A stretch of DNA of 64,000 nucleotides from Proteiniphilum acetatigenes DSM 18083 (GTDB taxonomy: Bacteria; Bacteroidota; Bacteroidia; Bacteroidales; Dysgonomonadaceae), in contig NZ_KB905704.1 of NCBI RefSeq assembly GCF_000380985.1, forward strand, positions 56,619 through 120,618, in the 5' to 3' direction. The notes below the pieces were generated by a model. That model ran no database searches and was not told the DNA's origin. It was given only the letters and a program-made list of their open reading frames with translations. Below are positions 1-64,000 of this stretch, piece by piece; position 1 is the stretch's first letter, and the number at the start of each line of letters is the position of its first letter. The position numbers were made by a program, and so were the translations under genes.

Positions 1-25
1 GATCCGGTGATAATATTACAATTCG

Positions 26-66
26 AACGGCTTCTACCCTAATTTATCTGGTTGGTAGAAGCCGTT
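26..66. terminator. Hairpin downstream of the TPR lipoprotein gene
   Basis: A 13-bp perfect inverted repeat (AACGGCTTCTACC at 26-38, its complement at 54-66) with a 15-nt loop lies about 60 bp past the stop of the minus-strand TPR gene. The flanks are AT-rich but lack a clean T-run on either strand, so factor-independent termination is only probable. It could also belong to a gene left of the window. Confidence 0.45.
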
Positions 67-126
67 GATTTATAAAAAATGAGTGGAGCCAATGAAACTG
101 CCTGCAGGAAGGCTGAATCAAATTTA

Positions 127-1848
127 TCAATGGGTAATACTGGATGAAGATACCAATTGCACATCGGCATATTGCCACGCTTTGTCAAAATCAGATTTGA
201 CTGATTGTGCCTGAACATCCTTCTTCTGCAATACTAATGCATTATACAATCCTATCAAAGCCCAGCCATTTTTTTTCCATATTTGCAGATCTTCACGATA
301 TACCTTTTCCGCCTCTTTATATTTCCCGGCTTTGAGAAGTACTGCACCCAAATGATGCCTGACAGAGAAAAACCAGTCGGGGGGCTCATTATAGTTGAGA
401 TTATCTTCTGTTTGCACCGCCTTTTTGAGTAAAGAAACAGAGGTCTCGAATTGACCTCGTTTGGCAGCTATTTCTCCTGCTAATACCTTTTCAGCGATTT
501 GTACAAGGTCTGCTGTAGTATTGATACCCCAAACTGTTATCTCTTCCAAAGAAGTATCTGCAGCCAATATTTTCAGTGTCTCTAATTCCTTCTGAGCATT
601 CGGCAAATCATTGGTGCCCAGATAGGCCATACCCCGTGCATAATGCCATATCGCCTGAGGATATAAAAGATCTTTTTCAGGCTGGGGTATGGAGAAGATA
701 GTATCCCACATCGCAAATTTTACGGCAATATAATAAGGGATGATATAATAATGCTGTAATGTTCCCCATCCCGGTTGATTCATAATATCGGTAGCCGTAT
801 GCTCCTGCACTTTTTCCGCAGCCTTCCAGGCTAATTGAGAGTTGCCTTCAAGCGCGGCGGTTGCTGCCAGAAAGTGCCAATTATGCGGATAATAGGTGAG
901 CGGATAAACGCCTTGTGCATGATAGGCCGTGGTGTATAAGCTATCCACTTCTACAGCCCGCTGATTGGCAAGTGTGCCGAGATGATAATCGCCGGTACTG
1001 ATATAGATATGGGAAGGCATATGTACCAGATGTCCTGCCCCTGGGACCAATGTGTCCAGTAATCTCGCGCTGGGCAGTGCCTTTTCGGGAGTAGCGGAGG
1101 ATTCCAGCGCATGAATATAGAAGTGATGCGCTCCCGGATGCATCGGATGGGTTTGTATCAGGTGTTCCAGTACGGCAATCAGCTCCGGTGTCCATGCTTT
1201 AGGCTTTTTGGTATGCTTTTCATATAGATCCCAGGGATGGAGATCCATTAATGATTCGGCGTAAAGAGCACCAATGTCAGGGTCGGAAGAATATTGCTCA
1301 TAAACTTTTTTCATCGCTTCAGCATAAGCAATATCAAGATAGCTTCTGTCGTCAGGTGCTTTTGCTTCGTACCGTGTTGCCAAAGCATTGATCAGAGAAA
1401 TCTCCATGGGAGTGCAGTTTTTGGAGAGGGATAAAGCTTTGAGCGCCGCTTCGTAAGCAGGCTGATAATTATTTTCTTCCATTGCGGCGTTATAGTTGGG
1501 GCCAAGGACATAGGCATAACCCCAGTATGCCATGGCGCAGGTGGAATCTAAGCGGCTGGCTTCATAAAATGATCTTGCTGCTTCCGCATGGTTGAATGAA
1601 TACGAGAGCATCATTCCCTGATTAAAATAGGCCTGAGCCTCTTCGCTGCTAGTTGATATTTTGAAGTCGATACCATCTAATCCTTTGAACATCGGCGCTT
1701 TTTTGCCTGAGGTGTACCACTCATTGTCGGTTGTTTGGGTGCTATGACAACCGGTCATTACGGATGTTTTTTCTTTTACCTCCTCCTTTTTGTTATTACA
1801 CGAGAGGATAAGTAAAACCGAAAGCACGAGGAATGGAAATCTGATCAT
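127..1848 (-). CDS. TPR-repeat lipoprotein
   Basis: A 573-residue protein with a lipoprotein signal (hydrophobic stretch ending LILSC, lipidated Cys17), so it is probably anchored in the envelope facing the periplasm. The mature part is built of tetratricopeptide-like helices: an AYFNQGMMLSYSFNHAEA unit near residue 75 followed by a DSTCAMAYWGYAYVLGP unit, and further repeats towards the C terminus (residues about 470-560). A central HLVHMPSHIY segment is a conserved signature of a widespread, functionally uncharacterised TPR family. TPR arrays normally bind other proteins; no catalytic motif is visible. It stands alone on the minus strand, about 190 bp downstream of the sigma/TonB pair, and no promoter was identified. 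Its function is unknown. Confidence 0.85.
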   Translation of the reverse strand: MIRFPFLVLSVLLILSCNNKKEEVKEKTSVMTGCHSTQTTDNEWYTSGKKAPMFKGLDGIDFKISTSSEEAQAYFNQGMMLSYSFNHAEAARSFYEASRLDSTCAMAYWGYAYVLGPNYNAAMEENNYQPAYEAALKALSLSKNCTPMEISLINALATRYEAKAPDDRSYLDIAYAEAMKKVYEQYSSDPDIGALYAESLMDLHPWDLYEKHTKKPKAWTPELIAVLEHLIQTHPMHPGAHHFYIHALESSATPEKALPSARLLDTLVPGAGHLVHMPSHIYISTGDYHLGTLANQRAVEVDSLYTTAYHAQGVYPLTYYPHNWHFLAATAALEGNSQLAWKAAEKVQEHTATDIMNQPGWGTLQHYYIIPYYIAVKFAMWDTIFSIPQPEKDLLYPQAIWHYARGMAYLGTNDLPNAQKELETLKILAADTSLEEITVWGINTTADLVQIAEKVLAGEIAAKRGQFETSVSLLKKAVQTEDNLNYNEPPDWFFSVRHHLGAVLLKAGKYKEAEKVYREDLQIWKKNGWALIGLYNALVLQKKDVQAQSVKSDFDKAWQYADVQLVSSSSITH

Positions 1849-2042
1849 GTCAATCAGTTTGAATGATTAATATGTTGGAAAAATAAGCATAACACCATTC
1901 GGACTGGCATTCAGTCGTTTGGCGGGAAGAAATACTGTGATTTACATCTATTTAATTCAACAACTGTTCATGGATAATTGTTTGTCGGGGTATCTGGTTT
2001 TATTGTTGTTTTGATTCTTTTAGTGGTCGAAAACTGTGATTA

Positions 2043-3305
2043 TTAAGGCAGTTCAATTTGTAAGGTTACTTTTCTGTTTGTTTTCGACCAGAGCGGAGAA
2101 CCCAGTAGAAGTCTTTTTATTTCGCTTTCCAGTGCAGGGCAGGAATTTTCTCTGATGTCGATATGTGCCGGCCGTCCCATCGGATCTATAAAAAATTCGA
2201 CAGCAATTATAATTTTTTGTCCTGCACATATTTCTTTATCGTAATTTTTGGTAAAATAGTTCCTGAATTCTTCTTCACCAAATGTTGTCGTATCTTTTAT
2301 AGCTGAAACAGCACCTACAACGGTTGCCTTCTTTTGTGTTCCAAAAGCAACGATAACAACTTCGTTCAGCGCCATGTCATCGGCTTTCATCATGATATCT
2401 CCCGCATTTTCTATTAATGGAATACTGGAATTTTTCATACCGATATATGAGGCAATAAGCTCTTTTTGTTCGTCTTTCGGAATGAATAATTGAAAATTAC
2501 CTTCCATATCGGAAACGGTGCCGGTGAGGGTATTGGGGATATGAACCGTAACGCCCGGGATCGGTTCGCCGGTCTCATCCACTATGCGCCCCGAGACGAA
2601 TAGTCTGTCAGGTTGTAGAGTGGATTTTGATATGCCCCTGATTCGTATGGTTTTATCCTGTTCCTGTTGTGACACTGTAACCCCTGCAGCACGTCCGGCC
2701 AATGCTTCTGTAATCTCTTTTAAGGGTGCTTCGAGAGTTGTTTTTTCACTTACATGCTGAGCGGTTGACAGCCGTATCTCTTTATCCGGAACAGGTTCAA
2801 TTTCTTCAGCGACCGATTCAATGATTTCGACCTCCGGTTTAACGGGCGCGACCGTCGATGCAACGGTTTTCCCGGAAGTCTCTTTGCGAACCGGGTCCGG
2901 AGTAGTTGCCCTTGAGATGTTTTTTTCTTCTTTTTCCGGGTGTTCGGCGATCAATATCGTATCTTTTTGAAGAGAAGGAGTTTTATTCTCTTTCCGTTGT
3001 TGAATGATATCGGAGGATGCCATGGGTATTTCCTTTTCCGTATAGGGTCTGTCAAGCAGGAGGGGAGTACCGATAAGTAATACGATCACAGCTGCTGCAG
3101 CCCATAACCACAACCGTCTATGGACACGTTTCTGAGGAGAAGAAACCCGTTTTTCCAGGTCTTCGGTCGCAGCCATATGGTCTCCCTCTACCGAATCGAA
3201 CCCGTCGATGGCATCCTGCAGAAAAGGATCGTCCATGGCTTTACGTTCCAGTTGGTTGGCTTCCTTCCCCTGCCGTTGTCCACGTATGTAATCTTTTAAA
3301 TTCAC
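2043..3305 (-). CDS. Membrane-anchored sigma-factor partner with SusC-type and TonB-C domains
   Basis: 420 residues. Residues 1-60 are a charged cytoplasmic segment (DPFLQDAIDGF) of the kind found in Bacteroidota proteins encoded next to ECF sigma factors. A single transmembrane helix (65-84) is followed by a long Glu/Pro/Thr-rich linker. Around 200-230 there is a piece resembling a TonB-dependent receptor plug (ALAGRAAGVTV, then IRIRGIS), then a carboxypeptidase-regulatory-like beta-sandwich at about 232-318 ending in VVIVAFGTQKKATVVGAV, the SusC/RagA junction signature. Residues about 345-420 look like a TonB C-terminal domain (FFIDPMGRPAHIDI). It lies 81 bp after the ECF sigma gene, presumably in one transcript. 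It may act as an anti-sigma or envelope sensor; that role is inferred from position and topology. Confidence 0.8.
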   Translation of the reverse strand: MNLKDYIRGQRQGKEANQLERKAMDDPFLQDAIDGFDSVEGDHMAATEDLEKRVSSPQKRVHRRLWLWAAAAVIVLLIGTPLLLDRPYTEKEIPMASSDIIQQRKENKTPSLQKDTILIAEHPEKEEKNISRATTPDPVRKETSGKTVASTVAPVKPEVEIIESVAEEIEPVPDKEIRLSTAQHVSEKTTLEAPLKEITEALAGRAAGVTVSQQEQDKTIRIRGISKSTLQPDRLFVSGRIVDETGEPIPGVTVHIPNTLTGTVSDMEGNFQLFIPKDEQKELIASYIGMKNSSIPLIENAGDIMMKADDMALNEVVIVAFGTQKKATVVGAVSAIKDTTTFGEEEFRNYFTKNYDKEICAGQKIIIAVEFFIDPMGRPAHIDIRENSCPALESEIKRLLLGSPLWSKTNRKVTLQIELP

Positions 3306-3386
3306 ATTGTTTATCGTTACCTTCCGCAGGTTTTATTTATCAGGCCTGCAATTCTTTACGCATTATAACTGAACGTTAATAAAAGC

Positions 3387-3959
3387 CTACTCAATTTTCA
3401 ATACCCGCCTAATACAGTTTTTCAAATTCCGCTTTCCGTTCTGAATATAACTTTTCACTTTTTCGAGTGTATATCCCGTAATGAAAACGATGTCGGCATA
3501 CGATTTGTTTTCGTAATAAAAATATTCGATGCTCTTTCGTTGTTCTTCCCCCAATTCGTTCATACAGAATATCAACGCCGATTCTTCTTCATTCGATTTC
3601 TCCTTATCTAATAGAGTAAAAAAATCGCCGTTTTCCATAATTGTATCGTCAATATTTACAAAAGACGATTGTTTTGCTTTCCGTAAACGCAGCAGGCAAT
3701 GATTCTTCGCTACGCTATAAAGCCATGTATGGAAATTCTGTATATCATACCGTTTGATTTTCTGTGAAACTTCTTCAAACAGATCCATCACGGCATCCTG
3801 CGCATCACTTTCATTACCAAGATATTTCAGGCATAATCCATATACCATCGGGATATAGCGGCGGTACAACTCGCTAAAGCAGACCGGTTGTTCTTCTTTC
3901 TGGCAAAGTGCAAACAATTCATCGTTCGATAGGGTCGTTATTTTCCGCCTGTTTTTCAA
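3387..3959 (-). CDS. ECF-type RNA polymerase sigma factor
   Basis: 190 residues. Region 2 is at about 28-95 (FSELYRRYIPMVYGLCLKYL, then NESDAQDAVMDLFEEV and the helix with FHTWLYSVAKNHCLLRLRK). Region 4, about 125-180, is a helix-turn-helix (RKSIEYFYYENKSYADIVFI, then YTLEKVKSYIQNGKRNLK). There is no region 1 or 3, as expected for ECF factors. It would direct core polymerase to a dedicated promoter set. It is first in a two-gene minus-strand unit with the membrane protein downstream, and divergent from the VWA gene. A possible minus-strand -7 element (CAAAATTA on the plus strand, 3993-4000) lies about 35 bp upstream, without a clear -33 partner. Confidence 0.93.
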   Translation of the reverse strand: MKNRRKITTLSNDELFALCQKEEQPVCFSELYRRYIPMVYGLCLKYLGNESDAQDAVMDLFEEVSQKIKRYDIQNFHTWLYSVAKNHCLLRLRKAKQSSFVNIDDTIMENGDFFTLLDKEKSNEEESALIFCMNELGEEQRKSIEYFYYENKSYADIVFITGYTLEKVKSYIQNGKRNLKNCIRRVLKIE

Positions 3960-4164
3960 TTCGTTGCCTGTTCATTCATAAAAAATACTTTGCAAAATTA
4001 AAAAATTATTCGTTCGGTTATGGAATTCCGGGCACAATTGTATCTATAAAGTGGAAAGGTGGAAGAGTGGAAAGGTATAATTGAATGAGCCCGACAAGTC
4101 GGGAAGTAGTGATAGTGAATTGAATCCTTTAATCAGTAAAATCAGTAAATCTGCAAATCAATAA

Positions 4165-6069
4165 ATGAATAAAGTTATGAAGACAACAGTTAAAAGAATC
4201 AGTTTGATGCTCCTTGCAGTGGTTATGTCGTTAGCGGTTTTCGCCCAGGAGATGGAAGTGAAGGGACGGGTATATGATGCCCAGGGGAAATTAGCGTTGT
4301 CCGGTGTCACCGTTATGGAGAAAGGGACAAAAAAGGGAATTTTTACGGATATGAATGGTGAATTCAGCATCAGGACCGGAAAAGGTAAAATACTGCAATT
4401 TCAGTATATCGGTTATAAGCCAAAAGAGGTGAAAGTGGAGAGTGAATGGATAGAAGTGTATTTGCAGCAAGAGGTGGCGCTATTGGAAGAGGTGACGGTC
4501 GTGGCTTTTGGAAAACAGAAAAAGGAAAATCTGGTTGGAGCAGCAGTTACATTAGTGCGAGGCGGGACACCCGGTATCCTCGTGCGGGGAACGGTCCGGG
4601 AAGCCGGAGCGTACCTATTCCCATATCCTGTTATTGTGCGTGACGTCAATACCGAAGAGTATGAGTCTTTTAAAGAGAATCGTTTTCTTTCGACTGTAAA
4701 GCAACCGCTTTCCACCTTTTCACTCGATGTGGATGCTGCTTCCTACGGCAATATCCGCCGCATGATCAATCAGGGACAGATGCCACCAAAAGATGCAGTA
4801 CGGGTTGAAGAGATGATCAATTATTTCAGTTATGACTATCCGCAGCCTACAGATGGCCATCCGGTAAAGATCGTTACCGAAACGACAGTCTGCCCGTGGA
4901 ATAAAGAACATCGACTGCTGCGTATCGGTGTGAAAGCAAAGGAAATTCCTTCGGAGACATTGCCGGCAAGCAATTTTATTTTTTTGATCGATGTCTCAGG
5001 ATCGATGTTCAGTGCCGATAAATTACCGCTCGTGAAGTCATCGATGAAACTGCTGGTGAATAACCTACGGCCGCAGGACCGCGTCGCGATCGTTACCTAT
5101 GCCGGAGCGGCGGGTGAAGCATTATCCCCGACAAGCGGCGTCGATAAGCAGAAGATCATCGATGCACTGGAGAATCTTCAGGCCGGTGGTTCTACCGCCG
5201 GGGGAGCAGGGATCCAACTGGCATACAAGATTGCCGAAAAGAATTTTGTGAAAGACGGGAATAACCGGGTGATCTTATGTACCGACGGTGATTTTAACGT
5301 AGGTGTTTCCAGCACGGACGGATTGGAGTCGTTGATTGAAACCAAACGGAAAAGCGGTATCTTCCTGACCGTTCTCGGGTATGGAATGGGGAATTACAAG
5401 GATAACAAACTCCAGATCCTGGCACAGAAGGGCAATGGCAATCATGCCTATATCGATAATCTGCAGGAGGCCAATAAGGTGCTTGTGAATGAATTCGGCA
5501 GTACGATGTACGCTGTGGCAAAAGACGTGAAGATACAGGTGGAATTCAACCCCGCGTTCGTCAATGCCTACCGCCTGATCGGTTACGAAAGCAGGCTGCT
5601 TGAAGATGAAGATTTCAATGACGACCTCAAAGATGCGGGTGAACTGGGACCCGGGCATACAGTGACGGCGCTGTATGAAATAGTCCCTGTCGGTGTGGAA
5701 GCTCCGGTAGGTAAGATAGATCCTTTGAAATACCAGTCTCCGGAAAAAGAGGCTCCCACCTCCAAATTCTCCAACAACAACGAGTTGTTGACTGTGAAAC
5801 TTCGTTACAAGAACCCGGACGAAGATACGAGCCGTAAATTAGAAGTCCCTGTATTGGCAAACGCGATGAATGCAGAGGTGTCGGGAGACCTGAACTTCAT
5901 TATGTCGGTCGCCATGTTTGGTCACTTGCTGCGCGATTCCGATTTCAAAGAAGACGCTTCTTATGCAAAAGTCCTCGAATTGGCCCGTAAAGGATTGAAT
6001 GATGATCCGAACGGCTACCGCCGCGAGTTTATACGGTTGGTGGAAACGGTACAGCAGTTGGAGAAATGA
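4165..6069 (+). CDS. Secreted von Willebrand factor A protein with SusC-type N-terminal domain
   Basis: 634 residues. A Sec signal peptide (1-27, cleavage after VFA) precedes a carboxypeptidase-regulatory-like domain (about 30-105), which ends in EEVTVVAFGKQKKENLVGAA, the junction seen in SusC/RagA receptors, but no barrel follows. The conserved YfbK-type N-terminal region (TFSLDVDAASYGNIRRMI) leads into a VWA domain with an intact MIDAS motif DVSGS (276-280), and a DUF3520-like C terminus extends from about 470 to the end. It probably binds ligands through metal ions at the cell surface or periplasm. Met5 (4177) is an alternative start. It is divergent from the ECF sigma gene and about 90 bp before the serpin gene, suggesting but not proving shared regulation. 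Confidence 0.9.
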   Translation: MNKVMKTTVKRISLMLLAVVMSLAVFAQEMEVKGRVYDAQGKLALSGVTVMEKGTKKGIFTDMNGEFSIRTGKGKILQFQYIGYKPKEVKVESEWIEVYLQQEVALLEEVTVVAFGKQKKENLVGAAVTLVRGGTPGILVRGTVREAGAYLFPYPVIVRDVNTEEYESFKENRFLSTVKQPLSTFSLDVDAASYGNIRRMINQGQMPPKDAVRVEEMINYFSYDYPQPTDGHPVKIVTETTVCPWNKEHRLLRIGVKAKEIPSETLPASNFIFLIDVSGSMFSADKLPLVKSSMKLLVNNLRPQDRVAIVTYAGAAGEALSPTSGVDKQKIIDALENLQAGGSTAGGAGIQLAYKIAEKNFVKDGNNRVILCTDGDFNVGVSSTDGLESLIETKRKSGIFLTVLGYGMGNYKDNKLQILAQKGNGNHAYIDNLQEANKVLVNEFGSTMYAVAKDVKIQVEFNPAFVNAYRLIGYESRLLEDEDFNDDLKDAGELGPGHTVTALYEIVPVGVEAPVGKIDPLKYQSPEKEAPTSKFSNNNELLTVKLRYKNPDEDTSRKLEVPVLANAMNAEVSGDLNFIMSVAMFGHLLRDSDFKEDASYAKVLELARKGLNDDPNGYRREFIRLVETVQQLEK

Positions 6070-6159
6070 TCTGAAAAAGTAATTCTGTCCATCAATAATA
6101 TCCGTAAAGAATGTAGTGATATTGTTCGAATAATTAGTCTGATATTCTAAATTTGTAAA

Positions 6160-7659
6160 ATGAATGTGATGAATAATCAAATATCGTTTAGAATAGTTAC
6201 GGTCATATGTGTATTGTTGACTGTTATGTATACTTCCTGCTTATATGCACAAGGAACGGAGCGGAGAGTCTCGGGAACTATAACCGACCCGTCAGGCAGA
6301 AGAGTGATAGGGGGAACTGTTACTGTAAAGGGAACAACCAGGGGGACCGTATCAGATATTGATGGAAAATATGCTGTGATGGTTCCTGAAGGCGCGATTT
6401 TACAATTTTCTTACCTTGGTCTGGAGAGCCGGGAGATTGCTGTAGAAAATCGGTCAGTGATAGACATTGTGATGGAGGAAGGAGATTTGATGAAAGGAAT
6501 AGAGCCTGCAAAACCTGTGAATTTGACCGGACGGCAACGTGAAAAAGCAAATGCTGACAATGAATTGGGCTTTAAAATGTTCAGGGAAGTTTCAAAGTTG
6601 CAGGGTGCCAATACATTCTTTTCCCCTTTTAGCCTTAATCAGGTGATAGGGATACTCTATAATGGATCTTCCGGCAATACCCGTATGGAAATAGCTAAAA
6701 TGATTAATGTAAGCAATCTTCCTGAATCCGAGTTCAATGAGTATTATCGGACAATATCACAGCAATTATTGAAGGTTGATCCGACTACTGAAATCGCGAT
6801 TACCAATGCCATCTGGTACCGTAACAATTTTCAGGTGAAAGAGGCTTTTATCGGAACCGGAAAAAAATATTTTGATGCAGATATAGAAGCGATCGATTTC
6901 AATGATCCAAAAGCAACTGGCATTATCAACAATTGGTGTCGCGATAAAACGAGAGGAAGAATCAACAATATCGCTGTCAATCCGTACGGAGCTGATATGA
7001 TCCTGACAAATGCCATCTATTTTAAAAGTAAATGGCAAAGGGATAAAAAATTTGATAAGGAGAAAACTAAACCGGATGATTTTACTAAAAGTGATAACAT
7101 AAAGAGGCGGGTAAATATGATGGAGCAGACTACCAACCTGCCTTATTATGCCGATCAATATTTACAATGTGTTGAAATGCCATACGGAAACGAGGCATTT
7201 AGCATGATAGCTATTCTTCCACCTGAAAATGGGAGTATCGACCAGTTAATTGACCATCTGGGTAACATGAAATGGGATCTTGTCGTGAACGAGATGGAGG
7301 AGGAGAGAGTGTGGTTGAAAATGCCGCGGTTCAGAATAGAATGTCAACTCCCGCTCAATCAACCGTTGACAAATGCCGGAATGGGGTCAATTTTTAAGGG
7401 TGGCTTTGCAAATATGGCCGATACGGATATGTCGGTATCCAATATCCTGCAAAAAACATTTGTGGAGGTGAATGAAGAGGGTACTGAGGCGGCGGCAGCA
7501 ACAGCAATGATGATCGTTGGTTTTGGAACAATGAAAGCTCTCAGTGAACCTGTACGCTTTTTTGCCGACCGTCCTTTCCTGTTCCTGATCAGAGAAAAAA
7601 GTACCGGAGTAATACTCTTCATAGGACGGATAGACGTCCCCCCTCCGGATATGCACTAG
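6160..7659 (+). CDS. Secreted serpin with SusC-type N-terminal domain
   Basis: 499 residues: an N-terminal signal (to about residue 30, CLYAQ), a carboxypeptidase-regulatory-like domain at about 33-110 and a complete serpin fold at about 128-499. The reactive-centre hinge is canonical (EEGTEAAAAT, 439-448), followed by AMMIVGFGTMK and the strand RFFADRPFLFLIREK. Counting 17 residues from hinge P17 puts P1 at Phe455, suggesting inhibition of chymotrypsin-like or broad-specificity proteases; this is inferred, since the loop is a few residues longer than in antitrypsin. Tannerella forsythia miropin shows that Bacteroidales make functional inhibitory serpins. A TAAATTTG -7-like element at 6148-6155 lies so close that the in-frame ATG at 6169 may be the true start. 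Confidence 0.93.
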   Translation: MNVMNNQISFRIVTVICVLLTVMYTSCLYAQGTERRVSGTITDPSGRRVIGGTVTVKGTTRGTVSDIDGKYAVMVPEGAILQFSYLGLESREIAVENRSVIDIVMEEGDLMKGIEPAKPVNLTGRQREKANADNELGFKMFREVSKLQGANTFFSPFSLNQVIGILYNGSSGNTRMEIAKMINVSNLPESEFNEYYRTISQQLLKVDPTTEIAITNAIWYRNNFQVKEAFIGTGKKYFDADIEAIDFNDPKATGIINNWCRDKTRGRINNIAVNPYGADMILTNAIYFKSKWQRDKKFDKEKTKPDDFTKSDNIKRRVNMMEQTTNLPYYADQYLQCVEMPYGNEAFSMIAILPPENGSIDQLIDHLGNMKWDLVVNEMEEERVWLKMPRFRIECQLPLNQPLTNAGMGSIFKGGFANMADTDMSVSNILQKTFVEVNEEGTEAAAATAMMIVGFGTMKALSEPVRFFADRPFLFLIREKSTGVILFIGRIDVPPPDMH

Positions 7660-7752
7660 TATCGTCTCTTCTAAGGAGTTTGTCAAATTAGGGTTAAAAG
7701 AAGATATTGCAGGCATTTGGAAAGTAGTATTATAATCCTTATGCTTTTAAAT

Positions 7753-9133
7753 TTATTTTCCTTTCACAATTTCAATTGCTCTTTCCAAAGGTTCATCTTT
7801 CCCTTTTTTTATACCATCTATTGTAGGTTTTATTTCTTCATCTATCCTGACTCCAGTACGTTGCATACAGGTTCCGTCGGGATAATACACACCTATACCT
7901 GTCATAGATGTTATTATGCCGCCTGGAAGAGGGAACGAGAATATAGCACCATTGGCTGCGGCTGTTTTACTGCCTATTATTGTGACCTGTGGTGCAAGAC
8001 AGTAGAAAAAAGTATGGTCTTCAGCCGAACTTTGCGTGTATTCATTCACTATTACCACTACTTTATATGGATAACTTCCTATTTCATCGCTTGGAAGAGG
8101 ATATTCGTTGCTAATTAAAAAGTATCCCGGCATGGAAACATTACTTAAACTTTGTCTGCAAAATTCTCATCGCAATATTCCTTAATTTCACTTCATAATT
8201 TGATGCTGGAGTGTACGGTAATAGGCGTTCAACAACCGTCTCAACTTTCTCTCCATTGATTGATGTAATAATATCTCCAACTGAAATTTCTTTCTCAATA
8301 CCGACAGAATCATTTGAAAATGATGTAACTATTAATTTGTTTTCAACGAATTTTGTTTCAAATGGGACTTTGCGCCGTCCATATACTTCATAAAATAGTG
8401 TTGTGTCATTATGCCGGATACCTCCATGTGAATCGTCAATTTTGGCACTAAGTTTCAGACAGGCAAGCGTGTATTCTTTTTGATTTTCAGCACAGACAAA
8501 TTCAGGTAACATTTCAGGCAAAACCTCCGACCATTTTGTATCGCATAGATCACGATAAGGGAAAAAATAATTGACAATATTCCAATATCTGAATAACGCC
8601 AAAATACGATATGGTAACTCTGGGAATGTCATATCATCATAAGCCGGTTCATTGGTAATTATTACAAACGGTTCATTTGAGGTCCTGCGATAATTTAATT
8701 TAATGAAGTGATTTTCTTTGGCTTGCGTATTATCTAAAATAAATTGCAATTTATCAATAGTTCTTTGATTAAGATATGCTGTATCAAACAGTTTTCCGTA
8801 ATCAGCCTTCACCTTGACCCTTGACAATGGAATTGTATCTTTTTGTGTAACTTCTATTGCTGGCAGGCTATCTACCCAATTATCCAGAATAATTTTCCAT
8901 TCCTTCTCATCTTTCACATTCATAATAGCCGGAATGATTTTTACCAATTCCTTGTCCCAATCCAATTTTCCTTCAGCCACCATCGGGTGGTGGTATTTTA
9001 GAAAACCCCAAAGTTGCCCTAAGGCCACAAGCGATTTCTCCTTTTCTTTTGGCAAACAGTTTTTTGTAGAGTTTGTTGCTTGGTTGCAAGACAGAAAAGC
9101 AACAAAAAAGAATGATAAAAGAATGTGTTTCAT
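7753..9133 (-). pseudogene. S41-family peptidase, broken by internal deletion and frameshift
   Basis: Two minus-strand reading frames make up one gene. The 5' part (8141-9133, 330 residues) has a lipoprotein signal (AFLSC), the helical N-terminal region and a PDZ-like segment (VGDIITSINGEKVETVVERL), then stops at LRNIAMRILQTKFK. The 3' part (7753 to about 8150) continues in another frame (SLSNVSMPGYFLISN) into the S41 core with the nucleophile region NEYTQSSAEDH. The stretch that should join the PDZ domain to the core, about 100 residues in this family, is missing, so a deletion and a frame change coincide near 8140-8150. The catalytic Ser segment survives but no intact protease can be made. 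A CAAATATA element at 9205-9212 may be a relic -7 promoter box. The region is AT-rich. Confidence 0.8.
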
Positions 9134-9227
9134 ATATCCCGTATTAATTTGTCATTCTATTTTTTGGATCTCCAACAGAATATCTCAACTTAAGCCGAAG
9201 GCCACAAATATAGCGAAAAAGTTCTTT

Positions 9228-10082
9228 TTAATTGCTTACCCTAATCCTGTCCGGCCATATATTGGGTAATTCTCCGCTAAATCCCATTTCCGGAAGTGCG
9301 TTTATTTGTTTCATTTCTTCTTCCGATAATGCAAAATCAAAGATATCGATATTTTCTTCAATTCTTTGAAGTGTATTTGATTTCGGAATTACAACCGTTT
9401 CGTGTTGAATTACCCAACGTAAGCAAATTTGAGAGACTGATTTATTGTATTTTTTAGCGATTGTTTTTAATACTTCATTTCCAAAAACTTTGCCTCTTGC
9501 TAAAGGTGACCAGGACTCAACAGTAATACCATTCTTTTTACAAAACGCGGTCAATTCAGGTTGCCAATAACCAGGGTGAAATTCAATTTGATTAACCGCA
9601 GGAATGATGTTTGCGGTTTGAAAAAGTGCCTCTAAATGTTCCTGCCAGAAATTACTGACGCCAATAGATTTTATTCTTCCCTCAGCTTGTAACTCTTCCA
9701 TGGCACGCCAACTATCTGCATTGGCCTTTTGCCAATTGGTATAATTCTTTGCGTTGGCCGGCCAATGTATTAAGTACAAATCAACATACGTCAAACCCAG
9801 TTTTTTGAGCGACACTTCAAAAGCCCTTTTTGCTTCTTCATATCCTAAATTTTCCCGGTACAATTTTGTGGTAACAATAATTTCTTTTCGGTCAATTCCA
9901 CTTTCCTTTATTGCTTTCCCGACTTCTTCTTCATTGTTGTAAACGGCGGCCGTATCAATCAACCTGTAACCCTTTGCCAAAGCATTTTTTATTGATTGAA
10001 CGCCCTCTTTATCTACGCATTTGTATGTTCCAAAACCTATAATTGGTATTCTGTTTCCGTCATTTAAAATGATTTCTGTCAT
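9228..10082 (-). CDS. Aldo/keto reductase
   Basis: 284 residues, the normal length for the short AKR subfamily close to 2,5-diketo-D-gluconate reductases. All four catalytic residues are visible: Asp in RLIDTAAVY, Tyr in the same motif, Lys in VTTKLY and His in YLIHWP. The nucleotide-binding C terminus carries IPKSNTLQRIEEN. It should be a cytosolic NADPH-dependent reductase of small aldehydes or ketones; the substrate cannot be read from sequence. It lies between the broken S41 gene and the serine hydrolase, all on the minus strand with about 90-bp spacers and similar AT-rich composition. Confidence 0.92.
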   Translation of the reverse strand: MTEIILNDGNRIPIIGFGTYKCVDKEGVQSIKNALAKGYRLIDTAAVYNNEEEVGKAIKESGIDRKEIIVTTKLYRENLGYEEAKRAFEVSLKKLGLTYVDLYLIHWPANAKNYTNWQKANADSWRAMEELQAEGRIKSIGVSNFWQEHLEALFQTANIIPAVNQIEFHPGYWQPELTAFCKKNGITVESWSPLARGKVFGNEVLKTIAKKYNKSVSQICLRWVIQHETVVIPKSNTLQRIEENIDIFDFALSEEEMKQINALPEMGFSGELPNIWPDRIRVSN

Positions 10083-10175
10083 ATACGATTCAAATTATTG
10101 TTTTCAATTATATTGGAAAAATTGTGTAAAGTAAAATTAATGCGGGCAACCGGACTTGAATGGTTGTCAACAGTG

Positions 10176-11267
10176 TTAGTTGGTGTTTTTTTTCGCTTCG
10201 TTTATCAATTCAAATCCTAAGTCGTCAATGGTTTTGTTTATCTCTGCAACATTGGACAGGATTATGACCGCTGTTTCATTTTCTAAATCGATGGTCATTG
10301 AAGAAGAATATCCTCCTGTTCCTCCGTTATGCCAATACAAGTCGTTGCCGCTTTTTAATTTCAAAATGTGCCAACCTAAGCCGATTTTAAAACCTTCGTT
10401 AATCTCGAAAGTCGGTTTTCTTGTCAATTCAAGTTCCTTGTTTGTAGAATCAAATTGTGCGGTTGCAAATTTCACCAAATCTTCGGTGGTTGATAAAATT
10501 CCGCCACCACCAAATAAAACATCAAAATCCCAATTAGACACGACATTTCCTTTCTTGTCTGATCCTTTTACAAGTCGGTTTTTTAAGTTTTGAGAAGTTG
10601 TGTATGAGTTGTGCATACTATACTTGTCAAAAACTTTCTCTTGTAATAACTCTTCAAAAGTGGATTTTTGAGAAATACCCAACGTATAACCCAATAATCC
10701 TGCTCCTAGATTTGAATAAGCATACGATTTTAAGGGCTCGTTATCAAGTTTCAACAGATTTTTCAAGTATTTCTCTATTTCGTTTTGACCATAGCTTTTG
10801 TATGGGTTGGTTGTGTTTGCTAAATCTAAGTTTTCAGGCAAACGAGCTATTCCCGAGGTGTGGTTCGCCAAACTCTCAAACGTTATTGTGATATTGCCTT
10901 TAAAGTCAAATGGGTAGAAAGAATTGATATGGTCCGTTAGTTTGATTTTCTTATCTTCGACCAATGAAGCTAAAACGGTAGAAGTGAAGACTTTTGTGAT
11001 TGAACCGATTTCAAATATTTTGCTTTGATTTTCAGTAGGTTTGATAGTTTCGTTGTCTCTTGCTACTCCGAAATAATTTGCTTTTCCGTTTTGAACGATG
11101 GCAATGGAGAGTTGAGCATTATTCGGTAGGTCTTTGGCTTTTGAAAAGATGATTTCTGCAATTGCTTTTGGGTAGTTACCCAAAGCGTTTACGCCTGCAC
11201 TCTCAATTTGAGCAAACAGTACGTTTGCTAAACAGGTTGCGATTAAAAGAAAAAATATTCTTTTCAT
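10176..11267 (-). CDS. Secreted serine hydrolase, beta-lactamase class C/penicillin-binding fold
   Basis: 363 residues with a Sec signal peptide (hydrophobic 4-16, ending LFAQ). The three active-site motifs of the family are present: SITK (SxxK) in FEIGSITKVFTS, YSN (YxN) in SYAYSNLGAGLLGY and HNGGTGG (KTG equivalent) in WHNGGTGGYSS. It is probably a periplasmic or secreted esterase, D-aminopeptidase or peptidoglycan-type hydrolase; the HNG third motif is more typical of these than of true AmpC beta-lactamases. It has its own promoter upstream (11300-11330). The spacer after it contains an 8-A run but no clear terminator hairpin. Confidence 0.9.
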   Translation of the reverse strand: MKRIFFLLIATCLANVLFAQIESAGVNALGNYPKAIAEIIFSKAKDLPNNAQLSIAIVQNGKANYFGVARDNETIKPTENQSKIFEIGSITKVFTSTVLASLVEDKKIKLTDHINSFYPFDFKGNITITFESLANHTSGIARLPENLDLANTTNPYKSYGQNEIEKYLKNLLKLDNEPLKSYAYSNLGAGLLGYTLGISQKSTFEELLQEKVFDKYSMHNSYTTSQNLKNRLVKGSDKKGNVVSNWDFDVLFGGGGILSTTEDLVKFATAQFDSTNKELELTRKPTFEINEGFKIGLGWHILKLKSGNDLYWHNGGTGGYSSSMTIDLENETAVIILSNVAEINKTIDDLGFELINEAKKNTN

Positions 11268-11299
11268 TCGGGATTTTGATTATAATACCAGCTAACGCA

Positions 11300-11330
11300 C
11301 AAATATACACAATAGTATTAAAAAAGCAAA
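11300..11330 (-). promoter_or_regulatory. Bacteroidota-type promoter for the serine hydrolase
   Basis: Read on the minus strand: TTTG (-33) at 11330-11327 and TATATTTG (-7) at 11307-11300, separated by 19 nt, matching the TTTG/TAnnTTTG consensus. It would start transcription some 25 bp before the ATG. The rest of the 11268-11580 spacer holds an inverted repeat TGCCAAA (11382-11388)/TTTGGCA (11405-11411) and no recognisable gene. Confidence 0.65.
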
Positions 11331-11580
11331 GACAAAAATAAAAAGCCTTTTGGATTTTCTTTGAAGTATATTATCTACTCCTGCCAAAAAGTCAGTTTAT
11401 ATGCTTTGGCAAAGATTTTGACCCCTTGGGTTTTAGTTCCATAAATCAGTATTTTCTGATATTCAACATTCAGAATACCGTCATTGTAAGAACTTTGTCT
11501 TTACTATTTTGTTATTGAATAAAGGTTTGCGTGCTCACATGACGGGGGATTTCTGATGGTGAACTTAAAAAAATTATCAT

Positions 11581-14169
11581 ATGAACTTTAATAATTTTAC
11601 AATAAGAGCGCAGGAGGCGGTACAAAAGGCTATCGACCTGGCACAGGGGAACAATCAGCAGATGATTGAGCCGGCACATCTGCTCAAAGGGGTGATACTG
11701 GTAGGCGAAAATATAACCGGATTTTTGTTCCAGAAACTGGGTGTAAATTCTCAAAACCTGGAGAGAGTGCTCGACAAGGAAATTGAATCGTTCCCCCGTG
11801 TATCGGGAGGTGATCCGATGCTGAGCCGTGAGACCAATGCAGTCTTCCAGAAAGCTATTGATTTTACCAGCAAGATGGGTGATCAGTTTGTGTCTCTGGA
11901 GCACTTGCTGTTGGCTATCCTGGATGAAAAGAACAGCGCATCGCAGATAATGAAAGATGCGGGTATATCACTGAACCAGTTGCAGGCAGCTATAAAGGAG
12001 CTGCGTAAAGGGGAAAAAGTGACCAGCCAGTCGGCGGAAGATACCTACCAGTCGCTGGGTAAATATGCCGTAAACCTTACCGAACGTGCCCGTAACGGTA
12101 AACTCGATCCTGTGATCGGTAGGGACGAAGAGATTCGCCGCGTCTTGCAAATTCTAAGCCGTCGTACCAAGAATAATCCCATCCTGATCGGTGAGCCGGG
12201 AACCGGCAAGACGGCTATTGCCGAAGGGCTGGCATATCGTATCGTGCGGGGTGATGTGCCGGAAAATCTCAAGAGCAAGCAGATATACTCTCTCGATATG
12301 GGAGCACTGATTGCCGGAGCAAAATACAAGGGAGAATTCGAGGAACGATTGAAGTCGGTGATCAACGAAGTGGTAAAGTCGGAAGGGGAGATCATCCTTT
12401 TCATTGATGAGATCCATACATTGGTAGGCGCAGGAAAGAGTGAAGGAGCGATGGATGCGGCCAATATACTGAAGCCGGCCCTCGCACGTGGCGAATTACG
12501 TGCCATAGGAGCTACTACGCTGGATGAATACCAGAAGTATTTCGAAAAGGATAAAGCCCTGGAACGCCGTTTCCAGACAGTGATGGTGGACGAACCGAGT
12601 GAATCGGATACAATCTCGATCCTTCGTGGTCTGAAGGAGAGATATGAGAATCACCATAAGGTGCGCATTAAAGACGAGGCGATTATTGCTGCCGTACAGC
12701 TTTCGAGCCGTTATATCACGGATCGTTTCCTGCCCGACAAGGCGATCGACCTGATGGACGAGGCAGCAGCCAAACTGCGTATGGAGGTGGACTCTGTGCC
12801 TGAGGAACTGGATGAGATCATGCGGAAAATCAAGCAGTTGGAGATCGAACGTGAAGCAATACGTCGTGAAAATGATACGCAAAAAGAAGAGTTACTTACC
12901 AGGCAGATTGAAGACCTGAAGGCTGAAGAATCGGAATACAAGGCCAAATGGCAGTCTGAAAAAGAAATAATCAATAAGATACAACAGGATAAGATCGACA
13001 TAGAAAATGCCAAATTCGAGGCTGAGCGTGCCGAACGTGAAGGTGATTACGGCAAGGTGGCCGAATTGCGTTATGGTACGATCAAGGAAAAAGAAAATGA
13101 GATAGAAGAGTTACAGAAACAACTGCATGAACGTCAAGGTGGCCGTGCCATGATCAAAGAAGAGGTGGATGCTGAAGATATTGCCGATGTAGTATCGCGG
13201 TGGACCGGTATTCCGGTGAGTAAGATGCTGCAGAGTGAACGGGAGAAACTGCTTCATCTCGAAGAAGAACTTCATAAGCGTGTCGTCGGCCAGGAGGAAG
13301 CTATCTCTGCCGTGGCTGATGCAGTGCGGCGTAACCGTGCCGGATTGAGCGACCCGAAACGTCCTGTCGGTTCTTTCATCTTCTTGGGCACGACGGGTGT
13401 CGGTAAGACGGAGTTGGCGAAAGCACTGGCAGAATACCTCTTCGATGATGAGAATATGATGACCCGTATCGATATGAGCGAGTATCAGGAGAAATTCAGT
13501 GCTACCCGGCTGATTGGAGCGCCTCCGGGATATGTGGGGTATGATGAAGGTGGACAACTCACTGAAGCTATCCGCCGTAAACCCTATTCAGTGGTATTGT
13601 TCGATGAGATTGAAAAGGCCCATCCGGATGTGTTTAATATCCTGTTGCAGGTGCTGGACGACGGTCGGTTGACCGACAACAAGGGTAGGGTGGTGAATTT
13701 CAAAAATACCATTATCATCATGACCTCTAACATGGGATCGAATCTGATCCGTGAGAATTTTGAAAGGATCACTCCTTCGAACCGTGAAGAGATCATCGAA
13801 AATACCCGGAATCAGGTGATGGATATGCTGAAAAGAACTATCCGTCCGGAATTCTTGAACCGGATCGACGATATCATCATGTTTGCTCCGCTGAAGGAGG
13901 ATGAAATCGAACAGATTGTCCGCATCCAACTCGGTGCTGTAGGGAAGATGTTGTCGGAGAACGGCATCGAACTGAGGTACACCGACGAAGCGGTCAGAAG
14001 TATTTCTGTAGCCGGTTTTGATCCTGAATTCGGAGCACGTCCCGTGAAACGGTTGATCCAGCGCAAGGTGCTGAACCAGCTTTCGAAAGATCTGCTGGCC
14101 GGAAAAGTGGATAAGACAAAACCGATCATTATCGACGCTATTGACGATACGATCTTTTTCAGGAACTAA
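11581..14169 (+). CDS. clpB: ClpB disaggregase (Hsp100)
   Basis: 862 residues, full family length. An N-terminal Clp repeat domain (1-145) is followed by AAA+ module 1 with Walker A GEPGTGKT (204-211) and [13 protein letters not shown]. The long coiled-coil middle domain (about 405-525, rich in Glu/Arg/Lys heptads) distinguishes ClpB from ClpA and ClpC. AAA+ module 2 has Walker A GTTGVGKT (603-610) and [11 protein letters not shown]. ClpB hexamers thread aggregated proteins through a pore together with DnaK. It is monocistronic with a strong terminator after it. No CIRCE element or clear -33/-7 promoter was found in the 310-bp leader. Confidence 0.98.
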
Positions 14170-14217
14170 TTCTAAAGAGTTAAGAATGAAAAATTAAAAG
14201 TGAAAATTTATTTAGTG

Positions 14218-14254
14218 AAAGTGGAACGGACATGGCTCCGATTCCACTTTTTTG
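14218..14254. terminator. Bidirectional terminator between clpB and trkH
   Basis: AAAGTGGAA (14218-14226) pairs with TTCCACTTT (14242-14250), and the inner CGGA/TCCG extends the stem. A T-run follows on the plus strand and an A-run precedes it, so it can serve both convergent genes. Confidence 0.88.
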
Positions 14255-14270
14255 AATTTTGAATTTGAAA

Positions 14271-15737
14271 TCACCTTTTCCAGAATCCGGGGATAAACAA
14301 CGAGAGTACGGTAAATATCTCAAGACGTCCTATCAGCATAAGAAAACTGAGATAGTATTTCATAAAAGGAGTGGCTGATTCGAACGTACCGCTGGGTCCG
14401 TACGAGCCTAATCCGAAGCCGTAGTTACTGATGGATGAAAGAGAAACGCCGATCGATTCTTCGAAATTCATTCCTGTAAGCCCCAATATTACAGCACTGA
14501 TCACCGTGAGGGTGATATACAGAAAGACAAAAGCAAATAGACGAGACATGGTTTCGCCGGTGATCACTTTCCGGTTCATTTTCACCACATAAAGTGCATT
14601 GGGATGTACCTGCCGCTTGAAAACCAATAGTGCGTTTTTGGAAAGTGCTATCAGGCGGGAGATCTTCATGCCGCCCGAAGTGGAACCTTCACTGCCGCAA
14701 AAGAGGATCATCGTCAGGAAAAGAAGCCAGTAACCAGAGCCCCACAACTGGAAATCGGCTGTGGCAAATCCTGTGGTAGTGACTGCGGCCACGACCTGGA
14801 AGAGCACTATCCGGAAAGTTTGTTCTATATCGTGCATCTGCCCTGAAGTCAACAGACCTGCGGTGATCCCTACAGTGAAAAGAATGATAATCAGGAAATA
14901 CCATTTGAACTCTTCATCCCTGATAATAGTAGTCTTGAAGCGTGTGACAAGCGCCGAGATGAGAAGGAAATTGGTACCACCCAGAAACATAAGCAAGGTG
15001 ATTACATATTCCGTATAAGGAGAGTTGAAAAAAGCAATACTAGCCTGCTTGGTAGAAAAACCACCTGTGGAGATAGCTGTGAGTGTGTGACAAGCTGCAT
15101 CGAACGCATCCATCGGACCAGCCCAGAGAAAGAAGAATCCGAGAATGGTCAGGCCGAGATAGGTGAATGCCATCTGCTTGGTGATCTCGCTGATACGTGG
15201 GCGGAACTGGTCCTCTGCGATACCTGTGGCTTCTGCTTCATAGAACTGGTTTGAGATCCCTCCGAAGATAGGCATAAACGAGAGGACGAAGATGATAATC
15301 CCGATCCCTCCGATCCATTGTGTAAAGCTACGCCAGAAATGGAGTGATTTGGGAAATGCTTCTATATTGACAAGTGTAGAGCTGCCGGTGGTGGTGAAAC
15401 CGCACATGCTCTCAAAAAATGCATTCGTGAAAGAGGGAATGGCTCCACTGAAGAGGTAGGGTAGTGTACCGAACAGCGCCATCATCAACCAGGAGAGCGT
15501 GACAGTGAGGAAAACTTCCCGTTTGGTAATATTACCCGTCGTACGCCTTCTTTTTCTTCCCCAAAAAGTGATGAGCATTCCCGAGCCGAAGCTGATAAGC
15601 GATGAAAGGTAAATACTTCTTACGGCAGTTTCGTTGTAATATTCGCCTACCAATGCGGAAAAGAGCATGAAGATCGCTTCAATTATCAGGAGCAGACCTA
15701 TGGTATTCAATACAAACTGATAGTTAAATCTCTGCAT
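14271..15737 (-). CDS. trkH: Trk/Ktr potassium uptake channel subunit TrkH
   Basis: 488 residues of mostly hydrophobic sequence forming four M1-P-M2 repeats. Selectivity-filter-like loops are visible (MCGFTTTGSSTL, TAISTGGFSTKQ, AAVTTTGFATADF and ISNYGFGLGSYG). An EAEATGIAEDQFRPRI segment matches TrkH proteins. It forms the membrane pore for K+ uptake, gated by the cytosolic TrkA ring. It lies 62 bp downstream of trkA on the same strand and ends against the clpB terminator. The start is set by the alignment of the first helix (FNYQFVLNTIGLLL). Confidence 0.95.
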   Translation of the reverse strand: MQRFNYQFVLNTIGLLLIIEAIFMLFSALVGEYYNETAVRSIYLSSLISFGSGMLITFWGRKRRRTTGNITKREVFLTVTLSWLMMALFGTLPYLFSGAIPSFTNAFFESMCGFTTTGSSTLVNIEAFPKSLHFWRSFTQWIGGIGIIIFVLSFMPIFGGISNQFYEAEATGIAEDQFRPRISEITKQMAFTYLGLTILGFFFLWAGPMDAFDAACHTLTAISTGGFSTKQASIAFFNSPYTEYVITLLMFLGGTNFLLISALVTRFKTTIIRDEEFKWYFLIIILFTVGITAGLLTSGQMHDIEQTFRIVLFQVVAAVTTTGFATADFQLWGSGYWLLFLTMILFCGSEGSTSGGMKISRLIALSKNALLVFKRQVHPNALYVVKMNRKVITGETMSRLFAFVFLYITLTVISAVILGLTGMNFEESIGVSLSSISNYGFGLGSYGPSGTFESATPFMKYYLSFLMLIGRLEIFTVLSLFIPGFWKR

Positions 15738-15799
15738 GCTTTGTCGTTTGTCTGGAGGCGTGTTGTACTTATGGAGTACATAATCCGCCCGTGGCCAAT

Positions 15800-17137
15800 T
15801 TAATTAAACAGTTTCTCGATACTCTTTAGCGATTTATTGAGAAAAAACACCACTACCTGATCATAGGGTTCGATCAATGTATCTCCATCCACCAGCATGG
15901 GTTCTCCGTTTCTGATAAGCGCTCCGAAAGTGATGTCAGAGGGCAGGTTCAAATTCCTGATCAGTTTTTTCGTCACTTTGGAGTTGGGCTTGGCTATGAC
16001 TTCACCCACATTGGCATCGGCAATCGTAAGGCTCTTTATATTGGAAGCATCGGCTTTCAGCAACAATTCATAGATCTTGCTGGCGGCAATCAGCTTCTTA
16101 TTGATCACTGTTCCGATATCGAACCGTTCCGCCATCGAAATATAATCGATATTCTCTACTTCGGCCACTGTCCTTTTTACCCCGTACTGTTTAGCCATTA
16201 TACATCCCAGAATATTGGCCTCGGAATTACCGGTAAGGGCGAGGAAGGCGTCGGTATCGGCGATACTTTCCCGCAGAAGAAATTCGGTATTCCTCCCATC
16301 TTCCACAAAAACAGTAACATTGGATGGAGCCATTTCGACTAACATCTGAGCACGTTCCTTATCCCTTTCAATGATCTTTATGCTGATGTTCTGCGGGAGT
16401 TGTTGAATTGTTCTCATAGTGATACGGCTACCTCCCATGAACATGATTTTTTTTGTTTCGAACGATTTTTTTCCGAACAGTTCGGGGAGTGAATCTATAT
16501 GTTTCCTGAGCGTAGTGAAATACAGAATATCATCAGGGAGTATCTGGTCGCTTCCTTTAGGTATAAGGGTGTGTGTATTACGCTTGATAGCCACCATGTG
16601 GAAACGCTTGTTAGTCTGTGTAAGATCGGACAGATAGGTATTTACAATAGGAGCGTTTTCCCTTACTTTGGCAGCGGCAAGGATCACCGTACCGTTACAT
16701 AACTCCCACCAGAAGCGGGCCCATGGTGTTTTAAGCGACATAGCGATCTCCCGGGCTGCGATCAGTTCCGGGTAGATCATGGAGTGGATCCCCAACTTCT
16801 CAAAGAATTCTTTGTTCTTGGGTAACAGGTATTCATAATTATCTATACGCGCAAGCGTCCTTTTCGTTCCTAAATTGGATGCAAGCATACAGGAGGTAAT
16901 GTTTTTGGACTCTTCAGGAGTTACACCGATATAAAGATCGGTATTGGCTGCACCTGCTTCCGTAAGATCTTTGAGTGACGTGCAATTTCCGATATAGGTA
17001 AGTATATCGGTGTTGTCGCGTATAATGGCAAGCCGGTCTTTATCGGCATCGATGAGTGTTATGTCGTGATTTTCCTGTCCTAGAAGTTTTGCCAGATGGG
17101 TTCCGACTTCGCCCGCACCTGCTATTAAAATCTTCAT
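15800..17137 (-). CDS. trkA: Trk potassium transport regulator TrkA
   Basis: 445 residues consisting of two tandem RCK (KTN plus TrkA-C) units. The first NAD-binding Rossmann motif is IAGAGEVGTHLAKLLG with the acidic end LIDADKDR; the second unit begins at IMFMGGSRITMRTIQQL, with a less canonical glycine pattern, and its acidic end is KIIERDKER. Each is followed by a TrkA-C domain. It is a cytosolic peripheral subunit that senses nucleotides and gates TrkH. It starts 30 bp after dxs and precedes trkH, so dxs-trkA-trkH are likely co-transcribed. Confidence 0.96.
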   Translation of the reverse strand: MKILIAGAGEVGTHLAKLLGQENHDITLIDADKDRLAIIRDNTDILTYIGNCTSLKDLTEAGAANTDLYIGVTPEESKNITSCMLASNLGTKRTLARIDNYEYLLPKNKEFFEKLGIHSMIYPELIAAREIAMSLKTPWARFWWELCNGTVILAAAKVRENAPIVNTYLSDLTQTNKRFHMVAIKRNTHTLIPKGSDQILPDDILYFTTLRKHIDSLPELFGKKSFETKKIMFMGGSRITMRTIQQLPQNISIKIIERDKERAQMLVEMAPSNVTVFVEDGRNTEFLLRESIADTDAFLALTGNSEANILGCIMAKQYGVKRTVAEVENIDYISMAERFDIGTVINKKLIAASKIYELLLKADASNIKSLTIADANVGEVIAKPNSKVTKKLIRNLNLPSDITFGALIRNGEPMLVDGDTLIEPYDQVVVFFLNKSLKSIEKLFN

Positions 17138-17167
17138 TGCCTCTTTTGCGGTTAATGATTCTCTATC

Positions 17168-19129
17168 TCAACGGTTATGTATCTGTACAACAGGGTTTAT
17201 CCTGTTATGCGGTGGCTGTAGATGTGCATGAATTCCCCTGGTCTCCTTGTACATACGCATAATATGTTCCAGAATACCCTTTTCATCGATTCCGGTGATC
17301 TGCTGAAGTTCCCTGACTGATCCGTGGGTAACGAATTCATCGGGGATACCTACGCGGAGCAGATGAACATCAGTATAGTCGTTTTCTGCAAGGAACTCGA
17401 GGACGGCGCTCCCCAGACCTCCTTTAATGACCCCATCTTCCACGGTGATGATATATTTGAATTTCCTTGCCACCTTATGCAATAACTCCTCATCAATGGG
17501 CTTTAGGAAGACCATATCATAATGGGCTACAGTGATGCCCGATTCTTCAGCCTCGTCGATTGCTTTTGCTGCATTATTACCGATCGCACCAATGGAGAGG
17601 AGGGCTATATCTTTTCCCTTTCTTAGTTTTCTCCCTTTACCGATAGGAAGGATATGGGGTTCGTTTTTCCATTCGGTCATCTCACCCTGGCCACGGGGGT
17701 ACCTGATCGCGAAAGGTCCTTCGTTTCCATATACGGCTGTGTGCATCAGGTTGCGCAGTTCATGTTCGTTATAAGGAGCCGAGATTACCAGATTAGGTAT
17801 AGGACGCAGGTAGGCCAGGTCGAATACGCCATGGTGGGTAGGACCGTCAGGCCCTACTAATCCGGCCCTGTCGAGGCAGAATATCACTTTCAGTTTTTGT
17901 AGTGCCACATCATGGATCACCTGATCGTATGCCCGTTGCATAAACGATGAGTAAATATTACAAAACGGGATCAATCCTTCTTTTGCCATGCCGGCGGAAA
18001 AGGTTACGGCATGTGCTTCGGCAATACCGACGTCGAAGGCTCTGTCGGGAAACTTATCTGCCATAAAAGTCATGGAACAGCCGGTGGGCATGGCCGGAGT
18101 CACTCCCACGATTTTCTCATTTTTCTCAGCCATCTCCACCAGAGTATGACCGAAAATATCCTGATAAAGCTGGGGTTGGTTTTCATTATCCTTCAGGATC
18201 CGCTCGCCGGTTTCTTTATTGAAAAGACCCGGTGAATGCCAGATGGTGGCCGATTTTTCAGCCGGCTTAAATCCTTTACCTTTGACGGTTTTGATATGGA
18301 GCAACTTCGGCCCCTGCATGTCTTTGATATTACGGAGTATACGGATCAGCCCCGGCAGGTCATGCCCATCCACAGGCCCGAAGTAGCGGATATTGAATCC
18401 TTCAAACAGATTCTGCTCTTTGGTTATCAGGGATTTGACGCTGTTATTGAACCGCAGGACGAGGTTCTTTTCTTTTTCCGAAATCAGATTTCGTTTTTTG
18501 AAACCCTGGTAGATATTGTTCCGTACCTTATTGTATTTTGCAGAAGTGGTCAGTTTCACCAGGTAATCCTGCATTCCACCCACGTTGTTGTCGATCGACA
18601 TATCATTGTCGTTAAGGATGATCAACAGATTATTGGGTTGCGAGCAAGCGTTGTTGATCCCTTCGTAGGCCAATCCGCCGGTCATGGATCCATCGCCGAT
18701 GATGGCAACGATATGCCGGTTCATTTCCTTCCTGAGATTGGCTGCCACAGCCATACCCAACGCTGCCGAGATGGAGGTGGACGCATGGCCGGCGGCAAAA
18801 GTATCGTATTCGCTCTCATTGGGGTTGGTGAACCCGGAAAGCCCTCCCAGCTTACGATTGGTTGAAAACCGGTCGCGGCGGCCGGTCAGTATCTTATGGC
18901 TATAGGCCTGATGCCCTACATCCCATACGAGTCGGTCGTAGGGAGTATTATAGAGGTAATGGAGCGCCACAGTCAACTCTACAGTTCCCAGGCTCGATCC
19001 AAAATGTCCGGGGTTATTGGAAAGCTGCTCGATGATGAATTCCCTCAGTTCGCGGCAAACTGTTTCCAGTTGTTCTATGCTGAGTTTTTTCAGATCGTCG
19101 GGGCTGTTTATATGTTGTAAATATTGCAT
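17168..19129 (-). CDS. dxs: 1-deoxy-D-xylulose-5-phosphate synthase
   Basis: 653 residues. The enzyme condenses pyruvate and glyceraldehyde 3-phosphate, using thiamine diphosphate, as the first step of the MEP isoprenoid pathway. ThDP/Mg2+ motif GDGSMTGG (145-152) continuing to NDNDMS, the N-terminal [13 protein letters not shown], the central YFGPVDGHD and the pyrimidine-domain motif [18 protein letters not shown] are all present, as is the C-terminal transketolase domain. The sequence runs about 30 residues longer than many Dxs proteins, mostly in a basic C-terminal tail. It is first in a probable dxs-trkA-trkH transcript, 177 bp from recQ. Confidence 0.98.
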
Positions 19130-19306
19130 ACGCTTGTTTTATTTAGAATAAGGGGTAAAGAATAAAGAGAAAAGACAATGTTTAGATTTACTGCTCGCTT
19201 CATAATTCTGCACACAGTTTTCTTCTTTAATAACGGGTTTAGGTATAAAATAGTTTATAATTACCCTAATCATTTATTGACCTTCCCTCTTTCCCACTTT
19301 TCCACC

Positions 19307-21505
19307 TTAATTCGCCATATCGGAGAAGAACTTGATGCGAACCAGGCGTATTTCGGTTTCTGTATAATCTGACAATTCTTCCTGTGCCTTCTCCAGGTCA
19401 TCTGTCTCGGTCTCTTTGAAATAGGAGTAAATATCCTGCAGTACATCCTGATCCATCACTTCATTGAGGAAATAATCGATATTGATCTTGGTACCCGAAT
19501 ATACAATGGCTTCTACTTCCGACAGCATTTCGTTGAAATCAATACCTTTTGATTCCGCTAAATCGTCAAGCGCCACTTTTCTGTCAATGGCCTGTACGAT
19601 AGATACTTTGAGTTTCGATTTATTGGCGACCGTCTTCACACGGAGATCTTCGGGACGGGTAATGTCGTTTTCCTCCACGTGTTTCTTTATCAGATCGACG
19701 AATTCTTTGCCATAACGTTTTGCTTTTCCGGCACCCACTCCGGGAATATTTTGCAATTCCTCAAGTGTAATGGGATAGGAGGTGGCCATGGCTTCGAGTG
19801 ACGAAGGCTGGAAAATAACATAAGGAGGAACGTTCAGTTTTTTCGACAGTTTTTTCCTCAGGTCCTTCATCATGGAGAAAAGCACGGGGTCGGCAGCTCC
19901 ACCGCTTCCACCGGCAGAGATCACATCTGAATCATCACTTTCCGGATCGGTCATGTTGTCCTCATCTTCATCATCTTTCGTTATCTTAAATGAGACAGGG
20001 CTTTTCAAGAAGTCTTTCCCCTTCTTGGTAATCTTAAGAATACCGTAGTTTTCGATATCTTTTTTCAGATAGTTATCGAGTAGTGCCTGACGGATAACTA
20101 CTTCCCAGGTGCTTTCTTCTTCATCGGCACCCGATCCGAATTCCTCCAATTCATTATGCCCGTACGTCTCTATATCAGATGATTCTTTTCCTATAAGGAA
20201 ATTTATAAGATAATCGGCCTTTTGTTTTTCTTTGAGAGCGGTAATCGCTTCCAATACAGTAATAAGTAACTCTTTCGCTTCCACTTTCTTCTTGGGATTT
20301 AAACAATTGTCACAATGTTCACAATTCGGTTCGTTATACTCTTCGCCAAAGTAGTGCAGCAGCACTTTCCTCCGGCATACGGATGTTTCTGCATAAGCGG
20401 CTGTTTCCAGCAGCAGTTGTTTTCCGATCTCCTGTTCCGAGACCGGTTTACCCTGCATGAAACGCTCCAGTTTCTGCAGGTCTTTTTCTGAATAGAATGC
20501 GATGCATTTTCCCTCACCCCCATCGCGTCCGGCACGGCCGGTTTCCTGATAATAACCCTCAAGGCTCTTGGGAATATCATAATGGATCACATAACGTACA
20601 TCAGGTTTATCGATTCCCATACCGAAGGCAATAGTCGCTACGATCACATCCACCTTCTCCATAAGGAAAGCATCCTGATTATTGCTGCGCGTGGCGGCAT
20701 CCATTCCGGCGTGGTAAGGTAATGCCCTGATATCGTTTGCTTGCAGGATCTCTGCAAAATCGTCTACTTTCTTTCTGCTCAGACAATAGATAATTCCTGA
20801 TTTTTTGCCCTGGGAGAGAATATATTTAATGATCTCCCTGTCTATTTGTTCAGTCTTATTACGAATCTCATAATAGAGGTTGGGGCGGTTAAAAGATGAT
20901 TTAAATACTACCGCGTCAGTCATTCCGAGATTCTTCTGGATATCGTGCTGTACCTTTGGTGTGGCTGTTGCAGTTAAAGTGATGATAGGGCGTACGCTGA
21001 TCTCACTGATGATTGGCCTTATGCGCCGGTATTCAGGTCGGAAATCATGACCCCATTCCGAAATACAATGCGCCTCATCCACAGCATAAAATGAAATGGG
21101 AATATTCCGGAGGAATTCCACATTTTCGGTCTTGGTGAGCGACTCGGGCGCTACATAGAGCATTTTTGTCTTACCGGAGAGCACATCTCTTTTTACCTCT
21201 TCTATCTCCTGTTTATTGAGGGAGGAGTTGAGAAAATGGGCAATACCGTTTTCTTCACTGTGGTTACGCATGGCGTCCACCTGATTTTTCATCAGTGCGA
21301 TAAGCGGTGAAATGACAATCGCCGTTCCCTCCATCAGTAGCGCAGGGAGCTGGTAGCAGAGTGATTTTCCGCCACCGGTTGGCATTAATACAAAAGTGTC
21401 TTTTCCGGACAAGATACTTCTGATTATAGCCTCCTGGTTACCTTTAAAAGTATCGAATCCGAAATATTTCTTTAACCCTTTGTATAATAAATCTTGTTTT
21501 TCCAT
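19307..21505 (-). CDS. recQ: ATP-dependent DNA helicase RecQ
   Basis: 732 residues from the ATG at 21505. Superfamily 2 helicase motifs: PTGGGKSLCYQLPAL (I), DEAHCISEWGHDFRPEY (II), TATATP (III) and the motif VI segment YYQETGRAGRDG. The RecQ zinc site (CRRKVLLHYFG, then CEHCDNC) and winged helix follow, then an acidic linker and an HRDC domain (LEELQNIPGVGAGKAKRYG), with an additional C-terminal segment of about 100 residues typical of Bacteroidota RecQ. It unwinds recombination intermediates. A longer in-frame start at 21556 is rejected because it would lie inside the -7 promoter element. Confidence 0.96.
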   Translation of the reverse strand: MEKQDLLYKGLKKYFGFDTFKGNQEAIIRSILSGKDTFVLMPTGGGKSLCYQLPALLMEGTAIVISPLIALMKNQVDAMRNHSEENGIAHFLNSSLNKQEIEEVKRDVLSGKTKMLYVAPESLTKTENVEFLRNIPISFYAVDEAHCISEWGHDFRPEYRRIRPIISEISVRPIITLTATATPKVQHDIQKNLGMTDAVVFKSSFNRPNLYYEIRNKTEQIDREIIKYILSQGKKSGIIYCLSRKKVDDFAEILQANDIRALPYHAGMDAATRSNNQDAFLMEKVDVIVATIAFGMGIDKPDVRYVIHYDIPKSLEGYYQETGRAGRDGGEGKCIAFYSEKDLQKLERFMQGKPVSEQEIGKQLLLETAAYAETSVCRRKVLLHYFGEEYNEPNCEHCDNCLNPKKKVEAKELLITVLEAITALKEKQKADYLINFLIGKESSDIETYGHNELEEFGSGADEEESTWEVVIRQALLDNYLKKDIENYGILKITKKGKDFLKSPVSFKITKDDEDEDNMTDPESDDSDVISAGGSGGAADPVLFSMMKDLRKKLSKKLNVPPYVIFQPSSLEAMATSYPITLEELQNIPGVGAGKAKRYGKEFVDLIKKHVEENDITRPEDLRVKTVANKSKLKVSIVQAIDRKVALDDLAESKGIDFNEMLSEVEAIVYSGTKINIDYFLNEVMDQDVLQDIYSYFKETETDDLEKAQEELSDYTETEIRLVRIKFFSDMAN

Positions 21506-21553
21506 TGAGCAAATCACTCTGTAATCAAATCTGCCTTTTCCGAAAGGCAAGCA

Positions 21554-21584
21554 CAAATTTAGGAAAGTATTTTATATTTCCAAA
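21554..21584 (-). promoter_or_regulatory. recQ promoter
   Basis: On the minus strand: TTTG at 21584-21581 and TAAATTTG at 21561-21554 with a 19-nt spacer, a full match to the Bacteroidota primary-sigma consensus. The predicted start site leaves a leader of about 40 nt before ATG 21505. Confidence 0.75.
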
Positions 21585-21670
21585 TAAGATTATTGTAATA
21601 CAAAATGAATATCTGTGGTTGTGCTGTAAATCCGTATAAATTCGATGATGAACGGCCGGATAGACACATG

Positions 21671-21701
21671 AAAAAAACGCAAGCTGAACATGCGTTTTTT
21701 T
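21671..21701. terminator. Terminator of the tig-clpP-clpX operon
   Basis: AAAAAAACGCA (21671-21681) pairs with TGCGTTTTTTT (21691-21701) across a 9-nt loop. Read from clpX (minus strand), the stem ends in a seven-T run. It lies 63 bp past the clpX stop. Confidence 0.9.
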
Positions 21702-21763
21702 GATTCACACGCAACCGGCTTTCACCGGCCGGGGATTCCTATATGTCGTGAATGGAATATGTT

Positions 21764-23008
21764 TCAGGCGACTCTTAAATGGTGGAGATCTGAATTCTCC
21801 AACTGTTGAGCAGCATATTCACGGGTGACGTGCATTTTTTTCTTCTCAGTGGAAGATGGAAGGGTGAACATCGCCTCAATCATGATAGCTTCTACGATAG
21901 AACGCAATCCGCGCGCTCCCAGTTTAAATTCAATCGCCTTATCGACGATATATTCGTAAGCTTCATGGTCGAAAGTGAGTGTTACGTTATCCATCTCAAA
22001 TAACTTCTGATATTGTTTGATGATCGAATTTTTAGGCTCCACCAATATGCGCAGCAGTGCATCCCGGTCGAGCGGCTCTAAATAGGTGAGGACTGGAAGT
22101 CGCCCGATGATCTCCGGGATCAGCCCGAATGATTTCAGGTCGAGCGGAGTGATATATTTCATCAGGTTATTCCGGTCGATTACCGAACTTTGATTGCTGG
22201 CGGCATAACCTACCACACGTGTGTTGAGGCGTTGGGCGATTTTTTTCTCTATCCCGTCGAAGGCACCTCCGCAAATAAACAATATATTTTTGGTATTTAC
22301 GGCGATCATCCTCTGTTCCGGATGTTTTCTTCCACCCTGAGGCGGGACATTTACCACCGAGCCCTCGAGTAATTTCAGTAATCCCTGCTGTACTCCTTCA
22401 CCACTCACATCGCGGGTGATAGAGGGGTTGTCGCTCTTACGGGCAATCTTATCGATTTCATCGATAAAAACAATCCCTCTTTCCGCGGCGTTTACGTTAT
22501 AGTCAGCGACCTGAAGCAGACGGGTGAGAATACTCTCTATATCCTCTCCCACATATCCGGCTTCAGTAAGCACAGTTGCATCCACAATAGTAAAGGGAAC
22601 CTGCAGCATCTTCGCGATAGTTCTGGCCAGCAATGTTTTTCCTGTACCTGTTGCTCCTACCATAATGATGTTCGATTTTTCAATCTCCACCTCATCTTTG
22701 GTATTCTTCTGCAGGATGCGTTTATAGTGGTTATAGACCGATACCGACAGAAAACGCTTTGCACTCTCCTGTTTGATCACATACTGATCTAAAAACTCCT
22801 TGATCTGTGCCGGTTTGGGGAGCGAGGAGAGGGAAAGTCCGATGTCTGATTTCTTGTTGCTTTGGAACGAGTCGTTCACAATTTCGTGTGCCTGTTCGGC
22901 GCACATGTCACAGATAAAGCCGGTCATACCCGAAATGAGCAGATTTACTTCCTGTTCACTTCTTCCACAAAAACTGCAATGATTGCTGCTATTCGCCTTT
23001 TTTGCCAT
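21764..23008 (-). CDS. clpX: ClpX unfoldase, ATP-binding subunit of ClpXP
   Basis: 414 residues. An N-terminal zinc-binding domain has four cysteines (C11, C14, C33, C36). The AAA+ domain has Walker A GATGTGKT (118-125), Walker [11 protein letters not shown] and the sensor region with [17 protein letters not shown] residues ([19 protein letters not shown]). It recognises tagged proteins, unfolds them and feeds them to ClpP. The start lies 3 bp after the clpP stop, which implies translational coupling. It is last in the operon, before a strong terminator. Confidence 0.98.
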
Positions 23009-23011
23009 TGT

Positions 23012-23686
23012 TTATTTCTTTTTTGTCAGGACGTCATCTACCATACCATACTCTTTGGCTTCGGATGCCGTCATCCAGAAATCGCGGTCGGAGTCTCTGG
23101 CCACATCTTCAATAGGTTTACCCGAATGAGTAGATATGATGCCGTAGAGTTCCTGTTTGATCTTTGCAATTTCACGGGCGGTAATTTCTATGTCCGAGGC
23201 TTGTCCCTGCACACCTCCCAACGGTTGATGGATCATCACGCGTGAATGGTTGAGGGCGAACCGTTTTTTCTCGGTACCGGCTACCAGTAATACGGCTGAC
23301 ATTGAAGCCGCAATACCGGTACAAATGGTAGATATATCGCTTGAGATGAATTGCATGGTGTCGTAGATACCCAATCCTGCATAGACTGACCCGCCGGGTG
23401 AGTTAATGTAGATAGAGATATCTTTTCCCGGGTCGGAAGAATCGAGATAGAGTAACTGAGCCTGGATCACATTGGCTGTATAATCGTCGACTGCGGTACC
23501 GAGGAAGATAATACGATCCATCATCAAACGGGAAAAAACATCCATCTGTGCTACGTTGAGCTGGCGTTCCTCGATGATGGTGGGGGAGATGTATCCTCCC
23601 TGGCTGGTGATATTCATGTAACTGTCCAATCTGGAGCCGTTCATGCCCAGATGTTTCACCGCATATTTTCTAAAATCGTTATGCAT
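23012..23686 (-). CDS. clpP: ClpP protease, proteolytic subunit
   Basis: 224 residues from ATG 23686. The catalytic triad is visible as Ser128 (GIAASMSA), His153 (RVMIHQP) and Asp202 (SDRDFWM). The substrate-strand motif YINSPGGSVYAGLGIYD is intact. A 14-barrel serine protease chamber working with ClpX is expected. A TTG start 39 nt upstream is possible but would add a hydrophobic, non-conserved extension. It is the middle gene of tig-clpP-clpX. Confidence 0.97.
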   Translation of the reverse strand: MHNDFRKYAVKHLGMNGSRLDSYMNITSQGGYISPTIIEERQLNVAQMDVFSRLMMDRIIFLGTAVDDYTANVIQAQLLYLDSSDPGKDISIYINSPGGSVYAGLGIYDTMQFISSDISTICTGIAASMSAVLLVAGTEKKRFALNHSRVMIHQPLGGVQGQASDIEITAREIAKIKQELYGIISTHSGKPIEDVARDSDRDFWMTASEAKEYGMVDDVLTKKK

Positions 23687-23864
23687 AAAATTTGGTTTGA
23701 TGTTTATAATTCTAATTATTACCAATAAAGCAACTGCAAACAGAGTGCCAAATTTACAGTCAGCTACACTTACCGGTGTTAGAATTATACAACAAATTTA
23801 TAACGAATTATCGAATTACAAAATAAAATCCTGATAAACAATCGATAGGTTGCTCAGCAGATAT

Positions 23865-25421
23865 TTATTTTTTTGTCGATGTTTTTCTTTTTTTTGCCGG
23901 TTTTTCGGTTGACTCCATCCCCTCTTCCGTGTCAGGTGTGTCGTTAGAAACAGGTTGCTCTGTGTCGGCCGCCTCTTCTGTTACGCTATTGTCGGAAACG
24001 ATTTCTTCTACAATATCTTCATCATGACCGTGCTCTTCTGTATGTTCACCGTGTTGATGCATATGTCCGCTCATTAATTCGCTGAAATCTTTCGATGAGA
24101 TCTCTTTTTCAATTACGGTCACATTTTCTTTTAGCCAGTCGATAAGTTTGTTTTCGGTAGCCCTGTCGAACAGGTTACGGACTGTTTCTTCTTTTTCGAG
24201 CAGGCTCTTGGTATAATTTTGCAGCACATCTGCCGGCAGGTTGGTCATTCCATATTGGGCAAACTGTGCTCTTGCCACTTCTGTTGCAAGAGCTTCAATA
24301 TCTGTGAAGTCGACTTTGATCTCGTTTTCTTCCACGATTTTCTGTCTTGCCACATGGAATTTCAGGTCTTCCAGAATTTTTGGAAAATCTTCTTCTATCT
24401 CTTCGGCTGTACGTTTTTCATCCGCTTCGAGTAGCCAACGTTTCAACAGTTCGTCGGGGAATGTTACTTCTTCCATCATCTTTACAATGAGATCCCGTGC
24501 TTCATGAATGAACAGATGATCGACGTCCGGTTTAAATTGTTTCACCAGTTCTTCTCCCACCTTTGTTCTGAACTCTTCTTCCGTAGTGGCTACTCCTTCA
24601 CCCAATACTTTGTCGAAAAGTTCCTGGTTCATTTCTGCTTCTTTATAGCGGGTCACCTCTTTAATGTCGAACCGGAAATCAGAATTTATCTCCGCTACGT
24701 TTTCTTTAGTGGTTTGCAGCAGCGATGCTATTTCGGCTTCGTTATTGTCGTAGGCTTTTCTGGGATTGAGTACCACGCTGTCACCTACTTTGGCTCCGAT
24801 AAAGCTGTTTTTAGTCTCTTCATCCTTAATATAGGAAGGCATCAGGATAGCGTTTTCTATTACCTGGCCGTTCTCTTTTTCCTTGTCACCATCCATTTCA
24901 ACGAGTGTACCTTTGATCAGGTCGGTATCTTTTGCTTCCTCTTCTACAGAAGCATAAGTACCGTAATTCTGTTTATAGGCATCCATCTGCCGTTCGAACA
25001 GCTCCGGTTCCAGTTGTACTTTATAAGAAGTCAGTTCAACACTTTTGTCGAGCTTCAGATCGAATTCGGGAGTAAGCGCCACGTCAAATGAGAATTTGAG
25101 TACTTCGTCTTTCTCCAGATCTATCTCTTCGTCCAGGTTATCTGCCGGCAGAGGTTCTCCCAGTACTTTAAGTTTATTGTCACGAATGAAATTCCCTATT
25201 TCGTCGGAAACGATTTTATTGATTTCGTCGACCAGAATAGCTTTTCCGTATAATTTTTGGATAAGGCTTTTGGGTACTTTTCCCTGACGGAATCCGGGAA
25301 TATTAGCCCTTTGACGGTATTGATTCAGTGATTTATCTACCTTTTCCTGATAATCTGCTTTTTCCAGTTCAATGACGATGGTTCCATTCACATCGTTCGT
25401 TTTGTTCAGTGTTGACTTCAT
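23865..25421 (-). CDS. tig: Trigger factor, ribosome-associated chaperone
   Basis: 518 residues. The ribosome-binding N-terminal domain includes the signature NIPGFRQGKVPKSLIQKLYG near residue 40. A diverged PPIase-like domain covers about 150-245, and a helical C-terminal chaperone domain runs to about 440. The last 65 residues are an unusual acidic, His-rich tail (SGHMHQHGEHTEEHGHDED, then Glu/Thr-rich and a Lys-rich end) that may bind metal. Trigger factor meets nascent chains at the ribosome exit. It is first in tig-clpP-clpX with a good promoter upstream; a 178-bp gap precedes clpP. Confidence 0.94.
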   Translation of the reverse strand: MKSTLNKTNDVNGTIVIELEKADYQEKVDKSLNQYRQRANIPGFRQGKVPKSLIQKLYGKAILVDEINKIVSDEIGNFIRDNKLKVLGEPLPADNLDEEIDLEKDEVLKFSFDVALTPEFDLKLDKSVELTSYKVQLEPELFERQMDAYKQNYGTYASVEEEAKDTDLIKGTLVEMDGDKEKENGQVIENAILMPSYIKDEETKNSFIGAKVGDSVVLNPRKAYDNNEAEIASLLQTTKENVAEINSDFRFDIKEVTRYKEAEMNQELFDKVLGEGVATTEEEFRTKVGEELVKQFKPDVDHLFIHEARDLIVKMMEEVTFPDELLKRWLLEADEKRTAEEIEEDFPKILEDLKFHVARQKIVEENEIKVDFTDIEALATEVARAQFAQYGMTNLPADVLQNYTKSLLEKEETVRNLFDRATENKLIDWLKENVTVIEKEISSKDFSELMSGHMHQHGEHTEEHGHDEDIVEEIVSDNSVTEEAADTEQPVSNDTPDTEEGMESTEKPAKKRKTSTKK

Positions 25422-25500
25422 TATAATATATGAAAATGATTGTTTTTTGTTGAAAGTGCGTAAAATTCAACCGTTTGAAACATTTTAAAAAATAAGATTG

Positions 25501-25531
25501 CAAAATTAGTGTTATTCTTTTAATCTGCAAA
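25501..25531 (-). promoter_or_regulatory. tig-clpP-clpX promoter
   Basis: Minus strand: TTTG at 25531-25528 and TAATTTTG at 25508-25501 with 19 nt between them, matching TTTG/TAnnTTTG. About 80 bp upstream of the tig ATG. Confidence 0.75.
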
Positions 25532-25594
25532 AAATATTTTATTGAACCCGCTGCAATTCTGTTACCGGATTATTGTACTACCTTTGCACTTCAA

Positions 25595-26518
25595 ATGACA
25601 GCAGCAATGAAACCTCTTTTTTCGTCCTTCACACCCGGCTATAAGATAGCCTGGCTTTTCTTGTTTCTGCTGATTGGTGTAATCACAGCCGCTATCCTGA
25701 CAAATCTTATTCTGATGATACCGGGAGTGGACGGCGGAAACGGGGTGACTGCAATTTATGTGGGCTCGGTAATGCAATCGGTGTTGGGCACCGCTTTGCC
25801 GGCATATTTTATTGCTGTTTTGACTCACACTGCCCCGGCACGCTACCTGAAGATGACCGCCAACGGCCGGATGGGAGAAAAAATGATATTCGCCGTTCTG
25901 GCTTTTATCTTCTCTTACTGTTTAGCTTCGTTTCTGTCACAATGGAACAAAGGGATGGAACTTCCTGCATCTATGCATGAAGTGGAGCAGATATTACGCT
26001 CCATGGAAGATGCTGCACTCGAGACCACCGGTTTGTTGCTATCGGGTAAGACCATCGGAAGTCTTATCCTGAACCTGATTATTGTGGCGGGATTTGCAGC
26101 AGTGTCGGAAGAGATGTTTTTCCGTGGAGCCTTACAACAATTTATTCAGGAGAAGTTTCCGAACGGACATGTGGCTGTCTGGATCACGGCACTGGTATTC
26201 AGTCTAGTCCATTTCCAGTTTTATGGATTTTTGCCGAGACTACTGTTGGGTGCCCTGTTGGGATATCTGTTCCTTTACACGCGGAATCTGTGGGTACCTA
26301 TTCTGTTTCACTTTATTAATAATGCTTTCATTATTGTGCTGCATTATTTCTGGGGCGACACCCAGTGGATGCGGAAGATAGAGGAGATGCCGGTCGACGG
26401 GTGGTTTGCTCTCGTTGCTGCTGCCAGTGCATTGTGTACCGTTCTCTTGTTTTGGATATACCACCGGAGGAATTCGTGGAAAGGTGGAAAGACTAAGGAT
26501 AATAAATTCAGAAAATAA
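25595..26518 (+). CDS. CPBP-family intramembrane metalloprotease (CAAX protease-like)
   Basis: 307 residues with about eight hydrophobic helices. The Abi/CPBP catalytic motifs are in order: EEMFFRGALQQF (EExxxR) near residue 175, FSLVHFQFYG (conserved His) and HFINNAFII (HxxxN). Members cleave membrane substrates or mature peptides; the bacterial substrate here is unknown. A TACCTTTG -7-like element at 25579-25586 lies immediately upstream, so the in-frame ATG at 25607 may be the real start. The next gene follows after 24 bp, suggesting an operon. Confidence 0.88.
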   Translation: MTAAMKPLFSSFTPGYKIAWLFLFLLIGVITAAILTNLILMIPGVDGGNGVTAIYVGSVMQSVLGTALPAYFIAVLTHTAPARYLKMTANGRMGEKMIFAVLAFIFSYCLASFLSQWNKGMELPASMHEVEQILRSMEDAALETTGLLLSGKTIGSLILNLIIVAGFAAVSEEMFFRGALQQFIQEKFPNGHVAVWITALVFSLVHFQFYGFLPRLLLGALLGYLFLYTRNLWVPILFHFINNAFIIVLHYFWGDTQWMRKIEEMPVDGWFALVAAASALCTVLLFWIYHRRNSWKGGKTKDNKFRK

Positions 26519-26542
26519 AGACGAATCAATATAGAATAAAAA

Positions 26543-27121
26543 ATGATACAAATTCAAAATACGCTTTTGTCAGACGATATATTCGAAGAACAATTTATCT
26601 GTGACCTCTGCAAATGCAAGGGAGAATGTTGTGTAGAGGGGGAATCGGGAGCACCTATTACAAAAGAGGAATTCCGGGAGATAGAAGGAATTCTGTCTGA
26701 AATCTGGGATGATCTTTCCCCAAAAGCACAGGAGGTGATCAATAAGCAGGGGATCGCCTATACCGATTACGACAGTGAACTGGTTACCTCCCTTGTAAAC
26801 GGAAAAGAGTGTGTATTCACCTACTTCGATGCCGATGGTGTGTGTAAATGTGCCATCGACAATGCTTACAGGCAGGGACGGATATCTGTCCGTAAACCGG
26901 TTTCATGCCATCTTTATCCTATAAGATTGACAGAGTACAGAGATTTCACGGCTGTCAATTATCATCGTTGGTCAATATGTCAGCCGGCTGTGAAGCTCGG
27001 AAGAAAGGAGGGAGTTCCTCTTTACCGCTTCCTGAAAGAACCTTTGATCAGGAAATTCGGAGAAGAATGGTATAATGAAGTGTGCGAAGCTGCCAGGCTA
27101 TTAAATAAAAAGGAAGAATAA
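26543..27121 (+). CDS. DUF3109 family cysteine-rich protein
   Basis: 192 residues, cytosolic, without a signal peptide. Conserved cysteines occur in FICDLCKCKGECC near the N terminus and later in VCKCAIDNAYRQG, VSCHLYPIR and WSICQPA, as in the DUF3109 family (distantly like YkgJ zinc/iron-binding proteins). A bound metal or Fe-S cluster is plausible. The family has no assigned reaction. It follows the CPBP protease gene by 24 bp. Confidence 0.85.
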   Translation: MIQIQNTLLSDDIFEEQFICDLCKCKGECCVEGESGAPITKEEFREIEGILSEIWDDLSPKAQEVINKQGIAYTDYDSELVTSLVNGKECVFTYFDADGVCKCAIDNAYRQGRISVRKPVSCHLYPIRLTEYRDFTAVNYHRWSICQPAVKLGRKEGVPLYRFLKEPLIRKFGEEWYNEVCEAARLLNKKEE

Positions 27122-27236
27122 AAACGAAAAAATAATAAAACAGGTTTGTTTCTGAACTTACCTTATAGATTGTCGACCTTACTCTCTGTATGTTTTGGAT
27201 GTTAAATATCTATTTCATTTTTTTTGTGTTATTTAC

Positions 27237-27267
27237 TTTCTAAATTTAGAATCTTGTGCTATTTTTG
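27237..27267 (+). promoter_or_regulatory. Putative promoter of the TetR-type gene
   Basis: TATTTTTG at 27260-27267 matches TAnnTTTG. An imperfect -33 box (TTTC, 27237-27240) sits 19 nt upstream. It lies about 30 bp before the ATG. Confidence 0.5.
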
Positions 27268-27297
27268 CACACACATACGTAAAATGTGCAGAATGCT

Positions 27298-27897
27298 ATG
27301 GCTTCAGCAATTTCTAAGACAAGGAAAAATTTAATCGATGTAGCCCAGCAGCTTTTCGCCAGGAAAGGTGTTGAGAATACAACGATGAATGATATTGCCG
27401 AAGCATCACAACGTGGCCGACGTACTCTCTATACCTATTTCAACAGTAAATACGATATTTATAAGGCTGTTATTGAGTCGGAACTCAATGTGCTGTACAA
27501 CAGACTCGAGGAGGTAATCAAGCGTGACATCCCTGCCGATGAGAAACTGATTTTGTTGGCTTTTACCCGCCTGAACGCCGTTAAAGAGGTGGTTACACGC
27601 AATGGTACTTTGCGTGCTAATTTTTTCAGGGATATCTGGCAGGTGGAAAATGTCCGTAAGGAGTTCGACCGGAAAGAGATCAGTTACCTCGAAGGGATTA
27701 TTCAGGATGGTTGTAATAAAGGTATCTTCGGACTGAAGAATGTAAAGCAAACCGCGGTAATATTGCATTATGCTTTCAAAGGACTGGAAGTCCCCACCAT
27801 CCGGGGTACATTAGGGCTTGACTATAATAAAAAAGAAGACAGGGAAATTATTTCTGATATTCTTTTTAAGGGATTGTATATGAGAAGTGAAAAGTGA
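27298..27897 (+). CDS. TetR/AcrR-family transcriptional regulator
   Basis: 199 residues from ATG 27298; an upstream in-frame GTG at 27286 is less likely. The N-terminal helix-turn-helix is typical (TTMNDIAEASQRGRRTLYTY, then FNSKYDIYKAVI). The C-terminal helical ligand domain is unassigned. It is followed after 76 bp by fabG and a pseudouridine synthase gene in the same direction. Regulation of those genes or of lipid metabolism is possible but not shown. Confidence 0.92.
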   Translation: MASAISKTRKNLIDVAQQLFARKGVENTTMNDIAEASQRGRRTLYTYFNSKYDIYKAVIESELNVLYNRLEEVIKRDIPADEKLILLAFTRLNAVKEVVTRNGTLRANFFRDIWQVENVRKEFDRKEISYLEGIIQDGCNKGIFGLKNVKQTAVILHYAFKGLEVPTIRGTLGLDYNKKEDREIISDILFKGLYMRSEK

Positions 27898-27973
27898 AGA
27901 AGTGGAGAGATAAGTGATTAGTAATTAGTAATCAATTGGTAATTAGTAATTCGTAATTAATAATTAATATAGT

Positions 27974-28720
27974 ATGAAGCTATTAGAAGGGAAAACAGCA
28001 TTAGTGACCGGAGCTGCTCGTGGTATCGGTAAAGCAATCGCATTGAAATTTGCTTCGGAAGGTGCGAATATCGCATTTACGGACTTGACTATAGACGAGG
28101 TCGGTACAGCTACCGAGCACGAAATCGCTTCTTTGGGAGTGAAGTGTAAAGGCTATGCCTCCAATGCTGCCAATTTTGAAGAAACACACAAGGTCGTTGA
28201 GCAGGTGATGCAGGATTTTGGCCGCATAGATATCCTGATCAACAATGCCGGTATCACTAAAGACGGCTTGATGATGCGGATGAGCGAACAGCAGTGGGAT
28301 GCGGTAATCAATGTGAATCTGAAGTCGGCATTCAACTTCATTCATGCGGTGACCCCCATAATGATGCGCCAGAAATCGGGCAGCATTGTGAATATGAGTT
28401 CTGTGGTAGGTGTATCGGGGAACGCTGGTCAAGCCAATTATTCTGCGTCTAAAGCCGGAATGATCGGACTCGCGAAATCGATGGCGAAAGAGCTGGGTTC
28501 ACGCGGTATCCGTGTCAATGCGATTGCTCCTGGCTTCATCATTACCGAAATGACCGGACAGTTGTCGGAAGAAGTACGTAACGAATGGGCAAAGCAGATT
28601 CCGTTACGACGCGGAGGCACACCGGCAGATGTTGCGAATGCAGCTCTTTTCCTTGCTTCTGACCTCTCTTCGTATGTAAGCGGACAAGTAATTAATGTCT
28701 GTGGTGGTATGAATACCTGA
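27974..28720 (+). CDS. fabG: 3-oxoacyl-[acyl-carrier-protein] reductase
   Basis: 248 residues, classical short-chain dehydrogenase. Cofactor motif TGAARGIGKAIA, NNAG in ILINNAGITKDGL, catalytic Ser in NMSSVVG and the YSASKAG Tyr/Lys pair are all intact. The end region SSYVSGQVINVCGGM matches FabG rather than general SDRs. It reduces 3-oxoacyl-ACP with NADPH in fatty-acid elongation. It ends 4 bp before the RluA-family gene. The 76-bp leader is made of short AT-rich direct repeats (TAATTAGTAAT-like). Confidence 0.92.
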   Translation: MKLLEGKTALVTGAARGIGKAIALKFASEGANIAFTDLTIDEVGTATEHEIASLGVKCKGYASNAANFEETHKVVEQVMQDFGRIDILINNAGITKDGLMMRMSEQQWDAVINVNLKSAFNFIHAVTPIMMRQKSGSIVNMSSVVGVSGNAGQANYSASKAGMIGLAKSMAKELGSRGIRVNAIAPGFIITEMTGQLSEEVRNEWAKQIPLRRGGTPADVANAALFLASDLSSYVSGQVINVCGGMNT

Positions 28721-28724
28721 TTAG

Positions 28725-29399
28725 ATGACAGTTCTTTACGAGGATAACCACATCATTATTGTCAACAAGGCGCCGGGTGAGATCGTGCAGGGCGACAAGA
28801 CGGGCGATAAGCCGTTGTCCGAGATGGTGAAGGAATATCTGAAAGAGAAGTACAATAAGCCCGGCAACGTTTTTTGTGGTGTGACGCACCGGCTCGACCG
28901 TCCGACGAGTGGAGTGGTGGTGTTTGCAAAGACCAGTAAAGCGTTGTCGCGGCTTAACGATATGTTTCGCAATGGCGAGGTAGACAAGACCTATTGGGCC
29001 ATTGTGAGAAATCGTCCCCCGAAAGAGGAAGATCAGTTGACGCACTATCTGATTAAGGATGAAAAGACTAACAAATCCACTGCATATACCAATGAAAAAC
29101 CACATACAAAAAAAGCGGTACTGCATTACCGGCTGATCGCCGCTTCACAGAATTATTATTTGCTGGAGATAGATCTGGAGACCGGAAGGCATCATCAGAT
29201 CCGGGTTCAATTAGCCAAAATAGGATGCCCAATCAAGGGAGATCTCAAATATGGTGCAGCCCGTTCTAATCCGGACGGGAGCATCAGTCTGCATGCACGT
29301 ACTATCTCGTTTATCCATCCTGTTTCCAAAGAAAAGATACAGGTCACTGCACCTGTACCGAATGATAATTTATGGAAATCAGTTGAAATCGACCTTTAA
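28725..29399 (+). CDS. RluA-family RNA pseudouridine synthase
   Basis: 224 residues, a catalytic domain without an S4 RNA-binding domain. The active-site Asp is in THRLDRPTSGVVVFAKTSKA; LETGRHHQIRVQLA is the second family signature. It isomerises a uridine in rRNA or tRNA; the target position cannot be assigned. The tight 4-bp spacing from fabG suggests co-transcription. A second possible start at 28782 would truncate the N-terminal strand and is disfavoured. Confidence 0.92.
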   Translation: MTVLYEDNHIIIVNKAPGEIVQGDKTGDKPLSEMVKEYLKEKYNKPGNVFCGVTHRLDRPTSGVVVFAKTSKALSRLNDMFRNGEVDKTYWAIVRNRPPKEEDQLTHYLIKDEKTNKSTAYTNEKPHTKKAVLHYRLIAASQNYYLLEIDLETGRHHQIRVQLAKIGCPIKGDLKYGAARSNPDGSISLHARTISFIHPVSKEKIQVTAPVPNDNLWKSVEIDL

Positions 29400-29480
29400 C
29401 ATCAATTCACAACTTCAATACCCGTTTATTCATCCACTTTTGCGATATTCGGAATTTATTTATCATTTATATTTCACGAT

Positions 29481-30464
29481 ATGCAATATAGAAAATTGGG
29501 AGAAACAGATCTGTCCCTTTCGGTAATCACATTCGGAGCATGGGCTGCCGGAGGTTGGATGTGGGGCAAGACTGAGAGAAACGATGCTGTTGAAGCTATC
29601 AGAGCGGCGTATGATATTGGAGTTACCTCCATAGATACTGCCCCCATTTACGGACAGGGGACGAGTGAGGAAATTGTAGGTGAGGCTATTAAAGAGATAC
29701 CGCGCGAAAAAGTACAGATACTCACTAAATTCGGTATGCGATGGAATCTTGCCAAGGGTGATTTTAATTTTACAAGCAAGGATAATGACGGAAATGATAT
29801 CGATATTTACAAATATGCAGGAAAGGAAAGTGTGATCAAAGAATGCGAGGATAGCCTGCGGCGGTTGGGTACAGACTACATCGACCTGTATCAGATTCAC
29901 TGGCCTGATATCACTACACCCGTCAGTGAAACCTTTGAGGCGGTGGCAAAACTGATCGAGCAGGGAAAGGTGCGTTATGCGGGAGTGTGCAACTATGACG
30001 CAGCACAAATGGCAGAAGCGGAAAAGACATTGAAACTTGCATCTAATCAGATACCGTATAGTATGGTAAATAGGGGTATAGAGAAAGAAACACTACCTTA
30101 TTGTATTGAACATCACAAGGCTATTCTGGCCTACAGCCCCCTGGAGCGTGGTTTGCTCACAGGCAAAATAACGCCGGATTACCAGTTCCAGCCAGGCGAC
30201 CATCGCGCCAATCATAAGCATTTTCAACCGGAGTTTATAGAACGTACCAACAGATTGCTGCAAAAGATAAAACCCATTGCGGATGAGAAAGGTACAACTC
30301 TGTCGCAGCTTGTCCTGCGCTGGACAGTGGAAAGGCCCGGAATCACTATCGCACTTGCCGGAGCACGTAACGCTGCGCAGTCCGTTCAAAATGCCAGAGC
30401 AATGGATTTTGAGTTAACTCAGCAGGAATTTGATTTTATCCATAACACAGTGAATGAATTTTAA
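29481..30464 (+). CDS. Aldo/keto reductase, YajO/Tas-like group
   Basis: 327 residues. The catalytic tetrad is present: Asp and Tyr in TSIDTAPIYGQGTSEE, Lys in ILTKFGMRW and His in YQIHWPD. The longer loops and the LREL-like C-terminal cofactor motif (ITIALAGARNAAQ) place it in the ion-channel-like or Tas-type subgroup, unlike the shorter AKR at 9228-10082. It is a cytosolic NAD(P)H oxidoreductase with unknown substrate, and appears monocistronic. Confidence 0.92.
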   Translation: MQYRKLGETDLSLSVITFGAWAAGGWMWGKTERNDAVEAIRAAYDIGVTSIDTAPIYGQGTSEEIVGEAIKEIPREKVQILTKFGMRWNLAKGDFNFTSKDNDGNDIDIYKYAGKESVIKECEDSLRRLGTDYIDLYQIHWPDITTPVSETFEAVAKLIEQGKVRYAGVCNYDAAQMAEAEKTLKLASNQIPYSMVNRGIEKETLPYCIEHHKAILAYSPLERGLLTGKITPDYQFQPGDHRANHKHFQPEFIERTNRLLQKIKPIADEKGTTLSQLVLRWTVERPGITIALAGARNAAQSVQNARAMDFELTQQEFDFIHNTVNEF

Positions 30465-30623
30465 GATAAAAATCTTACATTTGCATATCGGTGAGCAATC
30501 CCGGGTTATTTATAAAGAAAAAAGTGTAAATCTACAAATCAATAAATCAATAAATGAAACGAGCATTTAATAAGAAGAAAAGGTGACATGTGACTTTATT
30601 CTTTGCTCTTTATTCTAAAAAAA

Positions 30624-31526
30624 ATGAAACCAACTTTATTTGTATTGGCAGCAGGAATGGGAAGCCGCTATGGAGGACTGAAACAACTGGACGGATTGGG
30701 TCCGAACGGCGAGACCATTATGGATTATTCTATTTACGACGCGGTGAATGCCGGCTTTGGGAAGCTGGTCTTTGTAATCCGTAAGTCATTTGAAAAGGAC
30801 TTCAGGGAGAAGATCGTCAGTAAATATGAGAAAAAAATACCGGTAGAACTGGTATTTCAGGAACTGGATAAATTGCCGGAAGGTTTTACGCCTCATCCCG
30901 ACCGAGTGAAACCATGGGGTACCAATCATGCTGTGATGATGGGAAAAGAGGTAATTAATGAGCCTTTTGCGGTGATCAATGCCGACGATTTTTATGGACG
31001 CGAGAGCTATAAGGTGCTGGCCGATTATCTTTCTACCCTGGGAGAGAGTGAAAACAAATATTGTATGGTGGGTTACCGTGTGGGAAATACCCTTTCGGAA
31101 AGCGGTACCGTAGCCCGTGGTGTTTGTGAAACCGATGAGGACCGCAACCTTACCGGCGTGGTGGAACGTACACAGGTGATGCGTGTGGACGGAAAAGTAA
31201 GTTATAAGGATGAAAACGACCAATGGGTCGCCATTGACGATAACACTCCGGTCTCCATGAATATGTGGGGTTTTACACCCGATTATTTTAAATACTCCGA
31301 CGATTACTTCGTGCAATTCCTGAAAGAAAATGCCGGGAATCTCAAAGCAGAGTATTTTATACCGTTACTGGTCAATCACCTCATCGTTACAGGAAAAGCT
31401 TCCGTAAAAGTGCTCGATACGCCTTCCGGATGGTTTGGCGTTACATATGCGGAAGACCGGCCTGGAGTGGTGGCAAAATTGAAAAGTCTTGTCGATGAGG
31501 GAACTTATCCCTCTCCCTTGTGGTGA
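30624..31526 (+). CDS. Sugar-phosphate nucleotidyltransferase-like protein
   Basis: 300 residues from ATG 30624 (an in-frame TTG 21 nt upstream is discounted). The N terminus has the nucleotidyltransferase fold signature LAAGMGSRYGGLKQLDGLG, followed by IMDYSIYDAV and, mid-protein, the metal-site motif AVINADDFYG. It would join NTP to a sugar 1-phosphate. No substrate-specific motif is recognised, though the family contains UTP-hexose-1-phosphate enzymes. It precedes the CNNM gene by 23 bp. The galactose operon about 1.5 kb downstream makes a role in galactose 1-phosphate or UDP-sugar metabolism conceivable (inference). Confidence 0.82.
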   Translation: MKPTLFVLAAGMGSRYGGLKQLDGLGPNGETIMDYSIYDAVNAGFGKLVFVIRKSFEKDFREKIVSKYEKKIPVELVFQELDKLPEGFTPHPDRVKPWGTNHAVMMGKEVINEPFAVINADDFYGRESYKVLADYLSTLGESENKYCMVGYRVGNTLSESGTVARGVCETDEDRNLTGVVERTQVMRVDGKVSYKDENDQWVAIDDNTPVSMNMWGFTPDYFKYSDDYFVQFLKENAGNLKAEYFIPLLVNHLIVTGKASVKVLDTPSGWFGVTYAEDRPGVVAKLKSLVDEGTYPSPLW

Positions 31527-31549
31527 GATTATCACAGAAATAGCCTGCT

Positions 31550-32863
31550 ATGTGGATAGATATCATTATCATTCTTTTACTGATCCTTTTTAACGGTTTC
31601 TTTGCCTTGTCGGAGATCGCCATCGTATCTACGAAGAAAAACAAACTGGAGGCAGAACGAAAGAAAGGTAAGTTAGGAGCCCGGCGAGCATTGAAATTAC
31701 GTTCCGATCCCGGTAATTTCCTGTCGTCGGTACAGGTGGGGATTACCCTGATCGGTATTATCAACGGTGCTTACGGTGGGCAGGCTTTTACTGTTTATCT
31801 GGTGCCTTTCTTTCAGCAGTTTCCGGCTATTGCTCCTTTTGCAGAAGGTATTTCCATGGTGGTTGTGGTGTTCCTTATCACTTATGTTTCCATCGTGATA
31901 GGTGAACTGGTGCCAAAGACCATTGCACTCAACAATCCCGAAAAAATGGCAATTGCCGTAGCTCCTACCATTCATGTGGTGAGTATCATTTTCTATCCGT
32001 TCGTAAAACTGCTGTCGGTATCGACTAACTTTGTCAACCGGTTGATAGGTTTGAAACCGAAAGTGGAAGTGGTGTCGGAAATGGAACTGAGGGCTATGTT
32101 GAAGACCGCTTCCCATGAGGGAGTTATCGATGCAGAAGAAAATATAATCCACGAGCAGGTTTTTTATTTTTCCGATAAACGGGCTATCCATCTTATGACA
32201 CACCGTACCGATGTGGAATGGGTGGATATCAGCAAGAGCAGAGGGGAGATCATTGAGGATCTGTTGCAGACAAAACACAGTAAGATACTTGCCTGCAGAA
32301 AGGAGATCGATGACTTTGTGGGTACCATCTCCATGAGGGATTTCCTGTTACGGCTCAATAAGGGAGATTTGTTTTCGATCGAGGACCTGATCATGGAGCC
32401 TATTATTGTCCCTAATAATCAACTGGCGCAAAAAGTACTTGAAAATTTCAAGAACAACCATAAGTTTGTGGCTGTGGTGGTAGATGAATATGGAAGCCTC
32501 GACGGAATTATCACTATTCACGACATATTCGAGAATCTGGTAGGTGCCATTCCGGAGGAGACCGAAGATGAACTCTCGGATCCGCTCATATTCATGCGTG
32601 ATGACCATTCTGCTCTGGTGAGCGGAGAGGCGCCTATAGAGATATTGTCGCAGATGGATGAGGATTTTATTGTGGATTTCGACAAGATCGATTATTCTAC
32701 TGTAGCCGGTTTTGTATTTGAATGCATCAATAAGATACCGGCGGTGGGAGATCAGTTCGATTACGATAATCTTCATTTCGAGATTGTGGATGTAGATGGA
32801 AACAAGATTGATAAAGTTTTAGTAACAAAAAAATTAAAAGAAGTTGATGAAGTATTTATGTGA
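31550..32863 (+). CDS. CNNM/hemolysin-C-type membrane protein with CBS pair
   Basis: 437 residues. A DUF21/CNNM transmembrane domain (about 1-195, beginning IIIILLLILFNGFFALSEIA) contains STKKNKLEAERKKGKLGARR and IGELVPKTIAL. Two CBS domains (about 215-335) with VVVDEYGSLDGIITIHDIFE are followed by a CorC/HlyC-type C-terminal domain (360-437). Relatives are linked to Mg2+/Co2+ transport. The older name hemolysin is not evidence of toxicity. Confidence 0.9.
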   Translation: MWIDIIIILLLILFNGFFALSEIAIVSTKKNKLEAERKKGKLGARRALKLRSDPGNFLSSVQVGITLIGIINGAYGGQAFTVYLVPFFQQFPAIAPFAEGISMVVVVFLITYVSIVIGELVPKTIALNNPEKMAIAVAPTIHVVSIIFYPFVKLLSVSTNFVNRLIGLKPKVEVVSEMELRAMLKTASHEGVIDAEENIIHEQVFYFSDKRAIHLMTHRTDVEWVDISKSRGEIIEDLLQTKHSKILACRKEIDDFVGTISMRDFLLRLNKGDLFSIEDLIMEPIIVPNNQLAQKVLENFKNNHKFVAVVVDEYGSLDGIITIHDIFENLVGAIPEETEDELSDPLIFMRDDHSALVSGEAPIEILSQMDEDFIVDFDKIDYSTVAGFVFECINKIPAVGDQFDYDNLHFEIVDVDGNKIDKVLVTKKLKEVDEVFM

Positions 32864-32869
32864 TAATTA

Positions 32870-32899
32870 AAAATTTTATGTTATATAACACAAAATTTT
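32870..32899. promoter_or_regulatory. 30-bp AT-rich palindrome upstream of the gal operon
   Basis: Outer arms AAAATTTT (32870-32877 and 32892-32899) flank an inner palindrome GTTATATAAC (32880-32889), one near-perfect dyad about 95 bp before galM. It may be an operator for the galactose operon. Weak termination of the preceding gene is the alternative, because a short T-run follows. Confidence 0.5.
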
Positions 32900-32993
32900 T
32901 TCATGTTACATCGAAAATAGGTGCTAATTTTACAGCAGATTTAAGAAAGAATCAATCTTCATCGATATCTTAATTTTAAACCCAGAAAATTAC

Positions 32994-34079
32994 ATGAACA
33001 AATTGTATGGCAAATCCGGTTTGCTTGTCGATGCTTTTCAAAAAACAGTAGATGGCAGGCAAACCGGGTTATACACTCTGACAAACAAGAATGGATGCGA
33101 ACTGACAGTCACCAATTACGGGGCTAAAATAGTTTCGCTGATGGTGCCCGATAAAAACGGAACATTGGTTGACGTTGTATTGGGACATAATACGATAGAT
33201 GAATATCTGACTTCGGAAGAAGCCTATTTTGGCGCCATATGCGGCAGAACGGCCAACCGGATCGCCAAAGGTCGTTTCACTCTCGAGGGAAAAGAATACC
33301 AACTGGCAGTCAACAACGGTCCTAACTCACTCCACGGAGGAATTAAGGGCTTCAATGCTGTGGTGTGGGAAGTGAAAGAACTGACCGACCAGAGTATTGA
33401 ATTATTCTATTTGTCGGCCGATGCTGAAGAGGGTTTCCCCGGTAACCTTGCAGTGACATTGACTTATATTCTGACGGACGATAATGCATTAGATATTCAT
33501 TATAAGGCGACCACCGACAAAACAACTATTCTGAATCTCACCAATCATTCCTATTTCAATCTTTCCGGACAGGGGGACCCTTCTGTCGGTGACCATTGGC
33601 TTATGCTTAAAGCAGACAGCTATCTGCCTACCGACAACACGGCTATACCTTACGGCGACCCGGAGCCGGTGAAGGGAACACCGTTTGATTTTACCGAACC
33701 TCATACCATTGGAGAGCGGATCGATGATGATTTCGAACAACTGCATTTCGGCAAAGGATACGATCATACTTTCATTCTGAATAAAAACGCTGCGGATGAA
33801 TATGCCTATGCGGGTTACTGCCTTTCTCCGAAAACAGGTATTAAAATGGATATCTATACAACCGAACCCGGTATACAGGTATATACCGGCAATTGGATGA
33901 CCGGCAATTTTGCCGGAAAACATGGGAAGCGTTATCCTGCAAGATCGGCTGTCTGTTTCGAAACACAGCATTATCCCGACAGTATCAACAAACCGGATTA
34001 CCCCTCGGTAATCCTGCGGCCGGATGAAACTTTTGAATCGAGGACAACCTACCGGTTTACGACCGGAGAACCAGCATAA
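32994..34079 (+). CDS. galM: Aldose 1-epimerase (mutarotase)
   Basis: 361 residues, full length, without a signal peptide. Interconverts alpha and beta anomers of galactose or glucose. Catalytic residues are recognisable: His in ILNLTNHSYFNLSG and Glu in VCFETQHYPDS; the N-terminal RTANRI and LHGG motifs also match. It is the first gene of galM-transporter-galK with spacers of 57 and 25 bp. Confidence 0.95.
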   Translation: MNKLYGKSGLLVDAFQKTVDGRQTGLYTLTNKNGCELTVTNYGAKIVSLMVPDKNGTLVDVVLGHNTIDEYLTSEEAYFGAICGRTANRIAKGRFTLEGKEYQLAVNNGPNSLHGGIKGFNAVVWEVKELTDQSIELFYLSADAEEGFPGNLAVTLTYILTDDNALDIHYKATTDKTTILNLTNHSYFNLSGQGDPSVGDHWLMLKADSYLPTDNTAIPYGDPEPVKGTPFDFTEPHTIGERIDDDFEQLHFGKGYDHTFILNKNAADEYAYAGYCLSPKTGIKMDIYTTEPGIQVYTGNWMTGNFAGKHGKRYPARSAVCFETQHYPDSINKPDYPSVILRPDETFESRTTYRFTTGEPA

Positions 34080-34136
34080 ATTGGTATTAGCCTATTAACA
34101 ATTAATAAATCAACAATTAATAATTAATTAAGAAGT

Positions 34137-35477
34137 ATGAACACGACTACTGATCAGAACAAGAATCGGATTGTGCCAATCATCATGATGATCGCGCTTT
34201 TCGGAATGATCTCATTTGTTACCAATCTGGCGGCACCGATGGGACAAGTATTAAAGGAACAATTCGGCGTTTCCAATTTCCTCGGGTTGCTGGGGAATGC
34301 AGCCAATTTTATTGCTTACGCAGTGATGGGAATACCGGGCGGCATGCTTTTACAACGTGTTGGGTATAAAAAAACGGCCCTGATCGCCATTGCCGTGGGG
34401 TTTGTAGGGGTATTTGTACAATTTCTCTCCGGACATGCACCCGAAGGAGCAGCCTTTGTTGTTTACCTGCTTGGGGCATTCATTGCCGGTTTCTCCATGT
34501 GTCTGTTGAATACCGTGGTCAATCCCATGTTGAACACGTTGGGCGGCGGAGGTAATAAAGGCAACCAGCTGATCCAGGTCGGTGGTTCCTTCAACTCCGT
34601 GATGGCTACCTTTACCCCCGCTTTTGTGGGTATTTTGATCGGTGAAGCGACCAGCGCCAGGATCAGTGATGTATTTCCGGTAATGTACATCGCAATGGGT
34701 GTTTTTGCTGTTGTATTCTTTGTTTTGATGGGCATAAGAATTCCTGAGCCTCATGCGACAAAGACAAAAGAACCAATGGGTACACTGATGTCAGGAGCGA
34801 TGAAATTCAGGCATTTTATATTGGGCGCCATTGCCATTTTTGTTTATGTGGGAGTTGAAGTCGGTACACCCGGCGTAATGATATTATGGTTATCCGACAC
34901 CCCCGTGGGCAAAACAACCGCGGGATTTGTGGCCGGGATTTATTGGCTTTTCATGTTGGCAGGCAGGTTAATCGGAGCTTCCCTGGGGAGTAAAATCTCC
35001 AGCAAGGCCATGCTTTCTACCGCTTCATTCGTGGGATTGCTGTTAATTCTGGCAGCTATCTTCTCGCCGACAACCATCGAAGTTACATTCCCGGCGTTTA
35101 CCTCCGAAGGCGGCCTTTCGTTCGGGTTAGTACAGATACCCATTAATGCAATGTTTATGGTGTTGGTCGGTTTCTGCACATCCATCATGTGGGGTAGCAT
35201 ATTCAACCTGGCAGTAGAAGGGTTGGGCAAGTTCACACCGGCCGCTACGGGAATATTTATGACCCTGGTTTGCGGTGGCGGTATCCTTCCTGCTATTCAG
35301 GGTGGTATAGCCGATTCTGTCAGTTATCTGGCAAGCTATTGGGTGATTGCCATAGGATTGGCTTACCTGTTGTTCTATGCCCTGATCGGTTCGAAGAACG
35401 TAACCACCGGTGTCTCTGTGACGGATGAAGAAGTATCGGTCGATACTGCTTCCCAGAGTGCACCCGTAGAAGAATAA
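34137..35477 (+). CDS. Major facilitator superfamily sugar transporter, probably for galactose
   Basis: 446 residues with twelve predicted transmembrane segments. The loop 2-3 motif is GYKKTAL after GGMLLQRV. The substrate is inferred from position between galM and galK; the sequence resembles Bacteroidota hexose symporters. A polar C-terminal tail (EEVSVDTASQ) is cytosolic. Confidence 0.85.
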   Translation: MNTTTDQNKNRIVPIIMMIALFGMISFVTNLAAPMGQVLKEQFGVSNFLGLLGNAANFIAYAVMGIPGGMLLQRVGYKKTALIAIAVGFVGVFVQFLSGHAPEGAAFVVYLLGAFIAGFSMCLLNTVVNPMLNTLGGGGNKGNQLIQVGGSFNSVMATFTPAFVGILIGEATSARISDVFPVMYIAMGVFAVVFFVLMGIRIPEPHATKTKEPMGTLMSGAMKFRHFILGAIAIFVYVGVEVGTPGVMILWLSDTPVGKTTAGFVAGIYWLFMLAGRLIGASLGSKISSKAMLSTASFVGLLLILAAIFSPTTIEVTFPAFTSEGGLSFGLVQIPINAMFMVLVGFCTSIMWGSIFNLAVEGLGKFTPAATGIFMTLVCGGGILPAIQGGIADSVSYLASYWVIAIGLAYLLFYALIGSKNVTTGVSVTDEEVSVDTASQSAPVEE

Positions 35478-35502
35478 TTTGGAGTTTTAATAATTAATTA
35501 TA

Positions 35503-36651
35503 ATGACGAAAGAAGAAGTAATAAAAATATTTTCTGAGAAATTCGGCAACCAATCCCCGGAGGTCTATGCCTCACCGGGACGTATCAACTTAATAGGGGA
35601 GCATACCGATTATAATGGAAGCTTCGTATTCCCCGGCGCTATCGATAAAGGTATGATCGCTGCTATCCGGTTCAATGGAACTGATAAAGTGAGAGCCTAT
35701 GCGATCGATCTGGATGAAAGTTCCGAGTTCGGGCTCAATGAAGGGAACCTTCCGAAAGAGGGTTGGGCCAAGTATCTGTTTGGCGTATGCCGTGAGATCA
35801 TTAAAAGAGGTGGTACGGTGAAGGGATTCGATACCGTATTTGCGGGCGATGTGCCCCTCGGTGCCGGGATGTCTTCTTCGGCGGCATTGGAAAGTACCTA
35901 TGCTTTTGCATTGAACGATCTGTTAAACCTTGGCATCGATAAATTCGAACTGGCGCGTATCGGTCAATCCACCGAACACAATTACGTAGGTGTGAAATGC
36001 GGTATTATGGACCAGTTTGCTTCCATTTTCGGGAAGAAAGGCAATTTGATCCGTCTCGATACCAAATCGATGGAATATGCCTACTTCCCGTTTGATCCCA
36101 AAGGATATAAACTGGTGTTGCTTGATACTGTTGTAAAACATGAGCTGGCTTCATCGGCATATAACAAACGGCGGGAATCGTGCGAACATGCCGCCAGAAC
36201 CATTGCAAAGCGCCACCCTGAGGTGGAGTTCCTGCGTGATGCTTCTATGGAGATGCTCGACGAGGTAAAGAATGAGATTTCGGAAGAGGACTATCTGCGT
36301 GCCAAATATGTGATCGAGGAAACCCAGCGGGTACTCGATGTGTGTGATGCATTGGAAAAAGGCGATTATGAGACCGTCGGTCAGAAGATGTATGAAACGC
36401 ACCACGGTATGAGTAAACTCTACGAAGTGAGCTGTGAAGAGCTTGATTTCCTGAATGATTTGGCCCGTGAGCACGGTGTAACCGGTTCGCGTGTGATGGG
36501 AGGCGGCTTTGGCGGTTGTACCATCAATCTGGTAAAGGATGAGTTGTATGATTCATTTATCGCTGATGCCAAAGCGCAGTTCAAAGCCAAGTACGGCCAT
36601 GAACCGAAAGTCTATGATGTAGTGATCAGCGACGGAGCTCGCAAGCTCTGA
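35503..36651 (+). CDS. galK: Galactokinase
   Basis: 382 residues. All GHMP kinase motifs are present: the galactokinase signature GRINLIGEHTDYNGSFVFPG near the N terminus, the phosphate-binding PLGAGMSSSAALE and the C-terminal GSRVMGGGFGGCTINLV. It phosphorylates galactose at C1 with ATP. It is last in the operon and followed by a strong terminator. No galT or galE is present in the operon. Confidence 0.97.
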   Translation: MTKEEVIKIFSEKFGNQSPEVYASPGRINLIGEHTDYNGSFVFPGAIDKGMIAAIRFNGTDKVRAYAIDLDESSEFGLNEGNLPKEGWAKYLFGVCREIIKRGGTVKGFDTVFAGDVPLGAGMSSSAALESTYAFALNDLLNLGIDKFELARIGQSTEHNYVGVKCGIMDQFASIFGKKGNLIRLDTKSMEYAYFPFDPKGYKLVLLDTVVKHELASSAYNKRRESCEHAARTIAKRHPEVEFLRDASMEMLDEVKNEISEEDYLRAKYVIEETQRVLDVCDALEKGDYETVGQKMYETHHGMSKLYEVSCEELDFLNDLAREHGVTGSRVMGGGFGGCTINLVKDELYDSFIADAKAQFKAKYGHEPKVYDVVISDGARKL

Positions 36652-36672
36652 TTTAAAAACACACACTTTATG

Positions 36673-36719
36673 GCTGAAAGCAGAAGCCCCTTCAGGGTGT
36701 ATGCTTTCAGCTTTTTTTT
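36673..36719 (+). terminator. Terminator of the gal operon
   Basis: GCTGAAAGCA (36673-36682) pairs with TGCTTTCAGC (36702-36711), and eight T follow immediately. It lies 21 bp after the galK stop. Confidence 0.92.
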
Positions 36720-36803
36720 AATCCCACCATGAATATCATTACACTCCAAATTTTTAACCGTCTTTTACCGATTTGTAGTGATTTGCCTCTTATCCTGATG
36801 ATG

Positions 36804-36830
36804 TTCCGGGAAAAAATGTATTTCCCGGAA
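36804..36830. promoter_or_regulatory. Perfect inverted repeat upstream of the efflux operon
   Basis: TTCCGGGAAA (36804-36813) and TTTCCCGGAA (36821-36830), a 10-bp stem with a 7-nt loop, about 85 bp upstream of the predicted -7 box. No T-run follows, so an operator for a dimeric regulator is more likely than a terminator. Confidence 0.55.
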
Positions 36831-36891
36831 AGTCATTAATACCGTGATTCCTTTTTTTGGTCGATAAATACCCAACCTTCGTCGAAATGTT

Positions 36892-36922
36892 TTTCGGAGC
36901 TTGTCGGGCGACGCTACTTTTG
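36892..36922 (+). promoter_or_regulatory. Putative promoter of the efflux operon
   Basis: TACTTTTG (36915-36922) matches TAnnTTTG. TTTC at 36892-36895 is a near -33 box at 19-nt spacing. It lies 19 bp before the ATG of the TolC-type gene. Confidence 0.6.
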
Positions 36923-36941
36923 CCTGAAAAAAGGATTATTT

Positions 36942-38312
36942 ATGAGGTACATTTTTTATCCATTCTTTCCAATAAGTACAAATATTGCTTCTGTTTGTAT
37001 CACGGTAGTAATATTCCTTTTGTCAGGAATACCGGCCGCATATTCGCAAGAAAAAGCCTTACCCTCGCAATGGGATTTACAGGCGTGTATCGATTATGCA
37101 CTTGAAAATAATATACAAATAAAACAGAGTGAAGCCAATAAAGAAACCGGATTGGTCGATACCAAACTGGCGAAAGCGGCAATGCTTCCTTCACTCTCGG
37201 CATCTATTGGTCAGAACCTTACCAATTACCCGTTTTCACAAGAAGATACATCTTCCGGAACATCTTCCCTTTCCGCATCCGGGAGTTACAGCCTGAATGC
37301 ATCGTGGACTATATTCGACGGCGGTTCTCGCATTACCGGTATCAAACAGGCCGAATTAAACAACCGGATCGCCGATCTGGAAATCGAAGAGAGTAAAAAC
37401 AACATCAAATTAGCCATTATACAAAACTATCTCCAAATTCTTTATGCCAATGAGGCGCTAAAGGCTTATGAGGATGCTGTAGAATTAAGCAAAGCCCAAT
37501 TGGAGAGCAATAAAATAAAATTATCCGTCGGTTCGGTAGCCAAAAGCGATGTTTCTCAATGGGAATCACAGTATGCGGCGGATAATTACAATTTGGTGAA
37601 TGCCCAAACCACCCTGGAGAATTATAAATTACAATTGAAACAACTTCTGGAACTGGACAGGCTTGACAGTATGGATTTGACGCTCACACCACCAGGCGAA
37701 GACGATGTATTATCCCTGATCCCCGATAAACAGACGATTTATCAGACGGCTTTACATGTGATGCCACAAATAAGAAACAGCGAGCTTAACACTGAATATG
37801 CGCAACTGGATATTGAAAAAGCGAAGGCCGGTTTTTATCCTACTGTCAGTTTACAGGCAAATACGGGAACCGGCAACCTCTATAATCATTCGGGATATTC
37901 TTTCGGTTCCCAGTTGAAATATAACTGGAACAACGTGATCGGATTGTCGGTCAGCATTCCCATCTTTTCCAACAGGACTGTCAAAAGCGCCGTGGAGAAA
38001 GCCGGCATCAATGTCTATTCATCACAATTGAATGAATTAAGTATCCGAAAAGAACTATATGCCGACATTGAAACGGCTTATTTAAATACCCTGGCTTCAC
38101 AAGCTCAGTTCGTTGCGGCCGAAGAGAAAGTTAAATATAGCCGGGAGAGTTACGATGTGATGAACGAACAGTTTACATTGGGCCTCAAGAATACGATTGA
38201 AATGTTGACGGAAAAAAACAGATTGATAACGGCTCAACAGGAATTGCTGCAGGCAAAATATATGGCTTTACTGAATATTAAAATACTGGAATACTATCAG
38301 GGCTTGATTTGA
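36942..38312 (+). CDS. TolC-family outer membrane efflux protein
   Basis: 456 residues with a signal peptide (hydrophobic 16-30, GIPAAYSQ). Two outer-membrane-efflux repeats show long amphipathic helices (DLQACIDYALENNIQIKQSE and the second at about 245-300), as in TolC trimers that form the exit duct of tripartite pumps. It is first in a six-gene plus-strand cluster with an adaptor, ABC ATPase, permease, sensor kinase and response regulator. Confidence 0.93.
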   Translation: MRYIFYPFFPISTNIASVCITVVIFLLSGIPAAYSQEKALPSQWDLQACIDYALENNIQIKQSEANKETGLVDTKLAKAAMLPSLSASIGQNLTNYPFSQEDTSSGTSSLSASGSYSLNASWTIFDGGSRITGIKQAELNNRIADLEIEESKNNIKLAIIQNYLQILYANEALKAYEDAVELSKAQLESNKIKLSVGSVAKSDVSQWESQYAADNYNLVNAQTTLENYKLQLKQLLELDRLDSMDLTLTPPGEDDVLSLIPDKQTIYQTALHVMPQIRNSELNTEYAQLDIEKAKAGFYPTVSLQANTGTGNLYNHSGYSFGSQLKYNWNNVIGLSVSIPIFSNRTVKSAVEKAGINVYSSQLNELSIRKELYADIETAYLNTLASQAQFVAAEEKVKYSRESYDVMNEQFTLGLKNTIEMLTEKNRLITAQQELLQAKYMALLNIKILEYYQGLI

Positions 38313-38414
38313 GGGAACTATTTCGTTAAGCGAGAGCAGAAGCAAAGTTTACTTTGATTATGCCGAGCGTAGAAATAGTCTAATGTAATTGAAATGTAAA
38401 AAATAAAAAATCAT

Positions 38415-39611
38415 ATGAAGACAAAGAATAACAATTCAAAAAGGCGTATCAGGTTATTTTTTATGGCTTTTATCCTGCTCGCAGGGATTATGATAATATC
38501 CTTTTACTCCTGTAAGGATAATAAAAATGATAAAATAGAATGGCTTACAGAGAGTGTGGAAAGACAAGATATATCCAATATGGTGACATGTACCGGAACA
38601 CTGGAACCTATCACGAAAATTGATGTGGGAACACAGGTAAGCGGGAGAGTCGATAAAATTTATGTCGATTACAATAGCATAGTTTCACAAGGTGAATTGC
38701 TTGCCGAACTCGACCAGACCGTGTTACAGGCAACCTTGTCGTCGGCAAAGAGTTCGATGGCAACTGCCAAAAGCGAACTGGAATACAAGGAGAAGAATTA
38801 TGGGCGTTTTAAGGTATTGTATGAAAAACAACTGATAAGCAGTTCGGATTACGAAGAGGCGCTATATTCTTATCAAAAAGCCCGGAATGATTATAATGTG
38901 AGCGTAAGCAGCTATCAGACAGCCGAAACGAATCTGGGATACGCGAAAATATATTCTCCCATCGACGGTGTTGTTTTAAGCCGTGAGGTAGAAGAAGGCC
39001 AGACCGTTGCTGCCAGTTTCGAAACGCCGACACTATTCACTATAGCAAATGATCTTACCAAGATGCGTGTAATAGCGGAAGTGGATGAAGCGGATATGGG
39101 TGATATCGCCATCGGACAACGGGTGATGTTCACCGTGGATGCTTTTCCCTATGAAGAGTTTACCGGCACAACTACCCAGGTTAGACTATCACCTACGACT
39201 ACCAATAATGTCGTTACTTATGAAGTTGTGGTGGAGGCGCCTAACGGTGGACTGAAGCTGAAACCGGGCATGACGGCTACCTGTACGATCTATACGCTGG
39301 ATAAACCGGATGCACTTGCCGTTCCGTCCCAGGCCGTTAATTTCAATCCCGGAAATGAGATGATTAGCGAAAAAGATACGGTTGTATGGGTGCTTGATGA
39401 GAATAATTTCCCGGTCCGCCGACAGATAAAAACAGGCAATAGCAATAATATGTATACTGAAGTAATATCGGGCCTGACCGAAGGTGAAAAAGTGATTACA
39501 GGAAAGAATACCCAGGCACGCAAGCTTACATCCCCACCGGATAGTGGAAACGAATCCAGTCCTTTCATGGCACAACCACCACGTCGTGGAGGCGGAGGTG
39601 GAAGAAGGTAA
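38415..39611 (+). CDS. MacA/HlyD-type periplasmic adaptor
   Basis: 398 residues. An N-terminal membrane anchor (about 12-31, ending FYSC, possibly lipidated) is followed by a biotinyl-lipoyl domain split by a coiled-coil hairpin (about 95-160, QATLSSAKSSMATAKSELEY) and the beta-barrel and membrane-proximal domains. The tail is Gly/Arg-rich (PPRRGGGGGRR). It bridges the inner-membrane permease and the TolC duct. It ends 11 bp before the ATPase gene. Confidence 0.93.
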   Translation: MKTKNNNSKRRIRLFFMAFILLAGIMIISFYSCKDNKNDKIEWLTESVERQDISNMVTCTGTLEPITKIDVGTQVSGRVDKIYVDYNSIVSQGELLAELDQTVLQATLSSAKSSMATAKSELEYKEKNYGRFKVLYEKQLISSSDYEEALYSYQKARNDYNVSVSSYQTAETNLGYAKIYSPIDGVVLSREVEEGQTVAASFETPTLFTIANDLTKMRVIAEVDEADMGDIAIGQRVMFTVDAFPYEEFTGTTTQVRLSPTTTNNVVTYEVVVEAPNGGLKLKPGMTATCTIYTLDKPDALAVPSQAVNFNPGNEMISEKDTVVWVLDENNFPVRRQIKTGNSNNMYTEVISGLTEGEKVITGKNTQARKLTSPPDSGNESSPFMAQPPRRGGGGGRR

Positions 39612-39622
39612 CCAGAATACGA

Positions 39623-40393
39623 ATGATTCCAAAAGTTGAAAAAATGAACAATAATCCTGTTATCATCAACATATCGGATATCCGTCGCGATTTCATTGTA
39701 GGTGCGGAAACCGTCCATGCCTTACGTGGTGTAACGTTCAGTATCAAGGAAGGTGAATTCGTTACCATCATGGGAAAATCGGGAAGCGGGAAAAGTACCC
39801 TGCTGAATATTCTGGGTTGTCTGGATACCCCTACCGAAGGCTCTTACCTGCTCGACGGCATCTCGGTACAGAAAATGAACAAAGACCAGCGCGCCAGGAT
39901 CAGGAATACCAAGATAGGATTTGTTTTCCAGAGTTATAACCTGCTGGCTAACACCACGGCTGTGGAAAACGTGGAACTTCCGCTGATGTATAATCCCGGC
40001 ATTTCCTCATCCATGCGCCGGCAGAAAGCTGTTGATGCGCTGGAGAGGGTGGAGCTTGGTGATCGCCTGTTGCATAAGAGTAACCAGATGAGTGGCGGGC
40101 AGATGCAACGTGTTGCCATAGCCCGGGCATTGGTGAATGATCCGGCGGTGATCCTCGCCGATGAAGCAACCGGAAACCTGGATACGCGCACATCGTTCAG
40201 TATCCTGAAACTGCTCCAGCAACTGAATCAAGAAGGAAGGACCATTATTTTCGTAACCCATAACGAGGATATAGCCCGCTACAGCACCCGCAATATCGTA
40301 TTGAAAGACGGGCGGATCATCGAAGATACGTATAATCGACACATCTTGTTGGCTGCCGAAGCTTATGAGAAATTGCCCAAAGAAGAGGAGTAG
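39623..40393 (+). CDS. MacB-type ABC transporter ATP-binding protein
   Basis: 256 residues. Walker [11 protein letters not shown]-loop in [23 protein letters not shown] signature [15 protein letters not shown], Walker [14 protein letters not shown] and the H-loop VTHNED are complete. It powers the pump together with the permease that follows 72 bp later. An internal ATG at 39644 is an alternative start. The ATPase and permease are separate genes, unlike E. coli MacB. Confidence 0.95.
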
Positions 40394-40465
40394 GTTGATG
40401 TGATGATTTACTGATTTGATGATTTGATGATTGGTTAGATACACCATAAAGAATAGAAAAATCAA

Positions 40466-41689
40466 ATGAATACAGAGAATTTATTCAAAATAGCATTAGT
40501 CGCACTGTCCCGAAATAAAGTCCGGGCATTGCTGACTATGCTGGGTATTATTATCGGAGTAGCATCTGTCATTACCATGTTGGCGATAGGAGAAGGCTCC
40601 AAACGAAGTATCCGGAAGCAGATATCGGAGATGGGATCGAATATGATCATGATACATCCTTATTCCGAACGGGGTGAGGGTGGAGCACGCATAAGCATGT
40701 CCAATCTGGAAACACTGAAAAACAGAGACTATTTCGACATAAGGGATAAAGCTGAATATGTTTCGGCGGTCTCCCCGAATGTAAGCAGCAGCGGACAGTT
40801 CATTTATCAGAATCAGAATTATCCGAGCAGCATCAACGGCGTAAGCCCTGAGTACCTGACTATCCGTCAGTTGAAAATTCAATCCGGCTCCATGTTCACC
40901 CGGGAAGATGTGGAAACGAACAATAAAGTCTGCATCATCGGGAAAACGATTGTCGATAATTTATTCACGAAAGGCGAAGATCCGATCGGCAAGGTCATTC
41001 GTTTCAACACTATCCCTTTCGAAGTGGTCGGGGTACTGGAAAGCAAAGGATATAACACAATGGGGATGGATCAGGACGATATAGTACTGGCTCCTTATAC
41101 TGCTGTGCAAAAAAGAATCTTAGCTATCAATTATTTACAGGGGATCTATTGTTCGGCTGTTTCGGAAGAAGCGACCCCCGACGCTGTTGAAAGCATCATG
41201 GCAATCCTGGCAGAGAATCATGGTATATCGAATCCCGACAATTATGATTTCGAGATACGTTCGCAGGAAGAGTTAAGTTCGATGCTCACGACTACTTCTG
41301 ATTTGATGACGATCCTGTTGGCCTGCGTAGCCGGCATCAGCCTGGTAGTAGGAGGTATAGGAATTATGAATATCATGTATGTCTCCGTCACCGAACGCAC
41401 TCGTGAAATAGGATTGAGAATGAGTGTGGGAGCCCGGGGAAAAGATGTATTGATGCAATTCCTGATAGAAGCGATCCTGATTAGTGTAATTGGAGGAATT
41501 ATTGGTATTTTTGTGGGCGTGGGTGCTACTTTTACAGTAAACTGGGTAGCTTCGTGGCCGGTATTCATTCAATCGTGGAGCGTATTGCTCTCATTCGGTG
41601 TTTGTTCGATAACCGGTATTTTCTTCGGATGGTATCCGGCAAAGAAAGCTGCAAGGCTCGATCCTATCGAAGCAATACGATATGAATAA
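40466..41689 (+). CDS. MacB/FtsX-type ABC permease
   Basis: 407 residues. An N-terminal transmembrane helix (LTMLGIIIGVASVITMLAIG) is followed by the MacB-type periplasmic domain (about 50-265) and three C-terminal helices containing TERTREIGLRMSVGARGKDV, the usual cytoplasmic coupling segment. It acts as a mechanotransmission permease with the adjacent ATPase. It lies 22 bp before the sensor kinase. Confidence 0.94.
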   Translation: MNTENLFKIALVALSRNKVRALLTMLGIIIGVASVITMLAIGEGSKRSIRKQISEMGSNMIMIHPYSERGEGGARISMSNLETLKNRDYFDIRDKAEYVSAVSPNVSSSGQFIYQNQNYPSSINGVSPEYLTIRQLKIQSGSMFTREDVETNNKVCIIGKTIVDNLFTKGEDPIGKVIRFNTIPFEVVGVLESKGYNTMGMDQDDIVLAPYTAVQKRILAINYLQGIYCSAVSEEATPDAVESIMAILAENHGISNPDNYDFEIRSQEELSSMLTTTSDLMTILLACVAGISLVVGGIGIMNIMYVSVTERTREIGLRMSVGARGKDVLMQFLIEAILISVIGGIIGIFVGVGATFTVNWVASWPVFIQSWSVLLSFGVCSITGIFFGWYPAKKAARLDPIEAIRYE

Positions 41690-41711
41690 GGAACTGTAAA
41701 AATTAGAGAAG

Positions 41712-42866
41712 ATGGATCAGAAAAAAACAGAAACACCGGACGGTAAGCCAAAATTGGAGATAAAACCTGATAAACCTCAGTATTGGCTGCCTTATACGAA
41801 AATAGCAGACAATATATTTATTCACATTGCCGCCTGGTGCATAATCTTCGGGCTACCCCTGTTTTTTATGAGCCGGGGAGATTTTTCCTGGGTGAGTTTT
41901 CTCTTGTTTCTTCCTGTTCCGGTTTGTTTTATGATCGTATTTTATAGTAATTACTTCTATCTTATCGATCGTCTCTTATTTGAAAACAGGAAGAACGAAT
42001 TTCTTATTATCAATATCCTGTTGATTTTGGGAACAGCTTTGCTCATTCATCTCTGGCATGAATTCTCCTTTTCAGTGAATATGCACGGAGATATGCCACC
42101 ATTCGGAGGAGGAAAGCCTCCGGAAGACCCTCCCAGGATGGAAAAAAACAGATGGTTGCCGATTGTGATTTTCATCCTTCGGGATGTAATTTTACTGACA
42201 TTGGTGGTCGTTTTGAGTACGGCCATCAAAATGAGCAGCCGATGGACCAAAATAGAGGCCATGCAGAAAGAAATGCAGCAGGCGATGATAGAAGCCGAAT
42301 TGAAAAACTTAAAGAATCAGATAAATCCGCATTTTCTGCTCAATACGCTGAATAATATCTACGCACTGGCACAACTCAATTCGCCGAAAGTCAAACCGGC
42401 TATTATGGATTTAAGCCGGTTACTGCAATATGTGTTATATGAGAATAATAAGATGTATGTGCCATTGAAGGAAGAGGTGAATTTTATCGGTAACTACATT
42501 GATCTGATGCGTCTGCGTTTGCCTGCCAATACCAATCTCAGCGTAAAATTCGATATCAGGGAAAATAGTGAGGTGATGATCGCTCCGCTTATTTTTATTT
42601 CGCTGATAGAAAATGCTTTTAAACACGGGGTGAGTAGTGATGAGTATTCTTTTATCGATATTTCTTTGTCGGAAAAGGAAGACGGTAAGATCGAATTCTT
42701 GTGCCGCAATAGTCATTTTCCGAAGGACGAGTCGGATAAAAGCGGTAGCGGTATCGGGTTGCAACAAGTGAAGAAGAGACTGGAACTGATTTATCCTTAC
42801 CGCCATATGTGGCATAAAGAAATTGAGAATAATATCTATTCAACCGTATTGATCATCGAAACCTGA
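41712..42866 (+). CDS. LytS-type sensor histidine kinase
   Basis: 384 residues. Four transmembrane helices (about 35-165) contain a Gly/Pro/His-rich extracytoplasmic loop (MHGDMPPFGGGKPPEDPP) between helices 3 and 4. The phosphoacceptor is His207 in NPHFLLNTLNNIYALA. The ATPase domain has the N box ENAFKHG and GSGIGLQQVKKRL. It should phosphorylate the LytTR regulator 10 bp downstream. Position in the pump operon suggests it senses pump substrate or envelope stress. Confidence 0.94.
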   Translation: MDQKKTETPDGKPKLEIKPDKPQYWLPYTKIADNIFIHIAAWCIIFGLPLFFMSRGDFSWVSFLLFLPVPVCFMIVFYSNYFYLIDRLLFENRKNEFLIINILLILGTALLIHLWHEFSFSVNMHGDMPPFGGGKPPEDPPRMEKNRWLPIVIFILRDVILLTLVVVLSTAIKMSSRWTKIEAMQKEMQQAMIEAELKNLKNQINPHFLLNTLNNIYALAQLNSPKVKPAIMDLSRLLQYVLYENNKMYVPLKEEVNFIGNYIDLMRLRLPANTNLSVKFDIRENSEVMIAPLIFISLIENAFKHGVSSDEYSFIDISLSEKEDGKIEFLCRNSHFPKDESDKSGSGIGLQQVKKRLELIYPYRHMWHKEIENNIYSTVLIIET

Positions 42867-42876
42867 AAAAAAAAAC

Positions 42877-43599
42877 ATGAATAAAGTACTGACCTGTTGG
42901 ATTATTGACGATGAGCCGTTGGCATTGAGCCTTTTGGAATCGTATATACAGGATACACCCGGCCTTTTATTGACGGGAAAATACAATAATCCCGCTTTGG
43001 CGATGCAAGACCTTGTAAACAAAAAGGTAGATTTGATTTTTCTGGATATCCAAATGCCGCATATCAACGGTATGGAATTAGCCCGTCTGGTGCCGCCTGA
43101 CACAAAGATCGTCTTTATCACGGCTTTTAAAGAGTATGCGTTGGAGGGATATCGCGTAAATGCCTTCGATTATTTGTTAAAACCGGTCTCTTTCGACGAA
43201 TTTCTGGTAACGTGCAAAAAAGCGCAAGACTGGTTTGAAGCTGTAACGAAGAATGTTCCGATGCAGAAAAATGTTCCTGAGACAGATGCGATTTTCGTGA
43301 AGTCGGACCAGCAGATCATTCCCATCCCTTTTAAGGATATCCTTTATATCGAAGGCCTAAGGGATTACATAAAGATTTACACCGGAAACCGGAGCCGACC
43401 GTATATCACCTTGGAGTCGATGAAAAACATGGAAAAGGTACTTCCCACCCATTTATTTATCAGGGTGCATCGTTCTTTTATAGTACAGAAAAACAAAATT
43501 GAATTCCTCAACAGAAACCGGCTTATGGTAGCGAATCGGGAGATACCCATCGGAAGGACTTACAAACAAGGAGTGTTGAGTTTTGTAGGTGCCAAATAG
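42877..43599 (+). CDS. LytTR-family response regulator
   Basis: 240 residues. The receiver domain has the acidic pair at 11-12 and the phosphoacceptor Asp57 (LIFLDIQMPHINGME), with Lys in FDYLLKPVSF. A LytTR DNA-binding domain occupies about 140-238 (IKIYTGNRSRPYITLESMKN, then FIRVHRSFIVQKNKI). It is partnered with the preceding kinase and probably regulates the pump operon; the inverted repeat at 36804-36830 is a candidate target, although LytTR sites are usually direct repeats. Confidence 0.96.
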   Translation: MNKVLTCWIIDDEPLALSLLESYIQDTPGLLLTGKYNNPALAMQDLVNKKVDLIFLDIQMPHINGMELARLVPPDTKIVFITAFKEYALEGYRVNAFDYLLKPVSFDEFLVTCKKAQDWFEAVTKNVPMQKNVPETDAIFVKSDQQIIPIPFKDILYIEGLRDYIKIYTGNRSRPYITLESMKNMEKVLPTHLFIRVHRSFIVQKNKIEFLNRNRLMVANREIPIGRTYKQGVLSFVGAK

Positions 43600-43906
43600 G
43601 GTAGTCCTAGGCTACAGTCCGGCGCAGGGTCCTTTTGCCCGTTATCGTACCGTTTGCAAGCACATACGGGAGTTTCTACCCCTTACCTACCGCCTTTAAA
43701 GGTGTCGAATTCGACACCTTTTTGCATGAAGCTGGGGCAAATCGTTTTAATATGACACCCCGCAAATGGATTGCTTCAGAAACCATAAAAAAGTAGAAAA
43801 GATTTTTTTTCTCTATAAAAAATGGTGTATATTTAGGCGAAAATAGAATAGATATTTTGACTTACCATGCCGACTATGTGAAGTTGGGTTTTAATGAAAA
43901 AGTTCT
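43600..43906. other. 307-bp spacer, locally GC-rich and possibly structured
   Basis: No gene is seen. The first 100 bases are GC-rich with possible long-range pairing (GGGTAG at 43599-43604 with CTACCC at 43676-43681), followed by the palindrome at 43698-43721 and an AT-rich leader for the next gene. A structured 3' UTR or small RNA is possible but unsupported by family resemblance. Confidence 0.3.
43698..43724 (+). terminator. 24-bp perfect palindrome, probable terminator of the efflux/two-component operon
   Basis: AAAGGTGTCGAA (43698-43709) pairs with TTCGACACCTTT (43710-43721), followed by TT. It lies about 100 bp after the response regulator stop. As RNA it makes a stem with a tight loop and short T-run. 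As DNA it would also suit a dimeric repressor. Confidence 0.65.
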
Positions 43907-45292
43907 ATGTTAAAAGAATCGTTACAGGCTATTTCAGTTTACGATCTCTATAAAACGGGACAATTATCTATCCGCGCGCTGAATTGCTGTAGTATTGCAG
44001 ACCTGGCTACAGTCCGTGAAATCATCTCCTATTACGAGAAGGAGGGTTCTTTTCTGGAAATAAAGAATGCCGGTCGTAAAACATCTCTTGAATTGGAGGA
44101 GTTGTGCAAAAGCTATATCTCCCAGATAAAAAAGTTAGAAGAGAGGAGTAAAGAAGAAGACGCAGAAGTAATCAACAGGGATGCGGAAGTGAAGGAGTTG
44201 ATAGAGACGGATTTCTACCTTGCCATTAGAGGAAAACGAATCTCTTCGGGTGAATTGTTGGGTTATCTATCTTCTAAACAGATAGATATTCTTACAATAA
44301 AGTATAACCAGTTGGTTGCTTCCTGCTCTATCCTTCGTCTGAAGAACGTCTTGCATGCTGTGGGTTTTTGGGAGTTTGTAAAGGAATACCTGTGCCAGGG
44401 AGATGAAACGCTTTTGGAGATCCGGCATCTCGGACTGCGCTTGTTGCCGGAAGCCATTGATTTTAAAAGAAAACTAATTGATGAATTTTTCAAAATCATT
44501 CATCTGCCGGAGATTTTCTTCATGATAGAAGAAATGATACTCCAAAAGGGTGAGTGGCTCCGGAACTATTTTTTATACAACTATTATGACCAATACGGAT
44601 ATCTGCCCATGTTTTGGATTCTTGAGCGGATGATTACCTTGCATCCTGGCAGAAACATAGATATTCTCATGCATAGTTTTCACATATTCGAGGAAGATAC
44701 ACCCCAACCCCTTGAGAAACTGAGTATCAGATATGGCATCTCAAGGGAACGGGTCAGGCAAATCAAGATCAGCGCCTTTAAGCATTTCTTTTCTGCAGAA
44801 AATCTCTTTACGGAAAATAAAAAAGACTGGAACTCTTATAAAGAGCTGATCGGCGATACAGAGATTATTTGGCAGGACGATGATCGAATCCGGCAATTGA
44901 TTGAACAGGAAAATGTCCGTTTTACCGGAAAGTTTGTTTTACAAATTCTCGCTCTGCTTAAGGCTCCGACTCACACGCTTCTGGGTGGGTTCGATATTCA
45001 ATGGAAAAAGAAAAAATGGAAAAATAGTGTATTGATCCCCAATAAGTTTGCATTGGCCTTCAATTTTAATCAATTCACCAAGGATATAGATCGTTTGATA
45101 TCTGATCATCAAACAAAATTTCTGACAGAATTTGAATCTTATGTCATAGACTCTCCCTGTTGGCTTAGATTCTGGCCCGATATCGCGGGAGATATCGTCA
45201 GTATTGCGAAAGATCTATTGCACTATGAATTCGGCTTACAGCCGGATCCGGAAGAAGATGAAATAACAGCAGACTCTTCCGCCTCAGAATAA
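43907..45292 (+). CDS. Putative transcription factor combining RpoA-CTD-like and sigma region 4-like modules
   Basis: 461 residues, soluble. Residues about 10-75 resemble the C-terminal domain of RNA polymerase alpha: LSIRALNCCSIADLATVREI, then LEIKNAGRKTSLELEELC parallels the SVRALNCL and KIRNLGRKS helix-hairpin-helix core. A charged helical region follows. At about 268-295, LEKLSIRYGISRERVRQIKI is a sigma-70 region 4-type helix-turn-helix. The C-terminal 160 residues are unassigned, with an acidic tail. No sigma region 2 is visible, so it is unlikely to be a full sigma factor. It stands alone, 118 bp upstream of carA. Regulation of carAB is conceivable but there is no direct evidence. Confidence 0.7.
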   Translation: MLKESLQAISVYDLYKTGQLSIRALNCCSIADLATVREIISYYEKEGSFLEIKNAGRKTSLELEELCKSYISQIKKLEERSKEEDAEVINRDAEVKELIETDFYLAIRGKRISSGELLGYLSSKQIDILTIKYNQLVASCSILRLKNVLHAVGFWEFVKEYLCQGDETLLEIRHLGLRLLPEAIDFKRKLIDEFFKIIHLPEIFFMIEEMILQKGEWLRNYFLYNYYDQYGYLPMFWILERMITLHPGRNIDILMHSFHIFEEDTPQPLEKLSIRYGISRERVRQIKISAFKHFFSAENLFTENKKDWNSYKELIGDTEIIWQDDDRIRQLIEQENVRFTGKFVLQILALLKAPTHTLLGGFDIQWKKKKWKNSVLIPNKFALAFNFNQFTKDIDRLISDHQTKFLTEFESYVIDSPCWLRFWPDIAGDIVSIAKDLLHYEFGLQPDPEEDEITADSSASE

Positions 45293-45331
45293 AGTAATTC
45301 AGACAAAATAAAAAGGGAACTACGGAATTAG

Positions 45332-45362
45332 TTGCATTATTTCCGGAATTTTTCTAACTTTG
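45332..45362 (+). promoter_or_regulatory. carA promoter
   Basis: TTG (45332-45334) and TAACTTTG (45355-45362) separated by 20 nt fit the Bacteroidota consensus. The predicted start site leaves a leader of about 40 nt before the carA ATG. No leader peptide or riboswitch was recognised. Confidence 0.75.
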
Positions 45363-45410
45363 TGTCCTAATATCATACAATTATCAACTCTACAAATAAT
45401 GTAACGCACT

Positions 45411-46481
45411 ATGCACAGATACAAACCGGTGCGATTGATCCTTGAAAACGGGATGGTTTTTCATGGGCAATCTTTTGGAGCCGAAAAGGCAACATCGGGA
45501 GAGGTAGTTTTCAACACGGCAATGGTCGGTTATCCCGAGAGCCTGACAGACCCCTCCTACGAAGGACAAATTTTAACACTCACATATCCTATAATCGGAA
45601 ATTACGGAGTTCCCGCTCACAGCGAAACAGACGGAATTTCCGATTTTTTTGAGTCTGAGCATATCCACGCCTGCGGTTTGATCGTGCAGGATTACTCCCG
45701 GGAACATTCTCACTGGAACGCGGTGAAAAGTCTTGGTGACTGGCTCAAGGAAGAAGGGGTGCCCGGTATCTGCGGAATCGATACCCGTCTGCTTACAAAG
45801 GTGCTCCGGGAAAAAGGATCCATGCTGGGGAAGATAGTATATGAGGAAGATGGTGAAGTGGATTTCTACGATCCCGAGACTGAAAACCTTGTAGCCAAAG
45901 TCAGCTGCCGTGAAGTGATCGAATATGGGCAGGGTGAAAAGAAGGTGGTCCTGATCGATTGCGGTGCCAAACTGAATATCGTACGGGAACTGATAAAGCA
46001 GGGAGTTCGTTTGATCCGTGTTCCATGGGACTACGATTTCAACAGGATCGACTACGATGGAGTGATGATCTCCAACGGCCCGGGAAACCCCGATCATTGC
46101 GGAATCACCGTCGCCCATATCCGTGAAGCAATGAAGAAAGAGAAACCTATCTTCGGGATCTGCATGGGGAACCAACTGCTGTCGAAAGCGGCCGGAGCCA
46201 ATATCTACAAACTGAAATACGGGCACCGCAGTCATAACCAACCGGTACAAAAGGTGGGGAGTAGCCGTTGTTATATTACTTCCCAGAACCATGGCTATGC
46301 AGTGGACGAATCGCAGTTGGGTGCTGAGTGGGAACCCTGGTTCGTGAATATGAATGATGGTACCAACGAAGGAATCCGGCACAAAACGAAACCTTTCTAT
46401 TCGGTGCAGTTCCATCCTGAGGCGACCGGCGGGCCGACCGATACACGTTTCTTCTTTGAAGAGTTTGTGAAGATGATTTGA
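45411..46481 (+). CDS. carA: Carbamoyl-phosphate synthase small (glutaminase) subunit
   Basis: 356 residues. The N-terminal CPSase domain (about 1-150: LILENGMVFHGQSFGAE, VFNTAMVGYPE) is followed by a class I glutamine amidotransferase domain with nucleophile Cys in IFGICMGNQLLSKAAGA and the His/Glu pair in VQFHPEATGGP. It supplies ammonia from glutamine to CarB. It heads carA-carB-carB, with a good promoter upstream. The GNQ in place of the common GHQ after the nucleophile is a small deviation. Confidence 0.97.
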   Translation: MHRYKPVRLILENGMVFHGQSFGAEKATSGEVVFNTAMVGYPESLTDPSYEGQILTLTYPIIGNYGVPAHSETDGISDFFESEHIHACGLIVQDYSREHSHWNAVKSLGDWLKEEGVPGICGIDTRLLTKVLREKGSMLGKIVYEEDGEVDFYDPETENLVAKVSCREVIEYGQGEKKVVLIDCGAKLNIVRELIKQGVRLIRVPWDYDFNRIDYDGVMISNGPGNPDHCGITVAHIREAMKKEKPIFGICMGNQLLSKAAGANIYKLKYGHRSHNQPVQKVGSSRCYITSQNHGYAVDESQLGAEWEPWFVNMNDGTNEGIRHKTKPFYSVQFHPEATGGPTDTRFFFEEFVKMI

Positions 46482-46483
46482 AA

Positions 46484-46532
46484 GCTAAAAGCTAAAAACT
46501 AAAAGCTAAAAACTAAAAACTAAAAGTGAAAA
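46484..46532 (+). repeat. Seven 7-bp direct repeats in the carA-carB spacer
   Basis: Units RCTAAAA (GCTAAAA or ACTAAAA, the last GTGAAAA) run head to tail from 3 bp after the carA stop. A pyrimidine-rich stretch of TTCTAATTTC-like repeats (about 46580-46640) then leads to carB. No terminator hairpin is seen, so read-through is expected. Confidence 0.8.
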
Positions 46533-46643
46533 ATGAATATTGAAAAATGAATATTGGAATTAAGAACCAAGAGTCAAGATTTCTTCACTTCCTGGACTTC
46601 TCCACTTCCAACTTCTAATTTCTAATTTCCAACTTCTATAATA

Positions 46644-49600
46644 ATGATGAATAATAATTTATTTATGCAAGATATAACTCCCTCATCCGGAGAAGGGCGG
46701 CTGAAGATAAAAAAGGCGCTTATCCTTGGGTCCGGCGCACTTAAGATCGGTGAGGCAGGTGAGTTCGACTACTCCGGTTCGCAGGCACTGAAAGCATTGC
46801 GGGAAGAGGGTGTAGAGACCATCCTGATCAATCCGAATATAGCCACAGTGCAGACTTCGGAAGGATCAGCCGATAAGATATATTTCCTGCCGGTAACGCC
46901 TTATTTTGTAGAGAAGGTAATCGAAAAAGAACGGCCCGATGGTATCCTGCTGGCTTTCGGAGGGCAGACCGCGCTGAACTGTGGTGTACAGTTATATACT
47001 GCAGGTACGCTTGAAAAATATAATGTCGCTGTGCTGGGAACGCCGGTACAGTCGATTATGGATACCGAAGACCGCGATCTGTTCGTGAAAAAACTCGACC
47101 AGATCAACGTGAAAACTATCCAAAGCTATGCTGTCTCTACAACCAAAGATGCTTTACAGGCTGCAAGCCGACTGGGTTATCCCATCATTGTACGTGCCGC
47201 TTATGCGCTTGGGGGATTGGGTTCAGGTTTCTGTAACGATGAAGAAGAACTGAAATCGCTGGCCTCCAAAGCATTCAACTACTCCGACCAACTTCTGGTG
47301 GAGAAATCCCTTAAAGGGTGGAAAGAGGTCGAATATGAAGTGGTGCGTGACCGGTACGATAACTGTATCACCGTCTGTAACATGGAGAACTTCGACCCGC
47401 TCGGCATACATACCGGCGAGAGTATTGTGGTGGCTCCCTCGCAAACGCTGACCAATTCCGAGTATCACAAGTTAAGGGAACTCTCGATCAGGATTGTCCG
47501 TCATATCGGTATCGTGGGAGAATGTAACGTGCAGTACGCTTTCGATCCCGCCTCTGAAGACTACCGGGTGATCGAGGTCAATGCCCGCCTGAGCCGTTCG
47601 TCGGCACTGGCATCCAAGGCGACCGGCTATCCGCTGGCATTCGTCGCGGCCAAACTCGCTTTAGGATATGGCCTGTTCGACCTGAAGAATTCGGTGACCC
47701 GGTCGACCAGTGCCTTCTTTGAACCGGCACTCGATTATATCGTCGTGAAAATACCCCGCTGGGATCTGGGAAAATTCAGCGGAGTTTCCAAAGAGATCGG
47801 TTCCTCGATGAAATCGGTCGGTGAGATCATGGCGATCGGCCGCACCTTTGAAGAAGCCATACAAAAAGGGCTTCGCATGACCGGTTTAGGAATGCATGGC
47901 TTTGTGGAGAACAAGGAACTGAAGATCGACGATATAGACAAAGCGCTCCGGGAGCCGACCGACCAGCGCATCTTCGTCATCAGCAAGGCATTTAGAAAAG
48001 GATATACTATCGACCAGATCCATGACCTGACAAAAATAGACCGCTGGTTCCTGCAGAAACTGTATAATATCGTAAAGACTGCGGAAACATTGGAAAATTA
48101 TACGGACGAATCAATTGATCTTGGAAAAGAAAATAATCCCGGGTTCGATGAGATACTGAAAACAGCCAAACAACAGGGATTTTCCGATTTTCAGGTGGCA
48201 CGGGCTATCCGGAAGGAAAAAATGAAAGAAGATGATTTCATTCAAATACGTGAATACCGGAAAAAACTGGGTATCCTGCCATTTGTGAAACAGATAGATA
48301 CACTTGCCGCGGAATATCCCGCCCAGACCAATTACCTCTATCTCACTTATAACGGATCGGAAAATGATGTACATTATCTGGGGGATCACCGCTCGGTCAT
48401 CGTGCTTGGGTCGGGTGCTTATCGTATCGGCTCATCGGTGGAATTCGACTGGTGCTCGGTCAATGCGTTGAACACAGTCCGTAAGGAAGGGTTCCGCTCT
48501 GTGATGATCAACTACAATCCCGAAACGGTGTCGACCGATTATGATATGTGTGACCGGCTTTACTTTGATGAGTTGTCGTACGAACGGGTAATGGATATCA
48601 TCGAACTGGAGAATCCGCATGGTGTCATCCTCTCCGTGGGAGGACAGATCCCCAATAACCTGGCAGTAAGGTTGGATCAGTCGGGTGTGAATATTCTGGG
48701 TACAGGTGCCAAAAGTATCGACAATGCAGAAGACCGGCACAAGTTCTCTTCCATGCTCGACCGGTTGGGTATCGACCAGCCGCGCTGGAAAGAGCTCACC
48801 ACCCTCAGTGATATCCATCAATTTGCCGAAGAAGTGGGATTCCCGCTGCTGGTACGCCCTTCCTATGTCCTTTCGGGAGCAGCCATGAATGTTTGTTCCA
48901 ACGAAAAGGAACTGGAACATTTCCTTACGCTGGCAACTGAAGTATCGGCCAAATACCCGGTGGTAGTATCGGAATTTGTCGAAAATGCCAAGGAGATAGA
49001 GATGGATGCGGTAGCATGCAACGGCGAACTGATCGTCTATGCCATCTCCGAACATGTGGAATTTGCAGGTGTACACTCCGGCGATGCCACCATTCAGTTC
49101 CCGCCGCAGAAAATTTATGTGCAAACGGTAAGGAGAATTAAACAGATCACGCGGGAGATTGCACGAGCCCTGCAAATTACCGGACCGTTCAATATTCAGT
49201 TTCTGGCCAAGGATAACGCTATCAAGGTGATCGAGTGTAACCTGAGGGCGTCAAGATCATTTCCATTTGTATCCAAGGTGTTGAAAATTAACTTTATAGA
49301 ACTCGCAACGAAAGTGATGCTTGATATTCCGGTGGAGAAACCGGAAAAATCGGCGTTCGAACTCGATTATGTGGGTATAAAAGCACCTCAGTTCTCTTTT
49401 ACCCGGCTACAGAAAGCTGACCCCGTATTGGGAGTAGATATGGCTTCCACGGGAGAAGTAGGAGCTATCGGAACCCATTTTGATGATGCGTTACTTACTT
49501 CTATGCTGGCAGTAGGCTACCGTATTCCGCAGAAAAATATCATGGTTTCTTCAGGAGGATCCCGCTCGAAAGTCGACTTGCTGGATGCCTGCCGTCTTTT

Positions 49601-49937
49601 GCAACAACACGGTTACAACCTGTATGCTACCGGTGGGACGCAGAAATTCCTGGAGGAGAACGGTGTCAAAAGTCATTATGTGGCCTGGCCCGATGAGAAA
49701 GGAGCGGAACTGAAGGTGGATGAGATGATTGCCGAAAGGAAATTCGATCTGATCATCAATATTCCTAAAAACCTTACCGAGAGGGAGTTGACAAACGGAT
49801 ATAAGATCCGTCGCGGAGCCATAGATTACAATATCCCGCTTATTACTAATGCCCGCCTGGCAAGTGCCTTTATCAAAGCCTTCTGTAGAATATCGCAGGA
49901 TAAAATAGAAATCAAACATTGGGGAGAGTATAATTAA
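46644..49937 (+). CDS. carB: Carbamoyl-phosphate synthase large subunit, copy 1
   Basis: 1097 residues, with a 24-residue N-terminal extension compared with E. coli CarB. The carboxyphosphate half has ALILGSGALKIGEAGEFDYS and an ATP-grasp domain with VIEVNARLSRSSALASKATG. The carbamoyl-phosphate half begins at VIVLGSGAYRIGSSVEFDW and has VIECNLRASRSFPFVSKVL, more like animal CAD than E. coli (EVNPRAARTVPF). The C-terminal MGS-like regulatory domain contains LYATGGTQKFLEENG. It makes carbamoyl phosphate for pyrimidine and arginine synthesis. Internal ATGs at 46647 and 46665 are alternative starts. Confidence 0.97.
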   Translation: MMNNNLFMQDITPSSGEGRLKIKKALILGSGALKIGEAGEFDYSGSQALKALREEGVETILINPNIATVQTSEGSADKIYFLPVTPYFVEKVIEKERPDGILLAFGGQTALNCGVQLYTAGTLEKYNVAVLGTPVQSIMDTEDRDLFVKKLDQINVKTIQSYAVSTTKDALQAASRLGYPIIVRAAYALGGLGSGFCNDEEELKSLASKAFNYSDQLLVEKSLKGWKEVEYEVVRDRYDNCITVCNMENFDPLGIHTGESIVVAPSQTLTNSEYHKLRELSIRIVRHIGIVGECNVQYAFDPASEDYRVIEVNARLSRSSALASKATGYPLAFVAAKLALGYGLFDLKNSVTRSTSAFFEPALDYIVVKIPRWDLGKFSGVSKEIGSSMKSVGEIMAIGRTFEEAIQKGLRMTGLGMHGFVENKELKIDDIDKALREPTDQRIFVISKAFRKGYTIDQIHDLTKIDRWFLQKLYNIVKTAETLENYTDESIDLGKENNPGFDEILKTAKQQGFSDFQVARAIRKEKMKEDDFIQIREYRKKLGILPFVKQIDTLAAEYPAQTNYLYLTYNGSENDVHYLGDHRSVIVLGSGAYRIGSSVEFDWCSVNALNTVRKEGFRSVMINYNPETVSTDYDMCDRLYFDELSYERVMDIIELENPHGVILSVGGQIPNNLAVRLDQSGVNILGTGAKSIDNAEDRHKFSSMLDRLGIDQPRWKELTTLSDIHQFAEEVGFPLLVRPSYVLSGAAMNVCSNEKELEHFLTLATEVSAKYPVVVSEFVENAKEIEMDAVACNGELIVYAISEHVEFAGVHSGDATIQFPPQKIYVQTVRRIKQITREIARALQITGPFNIQFLAKDNAIKVIECNLRASRSFPFVSKVLKINFIELATKVMLDIPVEKPEKSAFELDYVGIKAPQFSFTRLQKADPVLGVDMASTGEVGAIGTHFDDALLTSMLAVGYRIPQKNIMVSSGGSRSKVDLLDACRLLQQHGYNLYATGGTQKFLEENGVKSHYVAWPDEKGAELKVDEMIAERKFDLIINIPKNLTERELTNGYKIRRGAIDYNIPLITNARLASAFIKAFCRISQDKIEIKHWGEYN

Positions 49938-50010
49938 TTGACAATTGACAATTGATAATTGACAATGAATGTGTAAATTCGCTTTTAGTAAACTCAAATG
50001 AACCACTCAT

Positions 50011-50150
50011 TACATCAATCTCCATCAATCTCCATCAATCTAATTCAATCTGATTCAATCTGGTTCAATCTGATTCAATCTGGTTCAATCTGGTTCAATC
50101 TGATTCAATCTGGTTCAATCTGGTTCAATCTGATTCAATCTGATTCAATC
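50011..50150 (+). repeat. Fourteen tandem 10-bp repeats between the two carB genes
   Basis: Units of TGRTTCAATC run in perfect 10-bp register: three diverged units (TACATCAATC, TCCATCAATC twice), one TAATTCAATC, then ten alternating TGATTCAATC and TGGTTCAATC. The array ends 23 bp before the second carB start. Ten base pairs is about one helical turn, so all units face the same side of the DNA. Confidence 0.95.
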
Positions 50151-50173
50151 AAAAAAATCATATAATTCAATTC

Positions 50174-53100
50174 ATGGACAAATCAATTAAAAAAGTTATT
50201 TTATTGGGTTCCGGCGCCCTGAAGATCGGACAAGCGGGAGAATTTGATTATTCCGGTTCGCAGGCTTTGAAAGCAATGCGTGAAGAGGGAATAGAAACAG
50301 TGTTGATCAATCCGAATATTGCTACCATCCAGACGTCGGAAGGTGTGGCTGACAGGGTTTACTTCCTGCCAATTACTCCCTATTTCGTAGAGAAGGTAAT
50401 CCGGAAAGAGCAACCGGATGGTATCCTCCTGGCTTTTGGCGGGCAGACGGCGCTGAACTGTGGCGCCGAGCTATACCAAAGCGGAATACTCGATAAATAT
50501 GGCGTACGTGTATTGGGAACGTCGGTAGAGGCGATCATGATCACGGAGGACAGGGATTTGTTTGTGAAGAAATTGAATGAGATCGATGCCAAAACACCTG
50601 CATCGCGGGCAGTGGAAAGTCTGGAAGACGCGCTGGCGACAGCCCGGGAGATGGGATTTCCTATTATGGTGCGTTCGGCATATGCATTAGGCGGACAAGG
50701 TTCGGGTATCTGCACGAATCAGGAGGAGTTTGTAGAGCTGTGCAAGAGTGCCCTCTCTTTCTCTAACCAGATACTGGTAGAGGAAAGCCTGAAAGGGTGG
50801 AAAGAGATTGAGTTTGAAGTGATCCGCGACAAGAACGACCACTGCTTCACGGTCGTACCGATGGAAAACTTCGACCCGCTGGGTATCCATACCGGTGAAA
50901 GCATTGTAGTGGCGCCCATCATCACACTCAGCAAAGAGCAGATTGCCATGCTCGAAGATATCGCACAGCGTGTGGTACGCCATATCGGCATCGTGGGAGA
51001 ATGCAATATCCAGTATGCTTTCAATGCGGAGACCAACGATTACCGTATTATCGAGATCAATGCCCGTCTGAGCCGCTCATCTGCCCTCGCTTCCAAAGCA
51101 TCGGGATATCCCCTGGCTTTTGTGGCGGCAAAACTGGCGTTGGGGTATACGCTCGACCAGATAGGGGAGATGGGAACGCCCAACTCCGCCTATGTAGCTC
51201 CAAAGGTAGACTATATGATCGTGAAGATCCCTCGTTGGGACCTCAATAAATTCTACGGCGTCAGCCACGAGATCGGCTCCTCCATGAAATCGGTCGGTGA
51301 GATCATGTCCATCGGACAATCGTTCGAAGAGATCATCCAAAAGGGATTACGTATGATCGGGCAGGGGATGCACGGCTTTGTTGGAAATCGGGAAATGACT
51401 TTCGACAATGTGGAAGAGGCACTTTCAAAACCGACCGATATGCGTATTTTCGCTATTGCCGATGCTTTTGAAAAAGGATATTCGGTCGAACAGATTGAAG
51501 AATTGACTAAAATCGATCTATGGTTCCTGGAGAGACTGGAAAATATTTATAATTATTCAAAAGTCCTTGAGACCTATAATAAGATTGAAGATTTGCCGGA
51601 AGATGTACTCAAAAAAGCAAAACGCCTTGGTTTCTCCGATTTCCAGATCGCAAGGTTTGTAGAAGATCCGCAGGGTACGTTAGAAGAAGATCTGATCAGG
51701 GTACGCAACCACAGGAAAGCGCTGCAGGTAATGCCGTTAGTTCGTCGTATCAATACGGTTGCCTCCGAAAATCCTGATAAGACCAATTATTTATATTTTA
51801 CGTATGATTCAGATAAAGCTTTTACACCCGGTAAAAGTGAAAAAGAGTCCGTCATTGTGCTGGGGTCCGGTGCTTACCGCATCGGCTCGTCGGTGGAGTT
51901 CGACTGGTGCTCGGTCAACGCCGTGCAGACTGCCCGCGAACTGGGCTATGAATCGGTAATGATCAACTATAATCCCGAGACGGTATCGACCGATTACGAT
52001 ATGTGTGACCGGCTCTATTTCGATGAATTGTCGTTCGAGCGTGTACTTGACGTGATCGATATAGAAAATCCAAAAGGGGTGATCGTTTCGGTAGGGGGAC
52101 AGATCCCCAACAACCTCGCCATGAAGTTGTACCGGCAGAATGTATCCATCCTGGGTACCTCTCCTTTGTCGATCGACCGGGCTGAGAACCGCCATAAGTT
52201 CTCTGCCATGCTCGACGAGTTGGGAATCGACCAACCCCGCTGGAAAGAGATGACCAGCTTTGAAGAGATCGATGCTTTTATCGACGAAGTGGGCTTCCCC
52301 GTATTGATCCGTCCTTCTTATGTGCTTTCGGGGGCTGCCATGAACGTTTGTTACGATAAGGAACAGATGCATGCTTTCCTGAAAATGGCGGCCAATGTAT
52401 CGAAAGAGTATCCCGTAGTAGTCTCTTCCTTCCTACAGAATGCCAAGGAGATTGAATTCGATGCGGTAGCCCGTGAGGGTGAAGTGATGGAATATGCCAT
52501 TTCGGAACATGTAGAGTTTGCCGGTGTCCATTCGGGCGATGCCACTCTGGTATTCCCCGCGCAGAAGATCTATTTCGAGACCATGCGCCGAGTGAAGAAA
52601 ATATCCAAGCGAATCGCGAAGGAATTGAATATCAGCGGGCCGTTCAACATCCAGTATCTTGCCAAGAATAACGAGATCAAGGTGATTGAGTGTAACCTGC
52701 GGGCATCCCGCTCTTTCCCCTTTGTCTCCAAAGTGTTGAAACACAATTTTATTGATACCGCTACCCGCATCATGCTGGGTGCGCCTTTCAGCAAACCCGA
52801 CAGCTCGGTGTTCGACCTGGAATATATCGGAGTAAAAGCGTCGCAGTTCTCTTTCTCCCGTTTGCAGAATACTGATCCGGTCCTGGGAGTGGATATGTCC
52901 TCCACCGGTGAGGTGGGATGTATCGGGGAAGATTTCTCGGATGCGATCCTCAAGTCGATGCTCTCGGTAGGATACAAAATACCCAAAAAAGGTATCCTGA
53001 TCTCTTCGGGAGAGATGAAGTCGAAAGTCGACCTGCTGGAAGCATGCAAGCTGCTGGGTGAGAAAGGCTATGATCTCTATGCCAGCCACGGTACGCAAAA

Positions 53101-53386
53101 ATTTCTGGAAGAAAACGGAATTAAAGCGACCGATGTGAACTGGCCGGACGAGAATGGGGAAAACAATATCAGGCAGATGATCGTTGACAAGCGGTTCGAC
53201 CTGATCATCAATATTCCCAAAAACGTCACGAAACGGGAGCTTACCAACGGATATATCATTCGTCGTGGTGCGGTCGATTTTAATATCCCGCTCATCACCA
53301 ATGCCCGACTTGCCAGCGCTTTTATCACGGCCTTCTGCAATTTGGATCAGGAAGATCTCGAGATCAAGAGTTGGAACGAGTATTAA
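50174..53386 (+). CDS. carB: Carbamoyl-phosphate synthase large subunit, copy 2
   Basis: 1070 residues, the standard length. It is colinear with copy 1 throughout and shares long identical blocks, including LSRSSALASKA, GAYRIGSSVEFDWCSVNA and ECNLRASRSFPFVSKVLK, so both catalytic halves look intact. Differences concentrate in the linker at about 480-560 and in the C-terminal MGS-like regulatory domain, where copy 2 has LYASHGTQKF (copy 1 LYATGGTQKF) and different downstream residues. The two may therefore respond to different effectors, such as UMP and ornithine/arginine (inference). It is followed by a terminator. Confidence 0.97.
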   Translation: MDKSIKKVILLGSGALKIGQAGEFDYSGSQALKAMREEGIETVLINPNIATIQTSEGVADRVYFLPITPYFVEKVIRKEQPDGILLAFGGQTALNCGAELYQSGILDKYGVRVLGTSVEAIMITEDRDLFVKKLNEIDAKTPASRAVESLEDALATAREMGFPIMVRSAYALGGQGSGICTNQEEFVELCKSALSFSNQILVEESLKGWKEIEFEVIRDKNDHCFTVVPMENFDPLGIHTGESIVVAPIITLSKEQIAMLEDIAQRVVRHIGIVGECNIQYAFNAETNDYRIIEINARLSRSSALASKASGYPLAFVAAKLALGYTLDQIGEMGTPNSAYVAPKVDYMIVKIPRWDLNKFYGVSHEIGSSMKSVGEIMSIGQSFEEIIQKGLRMIGQGMHGFVGNREMTFDNVEEALSKPTDMRIFAIADAFEKGYSVEQIEELTKIDLWFLERLENIYNYSKVLETYNKIEDLPEDVLKKAKRLGFSDFQIARFVEDPQGTLEEDLIRVRNHRKALQVMPLVRRINTVASENPDKTNYLYFTYDSDKAFTPGKSEKESVIVLGSGAYRIGSSVEFDWCSVNAVQTARELGYESVMINYNPETVSTDYDMCDRLYFDELSFERVLDVIDIENPKGVIVSVGGQIPNNLAMKLYRQNVSILGTSPLSIDRAENRHKFSAMLDELGIDQPRWKEMTSFEEIDAFIDEVGFPVLIRPSYVLSGAAMNVCYDKEQMHAFLKMAANVSKEYPVVVSSFLQNAKEIEFDAVAREGEVMEYAISEHVEFAGVHSGDATLVFPAQKIYFETMRRVKKISKRIAKELNISGPFNIQYLAKNNEIKVIECNLRASRSFPFVSKVLKHNFIDTATRIMLGAPFSKPDSSVFDLEYIGVKASQFSFSRLQNTDPVLGVDMSSTGEVGCIGEDFSDAILKSMLSVGYKIPKKGILISSGEMKSKVDLLEACKLLGEKGYDLYASHGTQKFLEENGIKATDVNWPDENGENNIRQMIVDKRFDLIINIPKNVTKRELTNGYIIRRGAVDFNIPLITNARLASAFITAFCNLDQEDLEIKSWNEY

Positions 53387-53403
53387 AGAACCGTAAAAAG
53401 ACA

Positions 53404-53447
53404 GACACGAGAACCGGGATTATAATGCCTTGGTTCACGTGTCTTTT
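53404..53447. terminator. Terminator between carB copy 2 and the acyl-CoA synthetase gene
   Basis: GACACGAGAACC (53404-53415) pairs with GGTTCACGTGTC (53432-53443), with a single A-A mismatch, and TTTT follows. The genes are convergent. Confidence 0.85.
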
Positions 53448-53507
53448 ATCTAAAAGCTATGACTCCAAAAATCTTGAATCTTGAATTTGGAATCTTGAAT
53501 TCTAAAT

Positions 53508-55175
53508 CTAAACATATTTGAATCGCCGGATACTTCGTTTGGGCGTTTTTTCAAATTCTTCCTCCTGAAGACGGAAAGAGGTAATCTTGCTGTATGAAGG
53601 CAATTGATTGTTCACCTCTGTAATCACCTGTTGGAACAGGGTGTTCATATCCTGGTCTGTCAATCCATTTTCCTTCAAGGCATCTTTGTCGGGCACGATC
53701 AGGGCGGTGATCTTTTGATCTTCACTGATAGCCAGTGATTCGCCTACAAACGGAGAACTGTTGATCTTCTCTTCAATCTCTTCGGGATAGATATTCTGTC
53801 CGGAAGGACCCAGTATCATATTTTTATTTCGTCCTCTGATAAAGATGAAATCGTCATTGTCCATAGTTCCCAAATCTCCGGTTTTTAACCAGCCATCCTC
53901 TGTGAATACCTGTTTGGTGGCCTCTTCGTTTTTATAGTATCCCAGCATCAGGTTGCTGCCCCGGGTAAGGATTTCACCTACGATATTTTGCGGATCATCC
54001 GAATATATCTTCACCTCCATCCTGTCTACCACCCTTCCACAGGAACGCTCTTTGTATTTAGTCCAGTAGGCGTAGGAGATTAGCGGACCACATTCGGTCA
54101 TCCCATATCCCACAGTGTAAGGGAATCTGATTTTTCTTAAGAACTTTTCCACGTCGGGATTGAGCGCTGCGCCGCCAATCACCACTTCTACCAGTTCTCC
54201 GCCGAAGAACCCGATCATCGAGCCCCGTACCTTACTATAAACAACACTGTTCAGCAGAGGTATTTTGATAAGGGTCTTTGTCGCTCCCTGCTGTAGTTTC
54301 GGGAGTACATTCCGGTTGACGATCTTTTCTATGATAAGAGGGACGGCCAGTACCAGTTTGGGTTTTACTTTGGAAAACATTTCAATTAATACTTGCGGCG
54401 AAGGAGTTTTTCCCAGGAAATGGATATGGCACCCCATCGAGATGGAGTTGAGTATCTCGAAAGCGAGGCCGTAAGCATGCGCCATCGGCAGCATACAGAC
54501 AATATTGTCGCCCGAGTGGATGAACCAGAGGTTATCGTTGGCAAATTTGGTATTCGACCACAGGCTTCTGTAAGGTAACATCACCCCCTTGGGGCTACTG
54601 GTGGTACCGGAGGTATAATTGATCACAGCCAGTTCTTCCGGCTTGTCAGTGCGGAAAACAATATCGTTCACAAAAAAGCCTTTTTCATATTTTTTCACGA
54701 AATAGGCCGGAGCATCTGCGTCGAACTGCTTTAACCTGTCTGAAGTCGATTTCAGCAACAAAAAGTTTTCGAGGGAAAAAACGGTTTCCACTTTCGGTAT
54801 GGTTTCCTCATCAATTTCGTTCCAAATGCTGTCGTCCACGAATAACATCTTTGAATCGGAATGATCCACGATAAACTGTACGCTGGCCTTGTCGAACTCG
54901 TGAAGGATACTTATCGCCACGGCACCATAAGAGAGTGTGGCAAAAAAGGAGATCGCCCATCTTGCAGAGTTTTTACCGCATATGGAGATTTTATCCCCAC
55001 GCTGAATACCGGCAGCCTTAAAATAGTCATGTAACCGGTCAATCTCACAGGCAAAATCCTTGTAATAGAAAGTCTTACCCTGGAAGTCGGTCATGGCCGG
55101 CATTTCCCAGTGATTGCGAATACTTTGTTCAATCAAGCCCAGAAAGGTGTTTTGATTCATCTTTTCAATATTCAA
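53508..55175 (-). CDS. AMP-dependent acyl-CoA synthetase/ligase
   Basis: 555 residues. ANL-superfamily motifs: the P-loop VINYTSGTTSSPKGVMLPYR, then VGYGMTECGPLISYAY, WLKTGDLGTMDNDDFIFIRG and the C-terminal GRNKNMILGPSGQNIYPEEI; the catalytic Lys is in the tail (FEKTPKRSIRRFKY). It activates a fatty or other carboxylic acid to its AMP ester and CoA thioester. Chain length cannot be read from sequence. It is monocistronic and divergent from the DoxX operon. Confidence 0.93.
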   Translation of the reverse strand: MNIEKMNQNTFLGLIEQSIRNHWEMPAMTDFQGKTFYYKDFACEIDRLHDYFKAAGIQRGDKISICGKNSARWAISFFATLSYGAVAISILHEFDKASVQFIVDHSDSKMLFVDDSIWNEIDEETIPKVETVFSLENFLLLKSTSDRLKQFDADAPAYFVKKYEKGFFVNDIVFRTDKPEELAVINYTSGTTSSPKGVMLPYRSLWSNTKFANDNLWFIHSGDNIVCMLPMAHAYGLAFEILNSISMGCHIHFLGKTPSPQVLIEMFSKVKPKLVLAVPLIIEKIVNRNVLPKLQQGATKTLIKIPLLNSVVYSKVRGSMIGFFGGELVEVVIGGAALNPDVEKFLRKIRFPYTVGYGMTECGPLISYAYWTKYKERSCGRVVDRMEVKIYSDDPQNIVGEILTRGSNLMLGYYKNEEATKQVFTEDGWLKTGDLGTMDNDDFIFIRGRNKNMILGPSGQNIYPEEIEEKINSSPFVGESLAISEDQKITALIVPDKDALKENGLTDQDMNTLFQQVITEVNNQLPSYSKITSFRLQEEEFEKTPKRSIRRFKYV

Positions 55176-55402
55176 TAAATTAACATTCAGAGTTTTTATA
55201 TTTTTAGAAACAATCGGTTAAACGATTTGTTTGTTTATATCTGTTACAAATGTCGGAATTTTTTCTTTCTTAGAAATAAAATATCTAATTTTACTCAATT
55301 ACTGTAATAAAATTTCATTTTCAAAAATATTTGTTTTACTTTTACAGATGCATTTTACACCTGAATTATGGAATGAGGTGAAAATTTTTAGTCAGATAAG
55401 AG

Positions 55403-55882
55403 ATGCAATCAATACATTATAGCAAATTACAACGATACGCGCTGTTTATTTTACGTGTTCTGATAGGATGGTATTTTTTATATGAGGGTTTGGCAAAGGT
55501 ATTTACCCCGAACTGGTCGGCATTTGGCTACCTGATGGATTCAAAAGGTATGTTTGCGTCGTTTTTCGTGCGGCTTGCAGAAAATCCGGCATCGCTTGAA
55601 GTCGTCAATTTTATCAATATCTGGGGATTGACAATCGTTGGCTTGATGTTGGTTTTAGGGCTTTTTACGAATATCGGCTATATAGGAGCCATGATCTTTT
55701 TGCTGCTCTACTACCTCTCACACCCTCCTTTATTATTTGCAGAATATATTCTGCCCGCAGAAGGATCTTATCTATGGGTTGATAAGAATCTGATTTTATT
55801 GGTGACAGTAGCAGTATTGATGTTGTTTCCGGCCTCCAGGGCTATTAGTTTTGACAGCTTACTATTTCGTAAAAGTAGGTAG
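55403..55882 (+). CDS. DoxX-family membrane protein
   Basis: 159 residues with four hydrophobic helices (about 12-30, 66-86, 90-110, 128-146). LRVLIGWYFLYEGLAKVF near the N terminus is the DoxX signature. Some DoxX proteins are subunits of quinone-linked oxidoreductases. It is first in a plus-strand operon with two Gfo/Idh/MocA oxidoreductases, a DUF1080 protein and a TIM-barrel protein, and may pass electrons from them to quinone (inference). Confidence 0.88.
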   Translation: MQSIHYSKLQRYALFILRVLIGWYFLYEGLAKVFTPNWSAFGYLMDSKGMFASFFVRLAENPASLEVVNFINIWGLTIVGLMLVLGLFTNIGYIGAMIFLLLYYLSHPPLLFAEYILPAEGSYLWVDKNLILLVTVAVLMLFPASRAISFDSLLFRKSR

Positions 55883-55894
55883 ATTATTATTTTT

Positions 55895-57562
55895 ATGAAG
55901 GAAGAAGAAAAAGAGATTAACAATCAAAAAGAAGATAAGACTCCATCAGAAAAAGAGGTTTCTCAGGGTCGCCGTGATGCGCTTAAGGCTATAGTTTCCG
56001 TACCGGTATTGGGGGCTATGGCTTATGGGGTTTACAGGAAGAAAAAAGCAGAAAGTACCCACCGTAACGCAGCGGAGATGTCCCGTTTCCGTACGGATGT
56101 GGTACCTTACTCGCCACCCTCTCCCGATGCGGAAACAATCCGGATAGGTATCATCGGTTTCGGTATCAGGGGAACACAATTGGTACAGGGGTTGGGTTTT
56201 GCCACTCCCGAATATGTGGAAGGTCTGATCCAGCAATCGAAAATAAACCCGGAGAATACCCGTTACCAGGATTTTATGGAGCAGGATGATCTGCGGGTAG
56301 TGATTACTGCGGTGTGCGATATTTTTGATACTTACGGTGAAGAGGCTGTACTTGCCGGAGCCAATATCCACAGAGAGGGAGTGGGAGGGACATTAGGCCC
56401 TAAACCCAGGCGATATCGCCATTATAAGGAATTATTGGCTGCGCCCGATGTGGATGCCGTGGTAATCGCATCGCCTGATCATTGGCACGGTACCATGGCT
56501 ATGGATGCTATCAGGGCCGGTAAACATGTCTATGTGGAGAAGCCGATGACATGGACGGTTCCCGAAACTTATGAGCTTCGCTCTTTGGCGAGAAGCAACC
56601 CTCAACTGGTATTTCAGTTGGGACATCAAAACAGACAGATAGAAGCTTACGAGAGGGCACGGCAGATCATCGAAAGAGGGCTGTTGGGGAAAATCTCTCT
56701 GGTAGAGACCGGTACCAACCGCAATGACCCCAATGGCGCATGGGTTTATCCAATCCATAAGGATGCCAATCAAAAAACCATTGACTGGCAGCAGTTTGAA
56801 GGAAATCCGGACAGGATTAAAGAATATATGGACTATATGACTTCGGCAGGATTGTTGAAGTATGTGGGGCCTGAATCCCGTGAGAAGTTCAGCCTGGAAA
56901 GATTTTTCCGCTGGCGCTGCTGGTGGGATTACAGTACCGGCCTGAGCGGCGATCTGCTGACACACGAGTATGATGCGATGAACCAGATCCTTCATCTGGG
57001 TATTCCCTCATCGGCCACCTCTTCGGGAGGAGTCTATTTCTTTAAGGACGGCCGTACCGTACCCGATGTATTACAAACGGTATTTGAGTTCAGAGATAAG
57101 GAACTCACCATGTTGTATTCAGCTACGTTGGCCAACCAGTTCAGTCGTAGCCGGAAAATCATGGGGCACGATGCAACCATGGAAGTGGGCAACACGCTCA
57201 AGGTGACTGTGGACCCTCAGTCAGAACAGTATCGTAGTCAGATCGACCAGGGTATTGTGAAATTAGACGAACCGTTTTATACCTATCTTCCGGGGCAGAG
57301 TGTAGATGCTGTGTCGACCGCCACCGAGAGATATTTTGCCGAACGGGGCCTTCTCTATTCATTCATCAGTGGAAAGCGTTACAACACTACTTTCCTGCAT
57401 CTGAAAGAATGGCTCGATTGCATCAGGAACGGTAAACAACCCTCTTGCGGTATCGATCAGGGATTCGAGGAAGCTATTACCGCCCATATGGGAACACGGG
57501 CGTACCTTGAAGGAAGGACAATGTATTGGGATAAGGATAAAGAAGAGATAACCAGAGAATAA
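55895..57562 (+). CDS. Gfo/Idh/MocA-family oxidoreductase with Tat-like N terminus
   Basis: 555 residues. A charged N terminus leads into GRRDALKAIVSVPVLGAMAY, a twin-arginine-like export signal or anchor. The Rossmann domain begins IRIGIIGFGIRGTQLVQG, and the family motif HVYVEKPMTWT (EKP) with SPDHWHGTMA is present. The C-terminal beta-sheet domain contains the WRCWWDYSTGLSGDLLTHE segment seen in the glycosidase-like branch. It probably oxidises a sugar hydroxyl, such as C3, with tightly bound NAD. It lies 12 bp after doxX-like and 39 bp before a second oxidoreductase. Confidence 0.9.
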   Translation: MKEEEKEINNQKEDKTPSEKEVSQGRRDALKAIVSVPVLGAMAYGVYRKKKAESTHRNAAEMSRFRTDVVPYSPPSPDAETIRIGIIGFGIRGTQLVQGLGFATPEYVEGLIQQSKINPENTRYQDFMEQDDLRVVITAVCDIFDTYGEEAVLAGANIHREGVGGTLGPKPRRYRHYKELLAAPDVDAVVIASPDHWHGTMAMDAIRAGKHVYVEKPMTWTVPETYELRSLARSNPQLVFQLGHQNRQIEAYERARQIIERGLLGKISLVETGTNRNDPNGAWVYPIHKDANQKTIDWQQFEGNPDRIKEYMDYMTSAGLLKYVGPESREKFSLERFFRWRCWWDYSTGLSGDLLTHEYDAMNQILHLGIPSSATSSGGVYFFKDGRTVPDVLQTVFEFRDKELTMLYSATLANQFSRSRKIMGHDATMEVGNTLKVTVDPQSEQYRSQIDQGIVKLDEPFYTYLPGQSVDAVSTATERYFAERGLLYSFISGKRYNTTFLHLKEWLDCIRNGKQPSCGIDQGFEEAITAHMGTRAYLEGRTMYWDKDKEEITRE

Positions 57563-57601
57563 ATATCAAAGACGTTAAAATTTAATCCAAAAAAAGTACT
57601 T

Positions 57602-59071
57602 ATGTCATCAAAAATTTCAAGAAGAAAATTCTTAGAAACCGGCGCAATTGCAGCAGCCGGTCTCACAGTTGTACCTTCTTCGGTACTGGGAAAGAGTATG
57701 GGGTACAAGGCTCCGAGTGATAAACTCAACATTGTAGGTGTTGGTGTTGGAGGGATGGGTAATGCTAACCTGAACCAGCTCCAGAGTGAGAATATCATCG
57801 GGCTTTGCGATGTAGACTGGAGATACAGCAAGCGTGTATTCGACAAATATCCCAATGCGAAGAAATATTACGACTACAGGAAGATGTATGATGAGTTGGG
57901 TAAATCCATCGACGGTGTAGTGGTGGCTACTGCCGACCATACACACGCGATTATTGCCGCAGACGCTATGACGATGGGCAAACATGTGTATGTACAGAAA
58001 CCGCTTACTCATAGCGTGTACGAATCGCGTCTGTTGACAAAACTTGCCGCCAAACATAAAGTGGCTACCAGTATGGGTAACCAGGGTTCTTCCGGCCCCG
58101 GTGTTCGGCAGGTGATCGACTGGATCAGAGACGGGCAGATCGGTGAAGTAACGAAAGTAGAAGCATTTACCGACAGACCTATCTGGCCGCAAGGATTAAT
58201 GACTCCTAAGCAAGCGCATAAAGTTCCTTCTACCTTGAACTGGGATCTCTTCATCGGCCCGGCTAAAAAACGTCCGTTCAATGAAATTTATCATCCATGG
58301 AACTGGCGCGGATGGTGGGACTTCGGAACCGGCGCTCTGGGTGATATGGCTTGTCATATCCTTCACCCGGTATTTAAAGGATTGAACCTGGGATATCCCA
58401 CAAAAGTACAGGGATCATCCACCATGTTGCTTACCGACTGTGCTCCTAATGCACAGATGGTGAAATATGTGTTCCCGCAACGCGACAACCTGCCCAAAGT
58501 GGGTATGCCCGAAGTTGAGGTGACCTGGTACGACGGAGGTTTGACTCCTATGCGTCCTGAAGGTGTTCCCGCCGGTAAGAACCTAAATGATCAGGGTGGT
58601 GGTGTGATATTCTACGGTACCAAAGATATCCTTATCTGCGGATGCTATGGTGTAAATCCATGGTTAGTTTCCGGACGTACTCCCAATTCTCCGAAAACAC
58701 AACGTGAAGTAACCCTTTCTCACGAAATGGACTGGGTGCGTGCATGTAAGGAATCTCCCGAAAACCGCGTTGAAACAGCTTCACCTTTCTCTGAAGCAGG
58801 ACCTTTCAACGAAATGGTGGTGATGGGTGTGCTCGCAGTAAGACTGCAGGCTTTGAATCAGGAATTGCACTGGGATGGTGAAAATATGAAATTCACGAAC
58901 ATTCCGTCCGACGCGACTATCAGAACTATTATTGAAGACGGTTTCAAAATCACCGACGGTCACCCCACATTCGACAAGACATGGACTGACCCGGTGAATG
59001 CCACTGCGTATGCGGAAGAGATGATCAAGCATACTTATCAGAATGGCTGGAAATTACCGGATATGCCTTAA
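57602..59071 (+). CDS. Gfo/Idh/MocA-family oxidoreductase, Tat-exported
   Basis: 489 residues. The N terminus is a clear Tat signal, SRRKFLETGAIAAAGLTVV, ending near SVLG. NAD-binding motif VGVGVGGMGNANLNQL; the usual EKP motif reads YVQKPLTHS. The WNWRGWWDFGTGALGDMACH segment matches the glycoside-active branch. It is a second, non-identical oxidoreductase of the operon, perhaps acting on a different ring position or in the reverse direction (inference). Confidence 0.92.
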   Translation: MSSKISRRKFLETGAIAAAGLTVVPSSVLGKSMGYKAPSDKLNIVGVGVGGMGNANLNQLQSENIIGLCDVDWRYSKRVFDKYPNAKKYYDYRKMYDELGKSIDGVVVATADHTHAIIAADAMTMGKHVYVQKPLTHSVYESRLLTKLAAKHKVATSMGNQGSSGPGVRQVIDWIRDGQIGEVTKVEAFTDRPIWPQGLMTPKQAHKVPSTLNWDLFIGPAKKRPFNEIYHPWNWRGWWDFGTGALGDMACHILHPVFKGLNLGYPTKVQGSSTMLLTDCAPNAQMVKYVFPQRDNLPKVGMPEVEVTWYDGGLTPMRPEGVPAGKNLNDQGGGVIFYGTKDILICGCYGVNPWLVSGRTPNSPKTQREVTLSHEMDWVRACKESPENRVETASPFSEAGPFNEMVVMGVLAVRLQALNQELHWDGENMKFTNIPSDATIRTIIEDGFKITDGHPTFDKTWTDPVNATAYAEEMIKHTYQNGWKLPDMP

Positions 59072-59178
59072 TCAGGCAGTAGTGAACAGTATTGAAGGGA
59101 ATAGCGACGGCTTTGTCTGTCGTTATTCCCCCATTTCAACAGAAGTTAATTATCAGTTTAATTAAAAGAAAAATAGTT

Positions 59179-60072
59179 ATGAAACGAATTAAAAAATCAA
59201 TTTACGGATTAAGTTGTTGTATGCTTGCAAGTGTATTGATGGCTTGCGGCCCCGGTGGAAAAAAGACCGATGCTGCCGCAGATAATGGAGCCGATTCTAC
59301 TATGGAAAGTGCCGTTCCTGAATATACAGTATTGGATAAACCCCAGGTAGATTTATCTCAGTTCCAGACAGATAAAGACGGATATATCGTTATCTTCAAC
59401 GGTAAAGACTTCACAGGATGGAGAGGTTACGGAAAAGATGACGTTCCCGGGAAATGGACTATCGAAGATGGTGCGATCAAGTTTAACGGTTCCGGTGGTG
59501 GTGAAGCACAGGACTCAGACGGTGGCGATATCATCTTTGCTCATAAGTTCAAAAATTTTGAACTGGATTTCGAGTGGAAAGTAGCCAAAGGTAGCAACTC
59601 AGGTGTATTCTATCTTGCACAGGAAGTGCAGACTAAAGATCCTAACACCGGAGAAATGAGGATGGAACCCATTTATATCTCTGCTCCCGAAGCTCAGATA
59701 CTTGACAATGAAAATCATCCTGATGCAAAATTGGGTAAGGATAACAACCGCCAGTCACTGTCGTTGTACGACATGATTCCGGCTGTTCCCCAGAATTCAA
59801 AACCGTTTGGAGAATGGAATACCGGTGGGATAATGGTTTATAAAGGAACCGTTGTACATAAGCAGAATGGTGAAAACGTGGTTGAATACCATTTGTGGAC
59901 ACAACAGTGGACAGACATGTTGCAGGCAAGTAAATTCAGCCAGGATAAATGGCCTTTGGCATTCGAATTGCTGAACAACTGTGGTGGTGAAAACCGCGAA
60001 GGTTACATCGGTCTGCAGGATCATGGCGACGATGTCTGGTTCAGAAACATCAGGGTCAAAATATTAGATTAA
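59179..60072 (+). CDS. DUF1080 lipoprotein, probable 3-keto-glycoside lyase/hydrolase
   Basis: 297 residues from ATG 59179, which gives a proper lipoprotein signal (LASVLMAC, Cys22). The upstream in-frame start at 59092 would bury that signal. The DUF1080 jelly-roll fold shows IFNGKDFTGWRGYG, WTIEDGAIKFNGSGGG, LDFEWKVAKGSNSGVFYL and the end motif GYIGLQDHGDDVWFRNI. Characterised members cleave 3-keto-disaccharides or 3-keto-glucosides. It follows the two exported oxidoreductases and precedes the TIM-barrel gene. Confidence 0.93.
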   Translation: MKRIKKSIYGLSCCMLASVLMACGPGGKKTDAAADNGADSTMESAVPEYTVLDKPQVDLSQFQTDKDGYIVIFNGKDFTGWRGYGKDDVPGKWTIEDGAIKFNGSGGGEAQDSDGGDIIFAHKFKNFELDFEWKVAKGSNSGVFYLAQEVQTKDPNTGEMRMEPIYISAPEAQILDNENHPDAKLGKDNNRQSLSLYDMIPAVPQNSKPFGEWNTGGIMVYKGTVVHKQNGENVVEYHLWTQQWTDMLQASKFSQDKWPLAFELLNNCGGENREGYIGLQDHGDDVWFRNIRVKILD

Positions 60073-60090
60073 TTTTATCAAACAACCGGA

Positions 60091-60127
60091 AAGAATATTT
60101 CTACTGAAAGGTGGAAATATTCTTTTT
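60091..60127 (+). terminator. Hairpin between the DUF1080 and TIM-barrel genes
   Basis: AAGAATATTTC (60091-60101) pairs with GAAATATTCTT (60114-60124), with TTTTTCTT overlapping its end. Because the downstream gene belongs to the same set, this may cause partial termination and set gene dosage. Confidence 0.6.
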
Positions 60128-60145
60128 CTTTAAACAAGCAATACA

Positions 60146-61015
60146 ATGAAAAAAGGTTCATTTTTATTAATGGCTGTGCTTCTGAGCGGTCTGTTTATGT
60201 TACCGGCCTGCACCCAGAAAAAAGAAATTTATCTTCAGCTTTATTCAGTACGCGACGATATCAAAGCCGACTATAAAGGTACTGTCGCTAAAGTCGCTGA
60301 AATGGGATATACCGGAGTAGAAGCAGCCGGTTATGGCGATGGACAGTTTTATGGCTTGTCACCAGCCGATTTCAAAAAATCTATTGAAGAGGTGGGTATG
60401 GAAGTACTCTCTTCCCATACGGCAAGACCATTGGCTGACAGTGTAGCCGCAACCAACTGGGATGAGGTTTGGGCCTGGTGGGATACCGCTATTCAGGCGC
60501 ATAAAGAGGCAGGTATGAAATATATTGTTACCCCCTGGATGCCTACACCTGCCACGTTGGCCGATCTGCAGGCCTATTGTGATTATTATAACCAAATCGG
60601 TGAGAAGTGCAATGCGGCCGGTATCCGCTTCGGCTACCACAACCACGATTTCGAATTCAAGGAGATAGAAGGCCAGTTGATGTATGATTATATGCTCAAC
60701 AATACCGATCCCTCCAAGGTATTCTTCCAGATGGATGTCTATTGGGTAGTGAAAGGCGGTAAAGATCCGGTGGATTATTTCAACAATTATCCCGGCCGTT
60801 TCGAACTACTTCATATCAAGGACGAACTCGAATTGGGCAGAAGCGGTGAGGTCGATTTCGAGAGCATTTATAACAATGCTGAAACTGCCGGAGCCAAATA
60901 CATGATCGTGGAGGTAGAAAGATATACCGAAGGATTAACTCCTTTTGAAAGTGTAAAGGAAAGTTATGACTTTTTGAATGATGCTCCTTATGTAAAAGCA
61001 CGCTATTCAAAATAA
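60146..61015 (+). CDS. Sugar phosphate isomerase/epimerase-like TIM-barrel lipoprotein
   Basis: 289 residues with a lipoprotein signal (FMLPAC, Cys22). The AP-endonuclease-2/xylose-isomerase-like barrel carries likely metal ligands: His in RFGYHNHDFEFKE, Asp in FFQMDVYWV, His in ELLHIKDE and Glu in MIVEVERY. In a related Bacteroides pathway, proteins of this fold hydrate the glycal enone made from a 3-keto-glycoside, a role that fits here. It is last in the operon and followed by a strong terminator. Confidence 0.9.
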   Translation: MKKGSFLLMAVLLSGLFMLPACTQKKEIYLQLYSVRDDIKADYKGTVAKVAEMGYTGVEAAGYGDGQFYGLSPADFKKSIEEVGMEVLSSHTARPLADSVAATNWDEVWAWWDTAIQAHKEAGMKYIVTPWMPTPATLADLQAYCDYYNQIGEKCNAAGIRFGYHNHDFEFKEIEGQLMYDYMLNNTDPSKVFFQMDVYWVVKGGKDPVDYFNNYPGRFELLHIKDELELGRSGEVDFESIYNNAETAGAKYMIVEVERYTEGLTPFESVKESYDFLNDAPYVKARYSK

Positions 61016-61042
61016 CCCCTTCCGTTCATACGGACCATAGAG

Positions 61043-61075
61043 AAAACCCGGGCAGATATCTGTTCCGGGTTTTTT
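61043..61075 (+). terminator. Terminator of the 3-keto-sugar operon
   Basis: AAAACCCGG (61043-61051) pairs with CCGGGTTTT (61065-61073), extended inward by CAG/CTG, with a run of T at 61070-61075. RHS-derived sequence starts within about 35 bp after it. Confidence 0.92.
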
Positions 61076-61107
61076 GTCTCTTGTTGTGCCTCCTCTGTCA
61101 CCTCTCA

Positions 61108-62450
61108 TTGTACAACGGAAATATCGGCGCGATGAAGTGGAAGTCGGATAACGATACCATCGAGCGGGGCTACAAGTTCACGTATGATAGCCTGAACCGG
61201 TTGACGGGGGCAACGTACGGCGAGGGGGTAAGCCTGGCTTCCAACCTGAACCGCTTTAACGAGGTTGTGACCTATAACGATAAGATGGGGAATATTAAGA
61301 CACTGATACGTCGTGGCAAATTGAACAGCGAATACGGGGATATGGACAACCTGACGTATACCTATACGGGCAACAAACTCACGAAGGTCCTGGATGCGGT
61401 CACAACGCCGATTACCTATCAGGGTGCCTTCCATTTTGTGGACAGGGCAAACGTTGACAACGAGTACACGTATAACAAGAATGGCAACCTGACGAAAGAT
61501 TTGAACAAAAACATCACTTCAATCACATATAATGCATTAAATTTGCCTAATGTAATCACTTACTCGAACAATAATACCGTTACCTATACATACGACGGTT
61601 TGGGCAGTAAGTTAAGCGTAGCTTATTACAACAAGTCGGAGAGTATCACCACGAAGATTGAGTATGTGGGAAACAAGGTTTATATGAACGGCACGTTGAG
61701 CATGCTCCTGACGGAGGAGGGTTATGCGACGGTATCGGGAACCCCGGTGTACTATTACTACCTGAAGGACCACCAGGGCAATAACCAGGTAGTGATCAAC
61801 CAGGCAGGTACGGTACAGGAGGTTAACCATTACTATCCTTTCGGAGGGTTATTTGGTGAAGGCACGCAACCCTCCATCCAGCGTTACAAGTACAACGGCA
61901 AGGAGCTGGACCGTGAGATGGAACTGGACATGTACGGTTATGGTGCACGGCATTACGATGCCGCACTGGACAGGTGGTTTACAATTGATCCGATGGCTGA
62001 AGAATATTATGGTTGGAGTTTGTATTCTTATATAGGTAATAATCCTATTACCTATATAGATCCAAACGGTATGTTCAGGACAAAATTTGGAGGGTGGTTG
62101 TATAAATTATTTAATGGTGGAGAAGAAATTTTGAGAGATAAAGGAGGGGAATACTTTGTCAGTCAAAAGGTTGATTATGAAGGTGATGATCCAGGAATAA
62201 CGGTAAAGAGATCTTTTGATTGGAAGGGGCGAACAGAAGGAAAAGATTTAGGATTTGAGTCTGAAAAAATGCGTATATAGCTCAAATGAGGTTCAAGGAA
62301 ATGATTCTCCGGAATGGTTGAGAATATTACGAAACTGACAGCAGAAGCGAGGCAATAGCCAGTTTGCTGAAACCCGTATCAATGGTAATTTTGCTAAATC
62401 CTATTGCAAGAACAGCCAATAATGCTATTAACGCCTCTAAGGGGAGTTAG
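61108..62450 (+). pseudogene. RHS-repeat protein, N-terminally truncated, with frameshifted toxin tip
   Basis: An open frame to 62280 carries several YD/RHS repeats (FTYDSLNRLTGATYGEG, YTYDGLGSK) and an intact RHS core (YYYLKDHQGNNQVVINQAG, YNGKELDREMELDMYGYGAR, ending NPITYIDPNGM), then a variable tip. Recognisable homology begins abruptly near LYNGNIG (about 61108), so the large N-terminal part is absent. At a six-A run (62264-62269) a one-base change moves the tip into a frame that continues NAYIAQMRFKEMILRNG, an in-frame TGA (62319-62321), then ENYETDSRSEAIA to NNAINASKGS and a stop at 62448-62450. The tip is therefore doubly broken. RHS tips are usually toxins. Confidence 0.75.
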
Positions 62451-62479
62451 ATGCCAGATTTTTTTGGAGGATTTTAATT

Positions 62480-62845
62480 ATGAGTAAAAGAATATACAAT
62501 CTACGAATTTCATGCTCAAATGATATACAAAAAGAAAAGATCTCATGTATTCTCGGTGTAAAGGCCAATAGACAAATGAATGGAACTTGGTGTTTTGAAG
62601 TAGAGGAAGAAGAAATTGATGGATACTTTGACTTCATTAAATATTTTATAGATATACTTGAGGAGAAATATGAGCAGTTGAAATCTATCGAAATATCAAA
62701 AGAGGATATTAGTCTGTGGTTTTTGTACGGGTATGAAAATGAATGTAATATGGAATTTTTACCTTCTGACCTGAAAAGACTAGGAGACAATGGAATTAGC
62801 CTTTGTATTTCCTGTTGGGTTTATAATGGATCTGCTATTTTTTAA
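62480..62845 (+). CDS. Probable immunity protein, DUF4279-like
   Basis: 121 residues, cytosolic and acidic. It resembles the DUF4279 family in layout: LRISCSNDIQKEKISCILGV at the N terminus, a NGTWCFEV strand and a C-terminal LPSDLKRLGDNGISLCISC. A strong GGAGG ribosome-binding site lies 11 bp upstream, unusual for this phylum. Position directly after an RHS tip supports immunity to that toxin. The resemblance is by eye, so the family name is tentative. Confidence 0.6.
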   Translation: MSKRIYNLRISCSNDIQKEKISCILGVKANRQMNGTWCFEVEEEEIDGYFDFIKYFIDILEEKYEQLKSIEISKEDISLWFLYGYENECNMEFLPSDLKRLGDNGISLCISCWVYNGSAIF

Positions 62846-62862
62846 AATTTCTTATATGACCG

Positions 62863-63270
62863 TTGAGAGAACTGAGTTTACAAGAACTAAAGACGGTTGG
62901 GCAGTACGACAACGAGAACGGAAACTTTAAATATGGCGATCAATATTGTAATTGGCATGAGTCGGCGCCTTTAGATAAAGTAAACATTACAGGCTTTAAG
63001 ACTTCCGAAAAGGGGCCGATTAACACTGGTATAAGGAGTGCAATATTATAATACTCCTCCATTCAAATGATGGATTTAAAGGTTATCGAATTGATTTTGA
63101 TAAACAAAAAGGTGCTATATTAATTGGGATAAGCGAAGATCAATTTAGACGCACAATTGATAATGAAATAATGAAAAACGAGGCAATTATAAAAAATTTC
63201 TTTAAGAACAACTTATGGAGGTGAGAAGATTGAGCCTGAACTATTAAAAAAACCACCTAATGACAAATGA
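62863..63270 (+). pseudogene. Second decayed RHS-like toxin tip
   Basis: Three coding-like segments follow each other in different frames. 62863-63051 contains VGQYDNENGNFKYGDQYCNW; 63024-63224, without a start codon, has NDGFKGYRIDFDKQKGAILI, then GISEDQFRRTIDNEIMKNE; the last segment (about 63211-63270) is TYGGEKIEPELLKKPPNDK, whose TGA overlaps the ATG of the next gene. Overlap of that kind is typical of toxin-immunity pairs. It is read as a displaced toxin tip broken by two frameshifts, near 63040 and 63210. No homologous toxin is recognised. Confidence 0.45.
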
Positions 63271-63725
63271 AAATACTATTAATAGTTTCTTTAATAATTA
63301 TTTTGCTTCTTTATAACTGTCAGCGACCAGTTGAGAAGACAAAATGTAATCATGATAAATTCATTCATGAATATGCTGAAGAAAACTTTGATTCTGATAC
63401 ATTCATTGTAAACTTTGATTATATTTTCTTTGCAAATATAGGATCTGACTCCATTATGATTACGGATAATGTGTCTCTTTATGAAATATACAAATCTCAA
63501 TATATTGATAAATTTTCTGATTTTAAGATTTTCTTATGTTCTCTTTATGACGATAAAACTATATTGAAAAAAGAAGATATAGATAACAATATCGAGAAGG
63601 TTAATAAAATAATCTTTCGAAAAGAAACTCTTATTATAGATTCATTGTCGCATGAGAATGTTGATAAAATAAGAGATTATTATTTTACTAATGATGATTT
63701 TTTTAGGACAAATATAGAACAATAG
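63267..63725 (+). CDS. Small hypothetical lipoprotein, possible immunity protein
   Basis: 152 residues. A hydrophobic N terminus ending LLLYNC makes Cys18 a plausible lipidation site. The mature part is very rich in Asp, Ile, Phe and Lys and contains no known motif. Its start overlaps the stop of the decayed tip in an ATGA arrangement. A surface or periplasmic immunity role is inferred only from that position. Composition is more AT-rich than in the core genes. Confidence 0.6.
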   Translation: MKILLIVSLIIILLLYNCQRPVEKTKCNHDKFIHEYAEENFDSDTFIVNFDYIFFANIGSDSIMITDNVSLYEIYKSQYIDKFSDFKIFLCSLYDDKTILKKEDIDNNIEKVNKIIFRKETLIIDSLSHENVDKIRDYYFTNDDFFRTNIEQ

Positions 63726-63749
63726 TCCGTTAAAAATTTACTATATGAG

Positions 63750-64000
63750 TCATGCAGCAATGGCTGCAAACTCCACGAGTTCTTTAACAAGTTTATCATT
63801 TAATCTTCTGTTCGGTTTAATGCCGGACACGCAAATAAATCGCTCAAGCAGGTAGGCATTGTGTATCATTGTTTTACATGATGCCATCGAAAAGGGGATG
63901 CCTTTCTCCTTTGCCAGCACCTTTGCCAGGTTTATTGAGGTAAGAGACGCATTAAAGTTGAACGATAGCTTTGCTACGTCCCTTGCCTGCGATTGCATCA
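63750..64000 (-). mobile_element. Partial IS transposase, C-terminal end at the window edge
   Basis: 82 residues of a minus-strand frame that runs off the right edge. QSQARDVAKLSFNFNASLTS, then INLAKVLAKE resembles the C terminus of IS4-like DDE transposases common in Bacteroidota, where QxRxxxxLxFHFNAS follows the catalytic Glu region. The terminal repeat of the element cannot be fixed; the element end probably lies between 63726 and 63750. Confidence 0.65.

What the first reader, a model, noticed from the sequence alone, without database searches (positions are those of the whole stretch)
50011..50150. Fourteen-unit, helically phased decamer array in the leader of the second carB
The spacer between two carB paralogues is almost entirely a 10-bp tandem repeat, TGRTTCAATC, with units alternating A/G at one position and three diverged units at its 5' end. 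It ends 23 bp before the start codon. Period 10 puts each unit on the same DNA face, which suits cooperative protein binding; the array could equally change length by slippage and tune expression of copy 2, or act in the transcript. Seen: the array and its position. Inferred: the regulatory role.
Basis: partly seen in the sequence, partly recalled or inferred. Interest (0 to 1): 0.72.

Follow-up and report, generated by a model that had tools for sequence, protein, structure and literature searches.

The report
Dispersed phased heptamer-core repeat array
The fourteen ten-letter repeats before the second carB gene are the longest copy found in this genome of a repeat family scattered between unrelated genes in related bacteria, all built on one seven-letter core that is likely a row of binding sites for a still unknown protein.

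Summary
The array is real: 14 units of 10 bp (50012-50151) in the 236-bp spacer between two carB paralogues. It is not carB-specific. It belongs to an intergenic repeat family: a 7-nt core, TCAATCT, plus a free 3-nt (sometimes 4-nt) spacer. The closest congener (G003) has 20 such arrays at the loci read, beside unrelated genes. Exact three-core arrays occur in 13 of 101 genomes of the family, 4 of 15 genera; the reversed pattern gives 0. Plain slippage does not explain that spacers vary 6-12 times more than the core (octamer repeats in the same DNA 0.8-2.1, neutral simulation about 1), or that core steps are 10 or 11 bp and rarely 9. The TCAATCT strand points into the nearer gene in 62 of 69 arrays, but octamer repeats share this polarity. 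Arrays turn over fast: sister species have 14 and 9 units at carB2 between near-identical flanks, and 9 of 10 orthologous spacers of three G003 arrays hold no phased pair. A carB2-specific switch is not supported. I favour tandem binding sites for an unknown DNA-binding protein; that step is inferred.

The parts
50012..50151 (+). 14-unit decamer array; each unit is a 3-nt spacer plus the core TCAATCT (last core ends in A)
50012..50041 (+). three diverged 5' units (ACATCAATCT, CCATCAATCT, CCATCAATCT); core intact, spacer different
50152..50173 (+). A/T-rich 22-bp leader between array and carB2 ATG, identical in sister species G003
49938..50011 (+). 5' part of the spacer; it begins with an AATTGAC heptamer repeat (TRF 49936-49966) and is nearly identical in G003 (76 of 77 bases up to the array)
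50174..53386 (+). second carB (carbamoyl-phosphate synthase large subunit), 1070 aa
   Evidence: TIGR01369
46644..49937 (+). first carB, 1097 aa, 66% identical to the second over the aligned part
   Evidence: TIGR01369
45411..46481 (+). carA (small subunit), 356 aa, upstream on the same strand; a carA-carB-carB operon is inferred, not shown
   Evidence: TIGR01368

Best explanation
The array is the longest copy found in its genome of a dispersed intergenic repeat family, a 7-base core TCAATCT plus a free 3-base (sometimes 4-base) spacer, and the core is likely kept because an unidentified sequence-specific DNA-binding protein recognises it, one site per helical turn. Shown here: the family, its core/spacer split, its 10/11-bp phasing, its recurrence in several genera, its position at gene edges, and its gain and length change between close relatives. 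Inferred: the binding protein. In this model units are duplicated or lost in blocks by slippage or unequal recombination; units whose core mutates are weeded out because they no longer bind, while spacers drift. At carB2 the array would be one such row of sites and not a dedicated carB switch; any effect on carB2 transcript or translation would be a side effect of occupancy or of leader length.
For: Same core in 13 of 101 family genomes and 4 of 15 genera, reversed control 0 in all 101. With flanking cores fixed and the middle unit left free, neighbouring spacers differ at 0.353 per site and the middle core departs at 0.015 (86 triples, 31 loci; ratio 11.8, bootstrap 6.0-30.3; 6.2 with the two dropped rows put back). 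Neutral simulation gives 0.95-1.30 in seven settings; octamer repeats in the fetched loci give 0.8-2.1. Core steps: 230 of 289 are 10 bp, 24 are 11, 4 are 9 (11 against 9, p = 0.0002). Head-to-head pairs are always AGATTGA-centre-TCAATCT (8 of 8). Known tandem binders use a like layout: 7 conserved plus 4 less conserved bases (PMC4415409, passages).
Against: No protein was identified. Arrays come and go fast: of 10 orthologous spacers of three G003 arrays, 9 have no phased pair and 1 has a two-core remnant. 88 of 101 family genomes have no exact three-core array. Neighbouring genes share no theme (20 proteins). The polarity into the nearer gene, 62 of 69, is shared by octamer repeats (13 of 14 and 11 of 12), so it is no evidence for a core-specific factor. 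The octamer control is small.
Confidence: 0.4

Rival explanations
1. A self-propagating intergenic satellite without cellular function. The 7-base core is what the duplication process itself needs (an anchor for slippage, template switching or a nicking enzyme), so units with an intact core are the ones that multiply; the cell merely tolerates arrays in spacers.
For: Fast gain and length change; A/G variants in a 30-bp super-unit, as left by block duplication; other repeat families (7-mers, 8-mers) fill the same spacers in relatives; unrelated neighbours.
Against: Uniform mutation with slippage does not give a protected core with a free spacer, and octamer repeats in the same loci lack it. The same exact core in separate genera needs a sequence-specific step in any case.
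Confidence: 0.35
2. Spacer filler shaped by translation and transcription signals: a G-poor, unstructured repeat is tolerated before start codons in the TCAATCT sense and after stop codons in the AGATTGA sense, where its TGA can end the gene.
For: Polarity 28 of 33 at starts and 34 of 36 at stops; octamers share it; three of three one-sided arrays fold weakly or not at all as RNA.
Against: Does not explain an exact 7-base core or the 10/11-bp steps. Spacer ends without arrays show no consistent TCAAT/ATTGA asymmetry in the window's genus.
Confidence: 0.1
3. A dedicated regulator of carB copy 2 whose unit number tunes expression.
For: Unit number differs between sister species, 14 and 9. Small core remnants lie upstream of carB2 in close relatives: two cores 10 bp apart in G010, cores 11 and 10 bp apart in G018, weaker in G013.
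Against: The same family sits beside many unrelated genes. 22 of 27 genomes of the genus have no TCAATCT in the last 150 bp before carB2; many have other repeats there.
Confidence: 0.07

Closest known systems
TAACTGA heptamer direct repeats of marine Beggiatoaceae, Cyanobacteria and some Bacteroidetes (MacGregor 2015, PMC4679880; abstract, passages and sections 7, 10, 23 read)
   Same: Dispersed intergenic arrays of one 7-base word, mostly toward start codons (147 of 170 sets) and some toward stop codons (12), lineage-specific, whole-unit length differences between close strains, no functional theme; the author also considers a repeat-binding protein.
   Different: There the heptamers abut (period 7) and sets hold 2-6 copies in the main genome; here a free 3-4 nt spacer gives a 10/11-bp period, sets reach 14 units, and head-to-head pairs occur.
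PHO box and other OmpR/PhoB-type tandem operators (PMC4415409, passages; PMC4832192, start of the abstract in a search listing only)
   Same: Direct repeats of about 7 conserved bases plus 4 less conserved bases, head to tail on one helix face.
   Different: Here the period is mostly 10, up to 14 units, beside unrelated genes, at stops as well as starts, with fast turnover; no regulator is known. A likeness of layout, not membership.
Borg tandem repeats (PMC9879509; abstract and outline only)
   Same: Recently formed, fast-evolving tandem repeats, in part intergenic.
   Different: Borg repeats are said to arise independently; here one core recurs at many loci and in several genera.

Membership tests
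Intergenic short tandem repeats (5-11 nt unit) | short unit repeated head to tail between genes | tested here: met
   (7 of 77 arrays fall inside an ORF call)
Intergenic short tandem repeats (5-11 nt unit) | unit number varies between close relatives | tested here: met
   14 against 9 units at carB2
Intergenic short tandem repeats (5-11 nt unit) | variation spread evenly over the unit, as plain slippage predicts | tested here: not met
   ratio 6.2-11.8 against about 1 in simulation and 0.8-2.1 for octamers
TAACTGA-type heptamer repeats | contiguous TAACTGA units, period 7 | tested here: not met
   core is TCAATCT, steps 10/11
OmpR/PhoB-type tandem operator | 7-bp conserved motif with a short free spacer, 10-11 bp period | tested here: met
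OmpR/PhoB-type tandem operator | bound by a winged-helix response regulator | not testable with these tools
   no protein identified
OmpR/PhoB-type tandem operator | a shared regulon at promoters | tested here: not met
   no theme in 20 neighbouring proteins; arrays at stop codons as often as at starts
Structured RNA leader or riboswitch | Rfam match or fold better than shuffles | tested here: not met
   no Rfam match at gathering score in the window; carB2 spacer z 0.01, 107 of 200 shuffles fold as well

The most novel reading that the evidence does not exclude
An undescribed tandem-binding system: one protein reads TCAATCT once per helical turn in rows laid at gene edges and pointing into the genes, and the rows multiply across a genome in bursts when that protein (or an enzyme that copies its own site) is present, so that intergenic DNA is rebuilt around a single 7-base word in separate genera.
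Probability: 0.3. Interest if true: 0.78.

Novelty: new variant of a known kind. Interest (0 to 1): 0.55.

Why it matters
Bacterial intergenic short tandem repeats are usually read as slippage by-products. Here one family can be told apart from its neighbours by a protected core with a free spacer, helical phasing and recurrence in several genera, so the old question of whether such repeats are recognised by a cell factor becomes directly testable with one 7-base bait. It also warns against reading a striking array upstream of one gene as that gene's private regulator.

Tried and rejected
carB-specific regulator: set aside because of the dispersed family and the carB2 leaders of 27 genomes of the genus, own included.

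RNA element: no Rfam hit at gathering score; the carB2 spacer folds like its shuffles. Seven of the eight head-to-head pairs were folded and all seven fold well (z -3.7 to -9.4; for L128 one of 200 shuffles folds as well). Of three one-sided arrays two have zero folding energy and one has z -2.8. Judged by eye, the 3-nt spacers of a pair match each other fully only in L102.

Plain slippage: rejected as a full account by simulation and by the octamer control. That control is small, 7-20 triples per motif, and rows whose middle core was more than two bases off were left out of the ratios (octamers 1 of 8, 7 of 26, 4 of 21 and 4 of 24; decamer 1 of 174). The decamer ratio (13.6) is biased upward, since many of those loci were fetched for exact cores; one search is the unbiased one.

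Polarity as a special property of this core: I first took it so; the octamer recount showed the same polarity, so I withdrew it as core-specific evidence. The octamer motifs overlap, so 13 of 14 and 11 of 12 are not independent. No heptamer motif reached p < 0.05. The two decamer counts differ (62 of 69, 50 of 62) because the second uses strict 10-bp runs and a different, partly redundant locus set. In one search, 8 of 77 arrays were set aside (7 inside an ORF call, 1 without a flank), clusters with fewer than two steps of 10, 11, 20 or 21 were not counted, and L130 and L132 were left out as orthologues. An earlier count said 7 were set aside; 8 is right. ORFs were called by a simple ATG rule, so single start sites may be wrong.

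Absence of G003 arrays in relatives: I first read all as absent; one search showed a two-core remnant in G018 at one locus, so the count is 9 of 10.

Literature: searches listed no paper on TCAATCT decamer arrays (the first 12 of 4,558 were shown). The one TCAATCT hit that I opened is a PCR primer; the others were not opened.

Full report
Observation. The spacer between two carB genes (both TIGR01369; 66% identical) is 236 bp long and holds a 14-unit 10-bp array at 50012-50151. In core/spacer register every unit is three bases followed by TCAATC and, in the first 13, a T. The A/G variants do not strictly alternate; TRF scores a 30-bp super-unit higher, which is what duplication of unit blocks would leave. 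carA lies upstream on the same strand, so the spacer is probably inside an operon (inferred).

It is not private to carB. In the window's own genome (G000, 4.78 Mb in 37 contigs) shorter arrays of the same core lie elsewhere, the longest with 4 cores, two of them in a mur gene cluster (mur genes recognised by eye from the translations). In the closest congener, G003 (carB2 98% identical), I find 20 arrays of three or more cores at the loci fetched. A search for core pairs at most 24 bases apart gives 103 hits in G003 against 2 for the reversed pattern, and 27 against 3 in G000. Genes beside the arrays include chorismate synthase, ATP synthase delta subunit, GroEL, a phenylalanyl-tRNA synthetase beta chain, exonuclease VII, an ABC transporter and FecCD, with no common theme (20 chosen neighbours scanned, all with a Pfam match).

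Distribution. Exact TCAATCT-N3-TCAATCT-N3-TCAATCT occurs in 13 of 101 genomes of the family and 4 of 15 genera; the reversed control is 0 in all 101. Counts are overlapping matches: G003 59, G077 37, G000 13, G078 11, the other nine 1-7. Spacers differ widely between loci and genera while the core is the same; in that search the exact core is a condition of the search.

Core against spacer. To avoid that condition I searched for exact cores 20 bp apart with everything between left free (88 cases in 7 genomes). In 86 cases (two dropped by me as chance) neighbouring spacers differ at 0.353 of sites and the free middle core departs at 0.015; half the first over the second is 11.8 (bootstrap over 31 loci 6.0-30.3). 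With the two rows put back it is 6.2. Simulated arrays with slippage and uniform mutation give 0.95-1.30 in seven settings. Octamer repeats in the loci that I held give 0.8-2.1 (7-20 triples per motif). So the protected core marks this family and is not seen in the octamers of the same DNA.

Phasing. In the clusters read (three or more cores, steps up to 22), 230 of 289 core-to-core steps are 10 bp, 24 are 11, 13 are 20, 4 are 21, 4 are 9 and 4 are 12; the other 10 are 4, 6, 8 or 16 (some loci are orthologues of others). The preference for 11 over 9 (24 against 4, p = 0.0002) fits sites kept on one face of the helix.

Position. Of 77 arrays, 7 fall inside an ORF call and 1 lacks a flank. In 62 of the other 69 the TCAATCT strand points into the nearer gene (28 of 33 at starts, 34 of 36 at stops); without orthologous copies it is 56 of 63. 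At several stops the array overlaps the gene's end by 7 bases, so that the TGA of AGATTGA is the stop codon. A stricter recount gives 50 of 62. Octamer repeats obey the same rule (13 of 14 and 11 of 12, overlapping motifs), so polarity is probably a general limit on what spacer edges tolerate. In g7, g9 and one G003 locus two arrays face each other around a 9-32 bp centre, 8 of 8 in the order AGATTGA-centre-TCAATCT; the seven folded form interrupted hairpins (z -3.7 to -9.4).

Turnover. At carB2 the sister species has 9 units where the window has 14; the 77-bp and 23-bp flanks match at 76 and 23 bases. Of 27 genomes of the genus whose carB2 leader I read (own included), 5 have TCAATCT within 150 bp of the start and 22 have none; G038 has one further upstream. 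Others hold different heptamers or octamers, or a very short spacer. Three G003 arrays were traced in five relatives: of 10 orthologous spacers found, 9 have no phased pair and one (G018) has a two-core remnant.

What it most likely is. The protected core, free spacer and 10/11-bp phasing are what tandem sites for one sequence-specific DNA-binding protein would look like. OmpR/PhoB-type regulators bind units of 7 conserved plus 4 less conserved bases (PMC4415409 passages; PMC4832192, start of abstract in the listing). I commit to a binding-site array (confidence 0.4), with a self-propagating satellite close behind (0.35). The protein, its function and any effect on carB2 are inferred or unknown. 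Membership in a PhoB-like system is not claimed.

Against my reading: no protein, no regulon, fast loss, patchy presence, and a polarity that other repeats share. The nearest described repeats are the TAACTGA heptamers (PMC4679880), whose author also considers a repeat-binding protein as the mobile part.

Lineage.

Noticed in passing
L027 (G002), L018 (G013), L020 (G018), upstream of carB2: Short carA fragments (residues 1-104, 57-86 and 1-26) stand just upstream of carB2, and no carB1 lies between: relics of a lost carA-carB1 at this place. Whether carA exists elsewhere in these genomes was not searched.
   Followed up: partly
   Followed up: no
L077 1704-1726 (G000 C11): The same core TCAATCT with a 1-nt spacer, period 8, three cores: the core is not tied to period 10 without exception.
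   Followed up: no
window 4131-4173, 27910-27974, 40396-40432, 46481-46556: Other spacers of the window hold 7- and 8-bp repeats of unrelated sequence; congeners have yet other repeats in the carB1-carB2 spacer.
   Followed up: partly
L134 2181-2546; similar-sized ORFs in L105, L128, L132: A 121-aa ORF with a 23S rRNA-intervening-sequence protein domain (PF05635) lies between two arrays in L134; ORFs of 120-121 aa stand beside arrays in L105, L128 and L132. Homology between them was not tested.
   Followed up: no
L015, L016: The only exact matches to the carB2-type three-unit pattern in the public genome collection were one Chlorobiota and one Methanimicrococcus contig (near relatives of the window may be left out there).
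   Followed up: no
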